Part shown: piece by piece, positions 1 to 64,000 of the stretch
Layout: the number at the start of each line of letters is the position of its first letter
Numbering within the stretch: position 1 is the first letter of the stretch
Assembly: GCF_900631615.1 (NCBI RefSeq)
Contig: NZ_LR131273.1
Location: forward strand, 310,001 to 374,000
Direction of reading: 5' to 3'
DNA from: Tsukamurella paurometabola
GTDB taxonomy: Bacteria; Actinomycetota; Actinomycetes; Mycobacteriales; Mycobacteriaceae
DNA length: 64,000 nucleotides
Notes under the pieces: generated by a model
Told to the model about the DNA's origin: nothing
The model's database searches: none
The model's input: the letters and a program-made list of their open reading frames with translations, nothing else
Position numbers and translations under genes: made by a program

Positions 1-472
1 TCTCCAGCGCGAGCGGCACCGGCAACGCCGCCTGAGCGGCCCGGACGTTCTCGACGAGCACGTCGAGCGCCTCCGCGGTGCGCGGCGCGGGCATGAGGTG
101 GCCGGCTTCGAGCACGTCGGCGTGCGGCCCGGCCGGATCCGACGGCGCATCGTCGTCCAGCCCGACGGTGCCCGCCCGGACGAACGCCACGTGCTCGCTG
201 ACCAGCGGCGCGTCCAACGCCACGGCGAGGTCGGCGAGCCGCTGCAGGCGGCCGGGATCGGGGAGGTCAGCGCCCGCGATCCCCAGCGTCACGCCGTGCG
301 GCACCACCGCGACACCCAGGCCCGCCAGGTCCGCCAGTTCCGGCGGTGGAGCGGCCGGATCGACGTTCTCCGCCACGACCTCGGTGAAGGCGACGGTGCC
401 CGACCGCGCACCGTCGAGCAGCATCCCGGCGAGCTCGGGCCGCCACGCGGCCGAGACGCCGGAGATCCCCAT
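1..472 (-). CDS. DUF692 family (MbnB/TglH-like) protein, 3' end outside window
   Basis: Only the first 157 codons are present; the gene runs off the left edge. The translation opens MGISGVSAAWRPELAGML and carries the DUF692 TIM-barrel landmarks: a VVPHGVTLGIAG strand, VSEHVAF, HLMPAPRTAEAL and the start of the ..PLALE.. strand. Members are non-haem multi-iron enzymes such as MbnB and TglH, which modify cysteine residues in peptides; many actinobacterial members have no known substrate. The ATG (472-470) overlaps the dapC stop as TGATG, so translation is probably coupled to dapC. Family assignment is by eye from motifs; a substrate peptide cannot be sought because the downstream DNA is missing. 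Confidence 0.75.
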   Translation of the reverse strand, partial: MGISGVSAAWRPELAGMLLDGARSGTVAFTEVVAENVDPAAPPPELADLAGLGVAVVPHGVTLGIAGADLPDPGRLQRLADLAVALDAPLVSEHVAFVRAGTVGLDDDAPSDPAGPHADVLEAGHLMPAPRTAEALDVLVENVRAAQAALPVPLALE

Positions 473-1572
473 CAGGCCAGGCGCTCGGCGGCAGCGGCGA
501 TCCGCTCGTCCGTCGCGGTCATGGCGATGCGCACGTGCTGGGCGCCCTGCGGGCCGTAGAACTCGCCCGGGGCGGCGAGGATGCCCCGCTCGGCCAGCCA
601 GTCGACGGTGTCGCGGCACGGCTCGCCGCGCGTCGACCACAGGTACAGCCCGGCCTCCGAGTGATCCACGGCGAAGCCCGCGCCGCGCACGGCCCGCAGC
701 AGCACCGCGCGGCGCGCGGCGTAGCGGGCGCGCTGCTCCGCCTCGTGCTCGTCCACCGAGAGCGCGTAGGTCATGGCCGCCTGGATCGGGAACGGCACGA
801 TGGCGCCGGCGTGCTTGCGCACCGCGGCCAGCTCCGCGATCAGCGCCGGATCGCCCGCGAGGAAACCCGCGCGGTACGAGGCCAGGTTCGAGGTCTTCGA
901 CAGCGAGTGGATCGCGATCAGCCCGGTGGTGTCGCCGTCGCAGACACGGGGATCGAGCACCGAAACGGGCTCGGCCTCCCAGGCCAGACCCAAGTAGCAC
1001 TCGTCCGAGGCCACGATCGCGCCGCGCTCGCGGGCCCACTGCACCACCTTGCGGAGGTGATCGACCCCGAGCACCTTGCCGGTCGGGTTCGACGGCGAGT
1101 TCACGAAGACCAGCGCCGGCCGCTCCGGGCCGAGCTGCGCGGTACCGTCGGCCCGCACCGGCCGCGCGCCGGCGAGCAACGCACCCACCTCGTACGTCGG
1201 GTACGCCACCTCGGGGATCACGACCGTGTCACCCGCGCCGAGCCCGAGCTGCGACGGCAGCTGCGCGATCGCCTCTTTGGTCCCGATCACGGGCAGGACG
1301 GCGTTCTCCGGCAGCGCGACGGTGCCGTACCGGCGGCTCAGTGCCGCCGCGGCGGCCTCGCGCAGCGCGAGGGTGCCGATCGTCGCCGGGTATCCCGGGA
1401 ACGCGGAGCCCTCGTAGAGAGCACGACGGATGGGCTCGGCCACCGGATCGACCGGGGTGCCGACCGAGAGGTCGACGATGCCACCGACGTGCGCGGCGGC
1501 CTTCGCCTTCGCGCCCGCCAGGGTGTCCCACGGAAAGTCCGGCAGGCCGGACGCCACGGGCACGCGCGGCAC
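472..1572 (-). CDS. dapC: Succinyldiaminopimelate transaminase DapC
   Basis: Class I/II PLP aminotransferase of 366 residues that makes N-succinyl-LL-2,6-diaminopimelate in the lysine/meso-DAP pathway (cytoplasm, supplies peptidoglycan). Seen: substrate-loop NSPSNPTG at about 158-165, SDECY with the Asp190 that binds the PLP ring nitrogen, and SLSKTSN with the Schiff-base Lys226 followed by the YRAGF phosphate-binding Arg. It starts at GTG one base after the fdxC stop and overlaps the next gene, so fdxC-dapC-DUF692 is one operon, matching the fdxC-dapC pairing of M. tuberculosis Rv1177-Rv1178. Length is normal for the actinobacterial DapC group. Confidence 0.93.
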   Translation of the reverse strand: MPRVPVASGLPDFPWDTLAGAKAKAAAHVGGIVDLSVGTPVDPVAEPIRRALYEGSAFPGYPATIGTLALREAAAAALSRRYGTVALPENAVLPVIGTKEAIAQLPSQLGLGAGDTVVIPEVAYPTYEVGALLAGARPVRADGTAQLGPERPALVFVNSPSNPTGKVLGVDHLRKVVQWARERGAIVASDECYLGLAWEAEPVSVLDPRVCDGDTTGLIAIHSLSKTSNLASYRAGFLAGDPALIAELAAVRKHAGAIVPFPIQAAMTYALSVDEHEAEQRARYAARRAVLLRAVRGAGFAVDHSEAGLYLWSTRGEPCRDTVDWLAERGILAAPGEFYGPQGAQHVRIAMTATDERIAAAAERLA

Positions 1573-1573
1573 G

Positions 1574-1906
1574 TCAGTGCTCGGTGTCGGTGTTCATGGG
1601 CGGGAGCGCCTTGATGAAGGGATGGTCGTAATCGATCTTCCCCTGCTTCGCGGCGCCGCCGGGCGAACCGATCTCGTTGAAGAAATCGATGTTCGCGGTG
1701 ACGTACTCGGCCCACTCATCCGGCACGTCGTCCTCGTAGAAGATGGCCTCGACGGGGCACACGGGCTCGCACGCGCCGCAGTCCACGCACTCGTCGGGCT
1801 GGATGTACAGCATCCGGTTGCCCTCGTAGATACAGTCGACGGGGCACTCCTCGATACATGCCTTGTCGAGCACATCCACACAGGGCTCTGCGATGGTGTA
1901 CGTCAC
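1574..1906 (-). CDS. fdxC: Seven-iron ferredoxin FdxC/FdxA
   Basis: A 110-residue electron carrier with the 3Fe-4S/4Fe-4S pattern: Cys at 9, 17, 21, 25 then 40, 43, 46, 50 in CxxCxxCxxxCP spacing. The long C-terminal tail ending PPMNTDTEH is typical of mycobacterial 7Fe ferredoxins. The start is GTG at 1906-1904, chosen because AAGGAG lies 7 bases upstream on the minus strand. It is first in the fdxC-dapC-DUF692 operon. The redox partner is not shown by the sequence; in relatives it serves P450s and other reductases. Confidence 0.95.
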   Translation of the reverse strand: MTYTIAEPCVDVLDKACIEECPVDCIYEGNRMLYIQPDECVDCGACEPVCPVEAIFYEDDVPDEWAEYVTANIDFFNEIGSPGGAAKQGKIDYDHPFIKALPPMNTDTEH

Positions 1907-2014
1907 CTGTCATCTCCTTCGCACCGACTGCTTCCACCCGACAGTATTCCGCGCCGCTGGAACGTGTCACAAAGAAGTGTCGCCTAACCTGCCGGTCTGT
2001 GATTTCATTCACCA

Positions 2015-3238
2015 GTGCACGTAATCGTCGGTGTGTTCGGACTCGTCGTCTTCCTCCTCCTCGCGTACCTGCCCACGCGGAACGTCGCCATGCTCAAGAA
2101 GAAGGCGCCGTACATCGTGGGCATGCTCGCCATCCAGTTCGTACTGGGCCTGGTGATGCTCAAGACCTCCGTCGGCGAGAACGTCATCCGCGCCCTCGGT
2201 AACGGCTTCAAGACGTTGTTGTCCTATGCGCACGAGGGCACGGCCTTCGTCTTCGGCGGCCTGGTGGACTACAAGGCCAGCCCCGACGGCCCCACGGTCT
2301 TCTTCCTCAACGTGCTCACCCCGATCATCCTGATCTCGGCACTGATCGGCATCCTGCAGTTCATCAAGCTGCTGCCGCTGATCATCAAGTACCTCGGCCT
2401 CGCGCTCTCGAAGGTCACGGGCATGCCGAAACTGGAGTCCTTCAACGCGGTGAGCTCGGCGATCATCGGCCAGTCCGAGAACTTCATCGCGATCAAGAAG
2501 ATCCTCCCGACGCTGCCCGCGAACCGCCTGTACACGCTGTCCGCGTCGGCCATGTCCACGGTGTCGATGTCGATCGTCGGCTCGTACATGACGATGATCG
2601 AGCCCCGCTACGTGGTCGCGGCGATCGTGCTCAACCTGTTCGGCGCCTTCATCGTGGTCTCGCTGCTCAACCCGTACGAGATCGCGCCGGAGGACGACGT
2701 CTTCGCGCCGCCGGAGCAGAAGAAGCAGTCGTTCTTCGAGATGCTCGGCGAATACATCATGGACGGCGCGAAGGTGGCGCTCACCGTCGCCGCGATGCTG
2801 ATCGGCTTCGTCGCGCTGCTCGCGCTGGTGAACGGCCTCTTCGCGGCGATTTTCGGCGGCACCACGTTCCAGGACGTCCTCGGGTACGCCTTCGCACCGC
2901 TGGCATGGCTCACCGGCGTGCCGTGGTCCGAGAGCGTGCAGGCGGGCGAGATCATGGCGACCAAGCTCGTCAGCAACGAGTTCGTCGCCATGATGTCCTT
3001 CACCGAGGCGAACCCGTCCGGCAACGGCCCGGTCGAGATGAGCGCGCGCGCCACCGCGATCGTGCAGACCTTCCTGGTCTCCTTCGCCAACTTCAGCTCG
3101 ATCGGCATCATCGCCGGCGCCGCCAAATCCCTCGCCCCCGAACAGGGCGATCAGATCGCCAAGTTCGGCCTCAAGCTGCTCTACGGCGCGACCCTGGTCT
3201 CGTTCATCTCCGCGACCGTCGTGGGGCTCATCTCCTGA
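2015..3238 (+). CDS. NupC-type concentrative nucleoside transporter
   Basis: A 407-residue polytopic inner-membrane protein of the CNT family, which imports nucleosides with H+ or Na+. The signature GQSENFIAIK (about 152-161), the AMSTVSMSIVGSYMTMIEP stretch and NEFVAMM in the second half match E. coli NupC/NupX closely. N-terminal Nucleos_tra2_N, gate and C-terminal domains are all present, so it appears intact. The GTG start aligns with the NupC N-terminus; no convincing Shine-Dalgarno is visible. It stands alone, divergent from fdxC. Confidence 0.9.
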   Translation: MHVIVGVFGLVVFLLLAYLPTRNVAMLKKKAPYIVGMLAIQFVLGLVMLKTSVGENVIRALGNGFKTLLSYAHEGTAFVFGGLVDYKASPDGPTVFFLNVLTPIILISALIGILQFIKLLPLIIKYLGLALSKVTGMPKLESFNAVSSAIIGQSENFIAIKKILPTLPANRLYTLSASAMSTVSMSIVGSYMTMIEPRYVVAAIVLNLFGAFIVVSLLNPYEIAPEDDVFAPPEQKKQSFFEMLGEYIMDGAKVALTVAAMLIGFVALLALVNGLFAAIFGGTTFQDVLGYAFAPLAWLTGVPWSESVQAGEIMATKLVSNEFVAMMSFTEANPSGNGPVEMSARATAIVQTFLVSFANFSSIGIIAGAAKSLAPEQGDQIAKFGLKLLYGATLVSFISATVVGLIS

Positions 3239-3331
3239 GCGCCGTGAGGCCAACGCGCTTCGTCGCCACAGCTGTCGCCGGTACATGTTCGCGTCGATCA
3301 CGGTGTCCTTCGACGCCGGCAGTCATCTGCT

Positions 3332-3364
3332 GAAACCCGCGGGGTTCGGTGCAGGGCGGGTTTC
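3332..3364. terminator. Hairpin between convergent genes, possible terminator
   Basis: Perfect 9-bp inverted repeat GAAACCCGC / GCGGGTTTC with a 15-base loop, between the ends of the nucleoside transporter and the Uma2 gene. No T-tract follows on either strand, so termination is an inference. The rest of 3239-3442 holds nothing I recognise. Confidence 0.4.
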
Positions 3365-3442
3365 TCGCGGCGATGCTCGACGACACGCTCCGCCCTGCGT
3401 TGGTCGCGACTTTGGGACCTGGGGAGTTCGCGCCGACGCTCG

Positions 3443-3979
3443 TCAGGCGAGGGCGGTCAGGTCCACGCGGACGTCGAACGGCACCGTCGTCTCCAGCACC
3501 CCCGTGACGACCTCGCCGATGTAGGCGCCGTCCTCGAGTCGCAGGGCCTCGATGCTCGGACCGCCGTCGAGGTCGACGATCCAGTAGTGCGGGATCCCCG
3601 CGTCGGCGTACTCGCTGCGCTTGGTCACCAGATCCTGGCGACGGGTGCCGGGCGAGAGGATCTCGACGACGAGCACCACATCTGCGGCGACGATGTCCGT
3701 CTCGATGCTCGCCGTCACGATCACGAGATCCGGACGACGCACGGTCGGCGGGAACCCGCTCGCCACGATGACGTCGACATCCGGCACGATCTCGACGCCG
3801 TCGGGTACCTGCGGGTGTAGCGCCAAACCGAGTCGAAAACCCGCCTTCTGATGCCTCGGCACCGGACTCGGAGACACGATCAGGACCCCCTCCTGAAGCT
3901 CCGACCGGCCCGCCGTGTCCTCCCCCAGGGCACGCCAGTCGTCCAGCGACATCAAGTCGACTCTCCGAGCTGCGGTCAT
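3443..3979 (-). CDS. Uma2-family (DUF820) putative restriction-like endonuclease
   Basis: A 178-residue single-domain PD-(D/E)XK-fold protein. Seen: the conserved RRPDLVIV strand (Asp of the PD motif), VVLVVEILSPGTRRQDL supplying the (D/E)xK-like Glu, then KRSEYADAGIPHYWIVD, the family hallmark. Uma2 proteins are abundant in cyanobacteria and scattered in actinobacteria; no biochemical role is established. It is monocistronic; the ATG sits 7 bases after a TAGACT -10 hexamer, so the mRNA is probably leaderless. It could be a nuclease of mobile ancestry or a domesticated regulator. Confidence 0.88.
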   Translation of the reverse strand: MTAARRVDLMSLDDWRALGEDTAGRSELQEGVLIVSPSPVPRHQKAGFRLGLALHPQVPDGVEIVPDVDVIVASGFPPTVRRPDLVIVTASIETDIVAADVVLVVEILSPGTRRQDLVTKRSEYADAGIPHYWIVDLDGGPSIEALRLEDGAYIGEVVTGVLETTVPFDVRVDLTALA

Positions 3980-3986
3980 GCCGCCG

Positions 3987-3992
3987 AGTCTA
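3987..3992 (-). promoter_or_regulatory. -10 hexamer TAGACT of the Uma2 gene
   Basis: TAGACT (TANNNT) ends 7 bases before the ATG at 3979, the spacing expected for a leaderless actinobacterial transcript. Confidence 0.5.
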
Positions 3993-4018
3993 GCGCCGCC
4001 GACCGACAGGATTCAGGA

Positions 4019-4786
4019 CTACGACTCCGCTTCGGGGTCCGCCTCGATGACCGACGGTGCCGCGCTGCCTGCGAAGGCGGCCTCCAGGCCGAGGATCTTC
4101 GCCCCGTCGGAGGCGCGCGCCTCGACGATGCGCAGTGTGGCGAACTCGCCCACGTAGCCGGCCACCGCGCCGACGACGGGCAGCTTGCCGAGCGTGTCGA
4201 AGACGCCGGCGGGCCGCGGGCGCGATTCGAGGGCCGAGCGCGCCGACTTCACGGTGTGCAGGACGTCGCGGACCGCGCCGAACGCCGAGAAGACGCCGCC
4301 GCGGAGCTTGTCGCTCGTCTCGCGCACCGGCACCAGGTCCTGGAATCCGGGGTGATCGCCGAGCAGCGCCCGGGCGTCGATCTGGCGCCGCGAGAGCACC
4401 CGCGCGACGAGGTCGATCTGCTCGGGTACCTGGTCGACACCGTGCTCGCCCGCCACGCCGACGACCACGAGGGTCTGGTTGGCGAAGCCGAGGTAGGTCT
4501 GCACGGGCAGCAGCCGCGCGATGATCCCGAGCGCGCCCGGCCAGGCCACCGCCACCGTCGAGACCGCGCCGACGGGGATGACCCACCACCGGGACCGCCC
4601 GTCGGCGTCGCGCTTGAGGTAGCCGTTGACCAGTGGGATCGGGGTGAGCCCGGCGAGCGTGGAGACGATGCGGACGCCGGCGACCGCGGGCCGCGCGACC
4701 GTCACGAACACCCCGACGGTGCGCGCCAGTTCCAGGTCCGTCACCGTGCCCGTGACCGCGCCGCCGCGCGGCTCCAGCGCGTTCAC
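4019..4786 (-). CDS. Conserved hypothetical protein downstream of fbiC
   Basis: I do not recognise this 255-residue protein. Two weakly hydrophobic stretches lie in the first half (around [23 protein letters not shown] and the following LVVVGVAG segment), a central charged part follows, then a Gly/Ala-rich segment ([18 protein letters not shown]). Its GTG start (4786-4784) overlaps the fbiC TGA as GTGA, so it is translationally coupled to the F420 gene and closes the lpqW-mshB-fbiC transcript. An F420-linked or membrane-peripheral role is only a contextual guess. Confidence 0.8.
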
Positions 4787-7374
4787 GCCGCCCCCCGCTG
4801 GGCGTGCGTCGTGGTCCGCTCACGGGCGGGCCGCCCGATGCCGTTGGCTATCGCGTGCAGTTCGGCCACTGTCTTCTCCGATCCGTGCGCCGATCCCGCC
4901 ATCCGCGAGATCGTCTCCTCCATCAGGGTGCCACCCAGGTCGTTCGCGCCGCCCTGCAGCATGGCCTGCGTGCCCGCCGTGCCCAGCTTGACCCACGACG
5001 TCTGGACGTGGTCGATGCGGCCGTGCAGCATGACCCGGGCCAGCGCGTGCACCGCGCGGTTGTCGCGCTTGGTCGGCCCCGGCCGTGCCGCGCCCGCCAG
5101 GTACAGCGGGGCGCTCTGGTGCACGAACGGCAGCGGCACGAACTCGGTGAAACCGCCCGTGCGGTCCTGGATGTCGCGCAGCACGTTCAGGTGCGTGACC
5201 CAGTGCGACGGGTTGTCGACGTGGCCGTACATCATCGTCGAGCTGGAACGGATGCCCACCTCGTGCGCCGTGGTGACCACGTCGATCCACGCCGACGTGG
5301 GCAGCTTGCCCTTGGTGAGCACCCAGCGGACCTCGTCGTCGAGGATCTCGGCGGCGGTGCCCGGGATGGTGTCCAGGCCCGCCTCCCGCAGGCCGATCAG
5401 CCAGTCGCGCACGGACTCCCCGGAGTGGGCGGCACCGTTGACGATCTCCATCGGGCTGAAAGCGTGCACGTGCATGCCGGGCACGCGGTCCTTGACGGCG
5501 CGCACCAGGTCGGCGTAGCCGGTGGCGGGCAGGTCGGGGTCGATACCACCCTGCATGCACACCTCGGTGGCGCCCACCCGCCACGCCTCCTCGGCGCGGT
5601 CGGCGACCTCCGTCATCGACAGGGTGAAGGCGTCGGCGTCGCCCTTGCGCTGCGCGAAGGCGCAGAACCGGCAGCCGGTGTAGCAGATGTTGGTGAAGTT
5701 GATGTTCCGGTTGACCACGTAGGTCACCACGTCGCCGACGACGTCCTTGCGCAGCTGATCCGCCAGCGCCACCAGCGCCTCCAGCCCGCTGCCGTCGGCG
5801 TACGCGAGCGCCCGGTACTGGTCGTCGGACAGGCCGCCCGGGTTCTTCTCCGCGGCCCGCAGTGCCGACAGCACGTCGGACTCCACCTTCTCGGGCGCCG
5901 ACAGCGAGAGCACCTGCTCGCGCACCGACTCCCAGTCGCCGAAGGCGGAGCCGAGATCCGAGCGGGTGTCGGTGTTGCGGCCGTCGATGTCGATGGCGGT
6001 GTTGAGGTCGGTCCGGCCGGAGGACGCCCACTCCTCGTCGGGCTCCTGCCAGGGCAGTCCGACGGGCATCGCCCCGGGGTCAGCGAGCCCCGTCTCGGCG
6101 TCGGCGAGCGCCGCGACGTGCGGCGCGACGCGCGGGTCGATCCACGGGTTGCCGGCGCGCACGTACTTGGGCTGCGCCGTGAGCCGCTGCCGCAGCTCGA
6201 AGCCCGCATCCGCGGTGATCGCGGCGAGCGCATCCAGGTCCGGCCAGGGGCGCTCGGGGTTGACGTGGTCCGGGGTCACCGGCGAGACGCCGCCCCAGTC
6301 GTCGACGCCGGCCTCCAGCAGTAGGCGGCACTCGTCGGCCGACACCAGGTTCGGCGGGGCCTGCACCCGCATCGCGGGTCCCAGCACCATCCGCGTCACG
6401 GCGATCGCCGCGCGGTAGACCTCCAGGTCCGCGTCCTCGACCGACCGCATGGCGGTGTCGGGCTTGGCGCGGAAGTTCTGGATGATGACCTCCTGCACGT
6501 GACCGAACGCCTTGTGCGCCTTGCGGATGGCCATGATCGACTCGGCGCGTTCCCGCTCGTCCTCACCGATGCCGATGAGCAGCCCCGTCGTGAAGGGCAC
6601 CGAGAGGCGCCCCGCGTCGGTGAGGGTGCGCAGGCGCACGGCCGGGTCCTTGTCCGGCGAGCCGTAGTGCGGCTGCCCCTTCTCGGTGAACAGGCGCTCC
6701 GAGGTGGTCTCGAGCATCATGCCCATCGACGGCGCGACGGGCTTGAGCCGCGACAGCTCCTCCCAGCTCATGACGCCCGGGTTGAGGTGCGGTAGCAGCC
6801 CCGTCTCCTCCAGCACGCGGATCGCCATGGCGCGCACGTAGTCCAGCGTCGAGTCGTAGCCGCGTTCGTCGAGCCACGTCCGGGCCGCCTCCCAGCGGTC
6901 CTCCGGCCGATCGCCCAACGTGAACAACGCCTCGTGGCAGCCGAGTTCGGCGCCGCGGCGTGCGACCTCGAGGATCTCGTCCGGCTCCATGTAGGCGCCG
7001 TGCCCCTCCGCGGCCAGCTTGCCCGGCACCGTCACGAAGGTGCAGTAGTGGCAGCGGTCGCGGCACAGCCGCGTGATCGGGATGAAGACCTTCTTGCTGT
7101 ACGTGACCTGCGGCGTACCGTCGGCCCCGGTGAGCCCGGCCTCGAGGAGCCCGGCGTCGCGCACCCGCGCCGCGGAGCGGCACAGGTCGTCCAGATCATC
7201 GCCGCGGGCCGCGAGCAGCACCTGCGCCTCGTCGACGTTGAGCACCGCGCCGTCCCGCGCCCGCCGCAGGGCGCGGCGCATGGCCGAGGCGGTCGGCACG
7301 TACGGCTCCGCCGCTCGCTTCGGCACCGAGGGCATCGGCAGAAGAGCGGGGGTCTGCTCTGAAGCGTCCGTCAC
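4783..7374 (-). CDS. fbiC: FO synthase FbiC (two radical-SAM domains)
   Basis: Bifunctional 7,8-didemethyl-8-hydroxy-5-deazariboflavin synthase, joining 5-amino-6-ribitylaminouracil and tyrosine to make the F420 chromophore precursor FO. N-terminal CofG-like radical SAM has C104-x3-C108-x2-C111 (CRDRCHYC); C-terminal CofH-like domain has C564-x3-C568-x2-C571 (CYTGCRFC). Starting at GTG 7374-7372 gives 863 residues, close to the 856 of M. tuberculosis FbiC; the frame stays open further upstream but runs antisense-like through the preceding gene. The start overlaps the upstream stop as GTGA and the stop overlaps the next start the same way. Cytoplasmic, SAM- and 4Fe-4S-dependent. Confidence 0.96.
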
Positions 7375-7727
7375 TCCATCGATGATGCCAGGTGTCCCGC
7401 GAGGATCGGCATCCCGATTCCACAGAGCAGGAGCAGCAGCAGCCGCCAGTCGGCGTAGAGCACGATGTCGCCGCCCGGACCACCGAGCAGGAACACCGCG
7501 ATCACCAGGAGGAACGCGATCACGGGCAGCGCGCCGTGGACGGGTTCGCCCCCCAGGCGACGCGCCGCGACGGAGATTCCCGCGAGCAGCGCGCCGAACA
7601 GAACCGCGGAGATCGGAAGGGGCACCGAGCCGGCGTAGAGGTAGAGGTACATCGTCGCGCCGACGGCGCAGACGGCGCCGCCCACGACGGCGAGGCCGAG
7701 CAGGATCCTGTCGAGCGGTTCCATCAC
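7371..7727 (-). CDS. Small four-helix membrane protein (Rv1171-like position)
   Basis: A 118-residue hydrophobic protein with about four transmembrane segments: [58 protein letters not shown] and [19 protein letters not shown]. It lies between mshB and fbiC, the position of Rv1171 in M. tuberculosis; function is unknown. Two starts are possible: GTG 7727, overlapping the mshB TGA as GTGA, or the next codon ATG 7724. I keep the GTG because that overlap is the rule in this operon. Confidence 0.85.
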
Positions 7728-8635
7728 GCCACCCCCGCGAACAGGTCGCGCTCGAGCCCGTCGGCGCCGGGGACCGGCGCACCGTGGGCGAGCACGTAGG
7801 CCTCCTCGGCGAACACGGGCTGCGCGATCCGGTTGGTCAGTGCGAGCGCGGCACCGTCCGTGCTGAGGCCGAGCTGCGTCGCGTGGGCGCGGAGGGCGGC
7901 GCGTTTGCGGTCGAGAACGGCGGAGACGTCGATCCGGGTGGTGATCGCGGCGTCGTCCCGGGCCGGAAGCTCGTCCGTCGCGGGCACGCGCCAGCCCGCG
8001 GGCAACTCCGCGTCGCGCAGCGCCGCGAGCCCGGCGTCGAGGTCACCGCGCGAGGTCACCGTCCAGTACAGCTTCGCGACGGCCCACGGCTCCCCCGGGA
8101 CCGCCGGATCCGCTGCGGCGGAGACGGCGCCGTGGGTGACGCGGTGCGCGGTGATGTGATCGGGGTGCCCGTAGCCGCCGATCTCGTCGTAGGTCACCAC
8201 GACCTGGGGCCGCGTCTCGCGGATGATCCGCGTGAGCGCCTCCAGGGGGCTGCCGTCGACCCACTCCCGGTACGGCGACGACGCGAAGGCGCGGGGATGC
8301 TCGGCCGCGGGAGTACCGGCCATGCCGGAGTCGCGCCAGCGGCCCATGCCGCCGAGGAAGCGCGGCCGCAGCACCGGGCCCGCGGGGTCGCTCAGCGCGG
8401 CCAGCGCGCCGGTGAGCTCGCCGATCCTGTACCCACCCAGCTGGTCGGCGTTCTCGGCCGTGAGCTGTGCGAAGCGCGGCTCCATCACCTCGCCCTCCTC
8501 GCCGAGCGTGCAGGTCACCACGGTCACCTCGGCGCCCTCGGCGAGGTAGCGCGCGATGGTCCCGCCGGTGGTGATCGTCTCGTCGTCGGGGTGCGCGTGC
8601 ACCAGCAGCAGCCGCCGTCCGCTCGCGTGCGTCAC
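7724..8635 (-). CDS. mshB: Mycothiol biosynthesis deacetylase MshB
   Basis: Zinc-dependent deacetylase of GlcNAc-Ins to GlcN-Ins, the second committed enzyme step of mycothiol synthesis. Seen: AHPDDE at residues 14-19 (His and Asp zinc ligands) and [11 protein letters not shown] carrying the third His ligand. With GTG 8635-8633 as start it is 303 residues, the same as M. tuberculosis MshB. That start overlaps the lpqW stop as GTGA and lies 13 bases from GGAGG, whereas the in-frame ATG at 8647 is only one base from it. Cytoplasmic; second gene of the lpqW-mshB-fbiC string. Confidence 0.95.
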
Positions 8636-10491
8636 TTGCGGGACCATCCCTCCACGCCGGTGAAGACCCCGTCGCGCGGCGGGCCCTCCAGCGTCACCCC
8701 CTGCACCGTCGGGCCGACGGCCGTCAGGGTCACGTCCTGCAGGATCGGCAGCACGGTCGCGCGCGACCACAGTTGCGCGTCGATCGCCGCGAGGTCGATG
8801 GGGCCGCCGCGCAGCCCGTCGAGCGCGAGGCCCTGCAGGTCCGCGTCGCACAGGCCGGCCAGGTTGCCCCCGACGGTGGTCGCCGCGGGGTCGTTCTCGA
8901 GGTTCGGCACCGGCGGCGCGCTGGTGGTCGTGGGCCGCTGCGTGCCCTCCGACGGGGGTGCGGGGCACTCGACGCGGGAGGCGAACCGCTCGGCTGGCGT
9001 GGGACCGGTGCTGGACCAGCCGACGACGGCGTCGACGGCACCGTCGAGGAGCGCGGTACCCGCGACCACCTGCGGCTCCAGGGTGACCACCGAGGCGAAG
9101 ACGCCCATGGCCCGGAGCTGATCGGTGGCGTTGCTGGCGACGGCGAACGCGGCGACGTTGCCCTGCGGCACCCCGATCCGCAGGAACATCGGCACCCCGT
9201 CGCGCACGTACTGCTGGACGTTCTCGCCGGGCGACGGCGAGGGCGGCACCGGGAGCGCCGACGGGTCGGTGCTGGTGCTCGGTGCCGTGGGCTCGGTCGC
9301 GGTGGGCGGCGGCGTGGGGGGAACGCTCTGACTCGGCGGGATCGGGGCGTTCTGCAGCGTGTACCCGGCGGCGGCGAGCGCCTGCTCCAGCCGGGCCTTC
9401 GCCTCCGCGGGGGCGGGGCGCGCCGGCATCGTCGGTGCGTAGCCGGGGTCCGACGGTGCCAGCACCTGCGCGCGGGCGGGGCGCACCGCATCGCCGCCGG
9501 AGCCGACCGTCGTGAGCAGGTCCACGTTCACCGCGTCGAGCAGGGCGCGCCGCACCTCCACGTCGGAGAGGAACTTCGACCGGGTGTTCAGCGTCAGCGA
9601 CAGCACCCGGGGGTCGACCTGCTCCACGGCCCGCACCTCGTAGATCGACGTGAGCTGCGCCAGCAGGGACTGCCCGCCGTGCATCGAGACCACCTGCACG
9701 TCGCCGGTGCGGACCGAATTGGCGAGCTGCGTGTCGGTGCCGCCCTTGCGCAGCACGATCCGGTCCACGCGCGCGGGCTTCATCCAGTACCGGTCGTTGC
9801 GCTCGAGGGTGACCTCGTCGCGCGCCACGTCGACCTTCTTGACGAGGTAGCCGGCGCCCGAGGCGGGGATCTTCTCCCGCATCGCGCCGTTGAAGCCGCC
9901 GGGCGAGCCCTTGACGAGGTGGCTCGGCAGCAGGTTCTGGAACAGCGTCCGCCAGCCGGGCAGTGGGGCCTTGAGGGTGACGATGACCCGCTTGCCGCCC
10001 GCGCCCGACGCCACCGACTCGATCTGCCGGTACGGCGCGGACCCCACGGTGTCGGGCGCGGTGGTCATCGACTGCCAGAGGTACACGAAGTCCTCGGCGG
10101 CGATGGGCGCACCGTCGGACCACTGCGCGTCCTGCCGGATGGTGTAGGCGATCTGCAGCGGCGCGGGATGCTCGATCGTCGGGACGAGGTCGGTGTTCTG
10201 CGCGAGCGTGACCCGCCCGTCCGGCCCCTTGACCTCGCGGAAGACGCTCGGCAGGGTCATCGCGGCCAGCGCCCGCGAGGCCGAGGAGGAATTGGACGCG
10301 AGGTGCGGGTTGAAGCCGGGGCCCAGCCCGTCGATCGCCACCTGCACGGTGGCGCCGGTGGTGGCCGGGGCCTGCGGCGGCGCGGAGGTCTCCGAGCCCG
10401 GCACCGCCGGCGGCGGGTCCGCGACGCAGGCGGTCAGGGTCGTCGCGAGCAGCGCCGACGCCACCGTCAGCCCCAGGGACCTACGCCGCAC
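8632..10491 (-). CDS. lpqW: Lipoprotein LpqW, SBP_bac_5 family
   Basis: A 619-residue secreted lipoprotein with lipobox LTAC (lipidated Cys22) after an Arg-rich, hydrophobic signal. The body is a family-5 peptide-binding-protein fold (IDGLGPGFNPHLASNSSS, WSDGAPIAAEDFVYLWQSM). In mycobacteria LpqW is not a peptide importer but steers PIM precursors toward LAM, acting with PimE; a PimE-like gene is about 12 kb away here. A Pro/Thr/Ser-rich insertion near residues 385-420 is a likely flexible loop. GTG start; downstream of typA by 81 bases, with a hairpin in that gap. Confidence 0.88.
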   Translation of the reverse strand: MRRRSLGLTVASALLATTLTACVADPPPAVPGSETSAPPQAPATTGATVQVAIDGLGPGFNPHLASNSSSASRALAAMTLPSVFREVKGPDGRVTLAQNTDLVPTIEHPAPLQIAYTIRQDAQWSDGAPIAAEDFVYLWQSMTTAPDTVGSAPYRQIESVASGAGGKRVIVTLKAPLPGWRTLFQNLLPSHLVKGSPGGFNGAMREKIPASGAGYLVKKVDVARDEVTLERNDRYWMKPARVDRIVLRKGGTDTQLANSVRTGDVQVVSMHGGQSLLAQLTSIYEVRAVEQVDPRVLSLTLNTRSKFLSDVEVRRALLDAVNVDLLTTVGSGGDAVRPARAQVLAPSDPGYAPTMPARPAPAEAKARLEQALAAAGYTLQNAPIPPSQSVPPTPPPTATEPTAPSTSTDPSALPVPPSPSPGENVQQYVRDGVPMFLRIGVPQGNVAAFAVASNATDQLRAMGVFASVVTLEPQVVAGTALLDGAVDAVVGWSSTGPTPAERFASRVECPAPPSEGTQRPTTTSAPPVPNLENDPAATTVGGNLAGLCDADLQGLALDGLRGGPIDLAAIDAQLWSRATVLPILQDVTLTAVGPTVQGVTLEGPPRDGVFTGVEGWSRK

Positions 10492-10529
10492 TGCTCGTGC
10501 CTCCTACCGCTCGCTCGAAGTCCACTCCG

Positions 10530-10548
10530 CCCGACGGTCACCGTCGGG
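10530..10548. terminator. Perfect hairpin between typA and lpqW
   Basis: CCCGACGGT-C-ACCGTCGGG, a 9-bp perfect inverted repeat in the 81-base gap after typA. No U-tract follows on the minus strand, so it may be a weak terminator, a processing site, or simply two facing copies of the over-represented CCGACGGT oligomer. Confidence 0.35.
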
Positions 10549-10572
10549 TCACGTCACCGCGACCGAGGGCGG

Positions 10573-12480
<1,908 letters not shown>

Positions 12481-12560
12481 TGTGGTTCTCCTGTGAGGTG
12501 ATCGTGCGCGCCGCGGCGGTCGGTGGTCCGTGGGCGCGTCGAAGGGGGCGTGCGGACACG

Positions 12561-12576
12561 CCTGGTCGTGACCAGG
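12561..12576. repeat. 16-bp inverted repeat upstream of typA
   Basis: CCTGGTC-GT-GACCAGG, a perfect 7-bp inverted repeat about 80 bases upstream of the typA start. It could be an operator or RNA hairpin in the typA leader; no regulator is suggested nearby. Confidence 0.35.
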
Positions 12577-12640
12577 TTACTTCCCGGAGGCCCGCGGAGC
12601 CGCATCGTGACCGCCGGATGTGACGGTTGGCATCCCACGC

Positions 12641-12659
12641 TTAGGTTGCGCTAACCTAC
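12641..12659 (+). promoter_or_regulatory. IdeR/DtxR iron box over the -10 of the miniprotein gene
   Basis: TTAGGTTGCGCTAACCTAC matches the IdeR/DtxR consensus TTAGGTTAGSCTAACCTAA at 16 of 19 positions, with both half sites nearly perfect. It contains TAACCT (12652-12657), a good -10 hexamer, whose end lies 6 bases before the GTG at 12664. Iron-loaded IdeR bound here would block the promoter, so the gene should be induced on iron starvation. Confidence 0.75.
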
Positions 12660-12663
12660 TTGT

Positions 12664-12861
12664 GTGAGTAAGACCAAGGCGCACAAGCTCGTGGGCAGCA
12701 AGCCCAAGAAGAAGTGCTGCCGCAAGAAGACGCGGTGCCTCAAGTGCCCCGTGGTGATCCACAAGCTCAACCGGATGGCCGCGCACGGCGCCACCAAGAA
12801 GGAACTCGAGAAGTCCCTGAAGACGGTGCGCGCCAACCCCGATCGCACGCGCGTCGCCTGA
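12664..12861 (+). CDS. Small Cys/Lys-rich protein under an iron box
   Basis: A 65-residue, strongly basic protein with a cysteine cluster KKKCCRKKTRCLKCP (Cys 18, 19, 25, 28) followed by a predicted helix HKLNRMAAHGATKKELEKSLK. I believe similar short proteins occur in other mycolata but know no function. The CC-x5-C-x2-C set could bind Fe, Zn or an Fe-S cluster; the basic charge suggests a nucleic-acid or ribosome partner. It starts at GTG with no Shine-Dalgarno; the -10 spacing predicts a leaderless mRNA. The iron box next to it is the main clue: expression when iron is scarce. Confidence 0.85.
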   Translation: MSKTKAHKLVGSKPKKKCCRKKTRCLKCPVVIHKLNRMAAHGATKKELEKSLKTVRANPDRTRVA

Positions 12862-12883
12862 TGCCGCGGGTGCCGTCGCGGCG

Positions 12884-13639
12884 CTACGTATCCCCGCCGG
12901 CCGTGCGGTTCTCCCCGTCACCTGCGCGATCCTCCGCGGCGCCGGCCAGCATCGCCCGGAGCGCGGCCGGATCGGCCGCGGTCGCGACCGCGACCTCCCG
13001 TTGCTCCGCCGTCACCGGCAGCGCTCGCCACTCCCCCGCCAGCGCGGCCACGTCCGCCGCGCGCCCCGCCGCGGGCGCGATCTCGAGCAGGAAGGCCAGG
13101 GCCAGCGCCCGGTCGGCGTCGGTGTCGCCCTCCTTGGGGCGCCGCAGCGCCGAGGTCAGCGCGCGGTACGCCGCGGCGTCGTCGTTCTTGAAGCCGCTGA
13201 GGATCCGGGCGTTGTCGAGCGCCTTCGCCAGTCCCGAGAGCTCCTTCCCGCCGCCGTAATCGAACTCCGGCTCGTCCTTCTGGATCACCAGCAGCTGGTT
13301 CCCCGACGGATCGACGAGGGTGAACCGCGTGGCGCCGGGGCGGAAGCGGGTCAGCCGCGGCTCGCCGGAGGCGGGCACCCTGCCCAGCAGCCCCTTGATC
13401 GCGGCCTTGAACGCCGCGTGCTCGGCGGCCACGTCGTCGACCAGCAGCAGGCAGGTCCCCGTGTCGTCCGCGTCGCGGGCGAACCGCCCGAAGTGGACGT
13501 CCGCACCGTCGCGCCGGAACGCGAGGTACAGGTACGGGCGCACCTGGTAGTCGATGCACTCGAATCCGAGGGCCGAGTAGAAGTCGCGGAGGGACTCGGG
13601 GTCGACGCAGGGCAGCACGGGGACGGCGATGGTGGGCAC
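12884..13639 (-). CDS. VOC (glyoxalase/bleomycin-resistance fold) protein with C-terminal extension
   Basis: A 251-residue protein. Residues 1-125 form a VOC domain (VPVLPCVDPESLRDFYSALGF at the start; FTLVDPSGNQLLVIQK closing it). Residues 126-251 are an Ala-rich helical region I do not recognise. Substrate unknown; VOC proteins include dioxygenases, lyases and antibiotic-binding proteins. GTG start. It lies 25 bases after the TetR gene and probably belongs to the aldo-keto reductase-tetR-VOC operon. Confidence 0.85.
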   Translation of the reverse strand: MPTIAVPVLPCVDPESLRDFYSALGFECIDYQVRPYLYLAFRRDGADVHFGRFARDADDTGTCLLLVDDVAAEHAAFKAAIKGLLGRVPASGEPRLTRFRPGATRFTLVDPSGNQLLVIQKDEPEFDYGGGKELSGLAKALDNARILSGFKNDDAAAYRALTSALRRPKEGDTDADRALALAFLLEIAPAAGRAADVAALAGEWRALPVTAEQREVAVATAADPAALRAMLAGAAEDRAGDGENRTAGGDT

Positions 13640-13664
13640 GGCGCCAGGCTAGTGCGGAATCCGG

Positions 13665-14393
13665 TCAGTTCCTGTCCGACGGTGCGGTCACCAGCAGGTT
13701 CGTCAGCACGGAGGTCAACACGCGCACCAGCTCGGCGGGGTCGGACCGATCCTCGGCGTACTGCCACCAGGCGAGGACGAATTCGTTGACCGAGGGGATG
13801 AAGGCCGCATGCACCCACGGCGCGACCGGGCGCGCGCCGGCCGCCTCCGCCGCCGCGCGGATGGTCCGCGCCCACTGGTCGCGGTTGGCCAGGCGGTAGG
13901 CCTCCAGTTCGGCGCTCACGCCCACGACCTCGACGAGCGCGACCCGCAGCCCGCGCGGGTCCGCGAGGATCGCCTCGATGTAGGCCGTCAGGCCCCGCGC
14001 GACCAGGGGCGCGACGGCACCGTCGCCCGTGCCCGCTGCGGGTGCCCCCTCCGCCAGGGCGGCGGCCACGGCCGCGCGCCCCCGGTCGTGGACGGCGGTG
14101 TAGAGGTGCCGCAGCAGGGCCTCGCGGTCGGCGAACTGTTCGTAGAAGTGGCGCCGCGAGACCTTCGCCCGCTCGCACACGTCGGCGACCGTCGTCTGCT
14201 GGTACCCGGCGGTGGCGAACAGTTCCAGCCCCGCCTCCTCCAGCCGGGCGAGGCGCTCCGCGTGCCGTGTCCGGGCATCGGCGCCGCCGTACAGCCGCCC
14301 GGCGGAGTCGTGCCGGCCGGTGTCCCGCCCGCCGGCAGCGGCCGCACGGGCGTCACGGGGTGCGCCGGCCGCACCCGGTCTCGCGGCGGTCAC
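13665..14393 (-). CDS. TetR-family transcriptional regulator
   Basis: DNA-binding HTH near residues 45-90 (GLELFATAGYQQTTVADVCERAKVSRRHFYEQFADREALL) and a helical ligand-binding C-terminus. The GTG at 14393-14391 overlaps the aldo-keto reductase stop as GTGA and gives 242 residues with a Gly/Ala/Arg-rich, probably disordered N-tail; a shorter start is possible. It sits between the oxidoreductase and the VOC gene and likely controls this operon, but no operator is evident in the short region upstream of it. Confidence 0.88.
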   Translation of the reverse strand: MTAARPGAAGAPRDARAAAAGGRDTGRHDSAGRLYGGADARTRHAERLARLEEAGLELFATAGYQQTTVADVCERAKVSRRHFYEQFADREALLRHLYTAVHDRGRAAVAAALAEGAPAAGTGDGAVAPLVARGLTAYIEAILADPRGLRVALVEVVGVSAELEAYRLANRDQWARTIRAAAEAAGARPVAPWVHAAFIPSVNEFVLAWWQYAEDRSDPAELVRVLTSVLTNLLVTAPSDRN

Positions 14394-15469
14394 GGCGTCG
14401 AGGCGGTGGCGCCCCACCAGATGTTCACGTCGCCGTCCACGGCGAACTCGTCGATCGCGGTCAGCTCGTCGGGGGTGAACTCGAGGTTCGCGACGGCGCC
14501 CACGCTGTCCTCGAGCTGCGCGACGCTGGACGCGCCGATCAACGCGGAGGTCACCGCCGGCGACCGGAGCACCCAGGCGATGGCCATCTGCGCGAGGGTC
14601 TGGCCGCGGTCGGCGGCGATGCCCGCGAGCCCCCGCACGCGCGCGAGGTTCTCCTCGGAGAGCATGCCGCCCGAGAGGCTCTTGCCCGCCGCGGCGCGGG
14701 AGTCCTCCGGCACGCCGCCGAGGTAGCGGTCGGTGAGCAGGCCCTGCGCCAGCGGCGAGAACGCGATGACGCCCATTCCCTCGGCGGCGGTGGTCTCCAG
14801 TAGCGAGGGGCCGGTGCCGGTCTCCCCGCCGCGCTCGATCCAGCGGTTGAGCATCGAGTACGACGGCTGGTGGATGAGCAGCGGCGTGCCGAGGTCGCGC
14901 ATGATCTCCTGCGCCCGCGCGGTGAGCTCCGCGCTGTACGACGAGATGCCCACGTACAGCGCCCGTCCCGAGGTGACGGCGGTGTGCAGCGCGCCCATGG
15001 TCTCCTCGAGCGGCGTCTCGGGATCGGGCCGGTGACTGTAGAAGATGTCCACGTGGTCGAGGCCCATCCGCCGCAGGGACTGGTCCAGCGAGGACAGCAG
15101 GTACTTGCGGGAGCCGCCGAAGCCGTAGGGGCCGGGCTGCATGTCCCATCCCGCCTTCGAGGAGATGATCAGCTGGTCGCGGTAGGGCCGGAAGTCCTCG
15201 GCGAACAGGGTGCCGAAGTTCCGCTCCGCGCTGCCGGGCGGCGGGCCGTAGTTGTTCGCGAGGTCGAAGTGGGTCACGCCCAGGTCGAAGGCTCGGCGCA
15301 GGATGTCGCGCTGGGTCTGCAGCGGCTTGTCGTCGCCGAAGTTGTGCCAGAGGCCGAGCGAGACAGCCGGGAGCCGCAGGCCCGACGCGCCCACCCGCCG
15401 GTACGGCATCGCCTCGTAGCGACGGTCGTCGGCGGCGTACGGATCGAATGCACCCATGCCCCCCATCAT
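14390..15469 (-). CDS. Aldo-keto reductase, AKR14 (YghZ/GpR-like)
   Basis: NADPH-dependent reductase of 359 residues, strikingly close to E. coli YghZ (L-glyceraldehyde-3-phosphate reductase, methylglyoxal detoxification): [35 protein letters not shown] (Asp and Tyr of the tetrad), [10 protein letters not shown] (Lys), DIFYSHRPD (His). Starts at 15469, 15466 and 15456 are all possible; none has a clear ribosome site. Divergent from the CDF gene with only 38 bases between them. First gene of an operon with tetR and the VOC gene. Confidence 0.92.
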
Positions 15470-15494
15470 GCCCGGCGCACGGCATCGCCGGGCC

Positions 15495-15500
15495 TACGAT
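15495..15500 (+). promoter_or_regulatory. -10 hexamer TACGAT of the CDF gene
   Basis: TACGAT ends 7 bases before ATG 15508, fitting a leaderless transcript from the short divergent spacer. Confidence 0.45.
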
Positions 15501-15507
15501 CAGCAGC

Positions 15508-16506
15508 ATGAGCGACGAGGCGGCGGACGATTCCCAGGACGAGAGCCTGCTGACGGTGCTCATCGCCTTCGGCGCGAACGTGCTGATCGCGGTGGCGAAG
15601 TCGGTCGCCGCGGTGGTGACCGGCTCGGCGGCGATGGTGGCGGAGGCGGCGCACTCGTGGGCCGACACGGGCAACGAGGTCTTCCTGCTCATCGGCGCGA
15701 AGCGCGCGAGCAAGCCCGCCGACGAGGCGCACCCGTTCGGGTACGGGCGCTCGGGCTACGTGTGGTCGATGTTCGCGGCCTTCGGCCTGTTCAGCGTGGG
15801 TGCCGCGGTGTCGGTGTGGCACGGCATCTCCTCCCTCGGCGCGCCCGAGGAGGCCACGGATTACGGCTGGGGTTACGCCGTCCTGGCCATTTCCTTCGTC
15901 CTCGAGGGCACCTCGTTCCTGCAGGCACTGCGCCAGACCAAGGAGGGCGCACAGGAGCGGATGCTGCACCCGCTGCGGTACGTGCGGGTCACGTCGAACC
16001 CCGTGCTGCGCTCGGTCTTCGCGGAGGACCTCAGCGCGCTCATCGGCATCGTCATCGCCGCGGCCGCGATGGCGCTGCACCAGATCACGGGCAATCCGGT
16101 GTGGGACGCGATCGGTTCGATCCTCGTCGGCATCCTGCTGGGCTTCGTCGCGGTCTTCCTGATCCGGCGGAACATGGATTTCCTCACCGGTGAGGAGGCG
16201 ACGCCGCTCGCCCGCAACCGCATGCTGGAGGCCCTGCTCGCGCACCCGGACGTCAAGCAGGTCAGCTTCCTGCACATGGAGTGGGTCGGCGCCGACCGCC
16301 TGTTCCTCGTCGCCGCCGTCGACCTCGAGGGCGACCTGCCGGAATCGCAGGTCGCGGCCCGCCTGGCGGCGATCGCGGACGACATGAACCGGATTCCCCG
16401 CATCCAGCGGGCGCTGTTCACCCTCACCCGGCCCGGTGACCCGACCCGCCTGTCCACGGAGCCGCTCCCGGACTGGTACCTGCCCGAGGACGAACGCCGG
16501 CCGTAG
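15508..16506 (+). CDS. Cation diffusion facilitator (CDF) metal efflux protein
   Basis: A 332-residue inner-membrane Zn/Fe/Mn:H+ antiporter-type protein. Seen: first helix [21 protein letters not shown], then [21 protein letters not shown] with the HxxxD metal site in TM2, the [13 protein letters not shown] loop, the [20 protein letters not shown] helix with the second acidic site, and a cytoplasmic C-terminal domain. The upstream in-frame extension to 15448 is unlikely; MSDEAADD fits the family. Metal specificity cannot be told by eye. It ends 14 bases from the convergent GMC gene. Confidence 0.92.
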
Positions 16507-16520
16507 CGCGCGGGCCTGCG

Positions 16521-18467
16521 CTACGTGAGTCGCGCCGCGAGCCGGGTCGCGTTCATGTGCGCGATGGCCTCGATGGAGATCATGGGGTTCACGCCGCTCG
16601 GCGTGGGGAAGCAGGAGGCGTCCGCGACCACGAGGTTCGGCACCTCCCAGGTCGCGCCGTCCGGATCCGTCGCGGAGGTCTCGCGGCTACCGCCCATCGC
16701 GGCGGTGCCCATGATGTGCAGAGCGATCATCGAGCACCGGGCGGGCGCGTAGCCCTCGCGCTGCGCGGCGGCGGCGAAGTCGTCGAGCGGCCCCGGCAGG
16801 TCCGCGGCCACCCGGTTCTGGTGCGAACTGCGCACCGATGTCGCACCCGCGGCGGCGAGGATCTCGGCCGCGCCCACCACGCCGCGCTGCATGTGCGCGG
16901 CGTCGTGCGCGTTCAGGCGGTAGCGCACGACGGGCTCACCGTCGCGCCCGACGGTGACCCGACCGCTCCCGGTGTCGCGGACGATGACGCCCACCTGCAC
17001 GGTGTGCCGCAGCGCCCGCATGTCGGCGGCGTGGCGGGCCGCGGAGTGCCACGGCTGGAACAGGGTGATCGCGCCGGGGCTGGCGGGCCCGGTCTCGTAG
17101 ATGACGCCGTAGCCGTCGCCGTCGAGGTCGGCGTGTTCGGTGGAGTAGCGGGTCTGCAGGCCGCCCTCCCAGGGCCGCACGTCCTCGTCGAAGACGCCGG
17201 CGACGGCCGTCACGGGGTGCAGCCGCAGGTTCGCGCCGATCCGCTTGTTCCGCAGGCCCGAGCGGCGCAGCAGGGGCGGGGTCTGCAGGGAGCCCGCTGC
17301 CACGACGACGGCCCTCGCCGCGACGGTGACGGGGGCACCGTCGGGCCCGACGGCCTCGACGCCGGTGGCGCGGCCCCGTTCGACGACGACCCGCCGCACC
17401 TCGACGCCGACGGCGATCCGGGCACCGTCGTCGGCGGCGTCCTGCAGCCAGGTCTTGGCCGTGGACTGTTTGGCGCCGATCCGGCAGCCGTAGCCGCAGC
17501 GCCCGCATTCGACGCCCTGGTCGCAGCCGAGCACGTTGCGGGGCATCGCATCGCACTGCCAGCCCAGGGCGGTGAGCCCGCGTTCGAGGATCGCATCGCG
17601 CGACGAGGCGGCGCCGTGCTCGGTGTTCACGCCGAGCCGGCGCTGCACGGCGTGGAGGGAGCGGGTGAACTCGTCGCCGGCGAACTGCCGCGCCCCGTGC
17701 GCGGCCCACTCCGCGCGCACGCGATCGGGGGTCGCGAACGACGTGGACCAGTTGACGACGGTACCGCCGCCGAGCGTGCCGCCCGCCATGAACGAGGAGA
17801 CCTGCCCCTCGGCCGAGACCGCGGGGGCGCCGGCGTACAGCGTGGTGAGCGATTCCAGCTCGCCGCGACCGAAGTCGCGATCGTCGTGGTAGCCGCCGCG
17901 TTCGAGCACCAGCACGTCGAGTCCGGCGGCGGCCAGCACGGCCGCCGCGGTGCCGCCGCCCGCACCGGAGCCCACGACCACGACGTCGGCCGTGAGGTGC
18001 GTGCCGCCCGCCGGGATCGCCAGCGGCCGCAGCGGCGGCTCGGGTGCGTCGGGCAGCGGTCCGGGGGCCTCGGGGTAGCCGATCGCCGCGCGGGCGGCGA
18101 TGGCGTCGGGGGCGATGTAGTAGGAGCCGATGAGCAGCGAGCGCAGCCCCTGGAAGACGGCGCGCACGGGTGCGAGCGAGTGGGCGCCCCAGGTCAGTAG
18201 GGCCTCCTCGCGCCGGGCGTGCGGCAGCGCGGAGAACCGCCGCGGTCCGATGCCGGTGACCAGGCCGAAGCCGCGGGTGTCCCAGAGGTCGAGGAAGGCC
18301 TTCAGCTCGCGCAGCTCGCGGGGCAGCATCTTGTGCTGCGCGGTGCGCGAGACCGAGGCGAGGAAGTCGATGTCGCGGGCACCGGGTACGCCGTCGCCGC
18401 CGGGGACCAGGGTGTCGGCGATCGAGAGCAGCGCGCGGGCCTGGCGCGGGGTGAAGACGTCGGTCAC
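16521..18467 (-). CDS. GMC oxidoreductase with N-terminal gluconate-dehydrogenase-3-like domain
   Basis: FAD-dependent alcohol or sterol oxidase/dehydrogenase of 648 residues. Residues 1-120 (FTPRQARALLSIADTLVPG) resemble the gluconate 2-dehydrogenase subunit-3 domain; the GMC domain starts with DVVVVGSGAGGGTAAAVLAAAG (Rossmann) and ends with the GxNPMISIEAIAH C-terminal signature. The middle segment VLGCDQGVECGRCGYGCRIGAKQS, with clustered Cys, is typical of the long-chain alcohol oxidase/cholesterol-oxidase-like group. Rv0492c is a likely relative. It follows the ABC ATPase by 4 bases, so it is the last gene of the importer operon. Substrate unknown. Confidence 0.88.
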   Translation of the reverse strand: MTDVFTPRQARALLSIADTLVPGGDGVPGARDIDFLASVSRTAQHKMLPRELRELKAFLDLWDTRGFGLVTGIGPRRFSALPHARREEALLTWGAHSLAPVRAVFQGLRSLLIGSYYIAPDAIAARAAIGYPEAPGPLPDAPEPPLRPLAIPAGGTHLTADVVVVGSGAGGGTAAAVLAAAGLDVLVLERGGYHDDRDFGRGELESLTTLYAGAPAVSAEGQVSSFMAGGTLGGGTVVNWSTSFATPDRVRAEWAAHGARQFAGDEFTRSLHAVQRRLGVNTEHGAASSRDAILERGLTALGWQCDAMPRNVLGCDQGVECGRCGYGCRIGAKQSTAKTWLQDAADDGARIAVGVEVRRVVVERGRATGVEAVGPDGAPVTVAARAVVVAAGSLQTPPLLRRSGLRNKRIGANLRLHPVTAVAGVFDEDVRPWEGGLQTRYSTEHADLDGDGYGVIYETGPASPGAITLFQPWHSAARHAADMRALRHTVQVGVIVRDTGSGRVTVGRDGEPVVRYRLNAHDAAHMQRGVVGAAEILAAAGATSVRSSHQNRVAADLPGPLDDFAAAAQREGYAPARCSMIALHIMGTAAMGGSRETSATDPDGATWEVPNLVVADASCFPTPSGVNPMISIEAIAHMNATRLAARLT

Positions 18468-18471
18468 CGGA

Positions 18472-19512
18472 CTATCCGATCACGGCGATGCGGCGCGGGT
18501 TGAGCGCGACGCGCACGATCTCGCCGTCCGCGGGCGCGGTGTCGCCGAGGGCGTCGACGAGCAGTTCGCCGTCGTCGGTGTCGACGGCGGCGGTGATCCG
18601 CACCCCGTCGGCGGTGGGCACGGAGCCCGTGACCCGGGCCGGCACCCCGTGGGCCTGGATCACGACGGACCCCGGGCGCAGGCCCAGCCGGAACCGGCCG
18701 TCGGGGCAGTCGACGAGCACCTGCCCCAGCGCTGACGTGGCCTGCAGGTCCTTGACCTGCGCGTCCACCAGCACCGAGTAGCCGAGGAACCGGGCGACGT
18801 CGGGCGTGCGGGGCCGCCGCCACAGCCGGGCGGGCCGGTCGACCTGGGCGAGTTCACCGGCGTCGAGGACGGCGACGGTGTCGGCCAGCTCGACGGCCTC
18901 GTCGTGGTCGTGGGTCACGATGAGCGCGGGCGTTCCGGTCTCGCGCAGGATCCGCCGCAGGTCGCCCACGAGGCGGTCGCGCAGTTGCCGGTCGAGCGCG
19001 GACAGCGGCTCGTCGAGCAGCAGGAGCCGGGGTTCGGGCGCCAGTGCACGGGCCAGCGCGACGCGTTGCTGCTGCCCGCCGGACAGCTCCCCGACGGGCC
19101 GCGCGCCCATCCCCGGCAGGCCGACGAGTTCCAGCAGTTCCTCCACGCGGGCGCTCGCCGCGGCCCGCGCCCAGTGGTGGCGCTGCAGGCCGTAGCGGAT
19201 GTTGCCGGCCACGTCGCGGTGCCCGAACAGCTGCCCGTCCTGGAAGACGACTCCGAAGCCGCGCCGGTGGGTCGGCACGTCGGCGAGGTCCTCGCCGTCC
19301 CACAGGATCCGGCCGGCGGCCAGCGGTTCGAGACCCGCGACGGCGCGCAGCAGGGTGGACTTGCCGCAGCCCGACGGGCCGAGCAGCGCGGTCACGGCAC
19401 TTCCGCCGCCCGTGGCCGCACCCGCCACCGCCCCGTCGCCGACGGTGAGCGAGACGTCCCGCACGGCCGTCCGGTCGCCGTAGCGCACCGAGACCCGGTC
19501 GATGGTCAGCAC
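18472..19512 (-). CDS. ABC importer ATP-binding protein, ThiQ/FbpC-like
   Basis: ATPase of the thiamine/iron/aminoethylphosphonate importer class. Walker A LLGPSGCGKST, Q-loop VVFQDGQLFG, signature LSGGQQQR, Walker B LLLLDEP, H-loop VTHDHDEA. About 100 C-terminal residues form a TOBE-like regulatory domain, so it is longer than E. coli ThiQ. A Gly/Ala-rich insertion (GAVAGAATGGGSA) sits just before Walker A, which is odd. I prefer GTG 19512 (346 aa) because GGGGAGGGGG precedes it at good spacing; ATG 19539 is the alternative. Partner permease and binding protein are directly upstream. Confidence 0.9.
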   Translation of the reverse strand: MLTIDRVSVRYGDRTAVRDVSLTVGDGAVAGAATGGGSAVTALLGPSGCGKSTLLRAVAGLEPLAAGRILWDGEDLADVPTHRRGFGVVFQDGQLFGHRDVAGNIRYGLQRHHWARAAASARVEELLELVGLPGMGARPVGELSGGQQQRVALARALAPEPRLLLLDEPLSALDRQLRDRLVGDLRRILRETGTPALIVTHDHDEAVELADTVAVLDAGELAQVDRPARLWRRPRTPDVARFLGYSVLVDAQVKDLQATSALGQVLVDCPDGRFRLGLRPGSVVIQAHGVPARVTGSVPTADGVRITAAVDTDDGELLVDALGDTAPADGEIVRVALNPRRIAVIG

Positions 19513-19552
19513 CGTCGGCCCCCTCCCCTGTTCTCGCATCCTCGGATCCGCA

Positions 19553-21190
19553 TCAGAACTCGGCCCGCCCGATGTCGTCGCGGCGCAGCGCCTCCACGGC
19601 GCCGATCACCGCCACGGTCGCGGCGATGAGCAGCACCGAGCACGAGGCGGCGAGCGCCGCGTCGGACCAGCCGGGACGGCCGGAGATCCGGCCGATCAGC
19701 ACCGGCAGCGTCATCTGCTCGGGCCGGACCAGGAAGCTCGCGGCCCCGAACTCCCCCAGCGTAACGACGTAGGCGAAGCCGGCGGCCACGGCCACCGAGC
19801 GGCTGATGACCGGCAGGTCGACGGAGGTGAAGACGCGCAGCGGCGAGGCACCGAGCACGGCGGCCGCCTGCCGTTGCCGCGGGTCGACGGCGCCGAGTGC
19901 GGGCACCAGCACGCGCACCACCAGCGGCAGCGCGACGAGGGCCTGGACGAACGGCAGCACCGCGGGCGACTCCCGGACCGCGGGCAGCGACTGCAGCGCG
20001 AGGAGGTAGCCGAAGCCGAGCGTCACCGCGCTCACGCCGAGCGGCAGCATGACCACGGCGTCGGCGAATCTGCTCAGCAGCCCCCGGGACCGGGAGATCG
20101 CCACCGCAGCGAGCCCGCCGACCAGCAGCGCGATCGCGCCCGCTTGCGCGGCCGTCACCAGCGACATCAGCAGCGCCTTCGCCGGCACGACCCCACCGAA
20201 GTCGCTGGTGAGCCGCCGGTAGGCGTCGAGGCTCAGCGCGCCCGACGGGTCGGGACGCAGCGAGCGCAGCAGCAGGGCGCCGAGTGGGAAGAGCAGCAGC
20301 ACGACGCTCACGGGTACGCCGGCGAGCACCGCGAGCCGGGCGCGCCCGACGGGTCGGCGAGGGTCGACCCGCGCGGCCGCCGAGGGCCGCGAGACCCGCA
20401 CGCGCAGCGCGCCGCTCAGGGCGACGGCGAGCACCACGATGACGATCTGGACCAGGGCCAGCAGCGCGGCGGTACGCAGGTCGAAGGCGCCGACCACCTC
20501 CTGGTAGACGGCGGTCTCCAGGGTGCGCAGCCGGCTGCCGCCGACCACGAGGACGATGCCGAAGCTGGTCGCGCAGAACAGGAAGACCACGGACGCGGCG
20601 GAGGCCACCGCGGGCAGCAGCGCGGGCGCGGTCGCGGTGAGGAACGCGCGGACCGGGCCGGCGCCCAGGGTGCGCGCGGCCTGTTCGGCGCGCGGGTCGA
20701 CGGCCGACCACACGCCGCCGACGATCCGCGCGACGACCGAGACGTTGAAGTAGGCGTGCGCGAGCAGGACCGCCCACACGGTCTCGGAGAGGCCGAGGAA
20801 GCCGAGGCCGCCGCCGGGCGCGAAGAGGGTGCGGAAGGCGACGCCGACCACGACGGTCGGCAGGACGAAGGGCACCGTCGCCACCACGCGCAGGAGCCAC
20901 TGTCCCCGGAACCGGACCCGCGCGGTGAGCCACGCGAGCGGCAGCCCGAGCGCCACCGTCAGCAGCGTCGACGCCGCGGCCTGCCAGAGGGTGAACCAGA
21001 CCAGCCCCGGGCCGCCCGCCCCGGTGAAGCCCTCCCACAGTCCGACACCGTCGGACGAGAGCCCCCGCGCGACGATCGCGGCGACGGGCCAGAGGAAGAA
21101 CACCGCGACGAACAGCAGCGGGGCGGCCAGCAGCGCGAGCCGACCGCGCGAGGGTGACGTCACGGCGCCCCGCAACGACAGCGGAGTCAC
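19553..21190 (-). CDS. ABC importer permease with two fused transmembrane domains (ThiP/FbpB-like)
   Basis: A 545-residue inner-membrane protein with two BPD_transp_1 modules (about 12 helices). The first module carries AARTLGAGPVRAFLTATAPAL and the second AAAVLGASPLRVFTSVDLPV, the EAA loops that dock the ATPase. GTG 21190-21188 overlaps the binding-protein stop as GTGA. The fused two-module form is typical of ThiP and FbpB. Substrate inferred from the ThiB-like partner. Confidence 0.9.
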   Translation of the reverse strand: MTPLSLRGAVTSPSRGRLALLAAPLLFVAVFFLWPVAAIVARGLSSDGVGLWEGFTGAGGPGLVWFTLWQAAASTLLTVALGLPLAWLTARVRFRGQWLLRVVATVPFVLPTVVVGVAFRTLFAPGGGLGFLGLSETVWAVLLAHAYFNVSVVARIVGGVWSAVDPRAEQAARTLGAGPVRAFLTATAPALLPAVASAASVVFLFCATSFGIVLVVGGSRLRTLETAVYQEVVGAFDLRTAALLALVQIVIVVLAVALSGALRVRVSRPSAAARVDPRRPVGRARLAVLAGVPVSVVLLLFPLGALLLRSLRPDPSGALSLDAYRRLTSDFGGVVPAKALLMSLVTAAQAGAIALLVGGLAAVAISRSRGLLSRFADAVVMLPLGVSAVTLGFGYLLALQSLPAVRESPAVLPFVQALVALPLVVRVLVPALGAVDPRQRQAAAVLGASPLRVFTSVDLPVISRSVAVAAGFAYVVTLGEFGAASFLVRPEQMTLPVLIGRISGRPGWSDAALAASCSVLLIAATVAVIGAVEALRRDDIGRAEF

Positions 21191-22251
21191 CGCCCCATCA
21201 GCTGGCGCCACTGCCGCACCCAGCCGTCGCGCTCGTCCGCGAGGCGGTCGGCGGGCAGGGTCGAGGCCCTCGGCGGCACGGGGGCGTACTTCTCCCAGGT
21301 CTCGGGCAGCGCGACGCCGCGGGTGACGGGGTAGACGTACATCTCGTCGGGGATGGTGGCCTGCGCCGCGGGCGAGAGCAGGAAGTCGATGAGCTTGCGC
21401 GCGCCGTCGGGGTTCTTGGTGCCGCGCAGCACGCCCGCGTACTCGACCTGCCGGAAGCAGGTGTCCAGGAGTGCCTTGGTCGGCGGCGCTGCCCCGTCCT
21501 TGCCCACCTCGGCGGCGGGCGAGCTGGCGTACGAGACGACGATGGGCTTGGGCCCCTTGCCCGACGAGCCGGAGAAGTCGGTGGAGTACGCGGTCGTCCA
21601 GTTCGGGCTGACGGCGACGTCGTTGGCGCGCAGCGAGCGCCAGTAGTCCTGCCAGCCGTCGCCGAGCGTCGCGACGGTGCCGGCCAGGAAGGCCATGCCG
21701 GGCGACGCGGTCTCCGGGTTCTGCACGACGGTCAGGCCGCGGTACTCGGGCTTCGCCAGGTCCTGGTAGGTGACCGGCTCGGGCAGGTTCCTGTCCTTGA
21801 AGTACCGGGTGTCGATGTTGACGCACACGTCGCCGAAGTCGATCGCGGTGAGCTGCGGCATGCCCGCGAGCGCGTACTCCTGCGCGCCGTTCGCGGCGGC
21901 CGGCGAGACGTACTCGTCGAAGACGCCGGCGCGCACGGGCCGGGCCGCGTAGGTGTTGTCCACGCCGAACGCGACGTCGCCGGGCGGGTTCCCCGGGGTC
22001 AGCGCCAGCTTGGTGGCGAGCTCGCCGCCGTCGCCCAGCTCGACGGTCTTGATCGCGAGCCCGGTCTGCTTCGTGAAGTCGGCCAGGACGTCCTGCGGCA
22101 GATGGAAGCTCGAGTGCGTCACCAGGGTCACGGTCCCGGTGGCCGACGGTGCGCCGCTCTCCGCCGACGGTGCAGTGCTGGTCGCGCAGGCGCTGGTCGC
22201 GAGGGTCGCCGCCGTGAGGATCGCCAGGCCGAACCGGCCGAGGTTGGTCAT
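21187..22251 (-). CDS. ABC importer substrate-binding lipoprotein, ThiB-like
   Basis: A 354-residue exported lipoprotein (signal with SACATS lipobox near residue 21). The stretch LVTHSSFHLPQDVLADFTKQTG and DVAFGVDNTYAARPVRAGVF match the ThiB thiamine/TPP-binding family more than ferric-binding FbpA; YVYPVTRGVALPETW also fits ThiB. Thiamine is therefore the most likely ligand, but this is motif-level evidence. Its ATG lies 4 bases after the pimE-like stop, leaving no room for a TPP riboswitch here. Confidence 0.85.
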   Translation of the reverse strand: MTNLGRFGLAILTAATLATSACATSTAPSAESGAPSATGTVTLVTHSSFHLPQDVLADFTKQTGLAIKTVELGDGGELATKLALTPGNPPGDVAFGVDNTYAARPVRAGVFDEYVSPAAANGAQEYALAGMPQLTAIDFGDVCVNIDTRYFKDRNLPEPVTYQDLAKPEYRGLTVVQNPETASPGMAFLAGTVATLGDGWQDYWRSLRANDVAVSPNWTTAYSTDFSGSSGKGPKPIVVSYASSPAAEVGKDGAAPPTKALLDTCFRQVEYAGVLRGTKNPDGARKLIDFLLSPAAQATIPDEMYVYPVTRGVALPETWEKYAPVPPRASTLPADRLADERDGWVRQWRQLMGR

Positions 22252-22255
22252 CCGC

Positions 22256-23566
22256 TCAGACTAGTGCGTCCAGCCGTCGCCGCTGCGCGAGGATCAGCCC
22301 GACCAGAACGGCGGCGGCGAGCACGCCCGGCGCCATGAAGAGGGCCCAGACCGGGCCGTCCTCGATCCCGATCACGGCGAGGCCCTTGCGCAGGAAGTGC
22401 ACCCCGATGTAGCCGAACACCGCGGTGACCGCCGCGACCCGGGTCGCCCACGGGGTGAAGGCATCGCCCGGGCTGCGGAAGTCGGCGCCGCCGCCGGGGC
22501 CGAGCGGGCCGTGCACCACCCAGATCAGCAGCGGAACGATCCACACGAAGTGATGGATCCAGGAGATCGGCGAGGAGAGCAGGCCCAGGAACTGGACCAG
22601 GACCAGGGTGATGAGGGCGTCGCCGCGGCGCACGACCCACCACGCCGCGAACAGGAGGATCGCGGCCACGGCGACCGCGACGATCCAGGCGGGCCCGGTG
22701 CCCACGTCGTGCCCGGCGAACCGCGAGACGGCGCCGCGCAGCGCCTGGTTGTCGGGCTTGGCGGGGTCGCCGATGGGGCCGGTGTCGCCGAGCAGCACCG
22801 TGAAGTAGCGGCGGGTCTCCGAGGGCAGGATCAGGTAGCTGATCCCGACGGTGGCGGCGAACGTCACGCCGGAGAAGACGGCCGCCCACACCCGGCCGCG
22901 GGCGAGCAGGAACAGCCCACCCACCGCGGGCGTGAGCTTGATCCCGGCGGCGAGCCCGATGAGGAAGCCGGAGGCACCGTCGACCTTCTCGGGCCTGAGC
23001 GCGAGCGCGGGGCGGGGCGCGACGCGGGCCACGAGGTACGCGGCCCACACGCCGAAGGTCATGAGGACCACGTTGATCTGGCCGTAGTCGAGGTTGGTGC
23101 GCACGGGGTCGATCCAGAGCGCGGCCGCGGTCCACGCCAGGGGCAGCTCGCGCGGCACGTCGCCCAGGCGCGACGGTGCGCCGCGCCCCGCGGCGAGGAT
23201 GGCCAGGCACATCCGGATGACCAGGAACAGCAGGCCCGCGGTGAGCGCCACCCAGCCGACCGCGACCACCGGGAACGGGAGGAACTTCAGCGGGTAGAAG
23301 AACAGGGCGGCGAAGGGCGGGTAGGTGAAGGGCAGCGGCTGTTGCGGGGTGTAGTCGCGGAGCGCGAAGTCGTAGAGCCCGCCGTCGGCGGTCACCCGCT
23401 GGGCGGCCTCGTAGTAGACCCGCAGGTCGACGAAGTTGAAGTTGTGCTGTCCGGCGAGGATCCACACGATCCGGGCGCCGAGGGCCACGAGGAAGAGGGG
23501 CAGCGCGGCACGCCGGAGACCGCTCGCGGGACCGCCCACGGCGGACGAGCTGCGGTCCTTGGTCAC
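22256..23566 (-). CDS. pimE: GT87 polyprenol-phosphate mannosyltransferase, PimE-like
   Basis: A 436-residue membrane GT-C glycosyltransferase (DUF2029) with about ten helices. The first periplasmic loop has NFVDLRVYYEAA with the Asp expected to be catalytic in PimE; other landmarks are PFTYPPFAALFFYPLKF, DYGQINVVLM, GIKLTPAV and PISWIHHFVW. In mycobacteria PimE adds an alpha-1,2-mannose from polyprenyl-phosphomannose to PIM4 (Rv1159, near lpqW/typA). Family is certain, the exact acceptor less so. GTG start. It leads the operon that continues with the ABC importer. Confidence 0.82.
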   Translation of the reverse strand: MTKDRSSSAVGGPASGLRRAALPLFLVALGARIVWILAGQHNFNFVDLRVYYEAAQRVTADGGLYDFALRDYTPQQPLPFTYPPFAALFFYPLKFLPFPVVAVGWVALTAGLLFLVIRMCLAILAAGRGAPSRLGDVPRELPLAWTAAALWIDPVRTNLDYGQINVVLMTFGVWAAYLVARVAPRPALALRPEKVDGASGFLIGLAAGIKLTPAVGGLFLLARGRVWAAVFSGVTFAATVGISYLILPSETRRYFTVLLGDTGPIGDPAKPDNQALRGAVSRFAGHDVGTGPAWIVAVAVAAILLFAAWWVVRRGDALITLVLVQFLGLLSSPISWIHHFVWIVPLLIWVVHGPLGPGGGADFRSPGDAFTPWATRVAAVTAVFGYIGVHFLRKGLAVIGIEDGPVWALFMAPGVLAAAVLVGLILAQRRRLDALV

Positions 23567-23623
23567 GGGTGGACACCTTAGCGATGCTCACACCCGTTGC
23601 GCGAACCGCCGCGCATCTGGACC

Positions 23624-24388
23624 ATGGAGCGGGTGACTGCAGCACAGACGACCGCCCCCGACCACTCCGCCCTGCGCTCGGCGGTGTCGGGAGCACGCGC
23701 GATCGTCGACGTCGGCGTCGTCGTCGCGGTGCTGGTCGCGACCAACCTGGTCGCGCATTTCACGGGCAGCTGGGCCGCCCTGCTGGCGGTTCCGGTGTCC
23801 GCGGTGCTGCTCATCGCCATCGCCCGGCACCGGGGCCTGGACTGGCACGAGCTGGGCCTCGGGCGCGAGCACTGGCGTTCCGGCGCGAAGTACGCCGCCG
23901 CGGCCGTGTTCGTGGTGGCGACGGTGATCGTGATCGGCGCGCTCATGCCGGTCACGCGCGGCCTGTTCCTCAACGACCGCTACGCCACGTTCTCGACCGC
24001 GATCATCGCGTCGATGGTGATCATCCCGCTGCAGACGGTGATCCCCGAGGAGCTCGCCTTCCGTGGCGCGCTGCACGGCACCCTGTCGCGCGCGATGCGC
24101 TTCCGCTGGGTGGTGGTCACGGGGTCGCTGCTCTTCGGTTTCTGGCACATCGCCTCGTCGCTGGGCCTGACCAGCGGCAACGCCGGCCTGACCAAGATCC
24201 TCGGCGCCGGCCCGCTGGCGCAGGTCCTCGGTATCGCGGGCGCCGTGGTCGCGACCGCCTTCGCGGGCTGGGTGTTCACCTGGCTCCGCTCCCGCAGCGG
24301 CTCCCTCATCGCTCCCATCGCCCTGCATTGGTGCCTCAACGGCGCGGGCGCTCTCGCCGCCGCCTTCGCCTGGCAGCTCCTGCGCTGA
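23624..24388 (+). CDS. CPBP/CAAX-family intramembrane metalloprotease
   Basis: A roughly 254-residue polytopic membrane protein of the Abi/CAAX protease family. Seen: PEELAFRGALHG (motif 1, EExxxR-like), FGFWHIASS (motif 2, FxxxH) and the C-terminal HWCLNG (motif 3), which supply the metal ligands. Bacterial members process peptides or protect against bacteriocins; the substrate is unknown. ATG 23624 (MERVTAAQ) is chosen; an upstream TTG and a downstream GTG are possible. It is divergent from the PimE-like gene. Confidence 0.88.
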   Translation: MERVTAAQTTAPDHSALRSAVSGARAIVDVGVVVAVLVATNLVAHFTGSWAALLAVPVSAVLLIAIARHRGLDWHELGLGREHWRSGAKYAAAAVFVVATVIVIGALMPVTRGLFLNDRYATFSTAIIASMVIIPLQTVIPEELAFRGALHGTLSRAMRFRWVVVTGSLLFGFWHIASSLGLTSGNAGLTKILGAGPLAQVLGIAGAVVATAFAGWVFTWLRSRSGSLIAPIALHWCLNGAGALAAAFAWQLLR

Positions 24389-24425
24389 CCCGCGCCGTCG
24401 CGCCCGCTCGCTGCGCTCGTGGCTC

Positions 24426-24512
24426 TCTCCCTAGCGGGACTGCCGTCTCCCTAGGTCCATGGACATGGGGAATGCACGACACGCCAGGGCGCAGCACGTC
24501 CCGCTAGGGAGA
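24426..24512. repeat. Structured hairpin repeat, copy A
   Basis: 87-bp element with a perfect 15-bp outer inverted repeat (TCTCCCTAGCGGGAC at 24426-24440; its complement at 24498-24512). Inside are the palindrome GTCCATGGAC, a GGGGAATGCACGAC block and a small CGCC/GGCG stem. Copy B at 25626-25706 shares the outer arms and core in the same orientation. It lies between the convergent ends of the CAAX and DUF559 genes. It resembles a REP/MITE-like repeat; no transposase is present. Confidence 0.75.
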
Positions 24513-24578
24513 TCGGACGGTGCCGGCGAGGCCGAGCAGGCATTCCCGCGAGGGGGCGTCCGACGGTGCCTGCGGGTG

Positions 24579-25505
24579 TCAGCCGGGGAACCGCGGGATC
24601 GATTCGATCACGCCAGTGTTGAACATCTGCGTGGTCAGGATCGAGTAGAACCGCTTCCGGTCGAGCAGGTCCTCCCACTTCCAGTGGCACACGGTGATCC
24701 CGATTGTGGCGAAGTCGCTGTCGCGTCGTTGCTCGTACCGGCGACGGTCCGCGTCCGAGCGGTACTTGTCCTCCCCGTCGAACTCCCCGACGAGCCTGCC
24801 CCAGCAGAAGTCGACGTGGTACGTCCGCCCCCTGATCCGGAACGTGCGCTGCAACTGCGGTGCCGGCAGCTTCCACTGGATCATCCGAGCCCGCGACCAC
24901 GACTCCCCCGCGGATTCGCTGCCCTCCACGGAGTCCGCGAGCGCGCGCATCACGGTTTCGCTACCCGTCCGCCTGCCGAGCGCGGTCACCACCCGCACCA
25001 GCTCCGCGAGCGGCACCGTCGGACGATCCGAGGGCGTGGGCACCCGCGGGACCCGCCGCGCAGCGTCGATGAGGACGAGGGCCTGCTCGTAGTCGCCCGC
25101 CATCGCACAGTCGATCGCCGTCCGGGCGAGCGAGGTGACCCGGATCCCGTCGAGGACCGTCACGTCCTCGGGCGGCAACGGTCGTGGGTGGACGTGCCGC
25201 TTCCCGCTGACCAGACCTCCTTTGTGGCGATCGTCGATCGTGGTGTGCACCCGGGAGTGGTCGGGCCTGAGCACGGGCAGCCCCCAGAGGACCGCGGCAC
25301 TCTGGTGGCTGATCACTCCCCATCCCCCGACGGTGCCGGCCGCCCGCACCATCCGCTCGTACTCGATCCACGCCTCCCCGACGGACGCATCGGTGTAGAT
25401 CGTCGGCCACAGCATCCGCAATTTCTTGGCCCGGATCGCCTGCCTGATCCCGTTGCGCGTCCACCCCTGCGCGAGCAGCAGATCGCGCGTCATCAGTTCC
25501 CCCAT
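24579..25505 (-). CDS. DUF559 (Vsr/MutH-like) endonuclease-domain protein with AbiEi-like N-terminus
   Basis: A 308-residue protein. N-terminal part (MTRDLLLAQGWTRNGIRQAIRAKKLRMLWPTIY) is an HTH like that of AbiEi-type type IV antitoxin relatives, followed by ISHQSAAVLWGLPV and VTSLARTAIDCA. The C-terminus (HVDFCWGRLVGEFDGEDKYR, then RRRYEQRRDSDFATIGITVCHWKWEDLLD) is the DUF559 very-short-patch-repair-like nuclease fold with D..E..K-type acidic residues. Such genes are multi-copy in many mycolata; role unknown. ATG 25505 or 25493 could start it; the latter has a GGGGGA in front. It is bracketed by hairpin repeats A and B. Confidence 0.82.
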   Translation of the reverse strand: MGELMTRDLLLAQGWTRNGIRQAIRAKKLRMLWPTIYTDASVGEAWIEYERMVRAAGTVGGWGVISHQSAAVLWGLPVLRPDHSRVHTTIDDRHKGGLVSGKRHVHPRPLPPEDVTVLDGIRVTSLARTAIDCAMAGDYEQALVLIDAARRVPRVPTPSDRPTVPLAELVRVVTALGRRTGSETVMRALADSVEGSESAGESWSRARMIQWKLPAPQLQRTFRIRGRTYHVDFCWGRLVGEFDGEDKYRSDADRRRYEQRRDSDFATIGITVCHWKWEDLLDRKRFYSILTTQMFNTGVIESIPRFPG

Positions 25506-25625
25506 GGAGCCGATGCTGCCGCTCCGGCGCCTCCCGCCTGCCGGGCCGAGCCGCCGAATCGGCCGTCCAATCCACAGGACCGCGGTCATCCACAGGCGCT
25601 CGCGCTCCGCCCCGCGCACGTTCTT

Positions 25626-25706
25626 CCCTAGCGGGGCGGCGGCCTCCCCATGGCCATGGACCTGGGGAATGCACGACGCGCCATGGCGATGCACGTCCCG
25701 CTAGGG
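25626..25706. repeat. Structured hairpin repeat, copy B
   Basis: 81-bp relative of copy A: outer arms CCCTAGCGGG (25626-25635) and CCCGCTAGGG (25697-25706), internal palindrome CCATGGCCATGG, the shared GGGGAATGCACGAC block, a CGCCATGGCG palindrome and CACGTCCCGCTAGGG. It lies between the MFS stop and the DUF559 start. Sequence differences from copy A keep the stems paired in most places, suggesting that folding matters. Confidence 0.75.
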
Positions 25707-25752
25707 GAGGGCCCGACGGTGGCGGCGCTCGCGAGGGCCCCGCGTGCGCGCC

Positions 25753-26973
25753 TCAGCCCGCGCTCGACGGTGCCTGCGCCTCCGGCTCGCGCGCCGCGGG
25801 TGCCACGGCGACGGCCACGGCGACCGCCACGAGCACCAGGATCAGTGCGTAGAGCAGCGTCACGTACTCACCCAGCGCGCCGATGATCGGCGGGCCGGCG
25901 AGGAACGAGAGGTAGCCGATCGTCGAGACCACCGATACGCGCGCCGCCGCCATGCGCGGGTCGTCGGCCGCGGCGGACATTCCGACGGGGAAGCCGAGCG
26001 AGGCGCCGAGGCCCCACAGCGCGACGCCCACGTAGGCCGCGGAGGTCGGGCCGAAGATCACCAGCGACAGGCCGACGAACGCGAGGCCGCCGCAGGCCCG
26101 CAGCGTGCGTACCCGCCCGAACCGGTCGAGCACGCGTGTGCCGGCGAACCGGCCGATGGTCATGAACGTGACGAAGACCGCGAAGGTCAGGGCGCCGACG
26201 GTCTTCGACGTGCCGTGGTCGTCGACCATCGCCAGGGCCAGCCAGTCGTTCGCGCTGCCCTCGGTGAGCGCCATGCCCAGCACCATGAGGCCGATGAGCA
26301 GCGTGCGGGGCTCGCGCCAGACGGCGAGGCGCTCGCGGCGCGAGACCGGCGCGTGATCGTCGGCGTCGTGCGCCTCGTACGGAACGTGCCGCAGGGCGAA
26401 CCACCCGGCGGCGAGCAGGACGCCGTTCACCACCAGCAGGTGCGGCAGCAGGGGCACGTGGGCGGCCTGGGCCGCGGCCGCGGTGAGCGCGCCGGCGACG
26501 GTGCCCAGGGAGAATCCGGCGTGGAAGGCGGGCATCACGGTGCGCCCCAGGGCACGCTCGTTCTCCGCGCCGGAGAGGTTCATGCACACGTCGGTGATGC
26601 CGTGCGAGAGCCCGACGAGGATCAGCGGCAGCAGCGTGAAGGCGTAGTTCCCGGACTGCGCACCCGCCGCGGCGGCGATCATCGTGACGCCGAGCGCGGG
26701 CAGGGTCACCGCGAGCACGCGGCGCGCCCCGAAGCGGGCGGCCAGCGCCCCGGAGCCGACGAGCCCCACGACGGAGCCGACCGCGAGGCCGAAGGTCAGG
26801 AGCGCCACCTGCAGGGTGGTCGCGCGAAGGTCGTCGCGCACCTGGGGCAGTCGCCCGATGTAGCTGGCGAAGGTGAGCCCGCTGAGCGCGAAGATCACGA
26901 AGACGCCGTTGCGCCAGGCGAGCACCGAGCCCCCTGCCGCACCCGTCTTCTGCTCCTGGAAATCCACGCTCAC
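25753..26973 (-). CDS. MFS transporter, YbjJ-like
   Basis: A 406-residue, 12-helix major facilitator. Landmarks: FASYIGRLPQVRDDL at the start, GLSHGITDVCMNLSGAENERALGRTVMPAFHAGFSLGTV in helices 4-5 (typical of the FucP/YbjJ-type group), and ALTEGSANDWLALAM. Substrate unknown, possibly a sugar or sugar derivative given the LacI regulator encoded divergently. GTG start at 26973; the operator palindrome lies 12 bases upstream, so the LacI protein very probably represses it. Confidence 0.88.
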   Translation of the reverse strand: MSVDFQEQKTGAAGGSVLAWRNGVFVIFALSGLTFASYIGRLPQVRDDLRATTLQVALLTFGLAVGSVVGLVGSGALAARFGARRVLAVTLPALGVTMIAAAAGAQSGNYAFTLLPLILVGLSHGITDVCMNLSGAENERALGRTVMPAFHAGFSLGTVAGALTAAAAQAAHVPLLPHLLVVNGVLLAAGWFALRHVPYEAHDADDHAPVSRRERLAVWREPRTLLIGLMVLGMALTEGSANDWLALAMVDDHGTSKTVGALTFAVFVTFMTIGRFAGTRVLDRFGRVRTLRACGGLAFVGLSLVIFGPTSAAYVGVALWGLGASLGFPVGMSAAADDPRMAAARVSVVSTIGYLSFLAGPPIIGALGEYVTLLYALILVLVAVAVAVAVAPAAREPEAQAPSSAG

Positions 26974-26984
26974 CGCTCAACCCT

Positions 26985-26998
26985 TCGAAACGTTTCGA
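26985..26998. promoter_or_regulatory. LacI-type operator palindrome
   Basis: TCGAAACGTTTCGA, a perfect 14-bp palindrome with the central CG of LacI/GalR operators, in the 50-base spacer between the divergent MFS and lacI genes. It is positioned to control both; autoregulation is inferred. Confidence 0.75.
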
Positions 26999-27023
26999 TT
27001 GCTGCTTGCTAGGCTAAGTCCCC

Positions 27024-28049
27024 ATGACACGCGGGTCAAACCGAATAACGCTGGTGCACGTCGCCGAGGCGGCGGGCGTCTCGCTGTCCACGGCCTCGCA
27101 CGCCTTCGGCGTCGACAAGCCCATCAGCGATGCCACCCGCGCCCGGGTCCTCGCCGCCGCGGCGGACCTCGGCTACGAGGGGCCGGACCCGCGCGCCCGG
27201 TCGCTGCGCAGCGGACGGACCGACATCATCGGCGTCCAGGTGGACGACGAGGCCGGCCGCGCCTTCCGCGATCCCGTGATCATCGGCATCCTCGACGGGG
27301 TGTCCGCGGCGCTGGCCGCGAGCCCCACGTCCGTCCTGTTGCTGCCCGACTCCCTCCCGGAGGAGCGCCTGCGAACGCTGCCCGTCGACGGTGTCGTCGC
27401 CGCCGGCTGCTCCCCCGCCCTCGAGTCGCTGCGCGCGGCGATGGCGAAGCGCTCGATCCCGGTCGTCACGGCCGGCAATCAGGTCGACGCCATCGGCAGC
27501 GTCGGCGTGGAGAACCGCGCGGCCACGACCCGGCTCACGGACCACCTGCGCGCGCTCGGCCACAGCGCGGTCGGCGTGGTCCGGCTCCGGCACGGCGACG
27601 TGGAGCGGGCCCGGACGGCGGCGGCCCTCGCCGCGTTCCCGGGGGCGCCCGTCGTCGTCTCCACCGACAGCACGATCGACGAGGGCTTCCGCGCGGGCGG
27701 CGAACTCCTCGACGGCGCCGGGACCGACGCGAGCGGGCCGGATCGATTCCGGTACGCCCCGACCGCCGTCATCGCGCAGTCGGATCTCCTGGCCGCGGGG
27801 GTGATCCGCGCCGCCGAGGCCAGAGGGTTGCGCGTCCCGGAGGATCTCTCGGTCGTCGGATTCGACGGTGTCCGGGTCGACGGCTTCGACCGCTCGCTCA
27901 CCACGATCCGCCAGCCGATCGTCGAGATGGGCCGGCGGGCCGCCCAGGCCGTTCTCGCCGCCCAGGAGGGTGCGCCGCTGCCGACCCTCGCGTTGCCGGT
28001 CGACCTCGTGATCGGCGATACCACCGGGCCGGCGCCTCAGCGCGCCTGA
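27024..28049 (+). CDS. LacI-family transcriptional regulator
   Basis: A 341-residue repressor. N-terminal HTH (LVHVAEAAGVSLSTASHAFG) with hinge-helix region, then a periplasmic-binding-like effector domain (DIIGVQVDDEAG... and the closing LSVVGFDGVRVDGFDRSLTTIRQP). ATG 27024 lies 8 bases after TAGGCT, so the mRNA may be leaderless. The divergent MFS gene and the palindrome between them identify its likely target. Effector unknown. Its end overlaps the convergent WS/DGAT gene by 13 bases. Confidence 0.92.
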   Translation: MTRGSNRITLVHVAEAAGVSLSTASHAFGVDKPISDATRARVLAAAADLGYEGPDPRARSLRSGRTDIIGVQVDDEAGRAFRDPVIIGILDGVSAALAASPTSVLLLPDSLPEERLRTLPVDGVVAAGCSPALESLRAAMAKRSIPVVTAGNQVDAIGSVGVENRAATTRLTDHLRALGHSAVGVVRLRHGDVERARTAAALAAFPGAPVVVSTDSTIDEGFRAGGELLDGAGTDASGPDRFRYAPTAVIAQSDLLAAGVIRAAEARGLRVPEDLSVVGFDGVRVDGFDRSLTTIRQPIVEMGRRAAQAVLAAQEGAPLPTLALPVDLVIGDTTGPAPQRA

Positions 28050-29365
28050 GCCACCTCGTCCAGCGCCGCCGCGAGCAGGTCCGCGTACGCGTCCGGATCC
28101 GGGACGGCGGTCCTACTGCTGGTGGCCGACACCGTCACCGTCTCGCCGAGTCCGTGCACGCCGTGGGTGAGGCCCATCGCCGGCGAGAGCGCCGGGAACC
28201 CCGCCGTGAACACCGATCTGCCGCCGAGGAGTTCCAGGTCCGCCGGGCCGCGGTGCACGCTGGAGAGGACCGTCGCGCCCGCCATCGTCTCCGGAACGAC
28301 GGTCGGGTCGAAGGAGCGCACGCCGAGCACCGTCAGGGCCGACGGTGCCGCATCCTCCGCCGCGCCCACGATGCGCCACAGGGGACTCGCCGCGCGCTCG
28401 CGCGCCGCGGAGAGCGCCGCGGCGATGAGGCCGGCGCGCTCCGCCGTGGGCGCGCCCGGGTACAGCGGCACGGAGACGTTGCCGAACGCGTTGCGCTCGC
28501 CGTGCCGTCGTTCGCGCGCCACCATCACCTCGGCGGACAGTTCCGCCGGCACCGCGCCGCCGCGCGACCGGAGGTACCGCTCCACCGCGAGCGAGATCGC
28601 CGCCAGCGCGGTCACGGTGACGGTGCGCTCGGCGCGTAGGAGTCCGGTGTCGCGCACCAGCATCCGCACGTCCCGGGTCGTGTCGGGCGGGGCGTTGAGG
28701 AGGGTGCGCGGGCAGCCTGGGGCCGCGGGCGGCAATGCGCCGTCGCGCGTGCGCCTGTCGATGGCGGCCCGCGCCCGCGGGGCGAGCGCGCCGAGCGCCA
28801 CCGTCCGCCCCAGCGCGACGGGAAGTCCCAGCACGCCGCGCACGGCACGCAGGGGGCCGGGCAGCGGCCGGAAGACGGGCGCCTCCACCGGGTCCCCGGG
28901 ACCGAACAGCGCGCGGGCGATCTCGGCGGACCGCCTCCCGTCCGCGAGGGCGTGTGCGATCTGGAGGACGACGACCGTCGCCGGGCCGGTGCACCGCGGC
29001 GCGCCCGCCACATGCGGGAAGACGTGCAGCCGCCAGGGCGCGACGGTCGCGTCCACCTGCCGCGCGAACAGCCGGGCGACCGCGGCGGGCACCGCGTCCC
29101 AGGTGCGCGCGACGCCCTCCCGGACGTCGGCCACCGCGCTCGGCGCCCACGCCGGATGCTCGAGATCGCCGGGAGCGGGGGCGATCCGCAGCCGCAGGTC
29201 CGTCACGGAGGGCACGCGCGCCAGGACGGCGTCGGCCACCCGAGCGGCCGACGGTGCCGGTCCCGCGCCGTGGTCGAAGCAGTACAGGAGGAACTGGTCG
29301 CTCGGGATCACCGCGGACGCCCAGTAGGTGCGAGCGTCGCGCGGGGAGAGCAACCCGTCGGTCAC
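28037..29365 (-). CDS. WS/DGAT-like acyltransferase (condensation fold)
   Basis: A 442-residue protein similar to wax-ester synthase/diacylglycerol acyltransferases that make storage lipids in mycolata. The catalytic HHxxxDG motif appears as AHALADG: the catalytic second His and the DG are kept, the first His is Ala. The C-terminal DUF1298-like region is present (FGNVSVPLYPG, then GATVLSSVHRGP...). GTG 29365-29363 overlaps the ROK stop as GTGA, so it is the last gene of a glgP-ROK-acyltransferase operon. Substrate specificity is open because the protein is divergent. Confidence 0.8.
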   Translation of the reverse strand: MTDGLLSPRDARTYWASAVIPSDQFLLYCFDHGAGPAPSAARVADAVLARVPSVTDLRLRIAPAPGDLEHPAWAPSAVADVREGVARTWDAVPAAVARLFARQVDATVAPWRLHVFPHVAGAPRCTGPATVVVLQIAHALADGRRSAEIARALFGPGDPVEAPVFRPLPGPLRAVRGVLGLPVALGRTVALGALAPRARAAIDRRTRDGALPPAAPGCPRTLLNAPPDTTRDVRMLVRDTGLLRAERTVTVTALAAISLAVERYLRSRGGAVPAELSAEVMVARERRHGERNAFGNVSVPLYPGAPTAERAGLIAAALSAARERAASPLWRIVGAAEDAAPSALTVLGVRSFDPTVVPETMAGATVLSSVHRGPADLELLGGRSVFTAGFPALSPAMGLTHGVHGLGETVTVSATSSRTAVPDPDAYADLLAAALDEVAQAR

Positions 29366-30267
29366 GGCAGCAGGTCCCGCCGGTACACGAGCGCGGCCGC
29401 GCCGACGAGTGGGGCGTCACCCCCGAGGCCCGCGGGCACCACGCGCGCGCCGGCCACGTAGGGCAGCGGGTGCGCGGCGACCGCGGCCTGCACGAGGTCC
29501 ACGAAATCGTCGGCGACGCGGGTGAACCCGCCGCCGAGGACGACGACGGAGACGGGCACCAGCGCCACGGCGCTGCCGATCCCCTGGCCGACGGCGGCGG
29601 CGCACCGTCGGACCGCGGCAACGGCGATGGCGTCCCCGGCGCGGTAGGCGGCGCCGAGGTCCTCCCCCGTCTCGCCGGTGAAACCCTGCGTGCGCGCCCA
29701 CTCCACGGTGTGCGGGCCGGAGGCGACGGATTCGAGCATGGTGGTGCGGCCGAGGGATTCGCTGCCGGTGTACCCCGACAGTTCCACCTGGCCGATGTGT
29801 CCCGCGTTGCCCACCAGCGCACGGCCGCCCACGACGAAACCGCCGCCGATACCGGTGGAGACCACCATGCCGAGGGCGTCGTCGTGGCCGCGGGCGGCAC
29901 CGAGCCAGTGCTCGCCGAGGACGATCGCCACCCCGTCGCGGCGGAACTCGACGGGAAGTCCGCCGGCGGCGTCCGCGACGAGGTCCCGCAGCGGGAAGCC
30001 GTGCAACGCCTCGAGGTTGATCGGCGACGTGGTGCCGGCCGCGTCGTCGACCGGCCCTGCGGCCGCGAGGCCCACGCCCTCGACCGGCCCGTCCGCGGCG
30101 GCCAGCGCGTCGCGCACGACGCCGGCGATCGCGGCCTCGAGCCGGGCCGTCGTCGCCTCCGGTCCGGTCGGGGCGCGATGCCGCGACGCCTCGACGACGG
30201 TGCCGTCCTCCTCCACGAGCGCGGCCGCCACCTTGGTGCCGCCGAGGTCCACCGCCAGTACCGTCAT
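29362..30267 (-). CDS. ROK-family sugar kinase lacking the usual zinc-binding cysteines
   Basis: A 301-residue protein with the ATP-binding LAVDLGGTKVAAALV at the N-terminus, STGIGGGFVVGG, and GNAGHIGQVELSG containing the conserved GH of the ROK signature. The CxCGxxGCxE zinc motif that normally follows is absent: the text reads GYTGSESLGRTTMLESVASG with no Cys. A C-terminal VVVLGGGFTRVADDF phosphate-2 motif is present. ATG 30267 overlaps the glgP stop as ATGA. A glucokinase acting on glucose freed during glycogen breakdown is plausible. Confidence 0.88.
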   Translation of the reverse strand: MTVLAVDLGGTKVAAALVEEDGTVVEASRHRAPTGPEATTARLEAAIAGVVRDALAAADGPVEGVGLAAAGPVDDAAGTTSPINLEALHGFPLRDLVADAAGGLPVEFRRDGVAIVLGEHWLGAARGHDDALGMVVSTGIGGGFVVGGRALVGNAGHIGQVELSGYTGSESLGRTTMLESVASGPHTVEWARTQGFTGETGEDLGAAYRAGDAIAVAAVRRCAAAVGQGIGSAVALVPVSVVVLGGGFTRVADDFVDLVQAAVAAHPLPYVAGARVVPAGLGGDAPLVGAAALVYRRDLLP

Positions 30268-32729
30268 CGTGCGTACCGCACGAGGCCGAGTTCGGCGGGG
30301 CCGGTGAGCAACCGGTGCTGCGGGAGCACCCGCACCGCGTAGCCGAACCGGCCCACCTGCCCGGGCAGCACGGCCCGGTAGCGCTCCCCGTCGAAGTGCA
30401 GGCGGACGGCGCGGCCGTCCACGATCTCCCCGGCCTCGTCGACACCGCCGATCACCGCCTCGACGCGGACGTCGCCGTCCTCCAGCGCGCCCAGTGCGAT
30501 GTCGGCGGCGATCTCCACGCCCTCGGGCAGCACGGCGGCGGCGGTCTCGCCGACGCGCACCCCGTCCCACCCGGAGCGGACCTTCTCGATGTACTCGACG
30601 AGTTCGCCGATGGCGGGCCGGGTCGAGCGGGCGGACCGTGCGGCGGGGCGGTAGTACTGGGTGGCGTACTCGCGGACCATCCGGTCGGCGGAGACCTCCG
30701 GCGCGGTGGACGAGAGGGTGTGCCGTACCTTCGCGAGCCAGCGCGGGGGCGCGTCGTCGGTGTCGCGGCGGTCGTAGAAGGCGGGCACCACGTCGTGCTC
30801 GAGCAGGTCGTAGAGGGCGTCGGCCTCGATGTCGTCGCGGCGGCCCGGGTCCACGCCCACGGCGGACGGGATGGCCCAGCCGTTGTTCCCGTCGTAGAGC
30901 TCGTCCCACCACCCGTCGAGCACGGAGAGGTTGAGGCCGCCGTTCATCGCGCTCTTCATGCCCGACGTGCCGCAGGCCTCCAGGGGGCGCAGCGGGTTGT
31001 TCAGCCACACGTCGCAGCCGTGGTACAGGTACCCGGCCATCCCGATGGAGTAGTTGGGCAGGAAGGCGATCCGGTGTCGCAGCGTACGGTCGTCGGTGAA
31101 GTGCAGCAGCTGCTGCAGCAGGCGCTTGCCCTCGTCGTCGTGCGGGTGGCTCTTGCCGGCGATGACCACCTGGACGGGGCGGTCGGGGTCCAACAGCAGC
31201 GCCCGCAGGCGCTCGGGGTCGCGCAGCATCAGGGTGAGCCGCTTGTAGGTGGAGACGCGGCGGGCGAAGCCGATGGTGAGGACCTCGGGGTCGAACATCC
31301 GGTCCGTCCAGCCGAGTTCGGCGTCGACGGCGCCGCGCTCGCGCCACGCCGCGCGGGTCCGGGTGCGCACCTCGTCGACGAGGCGGTGCCGCAGCACGGT
31401 GCGCAGGCGCCACAGGGCGTCGTCGGGCATGGAGAGGGGGTCGGTCGCGCGTTCGGCGACGAGGCGGTCGGCCCACGTGCCGTGGTGCACGCCGTTGGTG
31501 ACCGAGCCGATGGGGACCTCGGCGGGCTCGAAGCCCGGCCACAGCCCGGCGAACATCTCCCGGCTCACGGCCCCGTGCAGTTTCGAGACGCCGTTCGCGC
31601 GCTGGGCGAGCCGGAATCCCATGTGGGCCATGTTGAAGACACCGGGGTCGGCCTCGGCGCCGAGCGCGATGACCTCGTCCAGCGGGACCGTGGGCAGGAG
31701 CGAGCACATCTGGCCGCCGTCGCCGAAGTAGCGGCGCACGAGGTCCACCGGGAACCGGTCGATGCCCGCGGGCACCGGGGTGTGGGTGGTGAAGACGGTG
31801 GCGGTTCGGGCCAGCGTCTTCGCCTCGGCGTAGGTCAGCTCCTCGGTGGCCATGAGTTCGCGGATCCGCTCGAGGCCGAGGAAGCCGGCGTGGCCCTCGT
31901 TCGCGTGGAAGACCTCGACGCCGGGATGGCCGGTGAGGTCGCAGAACGCGCGAGCTGCGCGGACGCCGCCGATGCCGAGCAGGATCTCCTGGCGCAGTCG
32001 GTGTTCCGCGTCGCCGCCGTACAGGCGGTCGGTGACGCCGCGCAGGTCGGGATCGTTGTTCTCGATGTCGGTGTCCATGAGCAGCAGCGGGATCCGGCCG
32101 ACATCGGCCCGCCACACGGCGGCGCTGAGCACCCGACCTTCGAGTGGCACCGAGACCACCAGCTGCTGGCCGCCGGAGAGCGTCACGGGCCGCAGCGGCA
32201 GCTGCCCCGGGTCCAGTTCGGGGTAGGCCTCGAGTTGCCAGCCGTCGGCGGAGAGGGACTGCTGGAAGTAGCCGTGCCGGTACAGCAGCCCGAGCGCGAT
32301 CAGCGGGAGCCCCAGGTCCGAGGCGGCCTTGAGGTGGTCGCCGGCGAGCACGCCGAGGCCGCCGGAGTAGTTCGGCAGCGTCTGGCTCACGCCGAACTCC
32401 ATCGAGAAGTACGCGATCCCCTTCGCGCCGTCCTTGAGCTCGTCGGCCCAGGCGGGGCGCGTGAGGTAGTCGTTCAGGTCCGCGTGGAGTGCGCGGACCA
32501 GCGCGGCGAACTCGGGGTCGGAGCCCAGCGCAGCGACCCGGTCCTGATCCGCGCCGCGGAGCGCCGCGAGCGGGTCGCGGGTGGCCGCCCACACCTCGGG
32601 CGCGACGGTGGAGAACAGGTCCTGGGTGGGTCCGTGCCACACCCAGCGCAGGTTGCGCGCGAGGTCGGCGAGCGGCGCGAGCGACTCGGGGTAGGCGGGC
32701 TCGACGGTGAAGGTTCCTTCTGCGTGCAC
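30264..32729 (-). CDS. glgP: Alpha-glucan phosphorylase GlgP
   Basis: PLP-dependent phosphorylase of 821 residues that releases glucose 1-phosphate from glycogen or other alpha-glucans (GT35). The N-terminal DUF3417 domain (LARNLRWVWHGPTQDLF) and IAYFSMEFGVSQTLPNYSGGLGVLAGDHLKAASDLG mark the GlgP subgroup of Rv1328; the PLP lysine lies in CGTSGMKSAMNGGLNLSVLDGWWDE. GTG start; TAGGGT ends 8 bases upstream, so translation may be leaderless. First gene of the operon with the ROK kinase and WS/DGAT-like acyltransferase. Confidence 0.96.
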   Translation of the reverse strand: MHAEGTFTVEPAYPESLAPLADLARNLRWVWHGPTQDLFSTVAPEVWAATRDPLAALRGADQDRVAALGSDPEFAALVRALHADLNDYLTRPAWADELKDGAKGIAYFSMEFGVSQTLPNYSGGLGVLAGDHLKAASDLGLPLIALGLLYRHGYFQQSLSADGWQLEAYPELDPGQLPLRPVTLSGGQQLVVSVPLEGRVLSAAVWRADVGRIPLLLMDTDIENNDPDLRGVTDRLYGGDAEHRLRQEILLGIGGVRAARAFCDLTGHPGVEVFHANEGHAGFLGLERIRELMATEELTYAEAKTLARTATVFTTHTPVPAGIDRFPVDLVRRYFGDGGQMCSLLPTVPLDEVIALGAEADPGVFNMAHMGFRLAQRANGVSKLHGAVSREMFAGLWPGFEPAEVPIGSVTNGVHHGTWADRLVAERATDPLSMPDDALWRLRTVLRHRLVDEVRTRTRAAWRERGAVDAELGWTDRMFDPEVLTIGFARRVSTYKRLTLMLRDPERLRALLLDPDRPVQVVIAGKSHPHDDEGKRLLQQLLHFTDDRTLRHRIAFLPNYSIGMAGYLYHGCDVWLNNPLRPLEACGTSGMKSAMNGGLNLSVLDGWWDELYDGNNGWAIPSAVGVDPGRRDDIEADALYDLLEHDVVPAFYDRRDTDDAPPRWLAKVRHTLSSTAPEVSADRMVREYATQYYRPAARSARSTRPAIGELVEYIEKVRSGWDGVRVGETAAAVLPEGVEIAADIALGALEDGDVRVEAVIGGVDEAGEIVDGRAVRLHFDGERYRAVLPGQVGRFGYAVRVLPQHRLLTGPAELGLVRYAR

Positions 32730-32779
32730 GCCTACCGACCCTATTGGTTGCCCGCGCCGCCCGCGACGTTACCGGCGGG

Positions 32780-34531
32780 TCACGTGGCCTGCGCCGCGCC
32801 GATCACGGCGGCGGCGGTCGCGGCCAGCACGGAGCGATCGCGGCCCATGCTCCAGCGCACCTCGCCGCCGCGGCGGTACTCCAGCAGCGTCAGGGCCTCC
32901 GCGTCGTCGCCGCGGCCGAGCGCCGTCTGGTGCAGCGCGAGGACGTCGAGCTTCGCGTCGTGCTCGGCCAGCGCCGCGACGAGCGCCTCGACGGGGCCGG
33001 CACCGTCCACCACGGTGCGGTGCGGCGCGCCGTCGACGCGCAGTCCCACGGTCACGCGGCTGCCGTCAGCGGTCTCCTCGACGACGCAGTCGGCGAGCTC
33101 GAACCGGCCGGCTCCGGCCCGGTAGGCCCGCTCGAAGACCGCCCACAGCGCCGCGGTGTCCATCTCCGCGCCGTGCTCGTCGGCGTGCGCCTGGACGTGG
33201 CGCGCGAAGTCGATCTGCAGGCGCCGCGGCAGTTCCAGTCCCAGGTCGCGCTCCAGCAGGTAGGCCATGCCGCCCTTGCCGGACTGGGAGTTGACCCGGA
33301 TGACGGCGTCGTAGGTCCGGCCGATGTCGGCGGGGTCCACGGGCAGGTACGGCACGCGCCATTCGATCTCGCGCTCGGCGCGCCCCTCGGCCGCGGCGCG
33401 GGCGCGGTGTTCGGCGAAGCCCTTCTTGATCGCGTCCTGGTGGGTGCCGCTGAAGGCCGTGTGCACGAGATCGCCGACGTACGGGTGCCGATCGTGCACG
33501 GCGATCCCGTTGCACGCCTCGACGGTTCGCCGCACCTCATCGATGTCGGAGAAGTCCACCATCGGGTCGATGCCCTGCGCGAACATGTTCAGGGCCAATG
33601 TCGCCAGGTCCACGTTGCCGGTGCGCTCGCCGTTGCCGAACAGGCAGCCCTCCACGCGCTGCGCGCCGGCGAGCACGGCCAGTTCCGCGCACGCGATGCC
33701 GGTCCCGCGGTCGTTGTGCGGGTGCACCGAGAGGATCACGGCCTCGCGCCGGGCGAGGTTGCGGTGCATGTACTCGATCTGGTCGGCGTAGACGTTCGGG
33801 GTCGCCACCTCGACGGTGGCGGGGAGATTGAGGATCACCGGTCGCTCGACGGTCGCGTCCCACAGCGTGGTCATCGCGTCACACACCTCGAGCACGTACT
33901 CCGGCTCGGTCAGGTTGAACACCTCCGGGGAGAACTCGAAGCGCACGCCGTCGAGGTCGCCCGCGGCGGCCAGCAGATCGCGGCCGCCGTCGAGGATCAG
34001 CGACCTCAGCTCGTCCCGGCCCCGGCCCAGCACCACGTCGCGCCAGGTGGGCGCGGTCGCGGTGTACATGTGGATCACCACCTCGTTGCGGATCCCGCGG
34101 ACGGATTCGACGGTTCGCTCGATGAGGTCCCGGCGCGCGGGCGTGAACACGACGACGGTCACGTCCTCGGGGGCGAGATCGGTCTCCGCGATCAGGCGGA
34201 CGAAGTCGTAATCGGTCTGCGAGGCGGACGGGTAGCCGACCTCGATCTCCTTGTAGCCCATGGCCGCCATGAGTTCGAAGAAGCGGCGCTTGCGCGCCGG
34301 GTCCATGGGTTCGGGCAGAGCCTGGTTGCCGTCGCGCAGGTCGACGGGCACCCACAACGGTGCTGCGGTCAGGCGCCGCGTGGGCCAGGTGCGGTCGGTG
34401 AGGGGGACGTCGACGCGCGCGTGGACGTCGCGGTATCGGTGATGCGGCATCTGCGAGCCGCGCTGCCGGTTCCATGCCGGCGCGGCGGCGGGCACGGGTC
34501 CATGGGGCGTGTCGATCGTGGGGAAGGGCAT
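32780..34531 (-). CDS. leuA: 2-isopropylmalate synthase LeuA
   Basis: First committed enzyme of leucine synthesis, condensing 2-ketoisovalerate with acetyl-CoA. 583 residues of the LeuA2/mycobacterial type: [13 protein letters not shown] (catalytic Arg-Asp), [15 protein letters not shown] (metal-binding HxH region), [33 protein letters not shown], and a C-terminal regulatory LeuA dimer domain for leucine feedback. ATG 34531 has AAGGA about 7 bases ahead. A leucine leader peptide and competing hairpins lie immediately upstream (34532-34649). Confidence 0.97.
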
Positions 34532-34614
34532 GACGTTTCCTTGGTCGGGTCCGGGAGGGCCGGCGCGGATTCCCCACGGCGGGAGGCCGGCCCGAGAATC
34601 AGGCCCCGCCGTGG
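34532..34614 (-). promoter_or_regulatory. leuA attenuator: mutually exclusive hairpins
   Basis: Two perfect helices compete. Helix A pairs CCACGGCGGG (34614-34605, codons 12-15 of the leader peptide) with CCCGCCGTGG (34583-34574). Helix B pairs GGGCCGGC (34593-34586) with GCCGGCCC (34564-34557). Helix A's right arm lies in the loop of B, so both cannot form in a simple fold. A ribosome stalled at the first Leu codons leaves A free to form and blocks B; a ribosome at the stop codon covers A and lets B form near the leuA ribosome site. No U-tract follows B, so premature termination versus initiation control is open. Confidence 0.75.
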
Positions 34615-34649
34615 CGCGGAAGGAGAAGGAGGTGGCCGTGCTGCGTCAT
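34599..34649 (-). CDS. leuL: leuA leader peptide [16 protein letters not shown]
   Basis: A 16-codon ORF directly upstream of leuA containing four consecutive leucine codons (CTC CTT CTC CTT at codons 7-10). It ends 67 bases before leuA and its 3' half forms one arm of the attenuator helix. Leucine-rich leader peptides before leuA are established in actinobacteria. TAGGGT ends 7 bases before the ATG, so the peptide probably starts at the mRNA 5' end. Confidence 0.85.
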
Positions 34650-34656
34650 GGGGACG

Positions 34657-34662
34657 ACCCTA
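34657..34662 (-). promoter_or_regulatory. -10 hexamer TAGGGT of the leuL-leuA transcript
   Basis: TAGGGT on the minus strand with 7 bases to the leader-peptide ATG. Confidence 0.5.
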
Positions 34663-34671
34663 GCACAACTC

Positions 34672-34686
34672 CTCAGACAAGCTGAG
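34672..34686. promoter_or_regulatory. Inverted repeat CTCAG-N5-CTGAG in the leuA/gntR spacer
   Basis: A 5-bp inverted repeat centred between the two divergent -10 hexamers. Its position suits an operator for the adjacent GntR regulator acting on itself and possibly on leuA. Confidence 0.4.
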
Positions 34687-34689
34687 AAG

Positions 34690-34695
34690 TATCCT
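34690..34695 (+). promoter_or_regulatory. -10 hexamer TATCCT of the gntR gene
   Basis: TATCCT ends 6 bases before ATG 34702, predicting a leaderless transcript. Confidence 0.5.
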
Positions 34696-34701
34696 CGACG
34701 C

Positions 34702-35379
34702 ATGCCCCCGCTCCGCCGTACCTCCCTCGCCGACCAGGCGGCCGACGCACTGCTCGCCCGCCTCCGGTCCGGCGAGTGGGACGTGGGCGACAGGCTGCCC
34801 GGCGAGACGACCCTGGCCCCGCAGCTCGGCGTGGGGCGGTCGACGGTGCGCGAGGCGATCCGCCGGCTCGCGGGCATCGGCGTGCTCGCCACGCGGCAGG
34901 GTTCCGGGGTGTTCGTGACCAGGCTCGACGCGCCGTCCGGCCTGGACGTGCTGCTCGACGGTGCCGCCATCGACGCGGTGATCGAGGCGCGGATCGCGGT
35001 CGAGGTGGAGGCCGCGGCGCTCGCGGCGCGGCGGCGGACGGAGGAGGACCTGGTCACGGTCCGCGCCGCGCTCGCCATCCGGGCCGCGCACCGCACCGAT
35101 CTCGTCCGCCACGTCGAGACCGACACGGACTTCCACCGCGCGGTGATCGCGGCCGCCCACAACCCCGTCCTCTTGGAGATGTTCGACGGCATCGCCGCCC
35201 ACCTGCGCCGGGCGATGATCGACATGCTGCGCACCCGCGTCGGGGACTTCGGCGGCGAGGACGACCAGCACTCGCACGACGCGCTGCTCGCCGCGATCGA
35301 GCGCCGCGACCCCGAGGAGGCTGCGCGGCTGAGCCGGGAACACCTGTCGGGCATGCTCTCCGGGCGGGACGAGCGCTGA
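34702..35379 (+). CDS. GntR-family regulator, FadR subfamily
   Basis: A 225-residue repressor. Winged helix at the N-terminus (LADQAADALLARLRSGEWDVGDRLPGETTLAPQLGVGRSTVREAIRRLAGIGVLATRQGSGVFV) and an FCD effector domain with the metal/carboxylate ligands in DTDFHRAVIAAAHNP and HSHDALLAAIERRD. ATG 34702 (MPPLRRTS) suits the leaderless -10 better than the in-frame ATG 34648. Divergent from leuL-leuA across 52 bases. Effector is likely a small carboxylic acid; target not proven. Confidence 0.9.
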   Translation: MPPLRRTSLADQAADALLARLRSGEWDVGDRLPGETTLAPQLGVGRSTVREAIRRLAGIGVLATRQGSGVFVTRLDAPSGLDVLLDGAAIDAVIEARIAVEVEAAALAARRRTEEDLVTVRAALAIRAAHRTDLVRHVETDTDFHRAVIAAAHNPVLLEMFDGIAAHLRRAMIDMLRTRVGDFGGEDDQHSHDALLAAIERRDPEEAARLSREHLSGMLSGRDER

Positions 35380-35394
35380 GCCGACCCGCCCCGT

Positions 35395-36228
35395 TCAGGC
35401 GTCGCGGTGCTCCGGCGGGACGATCCGCGTGAGCCGCTCCCGGGTCTCCTCGTCGCGCGGGAGGTAGGTCAGCATCCGTAGCGTGGGCCGGTCGCGCAGG
35501 TTGAAGGTGCTCACCTGCAGGCGCAGCTCCCCCACCCGAGGATTACGGATCGTCTTCTCCCAGTCGGCGGCGTCCAACACCAGGCCCGCGTTCCACAGCT
35601 GCGCGAACAGCGGCGAGGCCGCCTGGAGGCGGCGGAGCAGCGGCTCCCACGCCGGGTCGGCGTGGCTACCCGCGTACAGCGCCCGCGTCCGCGCCACGAC
35701 GGCCTCGAGTTCCTGCCGGTCGGAGGCGTACGCGCCGAGCCAGAGCTCGTCGGTGAAGTCGAGCCACAGGCAGTTGCGGTGCTCGGGCGGGAACTCCTCG
35801 ACATCGGTGATGAGGAACCGGAATGCGCGGTTGTACAGGACCATGTCGCCACGGGTGTTGAGCACGGCGGCCGGGTTGGGCAGGAGGGCGTCGAGCACCG
35901 GCTGGACGGTGGCGGCCGCACCCGACTGCTCGGCCGGCGGCCCCGGCGGATGGCCCGCCAAGCGCAGGACGTGGTCCCGCTCCCCCGGGTCGAGCAGGAG
36001 TGCGTCGGCGACGGCGCAGAGCACCTCAGGACTGGGGTTGACATCGCGGCCCTGCTCGACCCACGTGTACCAGGTGGCGCCGACGTGGGCGCGCGCCGCG
36101 ACCTCCTCCCGGCGCAGCCCGGGCGTCCTCCGGCGCCCACCGGCCGGCAGGCCCACCTGTTCCGGGGTCACCTGCTCGCGGCGGGTGCGCAGGAACCGCG
36201 CCAGCTCGGCGTTGTTGCGGGTACCCAT
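35395..36228 (-). CDS. XRE-type regulator with MmyB-like ligand domain
   Basis: A 277-residue protein: HTH_31/XRE domain in the first 85 residues (ARFLRTRREQVTPEQVGLPAGGRRRTPGLRREEVAARAHVGATWYTWVEQGRD), then the MmyB-like PAS-type domain (AAVLNTRGDMVLYNRAFRFLI ... WLDFTD). This architecture is common in actinobacteria beside transporter and oxidoreductase genes; MmyB-like domains may bind fatty acids. ATG 36228 (MGTRNNAELA) is chosen. It is divergent from the DHA2 transporter, its likely target. Confidence 0.9.
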   Translation of the reverse strand: MGTRNNAELARFLRTRREQVTPEQVGLPAGGRRRTPGLRREEVAARAHVGATWYTWVEQGRDVNPSPEVLCAVADALLLDPGERDHVLRLAGHPPGPPAEQSGAAATVQPVLDALLPNPAAVLNTRGDMVLYNRAFRFLITDVEEFPPEHRNCLWLDFTDELWLGAYASDRQELEAVVARTRALYAGSHADPAWEPLLRRLQAASPLFAQLWNAGLVLDAADWEKTIRNPRVGELRLQVSTFNLRDRPTLRMLTYLPRDEETRERLTRIVPPEHRDA

Positions 36229-36340
36229 GCTCCGAGTATCCCCCGGCCCCGCCCCGCGACCGCGCGAGCAGCCCGGTGGTGTCACTACTAGGATCCGGAC
36301 CATCTGGATACCCGGATGAACGCCGGGCACCGTCGGGGCC

Positions 36341-37780
36341 ATGACCTCCGCACCCGTGTCCCTGGGCCACCGCGGGCTCGCCGTCCTCGGCGTCGCCTAC
36401 TTCCTCACGACCTACCTCTTCGCGTCGGCGAACGTCGCCGTCCCGGAGGTGGCGCGGCGGCTCTCCGCGTCACCGGCGCAGCAGACGCTGATCCTGGCGG
36501 CGTTCTCGGCGACGTTCGCGACGGCGCTGGTCCTGTTCGGGCGGCTCGGCGACAATCGCGGACGCAGGCGCATCTTCTTGGCCGGCCTCGCCGCGGTCGG
36601 GATCACCTCCGTCGCGGCCGGGTTCGCCCCGGACATCACCGCACTGATCGTGTTGCGCGCGGCGCAGGGCCTCGGCGCGGCGGCCTTCACGCCGCAGGTG
36701 CTCTCGACGGTGCAGGCCACCGCCACGGGTGAGGCGCGGCGCCGCGCGATCGCGGTGATCGCGGCGACCGCCGGCCTCGGCTTCTGCGGCGGTCAGGTGC
36801 TCGGGGGCGCCCTGCTCGCGTGGGATCCGGCCGGGCTCGGGTGGCGAACGGTCTGGTGGTCGGCCGCCGGAATCGCCCTGGTCGCCGCCGCCGGCGCGCG
36901 GGCGGTGCCCGACACCCGGGCGGAACGCCGGCTCCCGCTGGACTACCGCGGTGCGGCGCTGCTCACGGTGGCGCTGCTCGCCCTGCTCACCGGGCTCTCG
37001 GTGGGCGGGACGCTCGGCTGGCCGCCGCAGTCCGCGCTGCTGGTCGCCGTCGCGGCCGCGGCCGCGATCATCTTCTGGGCGGGGCAGCGTCGGGCGGAGG
37101 CGGCGGGCGGTGCCCCGATGCTCCCGCCGTCGGTGTTCGCGCACCGGCCGATCCGGGTCGGGCTGCTCATGGCCCTGCTGTTCTTCTCCGGCTACGGGGC
37201 ACTGGTCTTCGAGTACGCACTGGTGAGCGAGCACGCGCTCGGGATGACTCCCCTCGCCTCCGGCGTGGCCCTGGTGCCGTACGGCGCCGCCTTCGTGGCG
37301 GTCTCGCTGGCGCAGCCGGTGATCCATCGCCGGCTCGGCGAACGGACCATGCCGGTGGGCGCGGCACTCAACGCCGTCGGGCTGCTCGCGCTCGCGGTGA
37401 GCGGCCTCGCCGCGCCGCAGGTCTGGGCGTGGGCGGTGCAGCCCGCCCTGATCGTGGTCGGCGCGGCCCAGGCGATGCAGTTCGGGCCGCTGGTCGGGAC
37501 GATCATGGGCTCGGTGCCGGATCGCATCGCCGGCCTGACGGGCGGGCTGGTCTCGACGGCGCAGCAGGCCGCGTTCGCACTGGGTGTCGCCACGCTCGGA
37601 ACCGGCTACACGGCGCTGGCCTCCGGGATGCCCGCGCAGCGTGCCTTCGCGGTGGTCCTGGTCGTGCACGCGGGGCTCGCGGCCGCCTTCGCGTCGTGCG
37701 CTCGGAGCCTGCACCGCGCACCGTCGGACGACGGCACGGTGGCCCGCGCCCCGGGCGCGCCGGTCAGAAGTCGCCGTTGA
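36341..37780 (+). CDS. MFS transporter, DHA2 (14-helix drug:H+ antiporter) type
   Basis: A 479-residue inner-membrane protein with about 14 helices. Helix 1-2 FLTTYLFASANVAVPEVARRL, motif A GRLGDNRGRRRIFLAGL, motif C-like GLGFCGGQVLGGALL (antiporter glycine pattern) and a long second half fit EmrB/QacA-type exporters. Drug or metabolite export is inferred. Divergent XRE regulator next door. Its 3' end overlaps the convergent marR gene by 17 bases. Confidence 0.9.
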   Translation: MTSAPVSLGHRGLAVLGVAYFLTTYLFASANVAVPEVARRLSASPAQQTLILAAFSATFATALVLFGRLGDNRGRRRIFLAGLAAVGITSVAAGFAPDITALIVLRAAQGLGAAAFTPQVLSTVQATATGEARRRAIAVIAATAGLGFCGGQVLGGALLAWDPAGLGWRTVWWSAAGIALVAAAGARAVPDTRAERRLPLDYRGAALLTVALLALLTGLSVGGTLGWPPQSALLVAVAAAAAIIFWAGQRRAEAAGGAPMLPPSVFAHRPIRVGLLMALLFFSGYGALVFEYALVSEHALGMTPLASGVALVPYGAAFVAVSLAQPVIHRRLGERTMPVGAALNAVGLLALAVSGLAAPQVWAWAVQPALIVVGAAQAMQFGPLVGTIMGSVPDRIAGLTGGLVSTAQQAAFALGVATLGTGYTALASGMPAQRAFAVVLVVHAGLAAAFASCARSLHRAPSDDGTVARAPGAPVRSRR

Positions 37781-38264
37781 AGCGGCGCAGGGAACGGATC
37801 GCCTCCACCAGCGCGGCGGATTCGTCGTCGGGCATGCCGATGTCGGCGAAGACGTCGTTGAGCACCACGGTCGCCTTCTCCACCAGTTCCCGACCGTCCG
37901 GCGTGATGGCGACGAGGGTGGTGCGACCGTCGGTGGGGTGCGGCTTGCGCTCGACCAGCCCGGCCTCTCCGAGCCGGTCGATCGCGTGGGTCACCGACGA
38001 GACGTGCACCTGCAGCCGGGTGCTCGCCTTCGAGATCGGCAGCTCGCCGCGCTTGGTGAAGGCGAGCAGCCGCAGCAGCTCGAATCGGGAGAAGGACAGG
38101 CGGAAGGGCTTGAGCGCCGTTTCGATCCGCGCGAGCAGGATCTGGTGCGCGCGCATCACGGACGTGACCGCCTCCATGCCGGAGGCGATCTCGCCGCCCC
38201 AGCCCGCGTCCTCCCAGTTGCGGCGGGCGCGGGCGATCGGGTCCCGGGGGTCCGGCTCTGCCAT
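37764..38264 (-). CDS. MarR-family transcriptional regulator
   Basis: A 166-residue winged-helix protein. Recognition region LPISKASTRLQVHVSSVTHAIDRLGEAGLVERKPHPTDGRTTLVAITPDGREL is classic MarR. ATG 38264 has AGGAAGG about 8 bases upstream. It follows mmsB by 26 bases and so belongs to the mmsA-dehydrogenase-mmsB operon. The 18-bp palindrome at 41936-41953 in the mmsA/acyl-CoA synthetase spacer is the best candidate operator; an acyl-CoA or carboxylic-acid effector would fit. Confidence 0.92.
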   Translation of the reverse strand: MAEPDPRDPIARARRNWEDAGWGGEIASGMEAVTSVMRAHQILLARIETALKPFRLSFSRFELLRLLAFTKRGELPISKASTRLQVHVSSVTHAIDRLGEAGLVERKPHPTDGRTTLVAITPDGRELVEKATVVLNDVFADIGMPDDESAALVEAIRSLRRFNGDF

Positions 38265-38290
38265 CGCGCCCGCCTTCCTCGTCGTGGTTC

Positions 38291-39160
38291 CTACCTCAGC
38301 GTCTGAATGATCGCACTGAAGTCCAGGTCGCCGTTGTCCTGCGCGAACGCAGAGTACAGCTCCGCGGCGTGCGTGCCGAGCGGCGCGCTCGCACCGGTGG
38401 ACGAGACGGCGTCCATCGCCAGGCCCAGATCCTTGTTCATGAGGGCCGTCGCGAAGCCGGGCTTGAAGCCGTTGCCCGACGGTGCCCCCGCCACCGGCCC
38501 CGGCACGGGGCAGTTGGTGTGCAGCGACCAGCAGTTGCCGGTGGCGCCGGTGACCACGTCGTACAGCGCCTGATCCGCGAGGCCCAGCTTCTCGGCGAGG
38601 ACGAAGGCCTCGCCGACGACGATCTGCTGCACGGCGAGGATCATGTTGTTGCACACCTTGGCGGCCTGCCCGTTGCCGGAGCCGCCGCAGTGGATGACCT
38701 TGCCCGCCATCGGCTCCAGCACCGGCTGGGCCGCGGCGAAGGCGGCGTCGTCGCCTCCCACCATGAAGGCGAGGGTGCCGGCGTCGGCCCCCTTGACGCC
38801 GCCGGAGACCGGCGCGTCCACCTGCTGCATCCCGGCCGCCTCGGCCAGCGCGTGCACGGCCCGGGCGTCGTCGACCGAGATGGTGGAGCTGTCGATGAAC
38901 AGGGTGCCCTTCGCCGCGTTCGGGAGGACCGCCTCGTACACGGACGTCACGATGGCCCCGTTGGGCAGCATCGTGACCACGGCGTCGGCGCCGGTCACGG
39001 CCTCCTCGGCGGTGTCGATCACGGTGACGCCGGCCGCGCGCGCCGCGTCCTGCGCCGCGGGCACGAGGTCGAAGCCGCGCACGGTGTGCCCCGCGGCCAC
39101 GAGGTTCTTCGCCATCGGGCCGCCCATGTGGCCGAGGCCGAGGAATGCGATCGTGCTCAT
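38291..39160 (-). CDS. mmsB: 3-hydroxyisobutyrate dehydrogenase MmsB
   Basis: NAD-dependent enzyme of valine degradation, oxidising 3-hydroxyisobutyrate to methylmalonate semialdehyde. 289 residues: Rossmann FLGLGHMGGPMAKNL, substrate-binding DAPVSGGVKGADAGTL, and the catalytic Lys in GSGNGQAAKVCNNM. Together with the genes on either side it reproduces the Rv0751c-Rv0753c order. ATG with AGGAG upstream; 13 bases after the acyl-CoA dehydrogenase stop. Confidence 0.95.
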   Translation of the reverse strand: MSTIAFLGLGHMGGPMAKNLVAAGHTVRGFDLVPAAQDAARAAGVTVIDTAEEAVTGADAVVTMLPNGAIVTSVYEAVLPNAAKGTLFIDSSTISVDDARAVHALAEAAGMQQVDAPVSGGVKGADAGTLAFMVGGDDAAFAAAQPVLEPMAGKVIHCGGSGNGQAAKVCNNMILAVQQIVVGEAFVLAEKLGLADQALYDVVTGATGNCWSLHTNCPVPGPVAGAPSGNGFKPGFATALMNKDLGLAMDAVSSTGASAPLGTHAAELYSAFAQDNGDLDFSAIIQTLR

Positions 39161-39173
39161 GAGAGGTCTCCTC

Positions 39174-40337
39174 CTACTTGCCCTGGATGCGGGCGGCCTC
39201 GGCGCGGCCGATCACCATCCGCATGATCTCGTTGGTGCCCTCGAGGATCCGGTTCACGCGCAGATCGCGGACGATCTTCTCGACGCCGGTCTCGTGCAGG
39301 TAGCCGTATCCGCCGTGCAGTTGCAGCGCCTGGTCCGCGACCTGGAAGCAGGTCTCCGTGACGAACTTCTTCGCCATGGCGCACAGCTCGACCTTGTCGG
39401 GATCGTTCTCGTCGAGCGCCGTGGCCGCACGCCACAGGATCAGGCGCGAGGCCTCGAGCGAGGTGGCCATGTCGGCGAGGGCGAACCGGATGGTCGGCTC
39501 GTCGATCAGCTTCCGGCCGAACGTCTCGCGCTCTGTCATGTACCGCAGCGCCAGGTCGTAGGCGGCCTGCGCGCCACCGAGGGAGCAGGCGGCGATGTTG
39601 AGGCGGCCGCCGTTGAGCCCGTTCATGGCGATGCCGAAGCCCTTGCCCGCCCCCTCGGCGCCGCCGAGCATGCGCGACGCGGGGATCCGCACGTTCTCGA
39701 AGATCACCTGCGTGGTGGGCTGGCTGTGCCAGCCCATCTTGACCTCGGGCGGCCCGAAGGACAGGCCCTCGGTCCCCTTGTCCACCAGGAAGGTCGAGAT
39801 GCCGCGCGCGCCCTCGCCCTCGCTGCGGGCCATGACGACGTACAGGTCGGAGGCGCCGCCGCCGGAGATGAACTGCTTCGTGCCATTGAGGACGAAGTCG
39901 TCGCCGTCACGCTCGGCCCGGGTGGTCAGTGAGGCCGCGTCCGAGCCGGCACCCGGCTCGGTGAGGCAGTAGCTGGCCATGACGTCCATCGGCGCCAGCT
40001 TGGGGATCCACTCCCGCCGTTGCTCCTCGGATCCGTAGGTGTCCACCATCCAGGTGCACATGTTGTGGATCGAGATGAACGCCGCGGTCACCGGGTCGCC
40101 CTTGGCGAGCTCCTCGAAGATGCGGACACCGTCGAGCCGGCGCAGGCCGGACCCGCCCACGTCCTCGCGGGTGTAGATCGCGGCCATGCCGAGGCTGCCC
40201 GCCTCCTTCATCTCCGCGACCGGGAAGTGCTTGGCGGCGTCCCATTCGAGTGCGTACGGCGCGAGGCGCTTGCGGGCGAAGTCGCGCGCCATCTCGACGA
40301 TGGCGAGGTCGTCCCCCGTCAGGTTCGGGTAGGGCAC
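39174..40337 (-). CDS. fadE9: Acyl-CoA dehydrogenase, probably isobutyryl-CoA specific
   Basis: FAD enzyme of 387 residues that should convert isobutyryl-CoA to methacrylyl-CoA. Motifs: YCLTEPGAGSDAASL (FAD/substrate), and the C-terminal LQLHGGYGYLHETGVEKIVRDLRVNRILEGTNEIMRMVIGR, including the catalytic Glu in the EGTNE segment. Substrate is inferred from the mmsA/mmsB neighbours. GTG start, AGGAG 7 bases upstream, 9 bases after the mmsA stop. Confidence 0.93.
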   Translation of the reverse strand: MPYPNLTGDDLAIVEMARDFARKRLAPYALEWDAAKHFPVAEMKEAGSLGMAAIYTREDVGGSGLRRLDGVRIFEELAKGDPVTAAFISIHNMCTWMVDTYGSEEQRREWIPKLAPMDVMASYCLTEPGAGSDAASLTTRAERDGDDFVLNGTKQFISGGGASDLYVVMARSEGEGARGISTFLVDKGTEGLSFGPPEVKMGWHSQPTTQVIFENVRIPASRMLGGAEGAGKGFGIAMNGLNGGRLNIAACSLGGAQAAYDLALRYMTERETFGRKLIDEPTIRFALADMATSLEASRLILWRAATALDENDPDKVELCAMAKKFVTETCFQVADQALQLHGGYGYLHETGVEKIVRDLRVNRILEGTNEIMRMVIGRAEAARIQGK

Positions 40338-40346
40338 GTGCCGCTC

Positions 40347-41867
40347 CTAGTGCATCGTGGGGATGGAGAACTCCGCGCCGTCCTTGATGCCCGAGGGCCA
40401 GCGCGAGGTCACCGTCTTGGTCTTGGTGTAGAAGAGGATCGAGTGCGGGCCGTGCTGGTTCAGGTCGCCGAAGCCGGACCGCTTCCAGCCGCCGAAGGTG
40501 TGGTACGCCACGGGCACCGGGATGGGGACGTTGACGCCCACCATGCCGACCTCGACGCGGGAGACGAAGTCGCGCGCGGCGTCACCGTCGCGGGTGAAGA
40601 TCGCGACGCCGTTGCCGTACTCGTGCTCGGTGGGCAGTGCCAGGGCCTCCTCGTAGGTGTTGGCCCGGACGATGCACAGCACGGGACCGAAGATCTCGTC
40701 CGTGTAGATCGACATGTCCTTGGTGACGTGATCGAACAGGGTGGGGCCGAGGTAGTTGCCGCCCGAGAGGTCGGCGTCGCCGAAGGTCAGCTCGTCGCTG
40801 GTGCGCTCGCGGCCGTCGACCACGAGATCGGCGCCGGCGTCCACGCCCTGCTGGATGTAGTTCCTGGTGCGCTCGACGGCCGCCGGGGTGATGAGCGGCC
40901 CGTAGTCGGCCTTCGGGTCGTGGCTGTGGCCGACGCGCAGCTGTTGCACGCGCTCGACGAGGCGCTCGCGCAGGCGGTTCGCGGTCTCCTCGCCGACGGG
41001 CACGGCGACGGAGATCGCCATGCACCGCTCGCCGGCGGAGCCGTAGCCGGCGCCGATGAGGGCGTCCACGGCCTGGTCCAGGTCGGCGTCCGGCAGGATC
41101 ACCATGTGGTTCTTGGCGCCGCCGAAGGCCTGGCTGCGCTTGCCGTTCTTGGCGCAGGTCTCGTAGATGTACTGCGCGATGTCGGAGCTGCCGACGAAGC
41201 CGACGGCCTTGACGTCCGGGTTGTTCAGCAGCGCGTCGACCGCCTCCTTGTCGCCGTGCACGACCTGGAAGACCCCCTCGGGCAGGCCCGCCTCGATGAA
41301 CAGTTCGGCGAGGCGCACCGGCACGGAGGGGTCGCGCTCGGACGGCTTGAGGACGAAGGCGTTGCCGCACGCGAGGGCCGGGCCGGCCTTCCACAGCGGG
41401 ATCATCGCCGGGAAGTTGAACGGCGTGATGCCCGCGACCACGCCGAGCGGCTGCCGCATCGAGTAGACATCGATGCCGGTACCGGCGCCCTCGGTGTACT
41501 CGCCCTTGAGCAGGTGCGGGATCCCGATCGAGAACTCGATCACCTCGATGCCGCGCTGGATGTCGCCCTTGGCGTCGGCGACGGTCTTGCCGTGCTCGCT
41601 CGAGAGCAGCGAGGCGAGCTCGTCGACGTTCTGATGGACCAGCTCGATGAACTTCATGAAGACGCGGGCGCGGCGCTGCGGGTTGAACGCCGCCCACTCG
41701 ACCTGCGCCTTCTTGGCCCGCGCGACCACGTCGTCGACCTCGGCCGTGCTCGCCAGCGGGACGGTGGCCTGCACCTGGCCGGTGCTCGGGTCGAAGACGT
41801 CCGCGGAACGGCCGGTGCCCTCGACCCGTCGCCCATCGATGAAGTGCGGGATCGCCCGTACAGCCAT
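40347..41867 (-). CDS. mmsA: Methylmalonate-semialdehyde dehydrogenase (CoA-acylating) MmsA
   Basis: Tetrameric NAD/CoA-dependent aldehyde dehydrogenase of 506 residues giving propionyl-CoA and CO2 from methylmalonate semialdehyde in valine and inositol breakdown. Seen: GITPFNFPAMIPLWKAGPALACGNAFVLKPSE, VGFVGSSDIAQYIYE, QAFGGAKNHMVILPDADLD and the catalytic Cys in GSAGERCMAIS. ATG start with AGAAGGA upstream. First gene of the operon; its promoter region is shared with the divergent acyl-CoA synthetase. Confidence 0.96.
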   Translation of the reverse strand: MAVRAIPHFIDGRRVEGTGRSADVFDPSTGQVQATVPLASTAEVDDVVARAKKAQVEWAAFNPQRRARVFMKFIELVHQNVDELASLLSSEHGKTVADAKGDIQRGIEVIEFSIGIPHLLKGEYTEGAGTGIDVYSMRQPLGVVAGITPFNFPAMIPLWKAGPALACGNAFVLKPSERDPSVPVRLAELFIEAGLPEGVFQVVHGDKEAVDALLNNPDVKAVGFVGSSDIAQYIYETCAKNGKRSQAFGGAKNHMVILPDADLDQAVDALIGAGYGSAGERCMAISVAVPVGEETANRLRERLVERVQQLRVGHSHDPKADYGPLITPAAVERTRNYIQQGVDAGADLVVDGRERTSDELTFGDADLSGGNYLGPTLFDHVTKDMSIYTDEIFGPVLCIVRANTYEEALALPTEHEYGNGVAIFTRDGDAARDFVSRVEVGMVGVNVPIPVPVAYHTFGGWKRSGFGDLNQHGPHSILFYTKTKTVTSRWPSGIKDGAEFSIPTMH

Positions 41868-41895
41868 GGTGTGTCCTTCTCTCTTCGATCGAGGT

Positions 41896-41919
41896 ACATC
41901 GCGGGTTCTTGCGCGATGT
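41896..41919. promoter_or_regulatory. 8-bp inverted repeat in the mmsA leader/promoter
   Basis: ACATCGCG-N8-CGCGATGT, perfect, 29 bases upstream of the mmsA ATG. Could be a TetR-like operator or an RNA hairpin in the mmsA 5' UTR. Confidence 0.55.
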
Positions 41920-41935
41920 GTCGGTCATCACTATA

Positions 41936-41953
41936 TACTTGGATATCCAAGTA
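41936..41953. promoter_or_regulatory. 18-bp perfect palindrome, candidate MarR operator
   Basis: TACTTGGATATCCAAGTA overlaps a near-ideal -10 TATACT (41934-41939) reading toward the acyl-CoA synthetase. TATAGT on the other strand (41935-41930) may be the mmsA -10. Binding here would shut both divergent promoters. The MarR protein encoded at the end of the mmsA operon is the obvious candidate. Confidence 0.75.
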
Positions 41954-41973
41954 ATCAACCGGAGGATCTGAAA

Positions 41974-43641
41974 GTGGCTAGCACACAGGGGTATCGAGAG
42001 TTCCTCGCCGCGCGCGACCTGCTGGTCGAGCTCGCCGACGACTACGACGCGGCGCGGGAGCGGTTCAGCTGGCCGCAGCTCGACGAGTGGAACTTCGCGC
42101 TCGACTGGTTCGACCGGGTGGCCGAGGGCAACGACGCCCCCGCCCTGTGGATCGTCGAGGAGGACGGCTCCGAGTCGAAGTTCAGCTACGCCGAGATGAG
42201 CGCGCGGAGCAACCGGGTCGCGAACTGGCTCCGCGAGCGGGCCGTGCAGCCGGGCGACCGCATCCTCCTCATGCTCAGCAACCAGGTCGAGCTGTGGGAC
42301 GTGATGCTCGCCGCGATCAAGCTCGGCGCCGTGGTCATCCCGGCCACCACCCTGCTGGCCGAGGCCGACATCGCCGATCGCATCGCGCGCGGCGGCGCCA
42401 AGCACGTCATCGTCCGGAGCGAGCTCACCGAGCGGGTCCCGGCGGACGCGCAGGTCACCCGGATCGCCGTCGGCGATCCCGTACCGGGCTGGGAGTCCTT
42501 CGCCGCGGCGTACACCGCACCGTCGGACTTCACGCCCTCGCACGTCACGCACGCGGACGACACCCTGCTGCTCTACTTCACCTCGGGCACCACCAGCGCG
42601 CCGAAGCTGGTCGAGCACACGCACGCGAGCTACCCCGTCGGTCACCTGTCGACCATGTACTGGATCGGCCTCCGCCCCGGCGACGTGCACCTCAACGTGA
42701 GCTCGCCCGGCTGGGCGAAGCACGCGTGGAGCAACGTCTTCACCCCGTGGATCGCGCAGGCCTGCGTGTTCATCTACAACTACAACCGGTTCGACGCCGC
42801 CGCGCTGATGAAGCAGATGGAGAGCGCGGGCGTCACCAGCTTCTGCGCGCCGCCCACGGTGTGGCGCATGCTGATCCAGGCCGACCTCAGCGCGCTGTCG
42901 ACCCCGCCGCGGGTCGTCGTGGGCGCGGGCGAGCCGCTCAACCCCGAGGTGATCTCCCGGGTCCGGAACGCGTGGGGCGTGACGATCCGCGACGGCTTCG
43001 GACAGACCGAGACCACGGTGCAGGTCGCGAACACGCCGGGCCAGCCGCTCAAGGACGGCTCGATGGGCCGCCCCTGCCCCGGGTACGACGTGGTGCTCGT
43101 CGACCCCGCCACCGGCGAGCAGGGCGTCGACGAGGGCGAGATCTGCCTGCGCCTGGACCCGCGCCCGCTCGGCCTCATGGTCGGGTACCACGGCGATGCC
43201 GAGAAGACGGCCAAGGTCATGGAGGGCGGCGTCTACCACACGGGCGACGTGGCCTCGAAGGACGCGGACGGCTACCTGACCTACGTGGGCCGCACCGATG
43301 ACGTCTTCAAGTCGAGCGACTACAAGATCAGTCCCTTCGAGCTGGAATCGGTTCTGCTGGAGCACGATGCGGTGGCCGAGGCAGCCGTCGTCCCGGCACC
43401 GGACGAGCTGCGCCTGGCGGTGCCGAAGGCGTACATCGTCCTCGCCGAGGGCCACAGCCCGGACGAGGCCACGGCGAAGTCGATCTTCGACCACAGCCGC
43501 GAGCACCTCGCGCCCTACAAGCGCGTGCGCCGCATCGCCTTCGCCGAGCTGCCGAAGACGATCAGCGGCAAGATCCGCCGCGTCGAGCTGCGCAAGGCCG
43601 AGGAACAGGGCCTGACCTCCGCGGAGTTCCGCGAGTCCTGA
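41974..43641 (+). CDS. AMP-forming acyl-CoA synthetase
   Basis: A 555-residue ANL enzyme, medium/short-chain type. Seen: P-loop LLYFTSGTTSAPKLVEHTH, VVGAGEPLNPEVISRV, RDGFGQTETTV (A5), YHTGDVASKDADGYLTYVGRTDDVFKSSDYKISPFELE (A8 hinge) and the C-terminal catalytic Lys in KTISGKIRR. GTG 41974 is set by GGAGGA 7 bases upstream. Divergent from mmsA under a shared palindromic operator, so activation of isobutyrate or a related branched short-chain acid is inferred. Confidence 0.92.
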   Translation: MASTQGYREFLAARDLLVELADDYDAARERFSWPQLDEWNFALDWFDRVAEGNDAPALWIVEEDGSESKFSYAEMSARSNRVANWLRERAVQPGDRILLMLSNQVELWDVMLAAIKLGAVVIPATTLLAEADIADRIARGGAKHVIVRSELTERVPADAQVTRIAVGDPVPGWESFAAAYTAPSDFTPSHVTHADDTLLLYFTSGTTSAPKLVEHTHASYPVGHLSTMYWIGLRPGDVHLNVSSPGWAKHAWSNVFTPWIAQACVFIYNYNRFDAAALMKQMESAGVTSFCAPPTVWRMLIQADLSALSTPPRVVVGAGEPLNPEVISRVRNAWGVTIRDGFGQTETTVQVANTPGQPLKDGSMGRPCPGYDVVLVDPATGEQGVDEGEICLRLDPRPLGLMVGYHGDAEKTAKVMEGGVYHTGDVASKDADGYLTYVGRTDDVFKSSDYKISPFELESVLLEHDAVAEAAVVPAPDELRLAVPKAYIVLAEGHSPDEATAKSIFDHSREHLAPYKRVRRIAFAELPKTISGKIRRVELRKAEEQGLTSAEFRES

Positions 43642-43693
43642 CCCGCGCGCCGCCCACGCGGCGATCCGCATCGACATGTTCTAGATCGTGAAC

Positions 43694-43699
43694 TAGTTT
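43694..43699 (+). promoter_or_regulatory. -10 hexamer TAGTTT of the ABC exporter operon
   Basis: TAGTTT ends 6 bases before ATG 43706; leaderless start predicted. Confidence 0.45.
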
Positions 43700-43705
43700 C
43701 GTGGC

Positions 43706-44470
43706 ATGACCACACCAGCACCGCCGGCACTGCTCCTCGAGGACCTGCACGTCGCCTTCGGGGGCACGCCGGCGGTGTCGGGCGTGTCCCTGTGGGTGCC
43801 GCAGGGATCGATGTTCGGCCTCGTCGGCCCGAACGGCGCGGGCAAGACCACCTCGCTGTCGATGGCCGTGGGCCTGCTCCGGCCCGCACAGGGCCGGAGC
43901 CTCGTCTTCGGCGTCGACGTCTGGGGCGATCCGATCGCCGCCAAACAGCTCCTCGGGGTGCTTCCCGACGGCCTGTCACTCCCGGACCAGTTCACGGGCG
44001 CCGAGCTCCTCACCTACCTCGGCCGACTCCGCGGCATGCCGGAGGGGGTGATCGCGGCCCGGCGCGACGAACTCCTCCACGTGCTGGGTCTCGCCGGTGC
44101 CGATCGCACCGTGATCGCCGACTACTCGGCCGGCATGACGAAGAAGATCGGCCTCGCCGCGGCCCTCCTGCACAGCCCGCGGCTCCTGGTGCTCGACGAA
44201 CCCTTCGAGTCCGTGGACCCCGTGTCCAGCACCACGATCCGGACGATCCTCGTGGAGTACGTCCGCGGCGGCGGCACGGTGATCCTCTCCAGCCACGTCA
44301 TGGCCACCGTCGCCGAACTCTGCACCCACGTCGCGGTCATCAACGGCGGACGGGTCGCAGCGGCCGGCACCGTCGACCAGATCCGCGCGGGCGGCACGCT
44401 CGACGAGGCGTTCGTGCGCCTGGTCGGCGGGCCCGCGCACACGGGCGGACTGTCGTGGCTGCAGTCGTGA
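43706..44470 (+). CDS. ABC exporter ATP-binding protein
   Basis: A 254-residue DrrA/CcmA-type ATPase. Walker A LVGPNGAGKTTS, a diverged signature YSAGMTKKIGLA instead of LSGGQ, Walker B LLVLDEPFESVDP and H-switch ILSSHVM. The stop overlaps the permease start as GTGA. Ligand unknown; antibiotic or lipid export is typical for the family. Confidence 0.92.
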   Translation: MTTPAPPALLLEDLHVAFGGTPAVSGVSLWVPQGSMFGLVGPNGAGKTTSLSMAVGLLRPAQGRSLVFGVDVWGDPIAAKQLLGVLPDGLSLPDQFTGAELLTYLGRLRGMPEGVIAARRDELLHVLGLAGADRTVIADYSAGMTKKIGLAAALLHSPRLLVLDEPFESVDPVSSTTIRTILVEYVRGGGTVILSSHVMATVAELCTHVAVINGGRVAAAGTVDQIRAGGTLDEAFVRLVGGPAHTGGLSWLQS

Positions 44471-46047
44471 CGACGCCCGATGCGTCCCTGAACCGGGTCG
44501 TCGCCTCGATGCAGTGGACCCTGTACAAGCGGCGGTCCACCGGCGGGCGGCTCGCGGCCACGATCGTCGTCGGCGTGCTGGGCGCCTGCGGCGCAGTGGC
44601 GCTCGTCGTCGGCGCGGTGGCCGCGGGGCTCGACGGTAGCGACTCCGCCGGCGGGTTCATCGGCGCCGGGCTGGTCGGCATCGGCGTGATGTGGGCGTAC
44701 CTGCCCGCGCTGTCGGGCTTCTCCGACAACACCCTGCAGCCGCGCCAGTTCACCCTCCTGCCGCTCCGTTCGGCGCCCCTGGCCCGCGCGCTGCTCCTGG
44801 CCTCGCTGATCGGCGTGCCCGTTCCGCTCACCGCGCTCGCGCTCCTCTCCGTCGTCGCCTACTCGGCCGCGCTGGCGCCGGTCACGCTGGTGCTCGCCGT
44901 GCCCGCGGCGGTCCTCACGCTGGTCCTGGTCGTCGCCCTGTCCCGCGTGATCTCGCTGGCCCTGTCGCAGGCGGCGCGGACCCGGCGAGCGCGCGAGGCG
45001 GCGCTGCTGCTCTTCGTCGCCGGATTCTGTGCGCTGTACGCCGGGCAGTTCCTGCTCAACGGCATCATCACCGCCTCCGACGGGAAGGGCTGGAGTGTCG
45101 CCACCGCGGTCCCGTTCGCCTGGGGCATCGCCGCCGTCGCGCGCGCGGCGCACGGCGAGTGGGCGATCGCCATCGCCGCCGTGCTGGGGCTCGCGGCGCT
45201 CGACGCCGCGCTCCTCGGCACCTGGCAGCGCCTCATCGATCGGACCTTCGCCGGCCGGGTCCCCGCGCCCACCGAGTCCCGCACCGGTCGCGAGCGGCGC
45301 GGCTACCGGCGCGGCGGATGGCGCGCGAGCCCGCGGGGCGCCGTCGTGGCGCGCGAGCTCTCCCTCTGGGGTGGCGACATCCGGCGCCGCTACCAGCTCC
45401 TCTCCCCGATCGCGTTCGCCGTCATGAGCGGCGTCCTCCCGCTGTTCCTCGACGACTTCCCGTTCAACGCGCGATGGGGCGCATGGATGGTGCTTCTCAT
45501 GGCGGTCCTGGGTGCACTGAACCTGTACGGGCTGGACGGCAAGTCCTTCTGGCACGTCGCGCTCGTCCCCGAGGCCGCGCCGGCGGACGTCCGCGGCCGG
45601 CAACTGGCGTGGGCGATCGTCGTCACCCCGATCGCGGTGGTGCCGGTGATCGTGGTCCGCGCCTTCGGCGGCGCCCCGTTCGACCGGGTGGCCGTGCCCG
45701 TGGCCGTGACCGCCTGCATGATCGGCGTGGGTGCCGGTCTCGTCGCCCTCGCCTCCGCCACCGCTCCCTACCCGGTCCCGGAGGCCCGGAAGATGATGTC
45801 GTTCTCCACCCGGACCTCGTCGAGCGGCGCCGCGATCGGGTGGGGATTCGGTTCCATGGGCGTCCTCGCGCTCACCACACTCCCGTGCGCACTGCTCGCG
45901 GTTCTGCTTCCCGGCCCGCTGGCGTGGCTCGGCGTCCTCGTCGGCGTCGGGCTCGGTGCGACCTTCTGGTGGCTGATGGGGCGGAGAGCGATCGGGCGCC
46001 TCCGGCAGCGACCGGACCTCATTCAGTACGCGGTCACGCGCGGCTGA
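44467..46047 (+). CDS. ABC exporter membrane protein
   Basis: A 526-residue integral membrane protein with about 12 helices and a charged cytoplasmic loop near the middle (RTFAGRVPAPTESRTGRERRGYRRGGWR). It lacks recognisable ABC2 motifs but its GTG start overlaps the ATPase stop, so it is the transmembrane partner. The helices come in two blocks on either side of the loop, as in two-module permeases. Substrate unknown. Confidence 0.87.
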   Translation: MTTPDASLNRVVASMQWTLYKRRSTGGRLAATIVVGVLGACGAVALVVGAVAAGLDGSDSAGGFIGAGLVGIGVMWAYLPALSGFSDNTLQPRQFTLLPLRSAPLARALLLASLIGVPVPLTALALLSVVAYSAALAPVTLVLAVPAAVLTLVLVVALSRVISLALSQAARTRRAREAALLLFVAGFCALYAGQFLLNGIITASDGKGWSVATAVPFAWGIAAVARAAHGEWAIAIAAVLGLAALDAALLGTWQRLIDRTFAGRVPAPTESRTGRERRGYRRGGWRASPRGAVVARELSLWGGDIRRRYQLLSPIAFAVMSGVLPLFLDDFPFNARWGAWMVLLMAVLGALNLYGLDGKSFWHVALVPEAAPADVRGRQLAWAIVVTPIAVVPVIVVRAFGGAPFDRVAVPVAVTACMIGVGAGLVALASATAPYPVPEARKMMSFSTRTSSSGAAIGWGFGSMGVLALTTLPCALLAVLLPGPLAWLGVLVGVGLGATFWWLMGRRAIGRLRQRPDLIQYAVTRG

Positions 46048-46075
46048 TCCCGGGCCCCGGACACGGCCCCGGGCG

Positions 46076-46669
46076 TCAGCTCCTCGTGCGGTCCGCGGGC
46101 GCGTCGACGATCGCGCGTACCGCGGCATGCCATCGCTCGGGGGGATCGCCGGCGCACCAGGCTCGCAGCGCGACCGCGACCACCGCGTAGGCGAGATCCC
46201 CGACGTGCACGGCCGGCGGCAGGCGGCCGGCGCACTCCTCGGCGGCGAGACGCTCGCGCACGGCGCTCGTCACCGCCTCGAAGCCGGCCGCGTCGGCGCC
46301 CAGGACATCGGCGGCGCGGTCGCGAAGGTCCGGTCGCGCGGCCAGCAGGCGGGCGAAGGCGGTGGCCGCGGGTTGCGGCAACGCATCGAGCTGCGCGCAG
46401 AGCGCCTCCGCCACCGTCGTTTCCGCCCCCTGCCCCGACGGTGCCACGTCCCCCGCCTCCGCGCCGAGCAGGAAGCTGCGGTCGATCACGTAGGCGGCGA
46501 GGAAGCCCTCGAAGTCGTCGAAGTGCGCGTGCAGCAGCCCCGTGGCGACCCCGGCCCGCGCTGTGACCGCACGGCCCTTCAGTCCGCCCGCGCCGTCGCG
46601 GAGGATCACCGCCTCGGCGGCGGCGAACAGGCGCTGGCGCGCACCGTCGATCGCGACTCCCCTGGGCAT
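46076..46669 (-). CDS. TetR-family regulator of the adjacent FAD monooxygenase
   Basis: A 197-residue regulator with an N-terminal HTH (RLFAAAEAVILRDGAGGLKGRAVTARAGVATGLLHAHFDDFEGFLAAYV). Divergent from the FAD-monooxygenase; two tandem operator-like sites lie between them. TAGAAT ends 6 bases before its ATG. Control of the monooxygenase and of itself is inferred from this arrangement. Confidence 0.9.
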   Translation of the reverse strand: MPRGVAIDGARQRLFAAAEAVILRDGAGGLKGRAVTARAGVATGLLHAHFDDFEGFLAAYVIDRSFLLGAEAGDVAPSGQGAETTVAEALCAQLDALPQPAATAFARLLAARPDLRDRAADVLGADAAGFEAVTSAVRERLAAEECAGRLPPAVHVGDLAYAVVAVALRAWCAGDPPERWHAAVRAIVDAPADRTRS

Positions 46670-46675
46670 GCGTCG

Positions 46676-46681
46676 ATTCTA
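46676..46681 (-). promoter_or_regulatory. -10 hexamer TAGAAT of the tetR gene
   Basis: TAGAAT on the minus strand, 6 bases from the ATG at 46669. Confidence 0.5.
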
Positions 46682-46707
46682 CGAGTCGGCAGGGTCGCCT
46701 TGCGCCC

Positions 46708-46748
46708 AGTATGAACATTCGCTCATACTCGGTCTGAACAGTCGCTCA
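46708..46748. promoter_or_regulatory. Two tandem TetR-type operator sites
   Basis: Direct copies TGAACATTCGCTCA (46712-46725) and TGAACAGTCGCTCA (46735-46748), 23 bp apart start to start (about two helical turns), each a semi-palindrome TGAnC-N4-GnTCA. The first is extended by a perfect AGTATGA/TCATACT repeat (46708-46729). They fill the monooxygenase promoter region just before its AGGAGG. Confidence 0.7.
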
Positions 46749-46763
46749 AACCAGGAGGACGGC

Positions 46764-47930
46764 ATGCCCACCGAACATCCCTTGCGAATCGTCATCGCCG
46801 GTGCCGGGATCGCCGGCCTGGCGACCGCGCTGCGACTGCACCGCGACGGTCACCGCGTTCTCGTCGCCGAGCGCGCGCCTGCCCGCCGCACCGGCGGATA
46901 CCTGGTGAACCTCCTGGGCCCGGGCTTCGACGCCGCCGAGCGCCTGGGCATGGTGCCCGCCCTTCTCGAGCGCGACCAGGGAATCTTCACCTCGCTCCTG
47001 GTCCGTGCCGACGGCTCGACCAGGCTCACGATGCCCGCCGCCCTCGCCGAACAGTCACTCGGGTCGCGGGCACTGACCGTGTTCCGGGGCGACCTCGAGG
47101 AGGCGCTGTGGAGCGCGATCGACGGGACCGTCGAGGTCCGGTTCGGCACCACCATCACCGCGATCGACGACATCGACGGTCCGCTCCGCGTGACGTTCAG
47201 CGACGGCACCGTCCACGGCGCCGACCTGCTCGTCGGCGCCGACGGCCTGCACTCCGGGGTCCGCGAGCTCGCGTTCGGGCCGGAACAGGAGTACGTCCGC
47301 GACCTGCGGCACGCAGTGGCGGCCTTCCCCCTGGGCGAGGCTCCGCGCGGCCTCCCGGAGCAGACGGCGAGCACGTTCATCGACGTCGGGCGCACCGCGG
47401 CGGTCTTCCACCCCCGCAGCCACGCACCGTCGGCGTTCTTCACCTACCGCACCGGGGACGCCGGCCCGGCCACCTCCCCCGCCACGGCCGTCGCCGCGCA
47501 CTTCGGCGACCTCACCGGCCCGGTGCACGAGGCGGCGCGACGGGCCGCGGGCACCCAGGACGCCTACTTCGACTCCGTGAGCCAGGTGGTCATGGACGGA
47601 TGGCGTCGCGGCCGCGTCGTGCTGGTCGGCGATGCGGCGTGGTGCGTCTCCCTGTTCGCGGGCCACGGGGCGGGGCTCGCGCTCGCGGGCGCGGACCGAC
47701 TGGGGCGCGCGATCGTCGAGCACCCCGAGAACGTCGAGGCGGCACTGGACGCCTGGGAGGCGGCGCTGCGACCGGAGATCACGCAGCGCCAACGGCAGGC
47801 GCGCGCCGGGATGGCGCGCTTCGCCCCGCCCAGCCGCCTGCACCTCGGCGTACAGGACCTGATGATCCGTGCACTCACGACGCCGCTCCTCGGCCCCGCG
47901 CTGCTGCACCTGATGAGCCGCGCGCGCTGA
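46764..47930 (+). CDS. FAD-dependent monooxygenase (PHBH/TetX-like)
   Basis: A 388-residue class A flavoprotein hydroxylase. Seen: IVIAGAGIAGLATALRLHRDGHRVLVAERA (FAD Rossmann), DLLVGADGLHSGVRE (DG motif) and VVLVGDAAWCVSLFAGHGAGLALAGADRLG (GD motif). ATG 46764 follows AGGAGG by 5 bases. Substrate unknown; such enzymes beside TetR regulators often detoxify aromatic drugs, including tetracycline-like compounds. Divergent TetR gene and tandem operators suggest inducible expression. Confidence 0.92.
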   Translation: MPTEHPLRIVIAGAGIAGLATALRLHRDGHRVLVAERAPARRTGGYLVNLLGPGFDAAERLGMVPALLERDQGIFTSLLVRADGSTRLTMPAALAEQSLGSRALTVFRGDLEEALWSAIDGTVEVRFGTTITAIDDIDGPLRVTFSDGTVHGADLLVGADGLHSGVRELAFGPEQEYVRDLRHAVAAFPLGEAPRGLPEQTASTFIDVGRTAAVFHPRSHAPSAFFTYRTGDAGPATSPATAVAAHFGDLTGPVHEAARRAAGTQDAYFDSVSQVVMDGWRRGRVVLVGDAAWCVSLFAGHGAGLALAGADRLGRAIVEHPENVEAALDAWEAALRPEITQRQRQARAGMARFAPPSRLHLGVQDLMIRALTTPLLGPALLHLMSRAR

Positions 47931-48033
47931 CTACCGGGGAGTGGCGAGCACGCGTCGCACGTGAATCGCCAGGAAGGGATCAGGGCCAACGCCGTTAAGT
48001 CGCGAAGGGCGCGCGCGGGCGCCGACACCGCCC

Positions 48034-48039
48034 TAAGCT
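48034..48039 (+). promoter_or_regulatory. -10 hexamer TAAGCT of the ArsR-like gene
   Basis: TAAGCT lies 9 bases before ATG 48049; the rest of the 118-base gap after the monooxygenase shows nothing else. Confidence 0.4.
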
Positions 48040-48048
48040 GGGCGTCTC

Positions 48049-49044
48049 ATGCTCACCTACGTGCTCGACGTCCGGGACCTCTCGGACGTGCGCTTCGTCC
48101 TGGCGCCGATGAACGAGACCTCGCTGAGCCTGTTCCACCTGAACACGACGCACGAGAGCTCCGCCCATCTGCAGCGCTGGCGCAGCAATGCCCAGGCGCA
48201 GCGCGACCGGTACGACCACCGGCTCGTGAGCGCGCTGGTGGCACCGTCGGGGACCGCGATCCCGGACTTCCTCACCCCGATGCCGGAGCCCGGCAACGCA
48301 CGGCCGTCCCTCGACGACGGACTCGCCGCCATCGCGTCGACCGATCCGGCGCTGATCCACGCACAGCTGGACGAACTCCGTGAGGGCGAGGAACCGTCGC
48401 CCGCGCTCGCGCGCCTCCTCGACGATCCCGAGCGGGCGGGGCCGCGGATCGCGGGCGCGCTGGAGCGCTACCACCGGGTGGTGATCGCCCCGATCTGGCC
48501 GTCGGTCAACCGGATCCTGGAATCGGACATCACGTTCCGCGGCCGCGAGCTGGCGATCGGCGGCCCGACGCAGCTGTTCGCCTCGCTCAACCCGAATCTG
48601 ACCTGGGAGCGCGACGGCCGGCTGCGGCTGGATCTGGCGTACACGCGATCCGGCGAATACGCCTCCGCGGGGCGCGGACTCATCCTGATCCCCAGCGTCT
48701 TCCTCACCCGCCTCGTCAGCGCGCACTCCCCGGAGACGGCGATGCCGCACGCGGGCTATCCGGCGCGCGGCAGCGCGACCCTCATGGAGTCGATGCGAGA
48801 GGTTCCACCGGGCGCACTACGGCGTCTCATCGGTGGGGCGAAGGCGGACGTGCTGCACGCCCTGGACGAGCCGGTGGCGGTCAGCGAACTGGCGCGGCGG
48901 CTGGAGGTCACGCCGTCGGCGGCGTCGCAGAGCCTGCGGGTGCTCCACGAGAACGGGCTGGTCGACCGGGCTCGGAGCGGACGCGAGGTGCTCTACCGGC
49001 GCACGCCGGACGGTGACCGGCTGGTGCGCGGCCACCGCGCCTGA
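48049..49044 (+). CDS. ArsR-type HTH regulator with long N-terminal (DUF5937-like) domain
   Basis: A 331-residue protein. The C-terminal 75 residues are an ArsR winged helix (GGAKADVLHALDEPVAVSELARRLEVTPSAASQSLRVLHENGLVDRARSGREVLYRRTPDG). The first 240 residues resemble the DUF5937 effector region found in Streptomyces regulators; ligand unknown. No metal-binding CxC of classical ArsR is seen. It stands alone; target unknown. Confidence 0.87.
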   Translation: MLTYVLDVRDLSDVRFVLAPMNETSLSLFHLNTTHESSAHLQRWRSNAQAQRDRYDHRLVSALVAPSGTAIPDFLTPMPEPGNARPSLDDGLAAIASTDPALIHAQLDELREGEEPSPALARLLDDPERAGPRIAGALERYHRVVIAPIWPSVNRILESDITFRGRELAIGGPTQLFASLNPNLTWERDGRLRLDLAYTRSGEYASAGRGLILIPSVFLTRLVSAHSPETAMPHAGYPARGSATLMESMREVPPGALRRLIGGAKADVLHALDEPVAVSELARRLEVTPSAASQSLRVLHENGLVDRARSGREVLYRRTPDGDRLVRGHRA

Positions 49045-49062
49045 GGGATGGAGCGGGGAGGA

Positions 49063-49269
49063 TCAGAAGCGCAGCGCGGCGGGGCCGGTGTACTCGGGGT
49101 TCGCGGTGACGAAACGCTGCAGGGCGGCGCGCAGGCCGGCGGCGGCGAATCCGGAGCGGGGCGCGGCGGTGGGCAGTGCGGCGTCGTCGTGGATGTCCGC
49201 GAGACGGGCGTAGACGGTGCCGGCGGTCGGGTCGGCGGTGAGGCTCTTGAAATCACGGTAATTGGTCAT
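49063..49269 (-). CDS. Small hypothetical protein, 68 aa
   Basis: MTNYRDFKSLTADPTAGTVYARLADIHDDAALPTA... with a helical C-terminus (GLRAALQRFVTANPEYTGPAALRF). I recognise no family. ATG 49269 is preferred over the GTG/TTG extension. It sits in a short patch of lower GC between the ArsR-like gene and selB. TAGGAC about 11 bases upstream could be its -10. Confidence 0.55.
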   Translation of the reverse strand: MTNYRDFKSLTADPTAGTVYARLADIHDDAALPTAAPRSGFAAAGLRAALQRFVTANPEYTGPAALRF

Positions 49270-49371
49270 GACCAAGAGTGTCCTAGCGCCGGGGCCGTGC
49301 CGCCAATCTTTAAGCAATGACCTAAAATGTGACCGCGGACACTGTGCGCTGGAACACTTTCCGTCGAGCCG

Positions 49372-51153
49372 TCAGCGCGCGACTTCGCGCCGGCCGGCGT
49401 CGAGCCGCCGGGTCCAGCCCCGTGCGTCGAGCAACTCCAGGAGGGGAACCGCGACCCGCCGGCTGGTGCCCAGCGCCTGCCGCGCCTGCGACACGGTGAA
49501 GGGCTGCGGCAGCCGCGCCAACTCCCGCATGGCGAGCGCGGGCGCACGCGGGGCCAGCACGACGCCCTCCGCCAGCCGCAGCAGCCGTCCCGCGCGCTCG
49601 GCCGCCGCGAGCTCGCGGGTGCCGAGCCGCAGTGCCGCCAGATCGTCGGCCTCCGGGGCGGCGAAGGGCGCCTCCGCGAGACGGCGTTCGATGTCCGCCA
49701 CGGCCGACTCCGCCGGCCCCAGGTCCGTGCGGTGCCCCGGCAGCGCAAGCCGCCCGCCCTCGGACTCGAGCCCCGCGCCGTCGAGCACCGTCGCCAGGAG
49801 CGACGGGTCCGGTAGGCCCAGCCCCTCCCGCGCGGCGCCCAGGGAGAGCCCCGCGGCCAGCGGGTCCCGATCGTGCAGGTCGGCGACCAGCCCACGCAGG
49901 CGGGCCTGCCACGCGTCGATCGCGGCCTCGTGGATCCACCACGGCCCGACCACCCGTACCCCCTCCGGCACGTCCACCCCGTAACCGAGGTCGTCGAGGC
50001 GCTCACGCCGCACCGCCCCGCGGCGCTCCACCTCCGCCAGCAGGTCCCCGTCAGCGCCCCGTCCCGCGAGGGCGTCGCCCCGGCGGGCACCGTCGCCGCG
50101 GCGACGCAGGGGCGGCGGGTCCGCATCGAGTACTCGCGCTCCCCCGACGATCCGCTTCTCCCCCGGATCCCGCAGCACCAGCGCGTCCCCCAGGACCAGC
50201 GGCAGCCGGCGTGCCAGCGTGAGCCGGGCGTGCACGCCGCCGAACGGCCGGACGCGGGCCGGGACCGCGACGGTCCCCGCATGGACCGTGAGCCACTCGG
50301 GGACCGGCGCCTCGGGATCCGACGGTGCCAGCCGCACGTCGACGACGCCGGTTGCGGGCCACTGCCCCGGGGTGAGCAGCGCATCGCCGCGGTGGATCTC
50401 CTCGACCGCGACTCCGCGCAGGTTCACCGCGACGCGCGAGACCGGGCCCACGGCGTCCGCGGCGGTGCCGTGCCGCTGCAGGCCGCGCACCGTGACGCGG
50501 CGGGCGCCGCGGGCACCGAGCAACTCCAGCTCGTCGCCGACGCGCACCGTGCCCGCGGCGACCGTGCCCGTGACGACCGTGCCCGCGCCGACCACGGAGA
50601 AGGCGCGGTCGATCCAGATCCGCACGCGGGCATCCGGATCGGGTCGCGGCACATCGGCGAGTACGGCGTCGAGCGCGCCACGCAGCTCGTCGAGCCCGGC
50701 ACCGGTGACGGCGGACACGGCAACGGCGGGCGCGTCCTTCAGCCCGGTCCCGGCCAGCGCGCGGCGGGCCCGTGCGGTCACCGCCGCGACGGCGCCGGGC
50801 GCCCGGTCGGCCTTCGTCACCACGATCAGCCCGTGCTCGATCCCGAGGGCGGCGACCGCGTCCCGGTGGTCGTCCGATTGCGCGCTCCAGCCCTCGTCGG
50901 CGGCGACCACGAAGCACACGACGGGCACGGGACCCAGGCCGGCGAGCATGTTGCCGAGGAAGCGCTCGTGCCCGGGAACGTCGACGAAGGCGAGCTCGCG
51001 ACCGGACGGCAATGCGGTCCAGGCGAATCCGAGGTCGATGGTGAGGCCGCGGCGCTGCTCCTCCGCCCAGCGGTCGGGCTCGATCCCGGTGAGTGCGCGG
51101 ACCAGCGTGGACTTGCCGTGATCGACGTGGCCCGCGGTGGCTACGACGTACAC
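49372..51153 (-). CDS. selB: Selenocysteine-specific elongation factor SelB
   Basis: A 593-residue GTPase that brings Sec-tRNA to in-frame UGA codons by binding the SECIS hairpin. G1 AGHVDHGKST near residues 7-16, GLTIDLGFAW, G3 DVPGHE, G4 TKAD, then EF-Tu-like domains 2-3 (AFSVVGAGTVVTGTV) and four C-terminal winged helices (ending FTVSQARQALGTSRRVAVPLLELLDARGWTRR) that bind the RNA. GTG start, overlapping selA by 13 bases. Its client, formate dehydrogenase, is 4.6 kb away. Confidence 0.97.
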   Translation of the reverse strand: MYVVATAGHVDHGKSTLVRALTGIEPDRWAEEQRRGLTIDLGFAWTALPSGRELAFVDVPGHERFLGNMLAGLGPVPVVCFVVAADEGWSAQSDDHRDAVAALGIEHGLIVVTKADRAPGAVAAVTARARRALAGTGLKDAPAVAVSAVTGAGLDELRGALDAVLADVPRPDPDARVRIWIDRAFSVVGAGTVVTGTVAAGTVRVGDELELLGARGARRVTVRGLQRHGTAADAVGPVSRVAVNLRGVAVEEIHRGDALLTPGQWPATGVVDVRLAPSDPEAPVPEWLTVHAGTVAVPARVRPFGGVHARLTLARRLPLVLGDALVLRDPGEKRIVGGARVLDADPPPLRRRGDGARRGDALAGRGADGDLLAEVERRGAVRRERLDDLGYGVDVPEGVRVVGPWWIHEAAIDAWQARLRGLVADLHDRDPLAAGLSLGAAREGLGLPDPSLLATVLDGAGLESEGGRLALPGHRTDLGPAESAVADIERRLAEAPFAAPEADDLAALRLGTRELAAAERAGRLLRLAEGVVLAPRAPALAMRELARLPQPFTVSQARQALGTSRRVAVPLLELLDARGWTRRLDAGRREVAR

Positions 51154-52427
51154 GCGCGCACCGCCTCGGCCACCACCTCGTCCGCCTCCTCCGGCACGCA
51201 GCGCAGGTCGAGCAGGCAGGCACCGTCGGACAGGCGCGCCAGGACCGGCGGGCTCCCGGCCCGCAGCGGCGCCGCGATCGCCTCGGGCAGCCGAACCGCC
51301 CAGCCGGGCAACGGAACCCCCGGCGCGCCCCCGCCGCCGACGCGGCCGTCGTGCGGCACGACGGTGCCGCCCACCTCCGCGGCGAGCCGCTCCGCGCGGC
51401 GCCGCAGGGCCGCGGGGTCGGCGTGCAGATACGCCAGGACGGGCGCCTCGGGCCCGCCGACGGTCGCCTCCAGCGCCGCGAGTACGAGCTTGTCGGCGCG
51501 GACGGCCCGGGCGAGCGGGTGTTTCGCGAGCCGGGACACCAGCTCGGCTCGGCCCAGCAGGATCCCGGCCTGCGGTCCACCGAGCAGCTTGTCGCCGCTC
51601 GCGGTCACCACGTCGGCACCGGCCGCGAGGGCGGAGGCGGCGTCGGGCTCGCCCGGCAGGGCCGGGTCTGCGGCGAGGAGACCGCTGCCCAGGTCCATCA
51701 CCAGCGGGACCTCACCGCACACGGCACGTAGCTCGGCGAGCGGAACGTCGGCGGTGAAGCCCTCGACGCGGAAGTTGCTGGGGTGCACCTTGAGCACGCA
51801 GCCGGTCTCCGGGCCGACGGCCTCGGCGTAGTCGCGGGCGTGCGTGCGGTTCGTGGTGCCGACCTCGCGCAGCCGGGCGCCGGTGGAGGCGATGAGATCC
51901 GGCAGGCGGAAGCCCGCTCCGATCTCGATGAGCTCACCGCGGCTGATGACCACCTCGCGGCCGGCGGCGAGCGCGGTGGTGGCGAGGACGAGGGCCGCGG
52001 CACCGTTGTTGACGACGAGCGCCTCCTCCGCAGCGGGACACGCGGCGAGCAGCGCCGCCCGTGCGGCCACCCCGCGCCCGCTCCGCGCGCCGGTGCCCAG
52101 GTCGAGTTCGACGTCGGTGTATCCGGCGGCGTCGACGAGTGCCGCGACGGCGGCGGCCGAGAGCGGGGCCCGCCCGAGGTTGGTGTGAACGACGACGCCG
52201 GTGGCGTTGAGGACGGGCCGCAGGGAGGCGGGCGAGGCCCCCGCGAGTTCCCGCTCGACGGTCGCCGTGACATCCTCCGGCGCGAGTTCGCCGCGGCGCG
52301 CGGCCTGCTGGGCGGCGGCGACGGCGGCGCGCACCCGGCGTTCGCCGAGCCGCTCCGCCGCGGCGGCGATGGACGGCGCGGCCAGGAGGTGGTCGGTGCG
52401 GGGAATCCGCCTGCGGGGGTCCGTCAT
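51141..52427 (-). CDS. selA: L-seryl-tRNA(Sec) selenium transferase SelA
   Basis: PLP enzyme of 428 residues converting Ser-tRNA(Sec) to Sec-tRNA(Sec) with selenophosphate. Seen: RPVLNATGVVVHTNLGRAPLS, the phosphate-binding ALVVNNGAAALVLA, and the PLP lysine in TASGDKLLGGPQAGI. ATG 52427 has AGGAGG 4 bases ahead. It lies 46 bases downstream of tRNA-Sec on the same strand and is followed by selB, so selC-selA-selB may share a transcript. Confidence 0.97.
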   Translation of the reverse strand: MTDPRRRIPRTDHLLAAPSIAAAAERLGERRVRAAVAAAQQAARRGELAPEDVTATVERELAGASPASLRPVLNATGVVVHTNLGRAPLSAAAVAALVDAAGYTDVELDLGTGARSGRGVAARAALLAACPAAEEALVVNNGAAALVLATTALAAGREVVISRGELIEIGAGFRLPDLIASTGARLREVGTTNRTHARDYAEAVGPETGCVLKVHPSNFRVEGFTADVPLAELRAVCGEVPLVMDLGSGLLAADPALPGEPDAASALAAGADVVTASGDKLLGGPQAGILLGRAELVSRLAKHPLARAVRADKLVLAALEATVGGPEAPVLAYLHADPAALRRRAERLAAEVGGTVVPHDGRVGGGGAPGVPLPGWAVRLPEAIAAPLRAGSPPVLARLSDGACLLDLRCVPEEADEVVAEAVRACTS

Positions 52428-52473
52428 CCGTCCTCCTCGTGGCTCCGGCCTCGTCCCGCGGCGCGCGGACACT

Positions 52474-52569
52474 TGGCGGAGGTGGACGGGAATCGAACCC
52501 GCCAGGCCGAGATACTCGACCTCACCGGTTTTGAAGACCGGGGGGCCCACCAGGAACCCGGACACCTCC
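52474..52569 (-). tRNA. selC: tRNA-Sec (anticodon TCA)
   Basis: Minus-strand 96-base tRNA. The anticodon stem-loop reads CCGGTCTTCAAAACCGG with TCA in the loop; the 5' end GGAGGTG pairs with CACCTCC before discriminator G and an encoded CCA. A long GC-rich variable arm (GTCGAGTATCTCGGC) and T-arm GCGGGTTCGATTCCCGT are characteristic. TATGTT (52582-52577) ends 7 bases before the 5' end and is a likely -10. Confidence 0.96.
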
Positions 52570-52576
52570 GCCGACC

Positions 52577-52582
52577 AACATA
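52577..52582 (-). promoter_or_regulatory. -10 hexamer TATGTT of tRNA-Sec
   Basis: TATGTT on the minus strand, 7 bases upstream of the mature tRNA 5' end; probably also drives selA-selB. Confidence 0.5.
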
Positions 52583-52631
52583 GCCGTACGTCGCCTCCCC
52601 GGCCCCGCGAAGGGTCTGATCGGTGCGGGGC

Positions 52632-52637
52632 TACGGT
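52632..52637 (+). promoter_or_regulatory. -10 hexamer TACGGT of selD
   Basis: TACGGT ends 6 bases before ATG 52644; leaderless selD mRNA predicted. Confidence 0.5.
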
Positions 52638-52643
52638 GGGATC

Positions 52644-53633
52644 ATGACCGACCAGATCGCCCGGCTCACCTCGTTCGCGCACGGCGGCGGCTGCGCCTGC
52701 AAGATCCCGCCGGGCGAGCTCGAGGACGCGGTCCGTGGCCTGCAGGGGCAGGTCGCGCCTGACGTCCTGGTCGGCCTCGACGACGGCGACGACGCCGCTG
52801 CGGTCCGGCTGTCCGACGACCTCGCCGTGCTCTCCACCGCCGACTTCTTCACCCCCGTCGTCGACGACGCCTTCGACTGGGGCCGGATCGCCGCGGCCAA
52901 CGCACTTTCCGACGTCTACGCGATGGGCGGGCGTCCGGTGATGGCGATCAACCTGGTCGGCTGGCCCCGCGAACAGCTGCCCATGGAGCTGATGACCGAG
53001 GTGCTGCGCGGCGGCCTGGCCGTCGCACAGGAGGCGGCGTGCCCGGTGATCGGCGGGCACAGCATCGACGATCCCGAGCCCAAATACGGAATGGCCGTGA
53101 CCGGGGTGGCGCACCCGGACCGGTTGCTGCGCAACGACTCCGCAGCAGCCGGCCTGCCGCTCACCCTCACCAAGCCCATCGGGGTGGGTCTGCTGAACAA
53201 CCGGCACAAGCGCACCGGTGAGGTCTTCGACGCCGCCATCGCGACCATGACGACGCTCAACCGCGACGCCGCCGCCGCGGCGCTCGACGCGGGCGCCCGC
53301 GCGGCGACCGACGTCACCGGCTTCGGCCTGCTCGGCCACCTGTTCAAGATGTGCCGGGCGTCCGGGGTCTCCGCGGAGATCGACGCCGCCGCGGTGCCGC
53401 TGGTCGACGGTGCACGGGAGGCCCTGCGGGACGGCTTCGTCTCCGGCGGTACGCGACGCAACCTGGACTGGGTCGCGCCTCATCTCGACGCCGACGGCGT
53501 CGCGGAGGACGACCTGCTGTTCCTCGCCGACGCGCAGACCTCCGGCGGCCTGCTGGTGGTCGGCGAGGTCCCCGGCTACCCCGTGATCGGCCGGACCGTC
53601 GCGGGGCCGGCCGGGCGCATCGTCATCCGGTGA
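52644..53633 (+). CDS. selD: Selenophosphate synthetase SelD
   Basis: ATP-dependent enzyme of 329 residues producing selenophosphate for SelA. The glycine-rich start SFAHGGGCACKIPPGEL has the catalytic Cys17 and Lys20 (E. coli numbering coincides), so this SelD uses Cys, not Sec. Metal-binding VGLDDGDDAAAVRL, NALSDVYAMGG, and C-terminal DVTGFGLLGHL are present. Divergent from tRNA-Sec; its end overlaps the convergent NrfD-like gene by 11 bases. Confidence 0.96.
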   Translation: MTDQIARLTSFAHGGGCACKIPPGELEDAVRGLQGQVAPDVLVGLDDGDDAAAVRLSDDLAVLSTADFFTPVVDDAFDWGRIAAANALSDVYAMGGRPVMAINLVGWPREQLPMELMTEVLRGGLAVAQEAACPVIGGHSIDDPEPKYGMAVTGVAHPDRLLRNDSAAAGLPLTLTKPIGVGLLNNRHKRTGEVFDAAIATMTTLNRDAAAAALDAGARAATDVTGFGLLGHLFKMCRASGVSAEIDAAAVPLVDGAREALRDGFVSGGTRRNLDWVAPHLDADGVAEDDLLFLADAQTSGGLLVVGEVPGYPVIGRTVAGPAGRIVIR

Positions 53634-54711
53634 TCGAGTCGCCGGTGTTCCCGGCGGCGCGACGTGCGGCGAGGCGCCGCTTCTGCGGCTCGATCGTGTA
53701 GCGCGGGTCCTTCGCCGATTCCAGGCCGGCCTCGAAGACGCCGAAGCGCGTACAGGCCGATGCCGCCATGAGCGCCCCGCCGGAGAGGGCGGCGAGGCAC
53801 CGTCGGACCCGGCCCCGGCGACCGCCCGTGAGCAGCGCGCCCACGCCCCCGGCGACGGCGAGGCGCTCCGCCCACCGCATGAGCTTCCCCGGCGTGCCGT
53901 GGTGCAGCGGCTCGGCGGCGACGGGATCCATGCGGGACTCCATGATCCGGGTCGCGGCCACATCGCCGATCACACCGAGCACCGCGAGGTTCCGGGCCGG
54001 ACCGGCCTCGGCGGCCGGGGTCGTGACCAGCGCGAGGCCGCCGGCGGCCAGGCTCGCCGAGCTGACGAACACGAACGGCAGGTCCTTGTACGCCGCGTTC
54101 CAGGTCGGCATCGCCGTGTCCGCGAGGAGCACCGCGGTGTACGCGGCCAGCGGGGTCGCGAAGACGGCGGCGCCGAGCCCCGCGGGCGCCTCCCCGAACC
54201 GGAGCACCTTCCGCAGCGGGCCGAGCGGGAGCCACTCACCGAGGAGGCGGTCGACCTCCGCCGCGGCCGCGACGCCGATCATCCCGCTGTAGCCGGAGAG
54301 GATCCAGGAGCCCACGCTCATCGGCGAGGTGACCTTGAAGGTGCGCATCATGTGCAGGAAGCGCTCGGGGCGGCCGAGATCCACGACGAGGGCCAGCGCG
54401 CCCACGCCGGCGGCACCCAGCCCGGCGAGGCGGGCGTTGCGCCGCAGCGCCGGATACCCGGCGAGCTGCGCGCCCGCGGCGAGGAGGCCCGAGCCGCCGG
54501 CGACGCCGCCCAGGAAGAGGTACGCGCCGACCGGGGCCTCCCACGGCGGCGGCTTCACGATCGGGTGGCCGTAGTAGCCGTCGACGTGTTCGATCACGGC
54601 CTCGGGCACCATCAGGTCGTCCGGTCGCCGGCGCTTCGGGGCACCGTCGCCGCGCTTGCCGCGGCGCTCGGGCTTCGGCGGGCGGAACTGGTCGAACTCG
54701 GAGCTGGTCAC
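53623..54711 (-). CDS. NrfD-like membrane subunit of formate dehydrogenase
   Basis: A 362-residue integral membrane protein of the NrfD/PsrC type with about eight helices (from GAYLFLGGVAGGSGLLAAGAQLAG onward). It should anchor the FdhAB catalytic pair and pass electrons to the quinone pool. A charged N-tail of about 55 residues (KPERRGKRGDGAPKRRRPDD) is cytoplasmic by the positive-inside rule. GTG 54711-54709 overlaps the beta-subunit stop as GTGA. It replaces the cytochrome b gamma subunit of E. coli FDH-N/O. Confidence 0.88.
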   Translation of the reverse strand: MTSSEFDQFRPPKPERRGKRGDGAPKRRRPDDLMVPEAVIEHVDGYYGHPIVKPPPWEAPVGAYLFLGGVAGGSGLLAAGAQLAGYPALRRNARLAGLGAAGVGALALVVDLGRPERFLHMMRTFKVTSPMSVGSWILSGYSGMIGVAAAAEVDRLLGEWLPLGPLRKVLRFGEAPAGLGAAVFATPLAAYTAVLLADTAMPTWNAAYKDLPFVFVSSASLAAGGLALVTTPAAEAGPARNLAVLGVIGDVAATRIMESRMDPVAAEPLHHGTPGKLMRWAERLAVAGGVGALLTGGRRGRVRRCLAALSGGALMAASACTRFGVFEAGLESAKDPRYTIEPQKRRLAARRAAGNTGDSITG

Positions 54712-55733
54712 CGGCGGCCCTTCTTCCGCGCCGAGAGGAAGGAGACCGCGGCGGCGGCGATCATGCCCGCGGCGGCGGTGCCGGCGCGCTTGTACATCGT
54801 CATGAGGTCGGCGGTGCACACCCGCGGGTCGGGCGGCAGGCCGTAGACCTCGGGCTCGTCGAGCAGCAGGAACACCGAGCCGGTGCCGCCGACCCCGTCG
54901 TTGTCGTTGGCGCCGTACAGGCGCGCCTCGGGCATGCCCTGGGCGTGCAGCTGCGCGACCCGCTCGCGGGCCGTCGCGACCATCTCCTCCCGCTCACCGA
55001 ACTTGATCGACGTGGTGGGGCAGGTCTTGGCGCACGCCGGCGTCTCGTCGTCGCGGAGCCGGTCGTAGCAGAGGGTGCACTTCTGGGCGATGCCGCGGTT
55101 GTCGACCGGGGGCTGCTCGCCCTTGCGGTGGCCCTCGCGCACTGTCGGGGCGACGGTGCCGTCGCTGCGCCGCTCGACGACGCCGAAGGGGCAGCCCGCG
55201 ACACAGGTGCCGCAGCCGTTGCAGATGTCGTTCTGCACGACGACGGTGCCGAACTCGGTGCGCATCATGGCGCCGGTGGGGCACACGTCGAGGCAGCCCG
55301 CGTGGGTGCAGTGCTTGCACACGTCGGAGGACATGAGCCAGCGGAACTCGGGGGTGTCCGGCGGCGTGATGTCGGCCTCGCCCCAGGCCGGCATCTCGTC
55401 GCTCACCGGCGCCGCGGCGCCCCGCACGGCGGGCATGCCCAGGCCGACGAGGGCGCGGCCGGACTCGCGGGCCTGCTCGATCCGCTCGCGGTCCTGCTCG
55501 ATGAAGGCCACGTGCCGCCACGTGCTGGCGCCGAGCGCGACGGTGTTGTCGTAGGACATGCCCGTGAGCTCGAGGTCACCGTCGCGCGGGTTGCGGTTCC
55601 ACTCCTTGCACGCCACCTCGCACGCCTTGCAGCCGATGCAGATGGACGTGTCCGTGAAGAAGCCGCGCCGGGCCTCGTGCACGTGCCAGTGCGCGTCGGC
55701 ACTCGGGTCGGTGGGGCCGGTCAGCTGTCCCAT
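54708..55733 (-). CDS. fdhB: Formate dehydrogenase beta subunit, four-cluster ferredoxin
   Basis: A 341-residue electron-transfer subunit with the Cys sets CIGCKACEVACKEW, CKHCTHAGCLDVCP, CNGCGTCVAGCPFG and CTLCYDR...CAKTCP, enough for four 4Fe-4S clusters as in FdnH/FdoH. A C-terminal hydrophobic helix (GTAAAGMIAAAAVSFLSARKK) could anchor it. ATG 55733 (MGQLTGP) is preferred because GAGGAGG lies 9 bases upstream; GTG 55763 is an alternative. It follows fdhA by about 31 bases. Confidence 0.92.
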   Translation of the reverse strand: MGQLTGPTDPSADAHWHVHEARRGFFTDTSICIGCKACEVACKEWNRNPRDGDLELTGMSYDNTVALGASTWRHVAFIEQDRERIEQARESGRALVGLGMPAVRGAAAPVSDEMPAWGEADITPPDTPEFRWLMSSDVCKHCTHAGCLDVCPTGAMMRTEFGTVVVQNDICNGCGTCVAGCPFGVVERRSDGTVAPTVREGHRKGEQPPVDNRGIAQKCTLCYDRLRDDETPACAKTCPTTSIKFGEREEMVATARERVAQLHAQGMPEARLYGANDNDGVGGTGSVFLLLDEPEVYGLPPDPRVCTADLMTMYKRAGTAAAGMIAAAAVSFLSARKKGRR

Positions 55734-55764
55734 CGTCTCGCACCTCCTCGTCGCCGTGTCCACG

Positions 55765-58700
55765 TCACCATCGGGTCCATCCCTCCTGCTCGGGATCGTC
55801 CCGCCGCGGGTCCGGGTAGATGTCGCCCGGTTTCGGGGCGGTCAGCCGCACGTTGTCCGTCGCGGTGGTGACGCCGGCCCGGTCCCGGTAGCTCTGCACC
55901 AGATCCTCGAGCGCCGCGCCGCGCGGCCGGCGGCCGGCGATCACCGTGCAGGAGCCGACCTTCGACTCCTGGATCTGCGTGTTCGGATCGAGCGTGACGC
56001 CGATCAGGTCGTTGGCGGCGTCGCCCGTCACGACGGCGTCGCTGCCGACGCCCCAGTGGTAGGGCAGGCCCACCTGGTGGACGGTGCGCCCGCCGATGGT
56101 CAGCGGACGCATCCGTTCGGTGACGAGGACGCGGCACTCGATCGCGGCGCGCGGGGAGATGATGGTGGCCCAGCCCTCGTTCTCGAGCCCGCACTCCGCG
56201 GCCAGCCCCGGCGAGACCTCGCAGAACATCTCGGGCTGCAGCTCCGCCAGGTACGGCGACCAGCGGCTCATGCCGCCCGCGGTGTGATGCTCCGTGAGCC
56301 GGTACGTGGTGAAGACGTACGGGTACACGTCCGCCCCCGGGTCACCGGCGCTCGGCGCGTCGAGGTTGTCCTCACGCGGGAACAGCACCCGGGCCGGGGC
56401 CTGCTGCTGCGGGTAGATCGCGTTCCGCACCGGCGACTCCTGCGCCTCGTAGTGCGTCGGCAGCGGACCGTCGACGAGGCCCGTCGGCGCGAACAACCAG
56501 CCCTTGCCGTCGGACTGCATGATGAACGGATCGTCGCCGGCGAGGGCCTCGGCCCCCGTCGCCCCGGGTTCGGGGACGGTGCCGGGGGCGAGCGTGGCCG
56601 GGAAGTCCGGGACGTCGGGCCCTGTCCACCGGCCCTCGGTCTCGTCCCACCACAGGTACTTCTTGCGCTCGCTCCACGGGCGCCCCTGCGGGTCCGCGGA
56701 CGCCCGGTTGTAGAGCATGCGGCGGTCCGCGGGCCACACCCAGCCCCACTCGGACTGGGTGATCCCGCCGCCGCCCTGCGGCACGCGGCGGGCCGCCTGG
56801 TTGGCGCCGTCGGCGTAGACGCCGGTGTAGATCCAGCAGCCCGCGATCGTCGAGCCGTCGGCCTTCAACTGCGTGTACGACGTGAGATCGCGGCCCGCGT
56901 CGGGACCGGAGACGAAGCGGCCGTTGATCTCCGCGAGCACCGCCTCGGGGTCCGGATTGCCGTGCGCATCGGGCGGGTAGTCCCAGGTGAGGTCGAGCAG
57001 CGGACGGTCGCGCTCGTCGGTCGAGCCCGCCAATCGCTCCCGGATCCGGAGGCCCAGCTCGTAGAAGAAGTCGAGCTCGCTCTGCGCCTGGCCCGGCGGC
57101 TGCACGGCCTGGTGCCGCCATTGCAGCATGCGCTGGGTCTGCGTGAACGAGCCCGCCTTCTCGACGTGCGTGGCGGCGGGCATGAAGAACACCTCGGTGC
57201 CGATGTCCTCGGTGCGCAGCTCACCGGAGGCGATCTCCGGGCCGTCCTTCCACCAGGTGGCCGACTCGATCATGTTCAGGTCGCGCACGACGAGCCACTT
57301 GAGCTTCGCCATGCCCATGCGCTGCTGCCGGCCGTTCGCGGAGCCGACGGCAGGGTTCTGGCCGAGCACGAAGTACCCGTCGACCTTCCCGTCCAGCATG
57401 TCGACGGCGGTCTGGTAGGTGCCTGCGGGACCGTTCAGCTTCGGCAGGTAGTCGTACGCGTAGTCGTTCTCCGCCGTCGCCGCGTCGCCCCACCAGGCCT
57501 TGAGCAGGCTGATCATGTAGGCGTCCGCGTACTGCCAGTAGCCCTTGCCCGTGTCCGGCCTCACCGACGCGATGTAGTCGGCCAGGGTGTCGTGCTTGCC
57601 GACCGAGGGCATCGGCAGGTATCCCGGCAACAGGTTGAACAGCGTGGGGATGTCGGTCGAGCCCTGGATGCTGGCGTGCCCGCGCAGCGCCATGATGCCG
57701 CTGCCCGGCCGCCCGACGTTGCCCAACAGCAGCTGCAGGATCGCCGCGGTGCGGATGAACTGAGCGCCCATCGTGTGCTGCGTCCAGCCGGTCGCGTAGC
57801 CGAAGCACGTCGTGCGCTCGCGCCCCGAGTTGCTCGTGATCGAATCCGCCAGGTAGGCGAACTCGGCCGGCGAGATGCCGCACATGTCGGCCACGACCTC
57901 CGGGGTGTAGCGCGCGTAGTGGCGGCGCAGCACCTGGAAGACGGTCCGCGGGTCCTGCAGCGTCTCGTCGCGGCCCTCGGCGTACTGCCACGTCGACTGG
58001 TCGTACTTCCCGGTCTCCGGGTCGAACCCCGAGAACAGGCCGTCGAGGTCCTCCGTGTCGCGGTAGTCCTCGCCCACCAGCTCCGCCGCGTTGGTGTACG
58101 CGACGACGTAGTCGTGGAAGTACGCGTCGGTGGCGAGCACGTGGTTGATGAGCCCGCCGAGCAGCACGATGTCGGAGCCCGCGCGGATCGGCACGTGCCG
58201 GTCCGCCACCGCGGAGGTCCGCGTGAACCGCGGGTCCACGTGGATCACCCGTGCGCCGCGGGCCTTCGCCTCAGCGACCCACTGGAATCCGACGGGGTGC
58301 GCCTCGGCCATGTTGCCGCCCATGAGCACGATGCAATCCGCGTTGGCCATGTCCTGCAGGGACTGGGTGGCGCCGCCGCGCCCGAACGAGGCTCCCAGAC
58401 CGGGAACCGTGGCGGAGTGTCATATGCGGGCCTGGTTCTCGATCTGGATGGCGCCCGCCGCGGTGAACAGCTTCTTGATGAGGTAGTTCTCCTCATTGTC
58501 GAGCGTGGCGCCGCCGAGCGAGGCGATGCCCATGGTGCGGCGCAGCGGCCGCCCGTGCTCGTCGAAGTCCTGCCAGCCGTGGCGCCGCGCCTCGACGAAC
58601 CGGTCGGCGATCATGTCGATCGCGGTGTCCCGGTCGAGGTCCTGCCACTCGGTGGCGTAGGGCGCGCGGTAGCGGATCTTCGTCTGCCGCAGCGGATTGT

Positions 58701-58986
58701 TCACCAGCTGCTCGCTGGACGAGCCCTTGGGGCACAGCCGCCCGCGCGAGATGGGCGAATCCGGATCGCCCTCGATCTGGATGACCTTCTCGTCCTTGAC
58801 GTACACCTTCTGGCCGCAGCCGACGGCGCAGAACGGGCAGACGCTCTGCACCACCCGGTCGGCGGTCTTCGTGCGCGGCTCGAGTGCGCGGGTACGCGGG
58901 GACTCGACGGCCGGGCCGCGGCCGAACACGTCCCCGGAGCGGAGCTGCCGCAGCACGGGCCATTCGAGGGGGCTGAACCTCGTCAT
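55765..58986 (-). CDS. fdhA: Selenocysteine-containing formate dehydrogenase alpha subunit
   Basis: Molybdenum/tungsten-bis-MGD enzyme oxidising formate to CO2. The gene is one frame from ATG 58986 to TGA 55767, 1073 residues, interrupted only by TGA at 58422-58420, codon 189, in the context NQARI-U-HSATV. That is exactly where FDH-N/O enzymes carry Sec. A 4Fe-4S site C50-x2-C53-x3-C57...C85 precedes it; GGNMAEAHPVGF and the C-terminal molydopterin-binding domain follow. No twin-arginine signal is visible, unlike E. coli FdnG. Automatic gene callers will split it into 188- and 861-residue ORFs. TAGGCT ends 7 bases before the ATG. Confidence 0.95.
58390..58422 (-). promoter_or_regulatory. Bacterial SECIS element of fdhA
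   Basis: UGA (58422-58420), an 11-base spacer, then the hairpin GGTTCCC-GGTCT-GGGAGCC (58408-58390). The 7-bp stem, apical GGUCU loop and 11-base spacing are the same as in E. coli fdhF, the reference SelB-binding site. Confidence 0.92.
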
Positions 58987-58993
58987 GCCGCTC

Positions 58994-58999
58994 AGCCTA
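58994..58999 (-). promoter_or_regulatory. -10 hexamer TAGGCT of the fdh operon
   Basis: TAGGCT on the minus strand, 7 bases from the fdhA ATG; leaderless start predicted. Confidence 0.5.
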
Positions 59000-59050
59000 G
59001 TCCTGCGCTCCGGTCGTCGCGCGGGGAACCGGTGCGATCGCCCCGGCCGG

Positions 59051-59344
59051 CTAGCACTTGACGGTGTTGCCGAGCCCCGTGTCGGAAGTCTTCGCGAAAC
59101 TCCAGTCGCAGAGCACGGAATTCCGGTTGCCGCTCACCACGACGGACTTCACCGGGCTGGTCACGCGGACCACGTTGTCGTCACCGGAGACGACGAGCGT
59201 GTTGCAGTGCGCGGTGACCTTGACGACGTTGCGACCGCCGCTGACGACCACCGTGTCGAAGCAGAAGACGTCGCGCGTCGTGCCGTACCCACTGCGAAGC
59301 CGCGCGAGAGCGGCCGGCATCCGGTCGGATAGCGTCAGCGCCAT
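59051..59344 (-). CDS. DUF3060-like beta-repeat protein, N-terminus uncertain
   Basis: The C-terminal 75 residues show the repeated VVVSGGRNVVKVTAHC / LVVSGDDNVVRVTSP / VVVSGNRNSVLCDWS pattern of DUF3060 proteins, usually secreted. No signal peptide is found: the frame opens at ATG 59344 (MALTLSDRMPAALARL) with no hydrophobic core, and that ATG shares the CATG with the divergent FMN-enzyme start. ATG 59320 is another option. It may be a cytoplasmic variant or an N-terminally eroded gene. Confidence 0.5.
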   Translation of the reverse strand: MALTLSDRMPAALARLRSGYGTTRDVFCFDTVVVSGGRNVVKVTAHCNTLVVSGDDNVVRVTSPVKSVVVSGNRNSVLCDWSFAKTSDTGLGNTVKC

Positions 59345-60371
59345 GAGTGTGGGGGACGACAGGATGACCGGCCTCGCAGAACGCGCCGAGCGGGAGCTCA
59401 CGCCCGAGGTCTGGGCCTATCTGATGCGCGGCGCGACCGTCGGCGAGTCCCCCTGGGAACGGTGGAGGTTCGCGCCGCGGGTGTTGCGCGACGTCCGGTC
59501 CGTCGACACCGCGACGAGCCTCTTCGGGGCCTGGCGCTCCCCGATCGGCGTCGCACCGACGGCCTTCCATCGCCTGATCCATCCCGAGGGCGAGGCCGCC
59601 GTGGCCCGCGCCGCCGCCGACTGCGGCGCCCCGTTCGTGCTGTCCATGCGGGCCACCACGCTGATCGAGGACATCGGTGCCGCGGTCGCCGGGCCGTGGT
59701 GGCAGCAGGTGTACCTCATGCGCGACCGCAGCATCACCGAGGCTCTGGTGCAACGTGCCGCGGCGGCCGGCGCGACGGCGCTCGTACTCACCGGCGACAC
59801 ACCGTACGTGGGCCGCTCGGGCGGCCGCGGGCTACCGCCGCTGGACGACGACCTCGCGCTGGTCAACGTGGCCCGTCACCTGCCGCCCGGGGCCGACGCG
59901 TGGGCATCGATCGAGCAACACGCGGGCGCGGTCGTCGACGACATCGCCCGGTTGTCCGCGCTGACGGGGCTGCCGGTGATCGTCAAGGGCGTCCTGCGCG
60001 CCGACGAGGCGCGACGGTGCGTCGACGCGGGCGCAGCCGGGGTGTGGGTCAGCGATCACGGCGGGCGGCAGTTGGGCCGCGCCGTCGCCCCGGCGCGGGC
60101 GCTGCCCGAGGTCGCCACCGCCGTGGGTGCCGACGCCGCGGTCCTCGTGGACGGCGACGTCCGCGACGGCCTCGACGCGCTGGCGGCGCTCGCGCTCGGC
60201 GCGGACGCCGTGTTCGTCGGGCGCCCGGTCCTGTGGGGCCTGGCCGACGCCGGCGCCGACGGGGTGGGCTCCGTCCTGGCCGGGCTGCACGACGAACTCC
60301 GGCACGGCATGGGCCTGGCCGGCGCGACGCGCCTCGGCGAGCTGTCGCCGGACCTCGTCGTCGCCCGCTGA
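59343..60371 (+). CDS. FMN-dependent alpha-hydroxyacid dehydrogenase/oxidase
   Basis: A 342-residue TIM-barrel flavoprotein of the lactate/glycolate/mandelate group. Seen: YLMRGA at the start (family Tyr-x-x-x-GA), VAPTAFHRLIHPEGEAAVARAA, WWQQVYLMRDR, LTGDTPYVGR, PVIVKGVLRADEARR (Lys) and WVSDHGGRQL with the catalytic His (SNHGGRQL in most relatives; Asn is Asp here). ATG 59343 or 59364 may start it. Substrate unresolved. The HAD gene follows after 67 bases. Confidence 0.9.
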   Translation: MSVGDDRMTGLAERAERELTPEVWAYLMRGATVGESPWERWRFAPRVLRDVRSVDTATSLFGAWRSPIGVAPTAFHRLIHPEGEAAVARAAADCGAPFVLSMRATTLIEDIGAAVAGPWWQQVYLMRDRSITEALVQRAAAAGATALVLTGDTPYVGRSGGRGLPPLDDDLALVNVARHLPPGADAWASIEQHAGAVVDDIARLSALTGLPVIVKGVLRADEARRCVDAGAAGVWVSDHGGRQLGRAVAPARALPEVATAVGADAAVLVDGDVRDGLDALAALALGADAVFVGRPVLWGLADAGADGVGSVLAGLHDELRHGMGLAGATRLGELSPDLVVAR

Positions 60372-60438
60372 TCCGCACCGCCGCTCCCGGGCCGGTCCGT
60401 ATCGTGGTGCCCACCACGCCGATCCCAGGAGGACATGC

Positions 60439-61077
60439 ATGCTCACCGGTCGCGCTCTACTGCTGGACATGGACGGCACGCTGGTGGATTCGCACGCCGT
60501 CGTCGAACGGTGCTGGAGCCGGTGGGCACGGGAGAAGGGCCTGGACCCGGCCGAGGTGCTGGCGGTCGCGCACGGCCGGCAGGGGCACGCGACGATGGCG
60601 GCGCTGCTGCCCGAGCGCCCCGTGGAGGTCAACCTCGCGGAGAACCGCGCACTGCTCGCGCAGGAGACCGCCGACACCGAGGGCATCGTGCCCGTCTCCG
60701 GGGCGCCCGCCTTCCTCGCCGCGCTCGGCGGCGCCCCGCACGCCCTGGTGACCTCCGCGGACGTCGCACTGTCGACGGCGCGGATGGGGGCCGCGGGGCT
60801 GCCGCTACCGGCCGTCCGGGTGACCGCGGAGGACGTGCGGGCCAGCAAACCGGACCCCGAGGGCTTCCTCCGCGGCGCGGAACTGCTCGGCATCGACCCC
60901 GCCGACTGCATCGTCTTCGAGGACTCCGAGGCCGGCATCGCCGCGGCGAGGGCCGCCGGGATGCGCGTGGTCGGCGTCGGGCCCCAGGCGGCGCGATTCG
61001 CCCCCGACGTGCAGGTCGACGATCTCACCGCGGTGACGGTCACCGTCGACGGCGAGGGCATCCACGTGGCGATCTGA
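60439..61077 (+). CDS. HAD-superfamily sugar-phosphatase-like hydrolase
   Basis: A 212-residue HAD-IA phosphatase: LLLDMDGTLVDSH (nucleophile Asp10, Asp12), VTSAD (motif II), the Lys in SKPDPEGF (motif III) and FEDSEAGIAAARAAG (motif IV acids). The alpha-helical cap suits small phosphosugars, as in YfbT or glycerol-phosphatase-like enzymes. ATG 60439 is fixed by AGGAGG 6 bases upstream. Confidence 0.92.
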   Translation: MLTGRALLLDMDGTLVDSHAVVERCWSRWAREKGLDPAEVLAVAHGRQGHATMAALLPERPVEVNLAENRALLAQETADTEGIVPVSGAPAFLAALGGAPHALVTSADVALSTARMGAAGLPLPAVRVTAEDVRASKPDPEGFLRGAELLGIDPADCIVFEDSEAGIAAARAAGMRVVGVGPQAARFAPDVQVDDLTAVTVTVDGEGIHVAI

Positions 61078-61131
61078 CGACCCCGCCGCCGGGGATGAGA
61101 CGGTCGCCCGGCCCGGCGACATAGAGGGGGT

Positions 61132-61710
61132 GTGACGTCCACGATGAGAACCGACGAGTCCGCGGACCGGACCCTCCTCGCCCGCGCCGCGGGTGGCGAC
61201 GGCTCGGCGTTCGCGGCGATCCACGACCGCCACGTGCGCCCCGTCTACTGGCAGGCGTACACCGTCCTGCGCGACGCCGACGCCGCGCAGGAAGTCGCCC
61301 AGGACACCTTCCTCACGCTCTGGCGCCGCATCGACTCGGTGCGCATCGTCGACGAGTCGGTGCTCCCGTGGCTCCTCACCACCGCCCGGTACACCGCGCT
61401 CAACGCGGGCAGGCGCCTCTCGGTGGTCCGGGACCGGGCCGCACCGCTCGACGATGCGGCGCCGCCGGCAGCGGCGCCCTCGCCCGAGGACGAGGTGCTC
61501 GCCGCCGAGGTCCGCACGATCATCGCCGAGGCGGTGAGCGCCCTGTCGCCCACCGACCAGCGCCTCTACCGCCTGTGCGTGGAGGGCGAACAGACCTACG
61601 AGCGGGCCGCGGCCGAGGTGGGCGTGACCCACGCCGCCGTGCGCAACCGCGTCTCCCGGCTGCGCGGCCGCCTGCGCGCCGACCTGAGCACCCTGAGGGA
61701 GCAGTCATGA
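61132..61710 (+). CDS. ECF-family RNA polymerase sigma factor
   Basis: A 192-residue group IV sigma factor. Region 2: AFAAIHDRHVRPVYWQAYTVLRDADAAQEVAQDTFLTLWRRI; region 4: ALSPTDQRLYRLCVEGEQTYERAAAEVGVTHAAVRNRVSRLRGRLR. GTG 61132 or ATG 61144 could start it; neither has ideal spacing to the GAGGGGG upstream. Its stop overlaps the next gene as ATGA, so that DUF4349 protein is its probable membrane regulator. Confidence 0.93.
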   Translation: MTSTMRTDESADRTLLARAAGGDGSAFAAIHDRHVRPVYWQAYTVLRDADAAQEVAQDTFLTLWRRIDSVRIVDESVLPWLLTTARYTALNAGRRLSVVRDRAAPLDDAAPPAAAPSPEDEVLAAEVRTIIAEAVSALSPTDQRLYRLCVEGEQTYERAAAEVGVTHAAVRNRVSRLRGRLRADLSTLREQS

Positions 61711-62720
61711 CCACCCGCACCACCCCCGACGACATCCTCACCGACGACCGGCTCGCCGCCATGCGGTCCACCGTCATGTCCGAGGTGAACGACGACCTGC
61801 GTACGCGCCGGCGGAGCCGTAGGCACCGGACCATCGGCATCGCCGCGGCCGCCGCGGTGGCGGTCGTGGCCGTGGGCGGTGTCGTCGTGAGCCAGTTCCA
61901 GGGCAGCGCGAGCGAATCCGCCTTCTACCGGCCCCCGGCCCCGCAGGCCGGGAGCACCCGGGCCGCCGAATCCGCGCCGATCACCGGCGGCGCACCGATC
62001 GCGGCGCCCACGACCGCCCCGAACGCGGCGCCCACGACCGCGCCGAACGCACCGTCGACCCCGGCCAACGCGCCGACGAACCGGCAGGTGATCACGACCG
62101 GCACCGTCGATGTGACGAACGCCGACCCGGCGTCCGCGGCGCGGGAACTGGCCGCGACCGCCGAGCGGCTCGGCGGCCGGGTCGACGCGCGTACCGAGTC
62201 CGGCGGCGAGGACGCCCGCGCCAGGCTGACGCTGCGGGTGCCGAACGACAAGGTGAACGAGCTGGTGGAGAACGTCGGGGGGCTCGGCGAGGTCGGGTCC
62301 GTGCGGCTCGAGCACGAGGACGTGACCGGCACCGTCGTGGACCTCGAGGCGCGGATCCGCGCGACCCGGGTCTCGGTCGACCGGCTGACGGCGATCCTCG
62401 AGAAGGCCGACACCACCGACAAGGTGATCGCAGCCGAGTCCGCCCTCACCACCCGGCAACAGGAGCTCGAGACGCTGCAGTCGCGGCGCGCGTCGATCGG
62501 GGACCAGGTCGCGCTGTCGACGGTGACGGTGACGATCGAGAAGCCGACGGTCACCACCGACCGGTCCGGGTTCACCGGCGGGCTGCAGGACGGCTGGGAC
62601 GCGCTGCTCGGCGCCGGACGGTGGATGCTCGTGATCCTGGGCGCGGTCCTGCCCTGGGCCGCGCTGCTGCTGGTGCTCTACGGCGCCTACCGGGCGGTGC
62701 GCCGTGTCCGCCGCTCCTGA
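61707..62720 (+). CDS. DUF4349 membrane protein, probable anti-sigma factor
   Basis: A 337-residue protein: about 45 cytoplasmic residues, a TM helix (TIGIAAAAAVAVVAVGGVVVS), a Pro/Thr/Ala linker with the tandem APTTAPNA repeat (about 100-125), a DUF4349 domain with a coiled coil (VDRLTAILEKADTTDKVIAAESALTTRQQELETLQ) and a C-terminal TM helix with Arg-rich tail. The ATG overlaps the sigma stop, so the pair is co-translated. An anti-sigma role for the short N-terminus is inferred from position and topology. Confidence 0.85.
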   Translation: MTTRTTPDDILTDDRLAAMRSTVMSEVNDDLRTRRRSRRHRTIGIAAAAAVAVVAVGGVVVSQFQGSASESAFYRPPAPQAGSTRAAESAPITGGAPIAAPTTAPNAAPTTAPNAPSTPANAPTNRQVITTGTVDVTNADPASAARELAATAERLGGRVDARTESGGEDARARLTLRVPNDKVNELVENVGGLGEVGSVRLEHEDVTGTVVDLEARIRATRVSVDRLTAILEKADTTDKVIAAESALTTRQQELETLQSRRASIGDQVALSTVTVTIEKPTVTTDRSGFTGGLQDGWDALLGAGRWMLVILGAVLPWAALLLVLYGAYRAVRRVRRS

Positions 62721-62724
62721 ACCG

Positions 62725-63126
62725 CTAGGAGGGGACGATGAGCGCGCGCGCCGTGGCGAACCGGGGCCCGCGCGCACCGTCGACCTCGACGAAGAAGTCG
62801 GCCTCGGAGAAGCTCTGCTTGCTGCCCGGCTTGATCACCCGACCGACGGCGAGGAAGGCCTCACCCTGCGCGGGGCGCAGGAACTGCGTGTCCATCTGAG
62901 TGACGAGGCCGCCCGCGCCGGGGTGCATGGCGAGCGCGTAACCGCACGCGTTCTCGAGGACGCCCACGATGAGCGCGGCGTGCAGGCCGCCGACGTTCTG
63001 GCACAGATCGTCCCGGCGCTCGAGGCGGAGCACGACCTCCTGCGGGTCGGCGCTGAGCACCTCGATACCGGCCCACCGGTTGAACGGCAGGGACGCGTTG
63101 TACTTGACGAGTTCCTCGAAGGTCAC
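62725..63126 (-). CDS. Hotdog-fold thioesterase-like protein (DUF4442/PaaI-like)
   Basis: A 133-residue single hotdog domain: NVGGLHAALIVGVLENACGYALAM (central helix with the Glu/Asn expected at the active site), then QMDTQFLRPAQGEAFLAVGRV and SFSEADFFVEVDG. Acyl-CoA hydrolysis is plausible; the acyl group is unknown. GTG start. Convergent with DUF4349, 4 bases apart. Confidence 0.85.
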   Translation of the reverse strand: MTFEELVKYNASLPFNRWAGIEVLSADPQEVVLRLERRDDLCQNVGGLHAALIVGVLENACGYALAMHPGAGGLVTQMDTQFLRPAQGEAFLAVGRVIKPGSKQSFSEADFFVEVDGARGPRFATARALIVPS

Positions 63127-63149
63127 CCCAGCACTATCGCACCCGGCGC

Positions 63150-64000
63150 TCAGCGCCCGCTCGCGGCGAGCACCGGAGCCGGGGCGGGGCGGGGCGCCGG
63201 GGCGGCGGGCGCGACGGGGGTGCCGAGGCCACCGAGACCGGAGAGGACGTCGAAGGCGATCTCACCCGTCTGCCACAACGCGAGGATCTCGCCCTCGGTC
63301 ACCGGGCGCGCGCCGGGGTTCTGCAGCGCGAGGCCGTTGGCGAAGGTGAGGGTGTTGTAGCCGTCGTCGGCGGCGCGGAGCATCAGGTTCGACGCGACGC
63401 CCGCGCCGGCGATGCGGTCGAGCCCCTGACCGAAGAAGTAGAAGGTCCACAGCCCCCACAGGTCGGCGCCGTAGATCCGCTTGCTGCGCTCCGGGATCAC
63501 GTTGCCGTTCTTCGCGATCGAGTCGACGATGCGATAGAAGTCGAGAGCGTTCGCCGGGGTGCTGCGGCTGTACGCGACGGTGTAGGCGAGGTCCACGGTG
63601 ATGTGCGCGTTGTACCCCGCCATGGCCACCCTCCCCGGCGGGAGGTCGCACCGTGCGGCCAGGTGGAAGTAGTTGCCCCACCACTGCGGCACGGCGCCGC
63701 CGGTCCACTGGGCGTGGACCGCCCGCAGGTAGCGGCTCACCAGGTCGATCGAGAGGGACTTGGCGTAGCGCGGATCGTCGAGCCCGGCCTCGTCGCGCTG
63801 CGTCGGGGTGACGGCGTCACGGATGACGCCGTCCATGCCCACCCCGAACAGGCCGCGCCGGTCGCGGTGGGCGGCCAGGATGTCGGCGATGCCGCGCTGC
63901 CGCTCCGTGACGTCGTCGAGGCTCGCGAAGGTCGGCGCGGTCGGCAGCGCGTGCGGGTCGGACAGGGCGACGACGCGGGCGTTCTCCGCGGGGCTCAGCG
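63150..64000 (-). CDS. DUF5995-like protein, 5' end outside window
   Basis: The frame is open from the right window edge to the stop at 63150 (283 codons seen). Upstream of codon GTG 63842 it continues LSPAENARVVALSDP... PTFASLDDVTERQRGIADIL, so the true start lies beyond 64000. NYFHLAARCDLPPGRVAMAGYNAHITVDLAYTVAYS is the most conserved-looking part and resembles DUF5995 proteins of actinobacteria. A C-terminal Pro/Ala-rich tail ends ..VLAASGR. Enzymatic role unknown. Confidence 0.75.
   Translation of the reverse strand, partial: LSPAENARVVALSDPHALPTAPTFASLDDVTERQRGIADILAAHRDRRGLFGVGMDGVIRDAVTPTQRDEAGLDDPRYAKSLSIDLVSRYLRAVHAQWTGGAVPQWWGNYFHLAARCDLPPGRVAMAGYNAHITVDLAYTVAYSRSTPANALDFYRIVDSIAKNGNVIPERSKRIYGADLWGLWTFYFFGQGLDRIAGAGVASNLMLRAADDGYNTLTFANGLALQNPGARPVTEGEILALWQTGEIAFDVLSGLGGLGTPVAPAAPAPRPAPAPVLAASGR

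What the first reader, a model, noticed from the sequence alone, without database searches (positions are those of the whole stretch)
24426..25706. DUF559 nuclease-like gene bracketed by two copies of a multi-stem hairpin repeat
Two related elements (24426-24512 and 25626-25706) flank the DUF559 gene in the same orientation. Each has an outer inverted repeat (CCCTAGCGGG/CCCGCTAGGG, extended to a perfect 15 bp in copy A), an inner palindrome around CCATGG, a common GGGGAATGCACGAC block and a small third stem, so each could fold as a branched cruciform. Differences between copies largely keep pairing. A Vsr-fold nuclease gene bounded by structured repeats recalls REP-associated transposase (RAYT) layouts, but with a different nuclease. 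This could be an undescribed repeat-plus-domesticated-nuclease cassette.
Basis: partly seen in the sequence, partly recalled or inferred. Interest (0 to 1): 0.78.

Follow-up and report, generated by a model that had tools for sequence, protein, structure and literature searches.

The report
Nuclease genes bracketed by matching repeats
A gene for a probable DNA-cutting protein sits between two copies of a structured repeat, and most of its tested relatives in other bacteria of the same order have the same layout with a different repeat each, which suggests an undescribed kind of gene-plus-repeat unit.

Summary
The window is Tsukamurella. The element is 83 bp with 8 copies here, found so far only in Tsukamurella, mostly just past stop codons (54 of 59 copies within 110 bp). 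Six of eight are not near the nuclease-like gene.

Relatives of that gene have the same layout with other repeats. In equal 350-bp flanks 69 of 79 tested relatives (Tsukamurella and 27 other genera, 22 of these with a hit) have a matching repeat pair; control genes 1 of 237 and 0 of 155. Seven-mers recur at 19-20 bp inside the repeats. The 5' and 3' repeats of a gene are more alike than same-side repeats of sister species on average in 25 of 25 loci. DnaA-box-like sites lie upstream in 57 of 78 loci, 1 of 234 controls.

The protein joins an AbiEi-like domain to a weakly supported nuclease domain. No Y1 transposase in 16 genomes: not a RAYT. Best reading: a self-recognising nuclease cassette with dispersed solo arrays. 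Binding, cutting, mobility are inferred.

The parts
24428..24510 (+). Element A: 83-bp palindromic array on the 3' side of the nuclease-like gene, between convergent genes (half-sites, assigned by me, at 24428, 24448, 24466, weak 24485, 24505)
25625..25707 (+). Element B: second copy, on the 5' side of the gene and 45 bp past the stop codon of the MFS gene (half-sites, assigned by me, at 25625, 25645, 25663, weak 25682, 25702)
24579..25505 (-). Gene of the cassette: AbiEi-like N-terminal part plus C-terminal domain with a PD-(D/E)XK/Vsr-like (DUF559-like) residue pattern; ATG at 25505, another in-frame ATG at 25493
25568..25594 (+). Two DnaA-box-like sites (TTATCCACA-like; 25568-25576 with 2 mismatches and 25586-25594 with 1, 18 bp apart) between B and the start codon
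   Evidence: sequence; enrichment
25753..26973 (-). Neighbour (not part of the cassette): MFS transporter; next to the CPBP gene without the cassette in four congeners
23597..24388 (+). Neighbour (not part of the cassette): CPBP intramembrane protease

Best explanation
A and B are the two recognition arrays of one cassette of a widespread kind: array, DnaA-box-like sites, gene for an AbiEi-winged-helix/nuclease-like protein, array. Each array is a palindrome built of short half-sites spaced 19-20 bp (in the window family TCCCYA twice, then TRGGGA, a weak site, and TAGGGA). Most likely the cognate protein binds the half-sites through its AbiEi-like domain, represses its own promoter from the 5' array, and its nuclease domain acts on DNA carrying the arrays. 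That action would copy or convert arrays: it keeps the 5' and 3' arrays alike and has seeded solo arrays into spaces just past stop codons, where insertions are tolerated. The DnaA-like sites would tie expression or action to chromosome replication. SHOWN here: bracketing, phasing, joint change of the two arrays, DnaA-box enrichment, dispersed solo copies, empty sites, sequence-level constraint. INFERRED: binding by the cognate protein, autorepression, nuclease activity, mobilisation, replication coupling.
For: Bracketing in equal 350-bp windows: 69 of 79 loci (29 of 31 in Tsukamurella, 40 of 48 elsewhere) against 1 of 237 and 0 of 155 control genes; with 550 bp 70 of 79 against 3 of 229 and 0 of 148. 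All four family members found in the own genome are bracketed, by different repeats (the window and 591336 repeats share 41 bp at 80%). In other genera 7-mers recur at 19 bp (171) and 20 bp (49), 0-22 at every other offset from 8 to 43; 31 of 34 loci show it, letter shuffles 4.9 on average, 10 at most. The 5'/3' similarity within a cassette beats the mean of same-side repeats of other species in 25 of 25 loci and every one of them in 16 of 25. TTATCCACA with at most one mismatch in the 260 bp upstream: 57 of 78 against 1 of 234; 0 of 52 other window-family copies have one within 150 bp. D, ExD and K are invariant in 22 and in 31 relatives. AbiEi proteins bind several inverted repeats in their own promoters (PMC7319586, passages). 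Six of 8 copies here are solo. Solo copies of other cassette families turned up at or near the same intergenic places in other species. Empty sites. 53 of 83 columns are at least 93% conserved over 49 copies, while the 25 variable ones agree at 0.651 between copies at the same site, close to the 4-fold sites of the MFS gene for most of the closer species pairs. The next gene downstream is convergent in 15 of 20 loci, against 74 of 251 control genes.
Against: Copies in two species without the cognate gene at this place (G003, G004) match the conserved columns as well as copies in species with it (0-1 deviations), so constraint does not obviously depend on that gene, unless the loss is recent or a paralog serves. 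Cassettes at least 70% alike are all at syntenic places (31 of 31 pairs), so no cassette was caught moving. Few dispersed copies of other families were seen in the limited sequence held. No target-site duplication was recognised by eye. Nine or ten of 79 loci lack a detected pair, some pairs are short or far from the gene (for example L138, L294, L297, L299), and L132, L300, L313 and L314 have a pair but no 19/20-bp signal. The nuclease domain has only weak profile support and the structure model failed (pLDDT 38). The 25-of-25 result is inflated to some degree because segments were chosen by their 5'/3' match; L138 was left out of it.
Confidence: 0.6

Rival explanations
1. Plain autoregulation: the protein is an orphan AbiEi-type repressor. 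The 5' array is its operator, the 3' array a second operator (for example for DNA looping), and solo copies are decoys, a small regulon or relics. No mobility.
For: AbiEi and Rv2827c bind multiple inverted repeats in their own promoters (PMC7319586, passages). The 5' array ends 120 bp upstream of the start codon. Cassettes at least 70% alike are syntenic. Joint change of the two arrays follows if one protein must bind both.
Against: Copies sit mostly at gene 3' ends: 34 convergent, 22 tandem, 2 divergent, 1 undetermined of 59. A conserved nuclease-like core is unexplained. Presence and absence of solo arrays at shared places, and other families' arrays at or near the same places, point to dispersal.
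Confidence: 0.25
2. The elements are bidirectional transcription terminators or 3'-end hairpins, spread as ordinary intergenic repeats; the gene was caught between two by chance.
For: 54 of 59 copies are within 110 bp of a called stop codon, 34 of 59 between convergent genes; stable folds.
Against: Constraint is on sequence, with no base-pair covariation at the variable columns tested. Bracketing of the gene family by unrelated repeats in other genera cannot be chance. A terminator does not need 19-bp phasing.
Confidence: 0.08
3. MITE-like remnants of a conventional DDE or tyrosine transposon whose autonomous copy is lost; the AbiEi-nuclease is a passenger.
For: Short, terminal inverted repeats, about 8 copies, presence and absence at shared places.
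Against: Y1_Tnp was found in 0 of 16 genomes. In a list of arm matches in 16 genomes I saw no obvious pair that would mark an autonomous parent. The same gene family recurs with unrelated repeats. Other transposase families were not searched.
Confidence: 0.05

Closest known systems
REP/BIME palindromes with RAYT (REP-associated tyrosine transposase) genes, 'REPtrons'
   Same: Enzyme gene bracketed by two copies of a palindromic repeat; solo copies dispersed in intergenic places; different enzyme lineages with different repeats (the RAYT side partly recalled, partly PMC3733652 passages).
   Different: Y1 transposase in 0 of 16 Tsukamurella genomes; repeats are mostly 60-140 bp phased arrays, not 20-40-bp hairpins; few copies per genome; DnaA-like sites upstream of the gene.
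AbiE type IV toxin-antitoxin (AbiEi/AbiEii; Rv2827c/Rv2826c)
   Same: AbiEi-like DNA-binding domain; several inverted repeats upstream of the gene (PMC7319586, passages).
   Different: No neighbour recognised or annotated as AbiEii toxin in the window or in three annotated loci (one neighbour there is a hypothetical protein); C-terminal nuclease-like domain; arrays also on the 3' side and dispersed; 19-20-bp phasing rather than 23-bp repeats 3-13 bp apart.
CGTC-tagged REPs without a known mobilising enzyme (PMC3733652)
   Same: Dispersed palindromes whose mobilising enzyme was unknown in 2013.
   Different: Described there for five phyla without Actinobacteria (passages); 8-9-bp stems, much shorter; here an enzyme gene is linked.
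Iteron-type plasmid origins (recalled, no call)
   Same: Winged-helix protein, roughly 19-22-bp phased binding sites, DnaA boxes beside them.
   Different: No replication-initiator domain among the family matches (where one member has a chance-level RepB_primase_C hit at 0.058); nuclease-like domain instead; two separate arrays around the gene.

Membership tests
RAYT/REP (REPtron) | HuH/Y1 transposase (PF01797) encoded | tested here: not met
   0 of 16 Tsukamurella genomes; controls ring in 5 of 14 named genomes
RAYT/REP (REPtron) | enzyme gene flanked by two copies of the repeat | tested here: met
   69 of 79 loci within 350 bp
RAYT/REP (REPtron) | solo copies dispersed in intergenic spaces | tested here: met
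   window family 6 of 8 copies; other families only sampled
RAYT/REP (REPtron) | 20-40-bp hairpin with an unpaired GTAG or CGTC tag | tested here: inconclusive
   length differs (83 bp); the letters CGTC stand beside the right arm in part of the copies but vary (columns 70-73); tags as defined in PMC3733652
AbiE type IV toxin-antitoxin | AbiEi-type antitoxin domain | tested here: met
   PADLOC AbiEi 22 of 22; Pfam AbiEi_4 at E<=0.1 12 of 22 and 25 of 31
AbiE type IV toxin-antitoxin | adjacent AbiEii/DUF1814 toxin gene | tested here: not met
   window neighbours are MFS and CPBP genes; no neighbour annotated so in three loci; the other loci were not annotated
DUF559 / Vsr-like nuclease | significant profile match | tested here: inconclusive
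   window protein none at E<=1; PF04480 1 of 31, best 0.0015, PF18741 2 of 31, best 0.00082; PDB 3hrl_A E 0.91
DUF559 / Vsr-like nuclease | catalytic acidic and lysine residues conserved | tested here: met
   D, ExD and K invariant in 22 and 31 relatives; catalytic role inferred
MITE of a DDE transposon | target-site duplication and an autonomous parent with the same ends | tested here: inconclusive
   no duplication recognised by eye; no obvious parent among arm matches in 16 genomes
Known Rfam RNA | match above gathering score | tested here: not met
   only tRNA-Sec in the window

The most novel reading that the evidence does not exclude
A previously undescribed class of REP-like element driven by an AbiEi-nuclease instead of a HuH transposase: the protein recognises its own 19-bp-phased palindromic arrays, cuts or nicks DNA at them in step with chromosome replication (DnaA boxes), and spreads or converts arrays into gene-end spaces. 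It has diversified into very many cassette-specific repeat families across the order of Tsukamurella.
Probability: 0.35. Interest if true: 0.92.

Novelty: categorically new. Interest (0 to 1): 0.82.

Why it matters
A 2013 survey linked GTAG-tagged palindromic repeats to RAYT enzymes and left the mobiliser of the other large group unknown (PMC3733652, passages). Here an unrelated, weakly annotated protein family is tied to its own repeats in Tsukamurella and 22 of 27 other genera tested, by four regularities. Each cassette offers a matched protein and DNA-site pair that can be tested in vitro, and the natural diversity supplies many specificities for studying how such a protein and its array change together. 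It would also explain part of the intergenic hairpins of these genomes. I rate it categorically new because each known kind that it resembles fails or leaves open a defining feature (see Membership tests); a reader who takes the plain repressor reading would call it a new variant.

Tried and rejected
RAYT: rejected, no Y1_Tnp in 16 genomes. Structured RNA: no Rfam match; RNAalifold on eight copies shows two pairs with a two-sided change, and in 49 copies none of the pairs tested exceeds shuffled letters. Terminator alone: see rivals. Homogenisation of copies within a genome: not seen, copies within a genome are no more alike (0.843) than copies at different sites of different genomes (0.841). 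'Copies decay where the gene is gone': not supported. Copy number goes with the bracketed gene in four sister pairs on one gene tree (G005 9/G003 2, G000 8/G004 4, G002 8/G010 4, G009 4/G012 0), but four pairs are too few and other genes were not compared. Cassette movement within the genus: no example. Viral relatives: none found by two peptide patterns. Plasmids: three records of one species that carry housekeeping genes, so they look like chromosome pieces; two of the three loci have a strong pair, the third a 48-bp match; they are not in the 79. Structure prediction: too poor to search. The first genome contigs pattern had a wrong gap and found nothing; repeated with the right gap. Rows dropped: 4 of 63 model matches as reverse-strand duplicates; 10 of 59 copies from the column statistics; L134 from all cassette counts after (contig-end artefact); L306 (truncated) from the promoter counts; L138. 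as run gave 28 of 30 loci and 3 of 239 control genes; two of those three are cassette genes themselves. Searches used wider flanks for cassettes (600, 550 bp) than were used for controls (350 bp, 400 bp); one search repeats all with equal windows. One search was cut in its middle (part of site S7 not seen).

Full report
THE ELEMENT. A (24428-24510) and B (25625-25707) are two of eight 83-bp copies in the genome (4.70 Mb, one contig). A covariance model (R1) found matches in 10 of 61 genomes: the own one and 9 of 15 congeners, and none of the 45 genomes outside the genus. An exact pattern in the collection of 84,980 species genomes gave 19 stretches, all Tsukamurella (four named species and one unnamed strain). 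A looser arm pattern in 401 family genomes gave 10 Tsukamurella and one unrelated sequence. No Rfam family matches.

WHERE COPIES SIT. Of 59 copies from ten genomes, 55 fall into nine groups by shared flanks, four are single. A simple gene caller puts 34 between convergent genes, 22 between tandem genes, 2 in divergent gaps and 1 undetermined; 54 of 59 lie within 110 bp of a called stop codon. Nine anchor stretches located the same places in 16 genomes. From species without a called copy there I fetched 78 stretches, anchored on one side: none has a match to the model up to E 0.1. By eye many are short gaps between stop codons, others hold other repeats (its middle was cut). The bracketed gene is missing from between its neighbours in four congeners, where the MFS and CPBP genes are adjacent (G007, G010, G012, G014); in G010 a stretch of about 65 bp with arm-like ends remains.

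HOW COPIES EVOLVE. In 49 aligned copies 53 of 83 columns are at least 93% conserved and 25 are below 85%. Copies at the same place in different species agree at 0.651 of the variable columns, other pairs at 0.556-0.564; none of 500 label shuffles reached this. Four-fold sites of the MFS gene agree at 0.60-0.87 among eight closer species, mostly 0.65-0.70, and at 0.48-0.57 with G008 and G009. So the variable columns drift by descent about as neutral sites do while the rest are held. Column classes were defined on the same data, so the figure for conserved columns is not independent; the whole-element figure is (0.871 for copies at the same place). None of 13 tested column pairs pairs significantly more than shuffled letters: it is the sequence that is held.

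THE GENE. The protein (24579-25505, minus strand) matches AbiEi profiles (PADLOC 1.6e-14), as do all 22 members of an alignment of relatives that includes it. The C-terminal half has an invariant D...ExD...K core. In an alignment of 31 (28 from other genera), PF18741 (REase) hits 2 and PF04480 (DUF559) hits 1, weakly; the only solved structure listed is 3hrl_A, an endonuclease-like protein, at E 0.91, aligned over this region. I call it nuclease-like; activity is inferred. In two congeners (G015, G008) the gene matches in two pieces, as a frameshift would give.

THE KEY TEST. All 16 Tsukamurella genomes have members of this family, 77 matches in all, distant ones included. I compared left and right flanks of the 30 for which loci were given and of two more in the own genome. 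In 41 chosen genomes outside the genus, 27 (27 genera) have relatives, 59 matches in all; I tested 48. With one artefact dropped, 79 loci remain. In equal windows of 350 bp, 69 of 79 have a flank-to-flank match of at least 40 bp (E up to 0.001): 29 of 31 in Tsukamurella, 40 of 48 elsewhere; control genes of 600-1500 bp gave 1 of 237 in Tsukamurella loci and 0 of 155 in the 20-kb surroundings of 20 cassettes. With 550 bp it is 70 of 79 against 3 of 229 and 0 of 148. At least one locus is bracketed in 22 of the 27 other genera. The 31 Tsukamurella loci fall into 10 syntenic groups, 9 of them bracketed, so the independent cases in the genus number about ten. The four members in the own genome are bracketed by four different repeats.

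COMMON ARCHITECTURE. The matched segments are 42-321 bp (median 78), 80% identical at the median, and fold well (median z -3.8; 74% of 140 below -2). In 52 of them, not all independent, seven-base words recur in direct orientation at 19 bp 249 times against 9 in letter shuffles, at 20 bp 71 and at 38 bp 55 times. Other genera alone (34 of 40 bracketed loci, those of 55-150 bp): 171 and 49 against 0-22 at every other offset; 31 of 34 loci against 4.9 in shuffles. Unselected 300-bp flanks show it too: ratio to background 5.9 at 19 bp, control gene flanks, partly coding, 0.6. In the window family I place half-sites at 1, 21, 39, 58 and 78; the fourth is weak (only GG is invariant).

THE PAIR CHANGES TOGETHER. 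In five syntenic groups with more than one species, the 5' and 3' repeats of a cassette are more alike than the mean of same-side repeats between species in 25 of 25 loci, and more than every one in 16 of 25. In one group (L130, L131, L140) three species have three different sequences, each matched on both sides. Segments were picked by their 5'/3' match, which favours this result; L138 was left out.

DNAA-LIKE SITES. In the 260 bp upstream of the matched gene, TTATCCACA on either strand with at most one mismatch occurs in 57 of 78 loci (28 of 31 in Tsukamurella, 29 of 47 elsewhere), exactly in 24 of 78; control genes 1 and 0 of 234. The median distance is 79 bp, and successive sites are most often 18 bp apart. 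The 52 other window-family copies have none within 150 bp. Downstream flanks rarely carry even the six-base core (5 of 78). The window has two such sites (25568-25576, 25586-25594) with 2 and 1 mismatches. The name DnaA box is recalled.

DISPERSAL. The window family has six solo copies here. In the limited sequence held, copies of other cassette families turned up at or within about 330 bp of the anchors of the same places in other species (G011 and G014 at S6, G003 at S8, G011 at S3) and past the MFS gene in G014 and G001. The gene next downstream of a cassette is convergent in 15 of 20 loci, against 74 of 251 control genes.

WHAT SPEAKS AGAINST. Copies in G003 and G004, which lack the bracketed gene, are as well kept as elsewhere. 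No cassette was seen to move and no target duplication was recognised. Nine or ten loci have no pair. The window family itself is not concentrated at the gene (2 of 8).

MECHANISM. Known AbiEi proteins bind several inverted repeats in their own promoters (PMC7319586, passages). A protein with this domain, a 5' array and a 3' array that change together, and a conserved nuclease-like core is most simply a protein acting on its own arrays. Why solo arrays exist is best explained by copying or conversion at array-bearing ends, as in REP/RAYT units, but by another enzyme. The plain repressor reading remains open at about one in four.

PRIOR WORK. Searches for DUF559 (14 papers; listing and abstract starts seen), Tsukamurella repeats (9 papers listed), REP or palindrome plus nuclease terms, and Vsr or AbiEi plus repeats showed no report of this association in the titles and abstract starts listed. 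Searches found far more papers than the 10-15 listed, and subscription papers are not held, so absence from print is not established. Two papers were read in passages only (PMC3733652; PMC7319586).

Noticed in passing
window 52474-52569 (-): Selenocysteine tRNA gene (anticodon TCA), found by ARAGORN and Rfam.
   Followed up: no
window 24403-24424 and flanks of many copies: A letter-mirror motif like CTCGCT(T/G)CGCTCG lies just before many copies, and CCGACGGTGCC just after; the latter forms hairpins of its own elsewhere. Both look like further short repeats of the genus.
   Followed up: partly
L186, L189, L188, L182 downstream of the MFS gene: Next to copy B some species carry tandem duplications of one outer arm plus flank, for example a unit of about 43 bp repeated in T. 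asaccharolytica and of about 33 bp in T. conjunctivitidis.
   Followed up: no
L094:4040-4103: A near-perfect palindrome of about 62 bp sharing the core CTCCCCATGTCCATGGACATGGGGAG but with other arms, between convergent genes.
   Followed up: no
L262-L274 (site S10): Between a ferredoxin-like gene and its convergent neighbour many species keep a different hairpin (CTTAACAGCGTTAGCCC... arms), where T. ocularis has a window-family copy.
   Followed up: no
NZ_LR134451, NZ_LR134463, NZ_LR134465 (L307-L309): Records labelled as Tsukamurella tyrosinosolvens plasmids carry housekeeping genes (tatB; rpmG, secE, hadAB; pdxS), so they are probably pieces of the chromosome.
   Followed up: no
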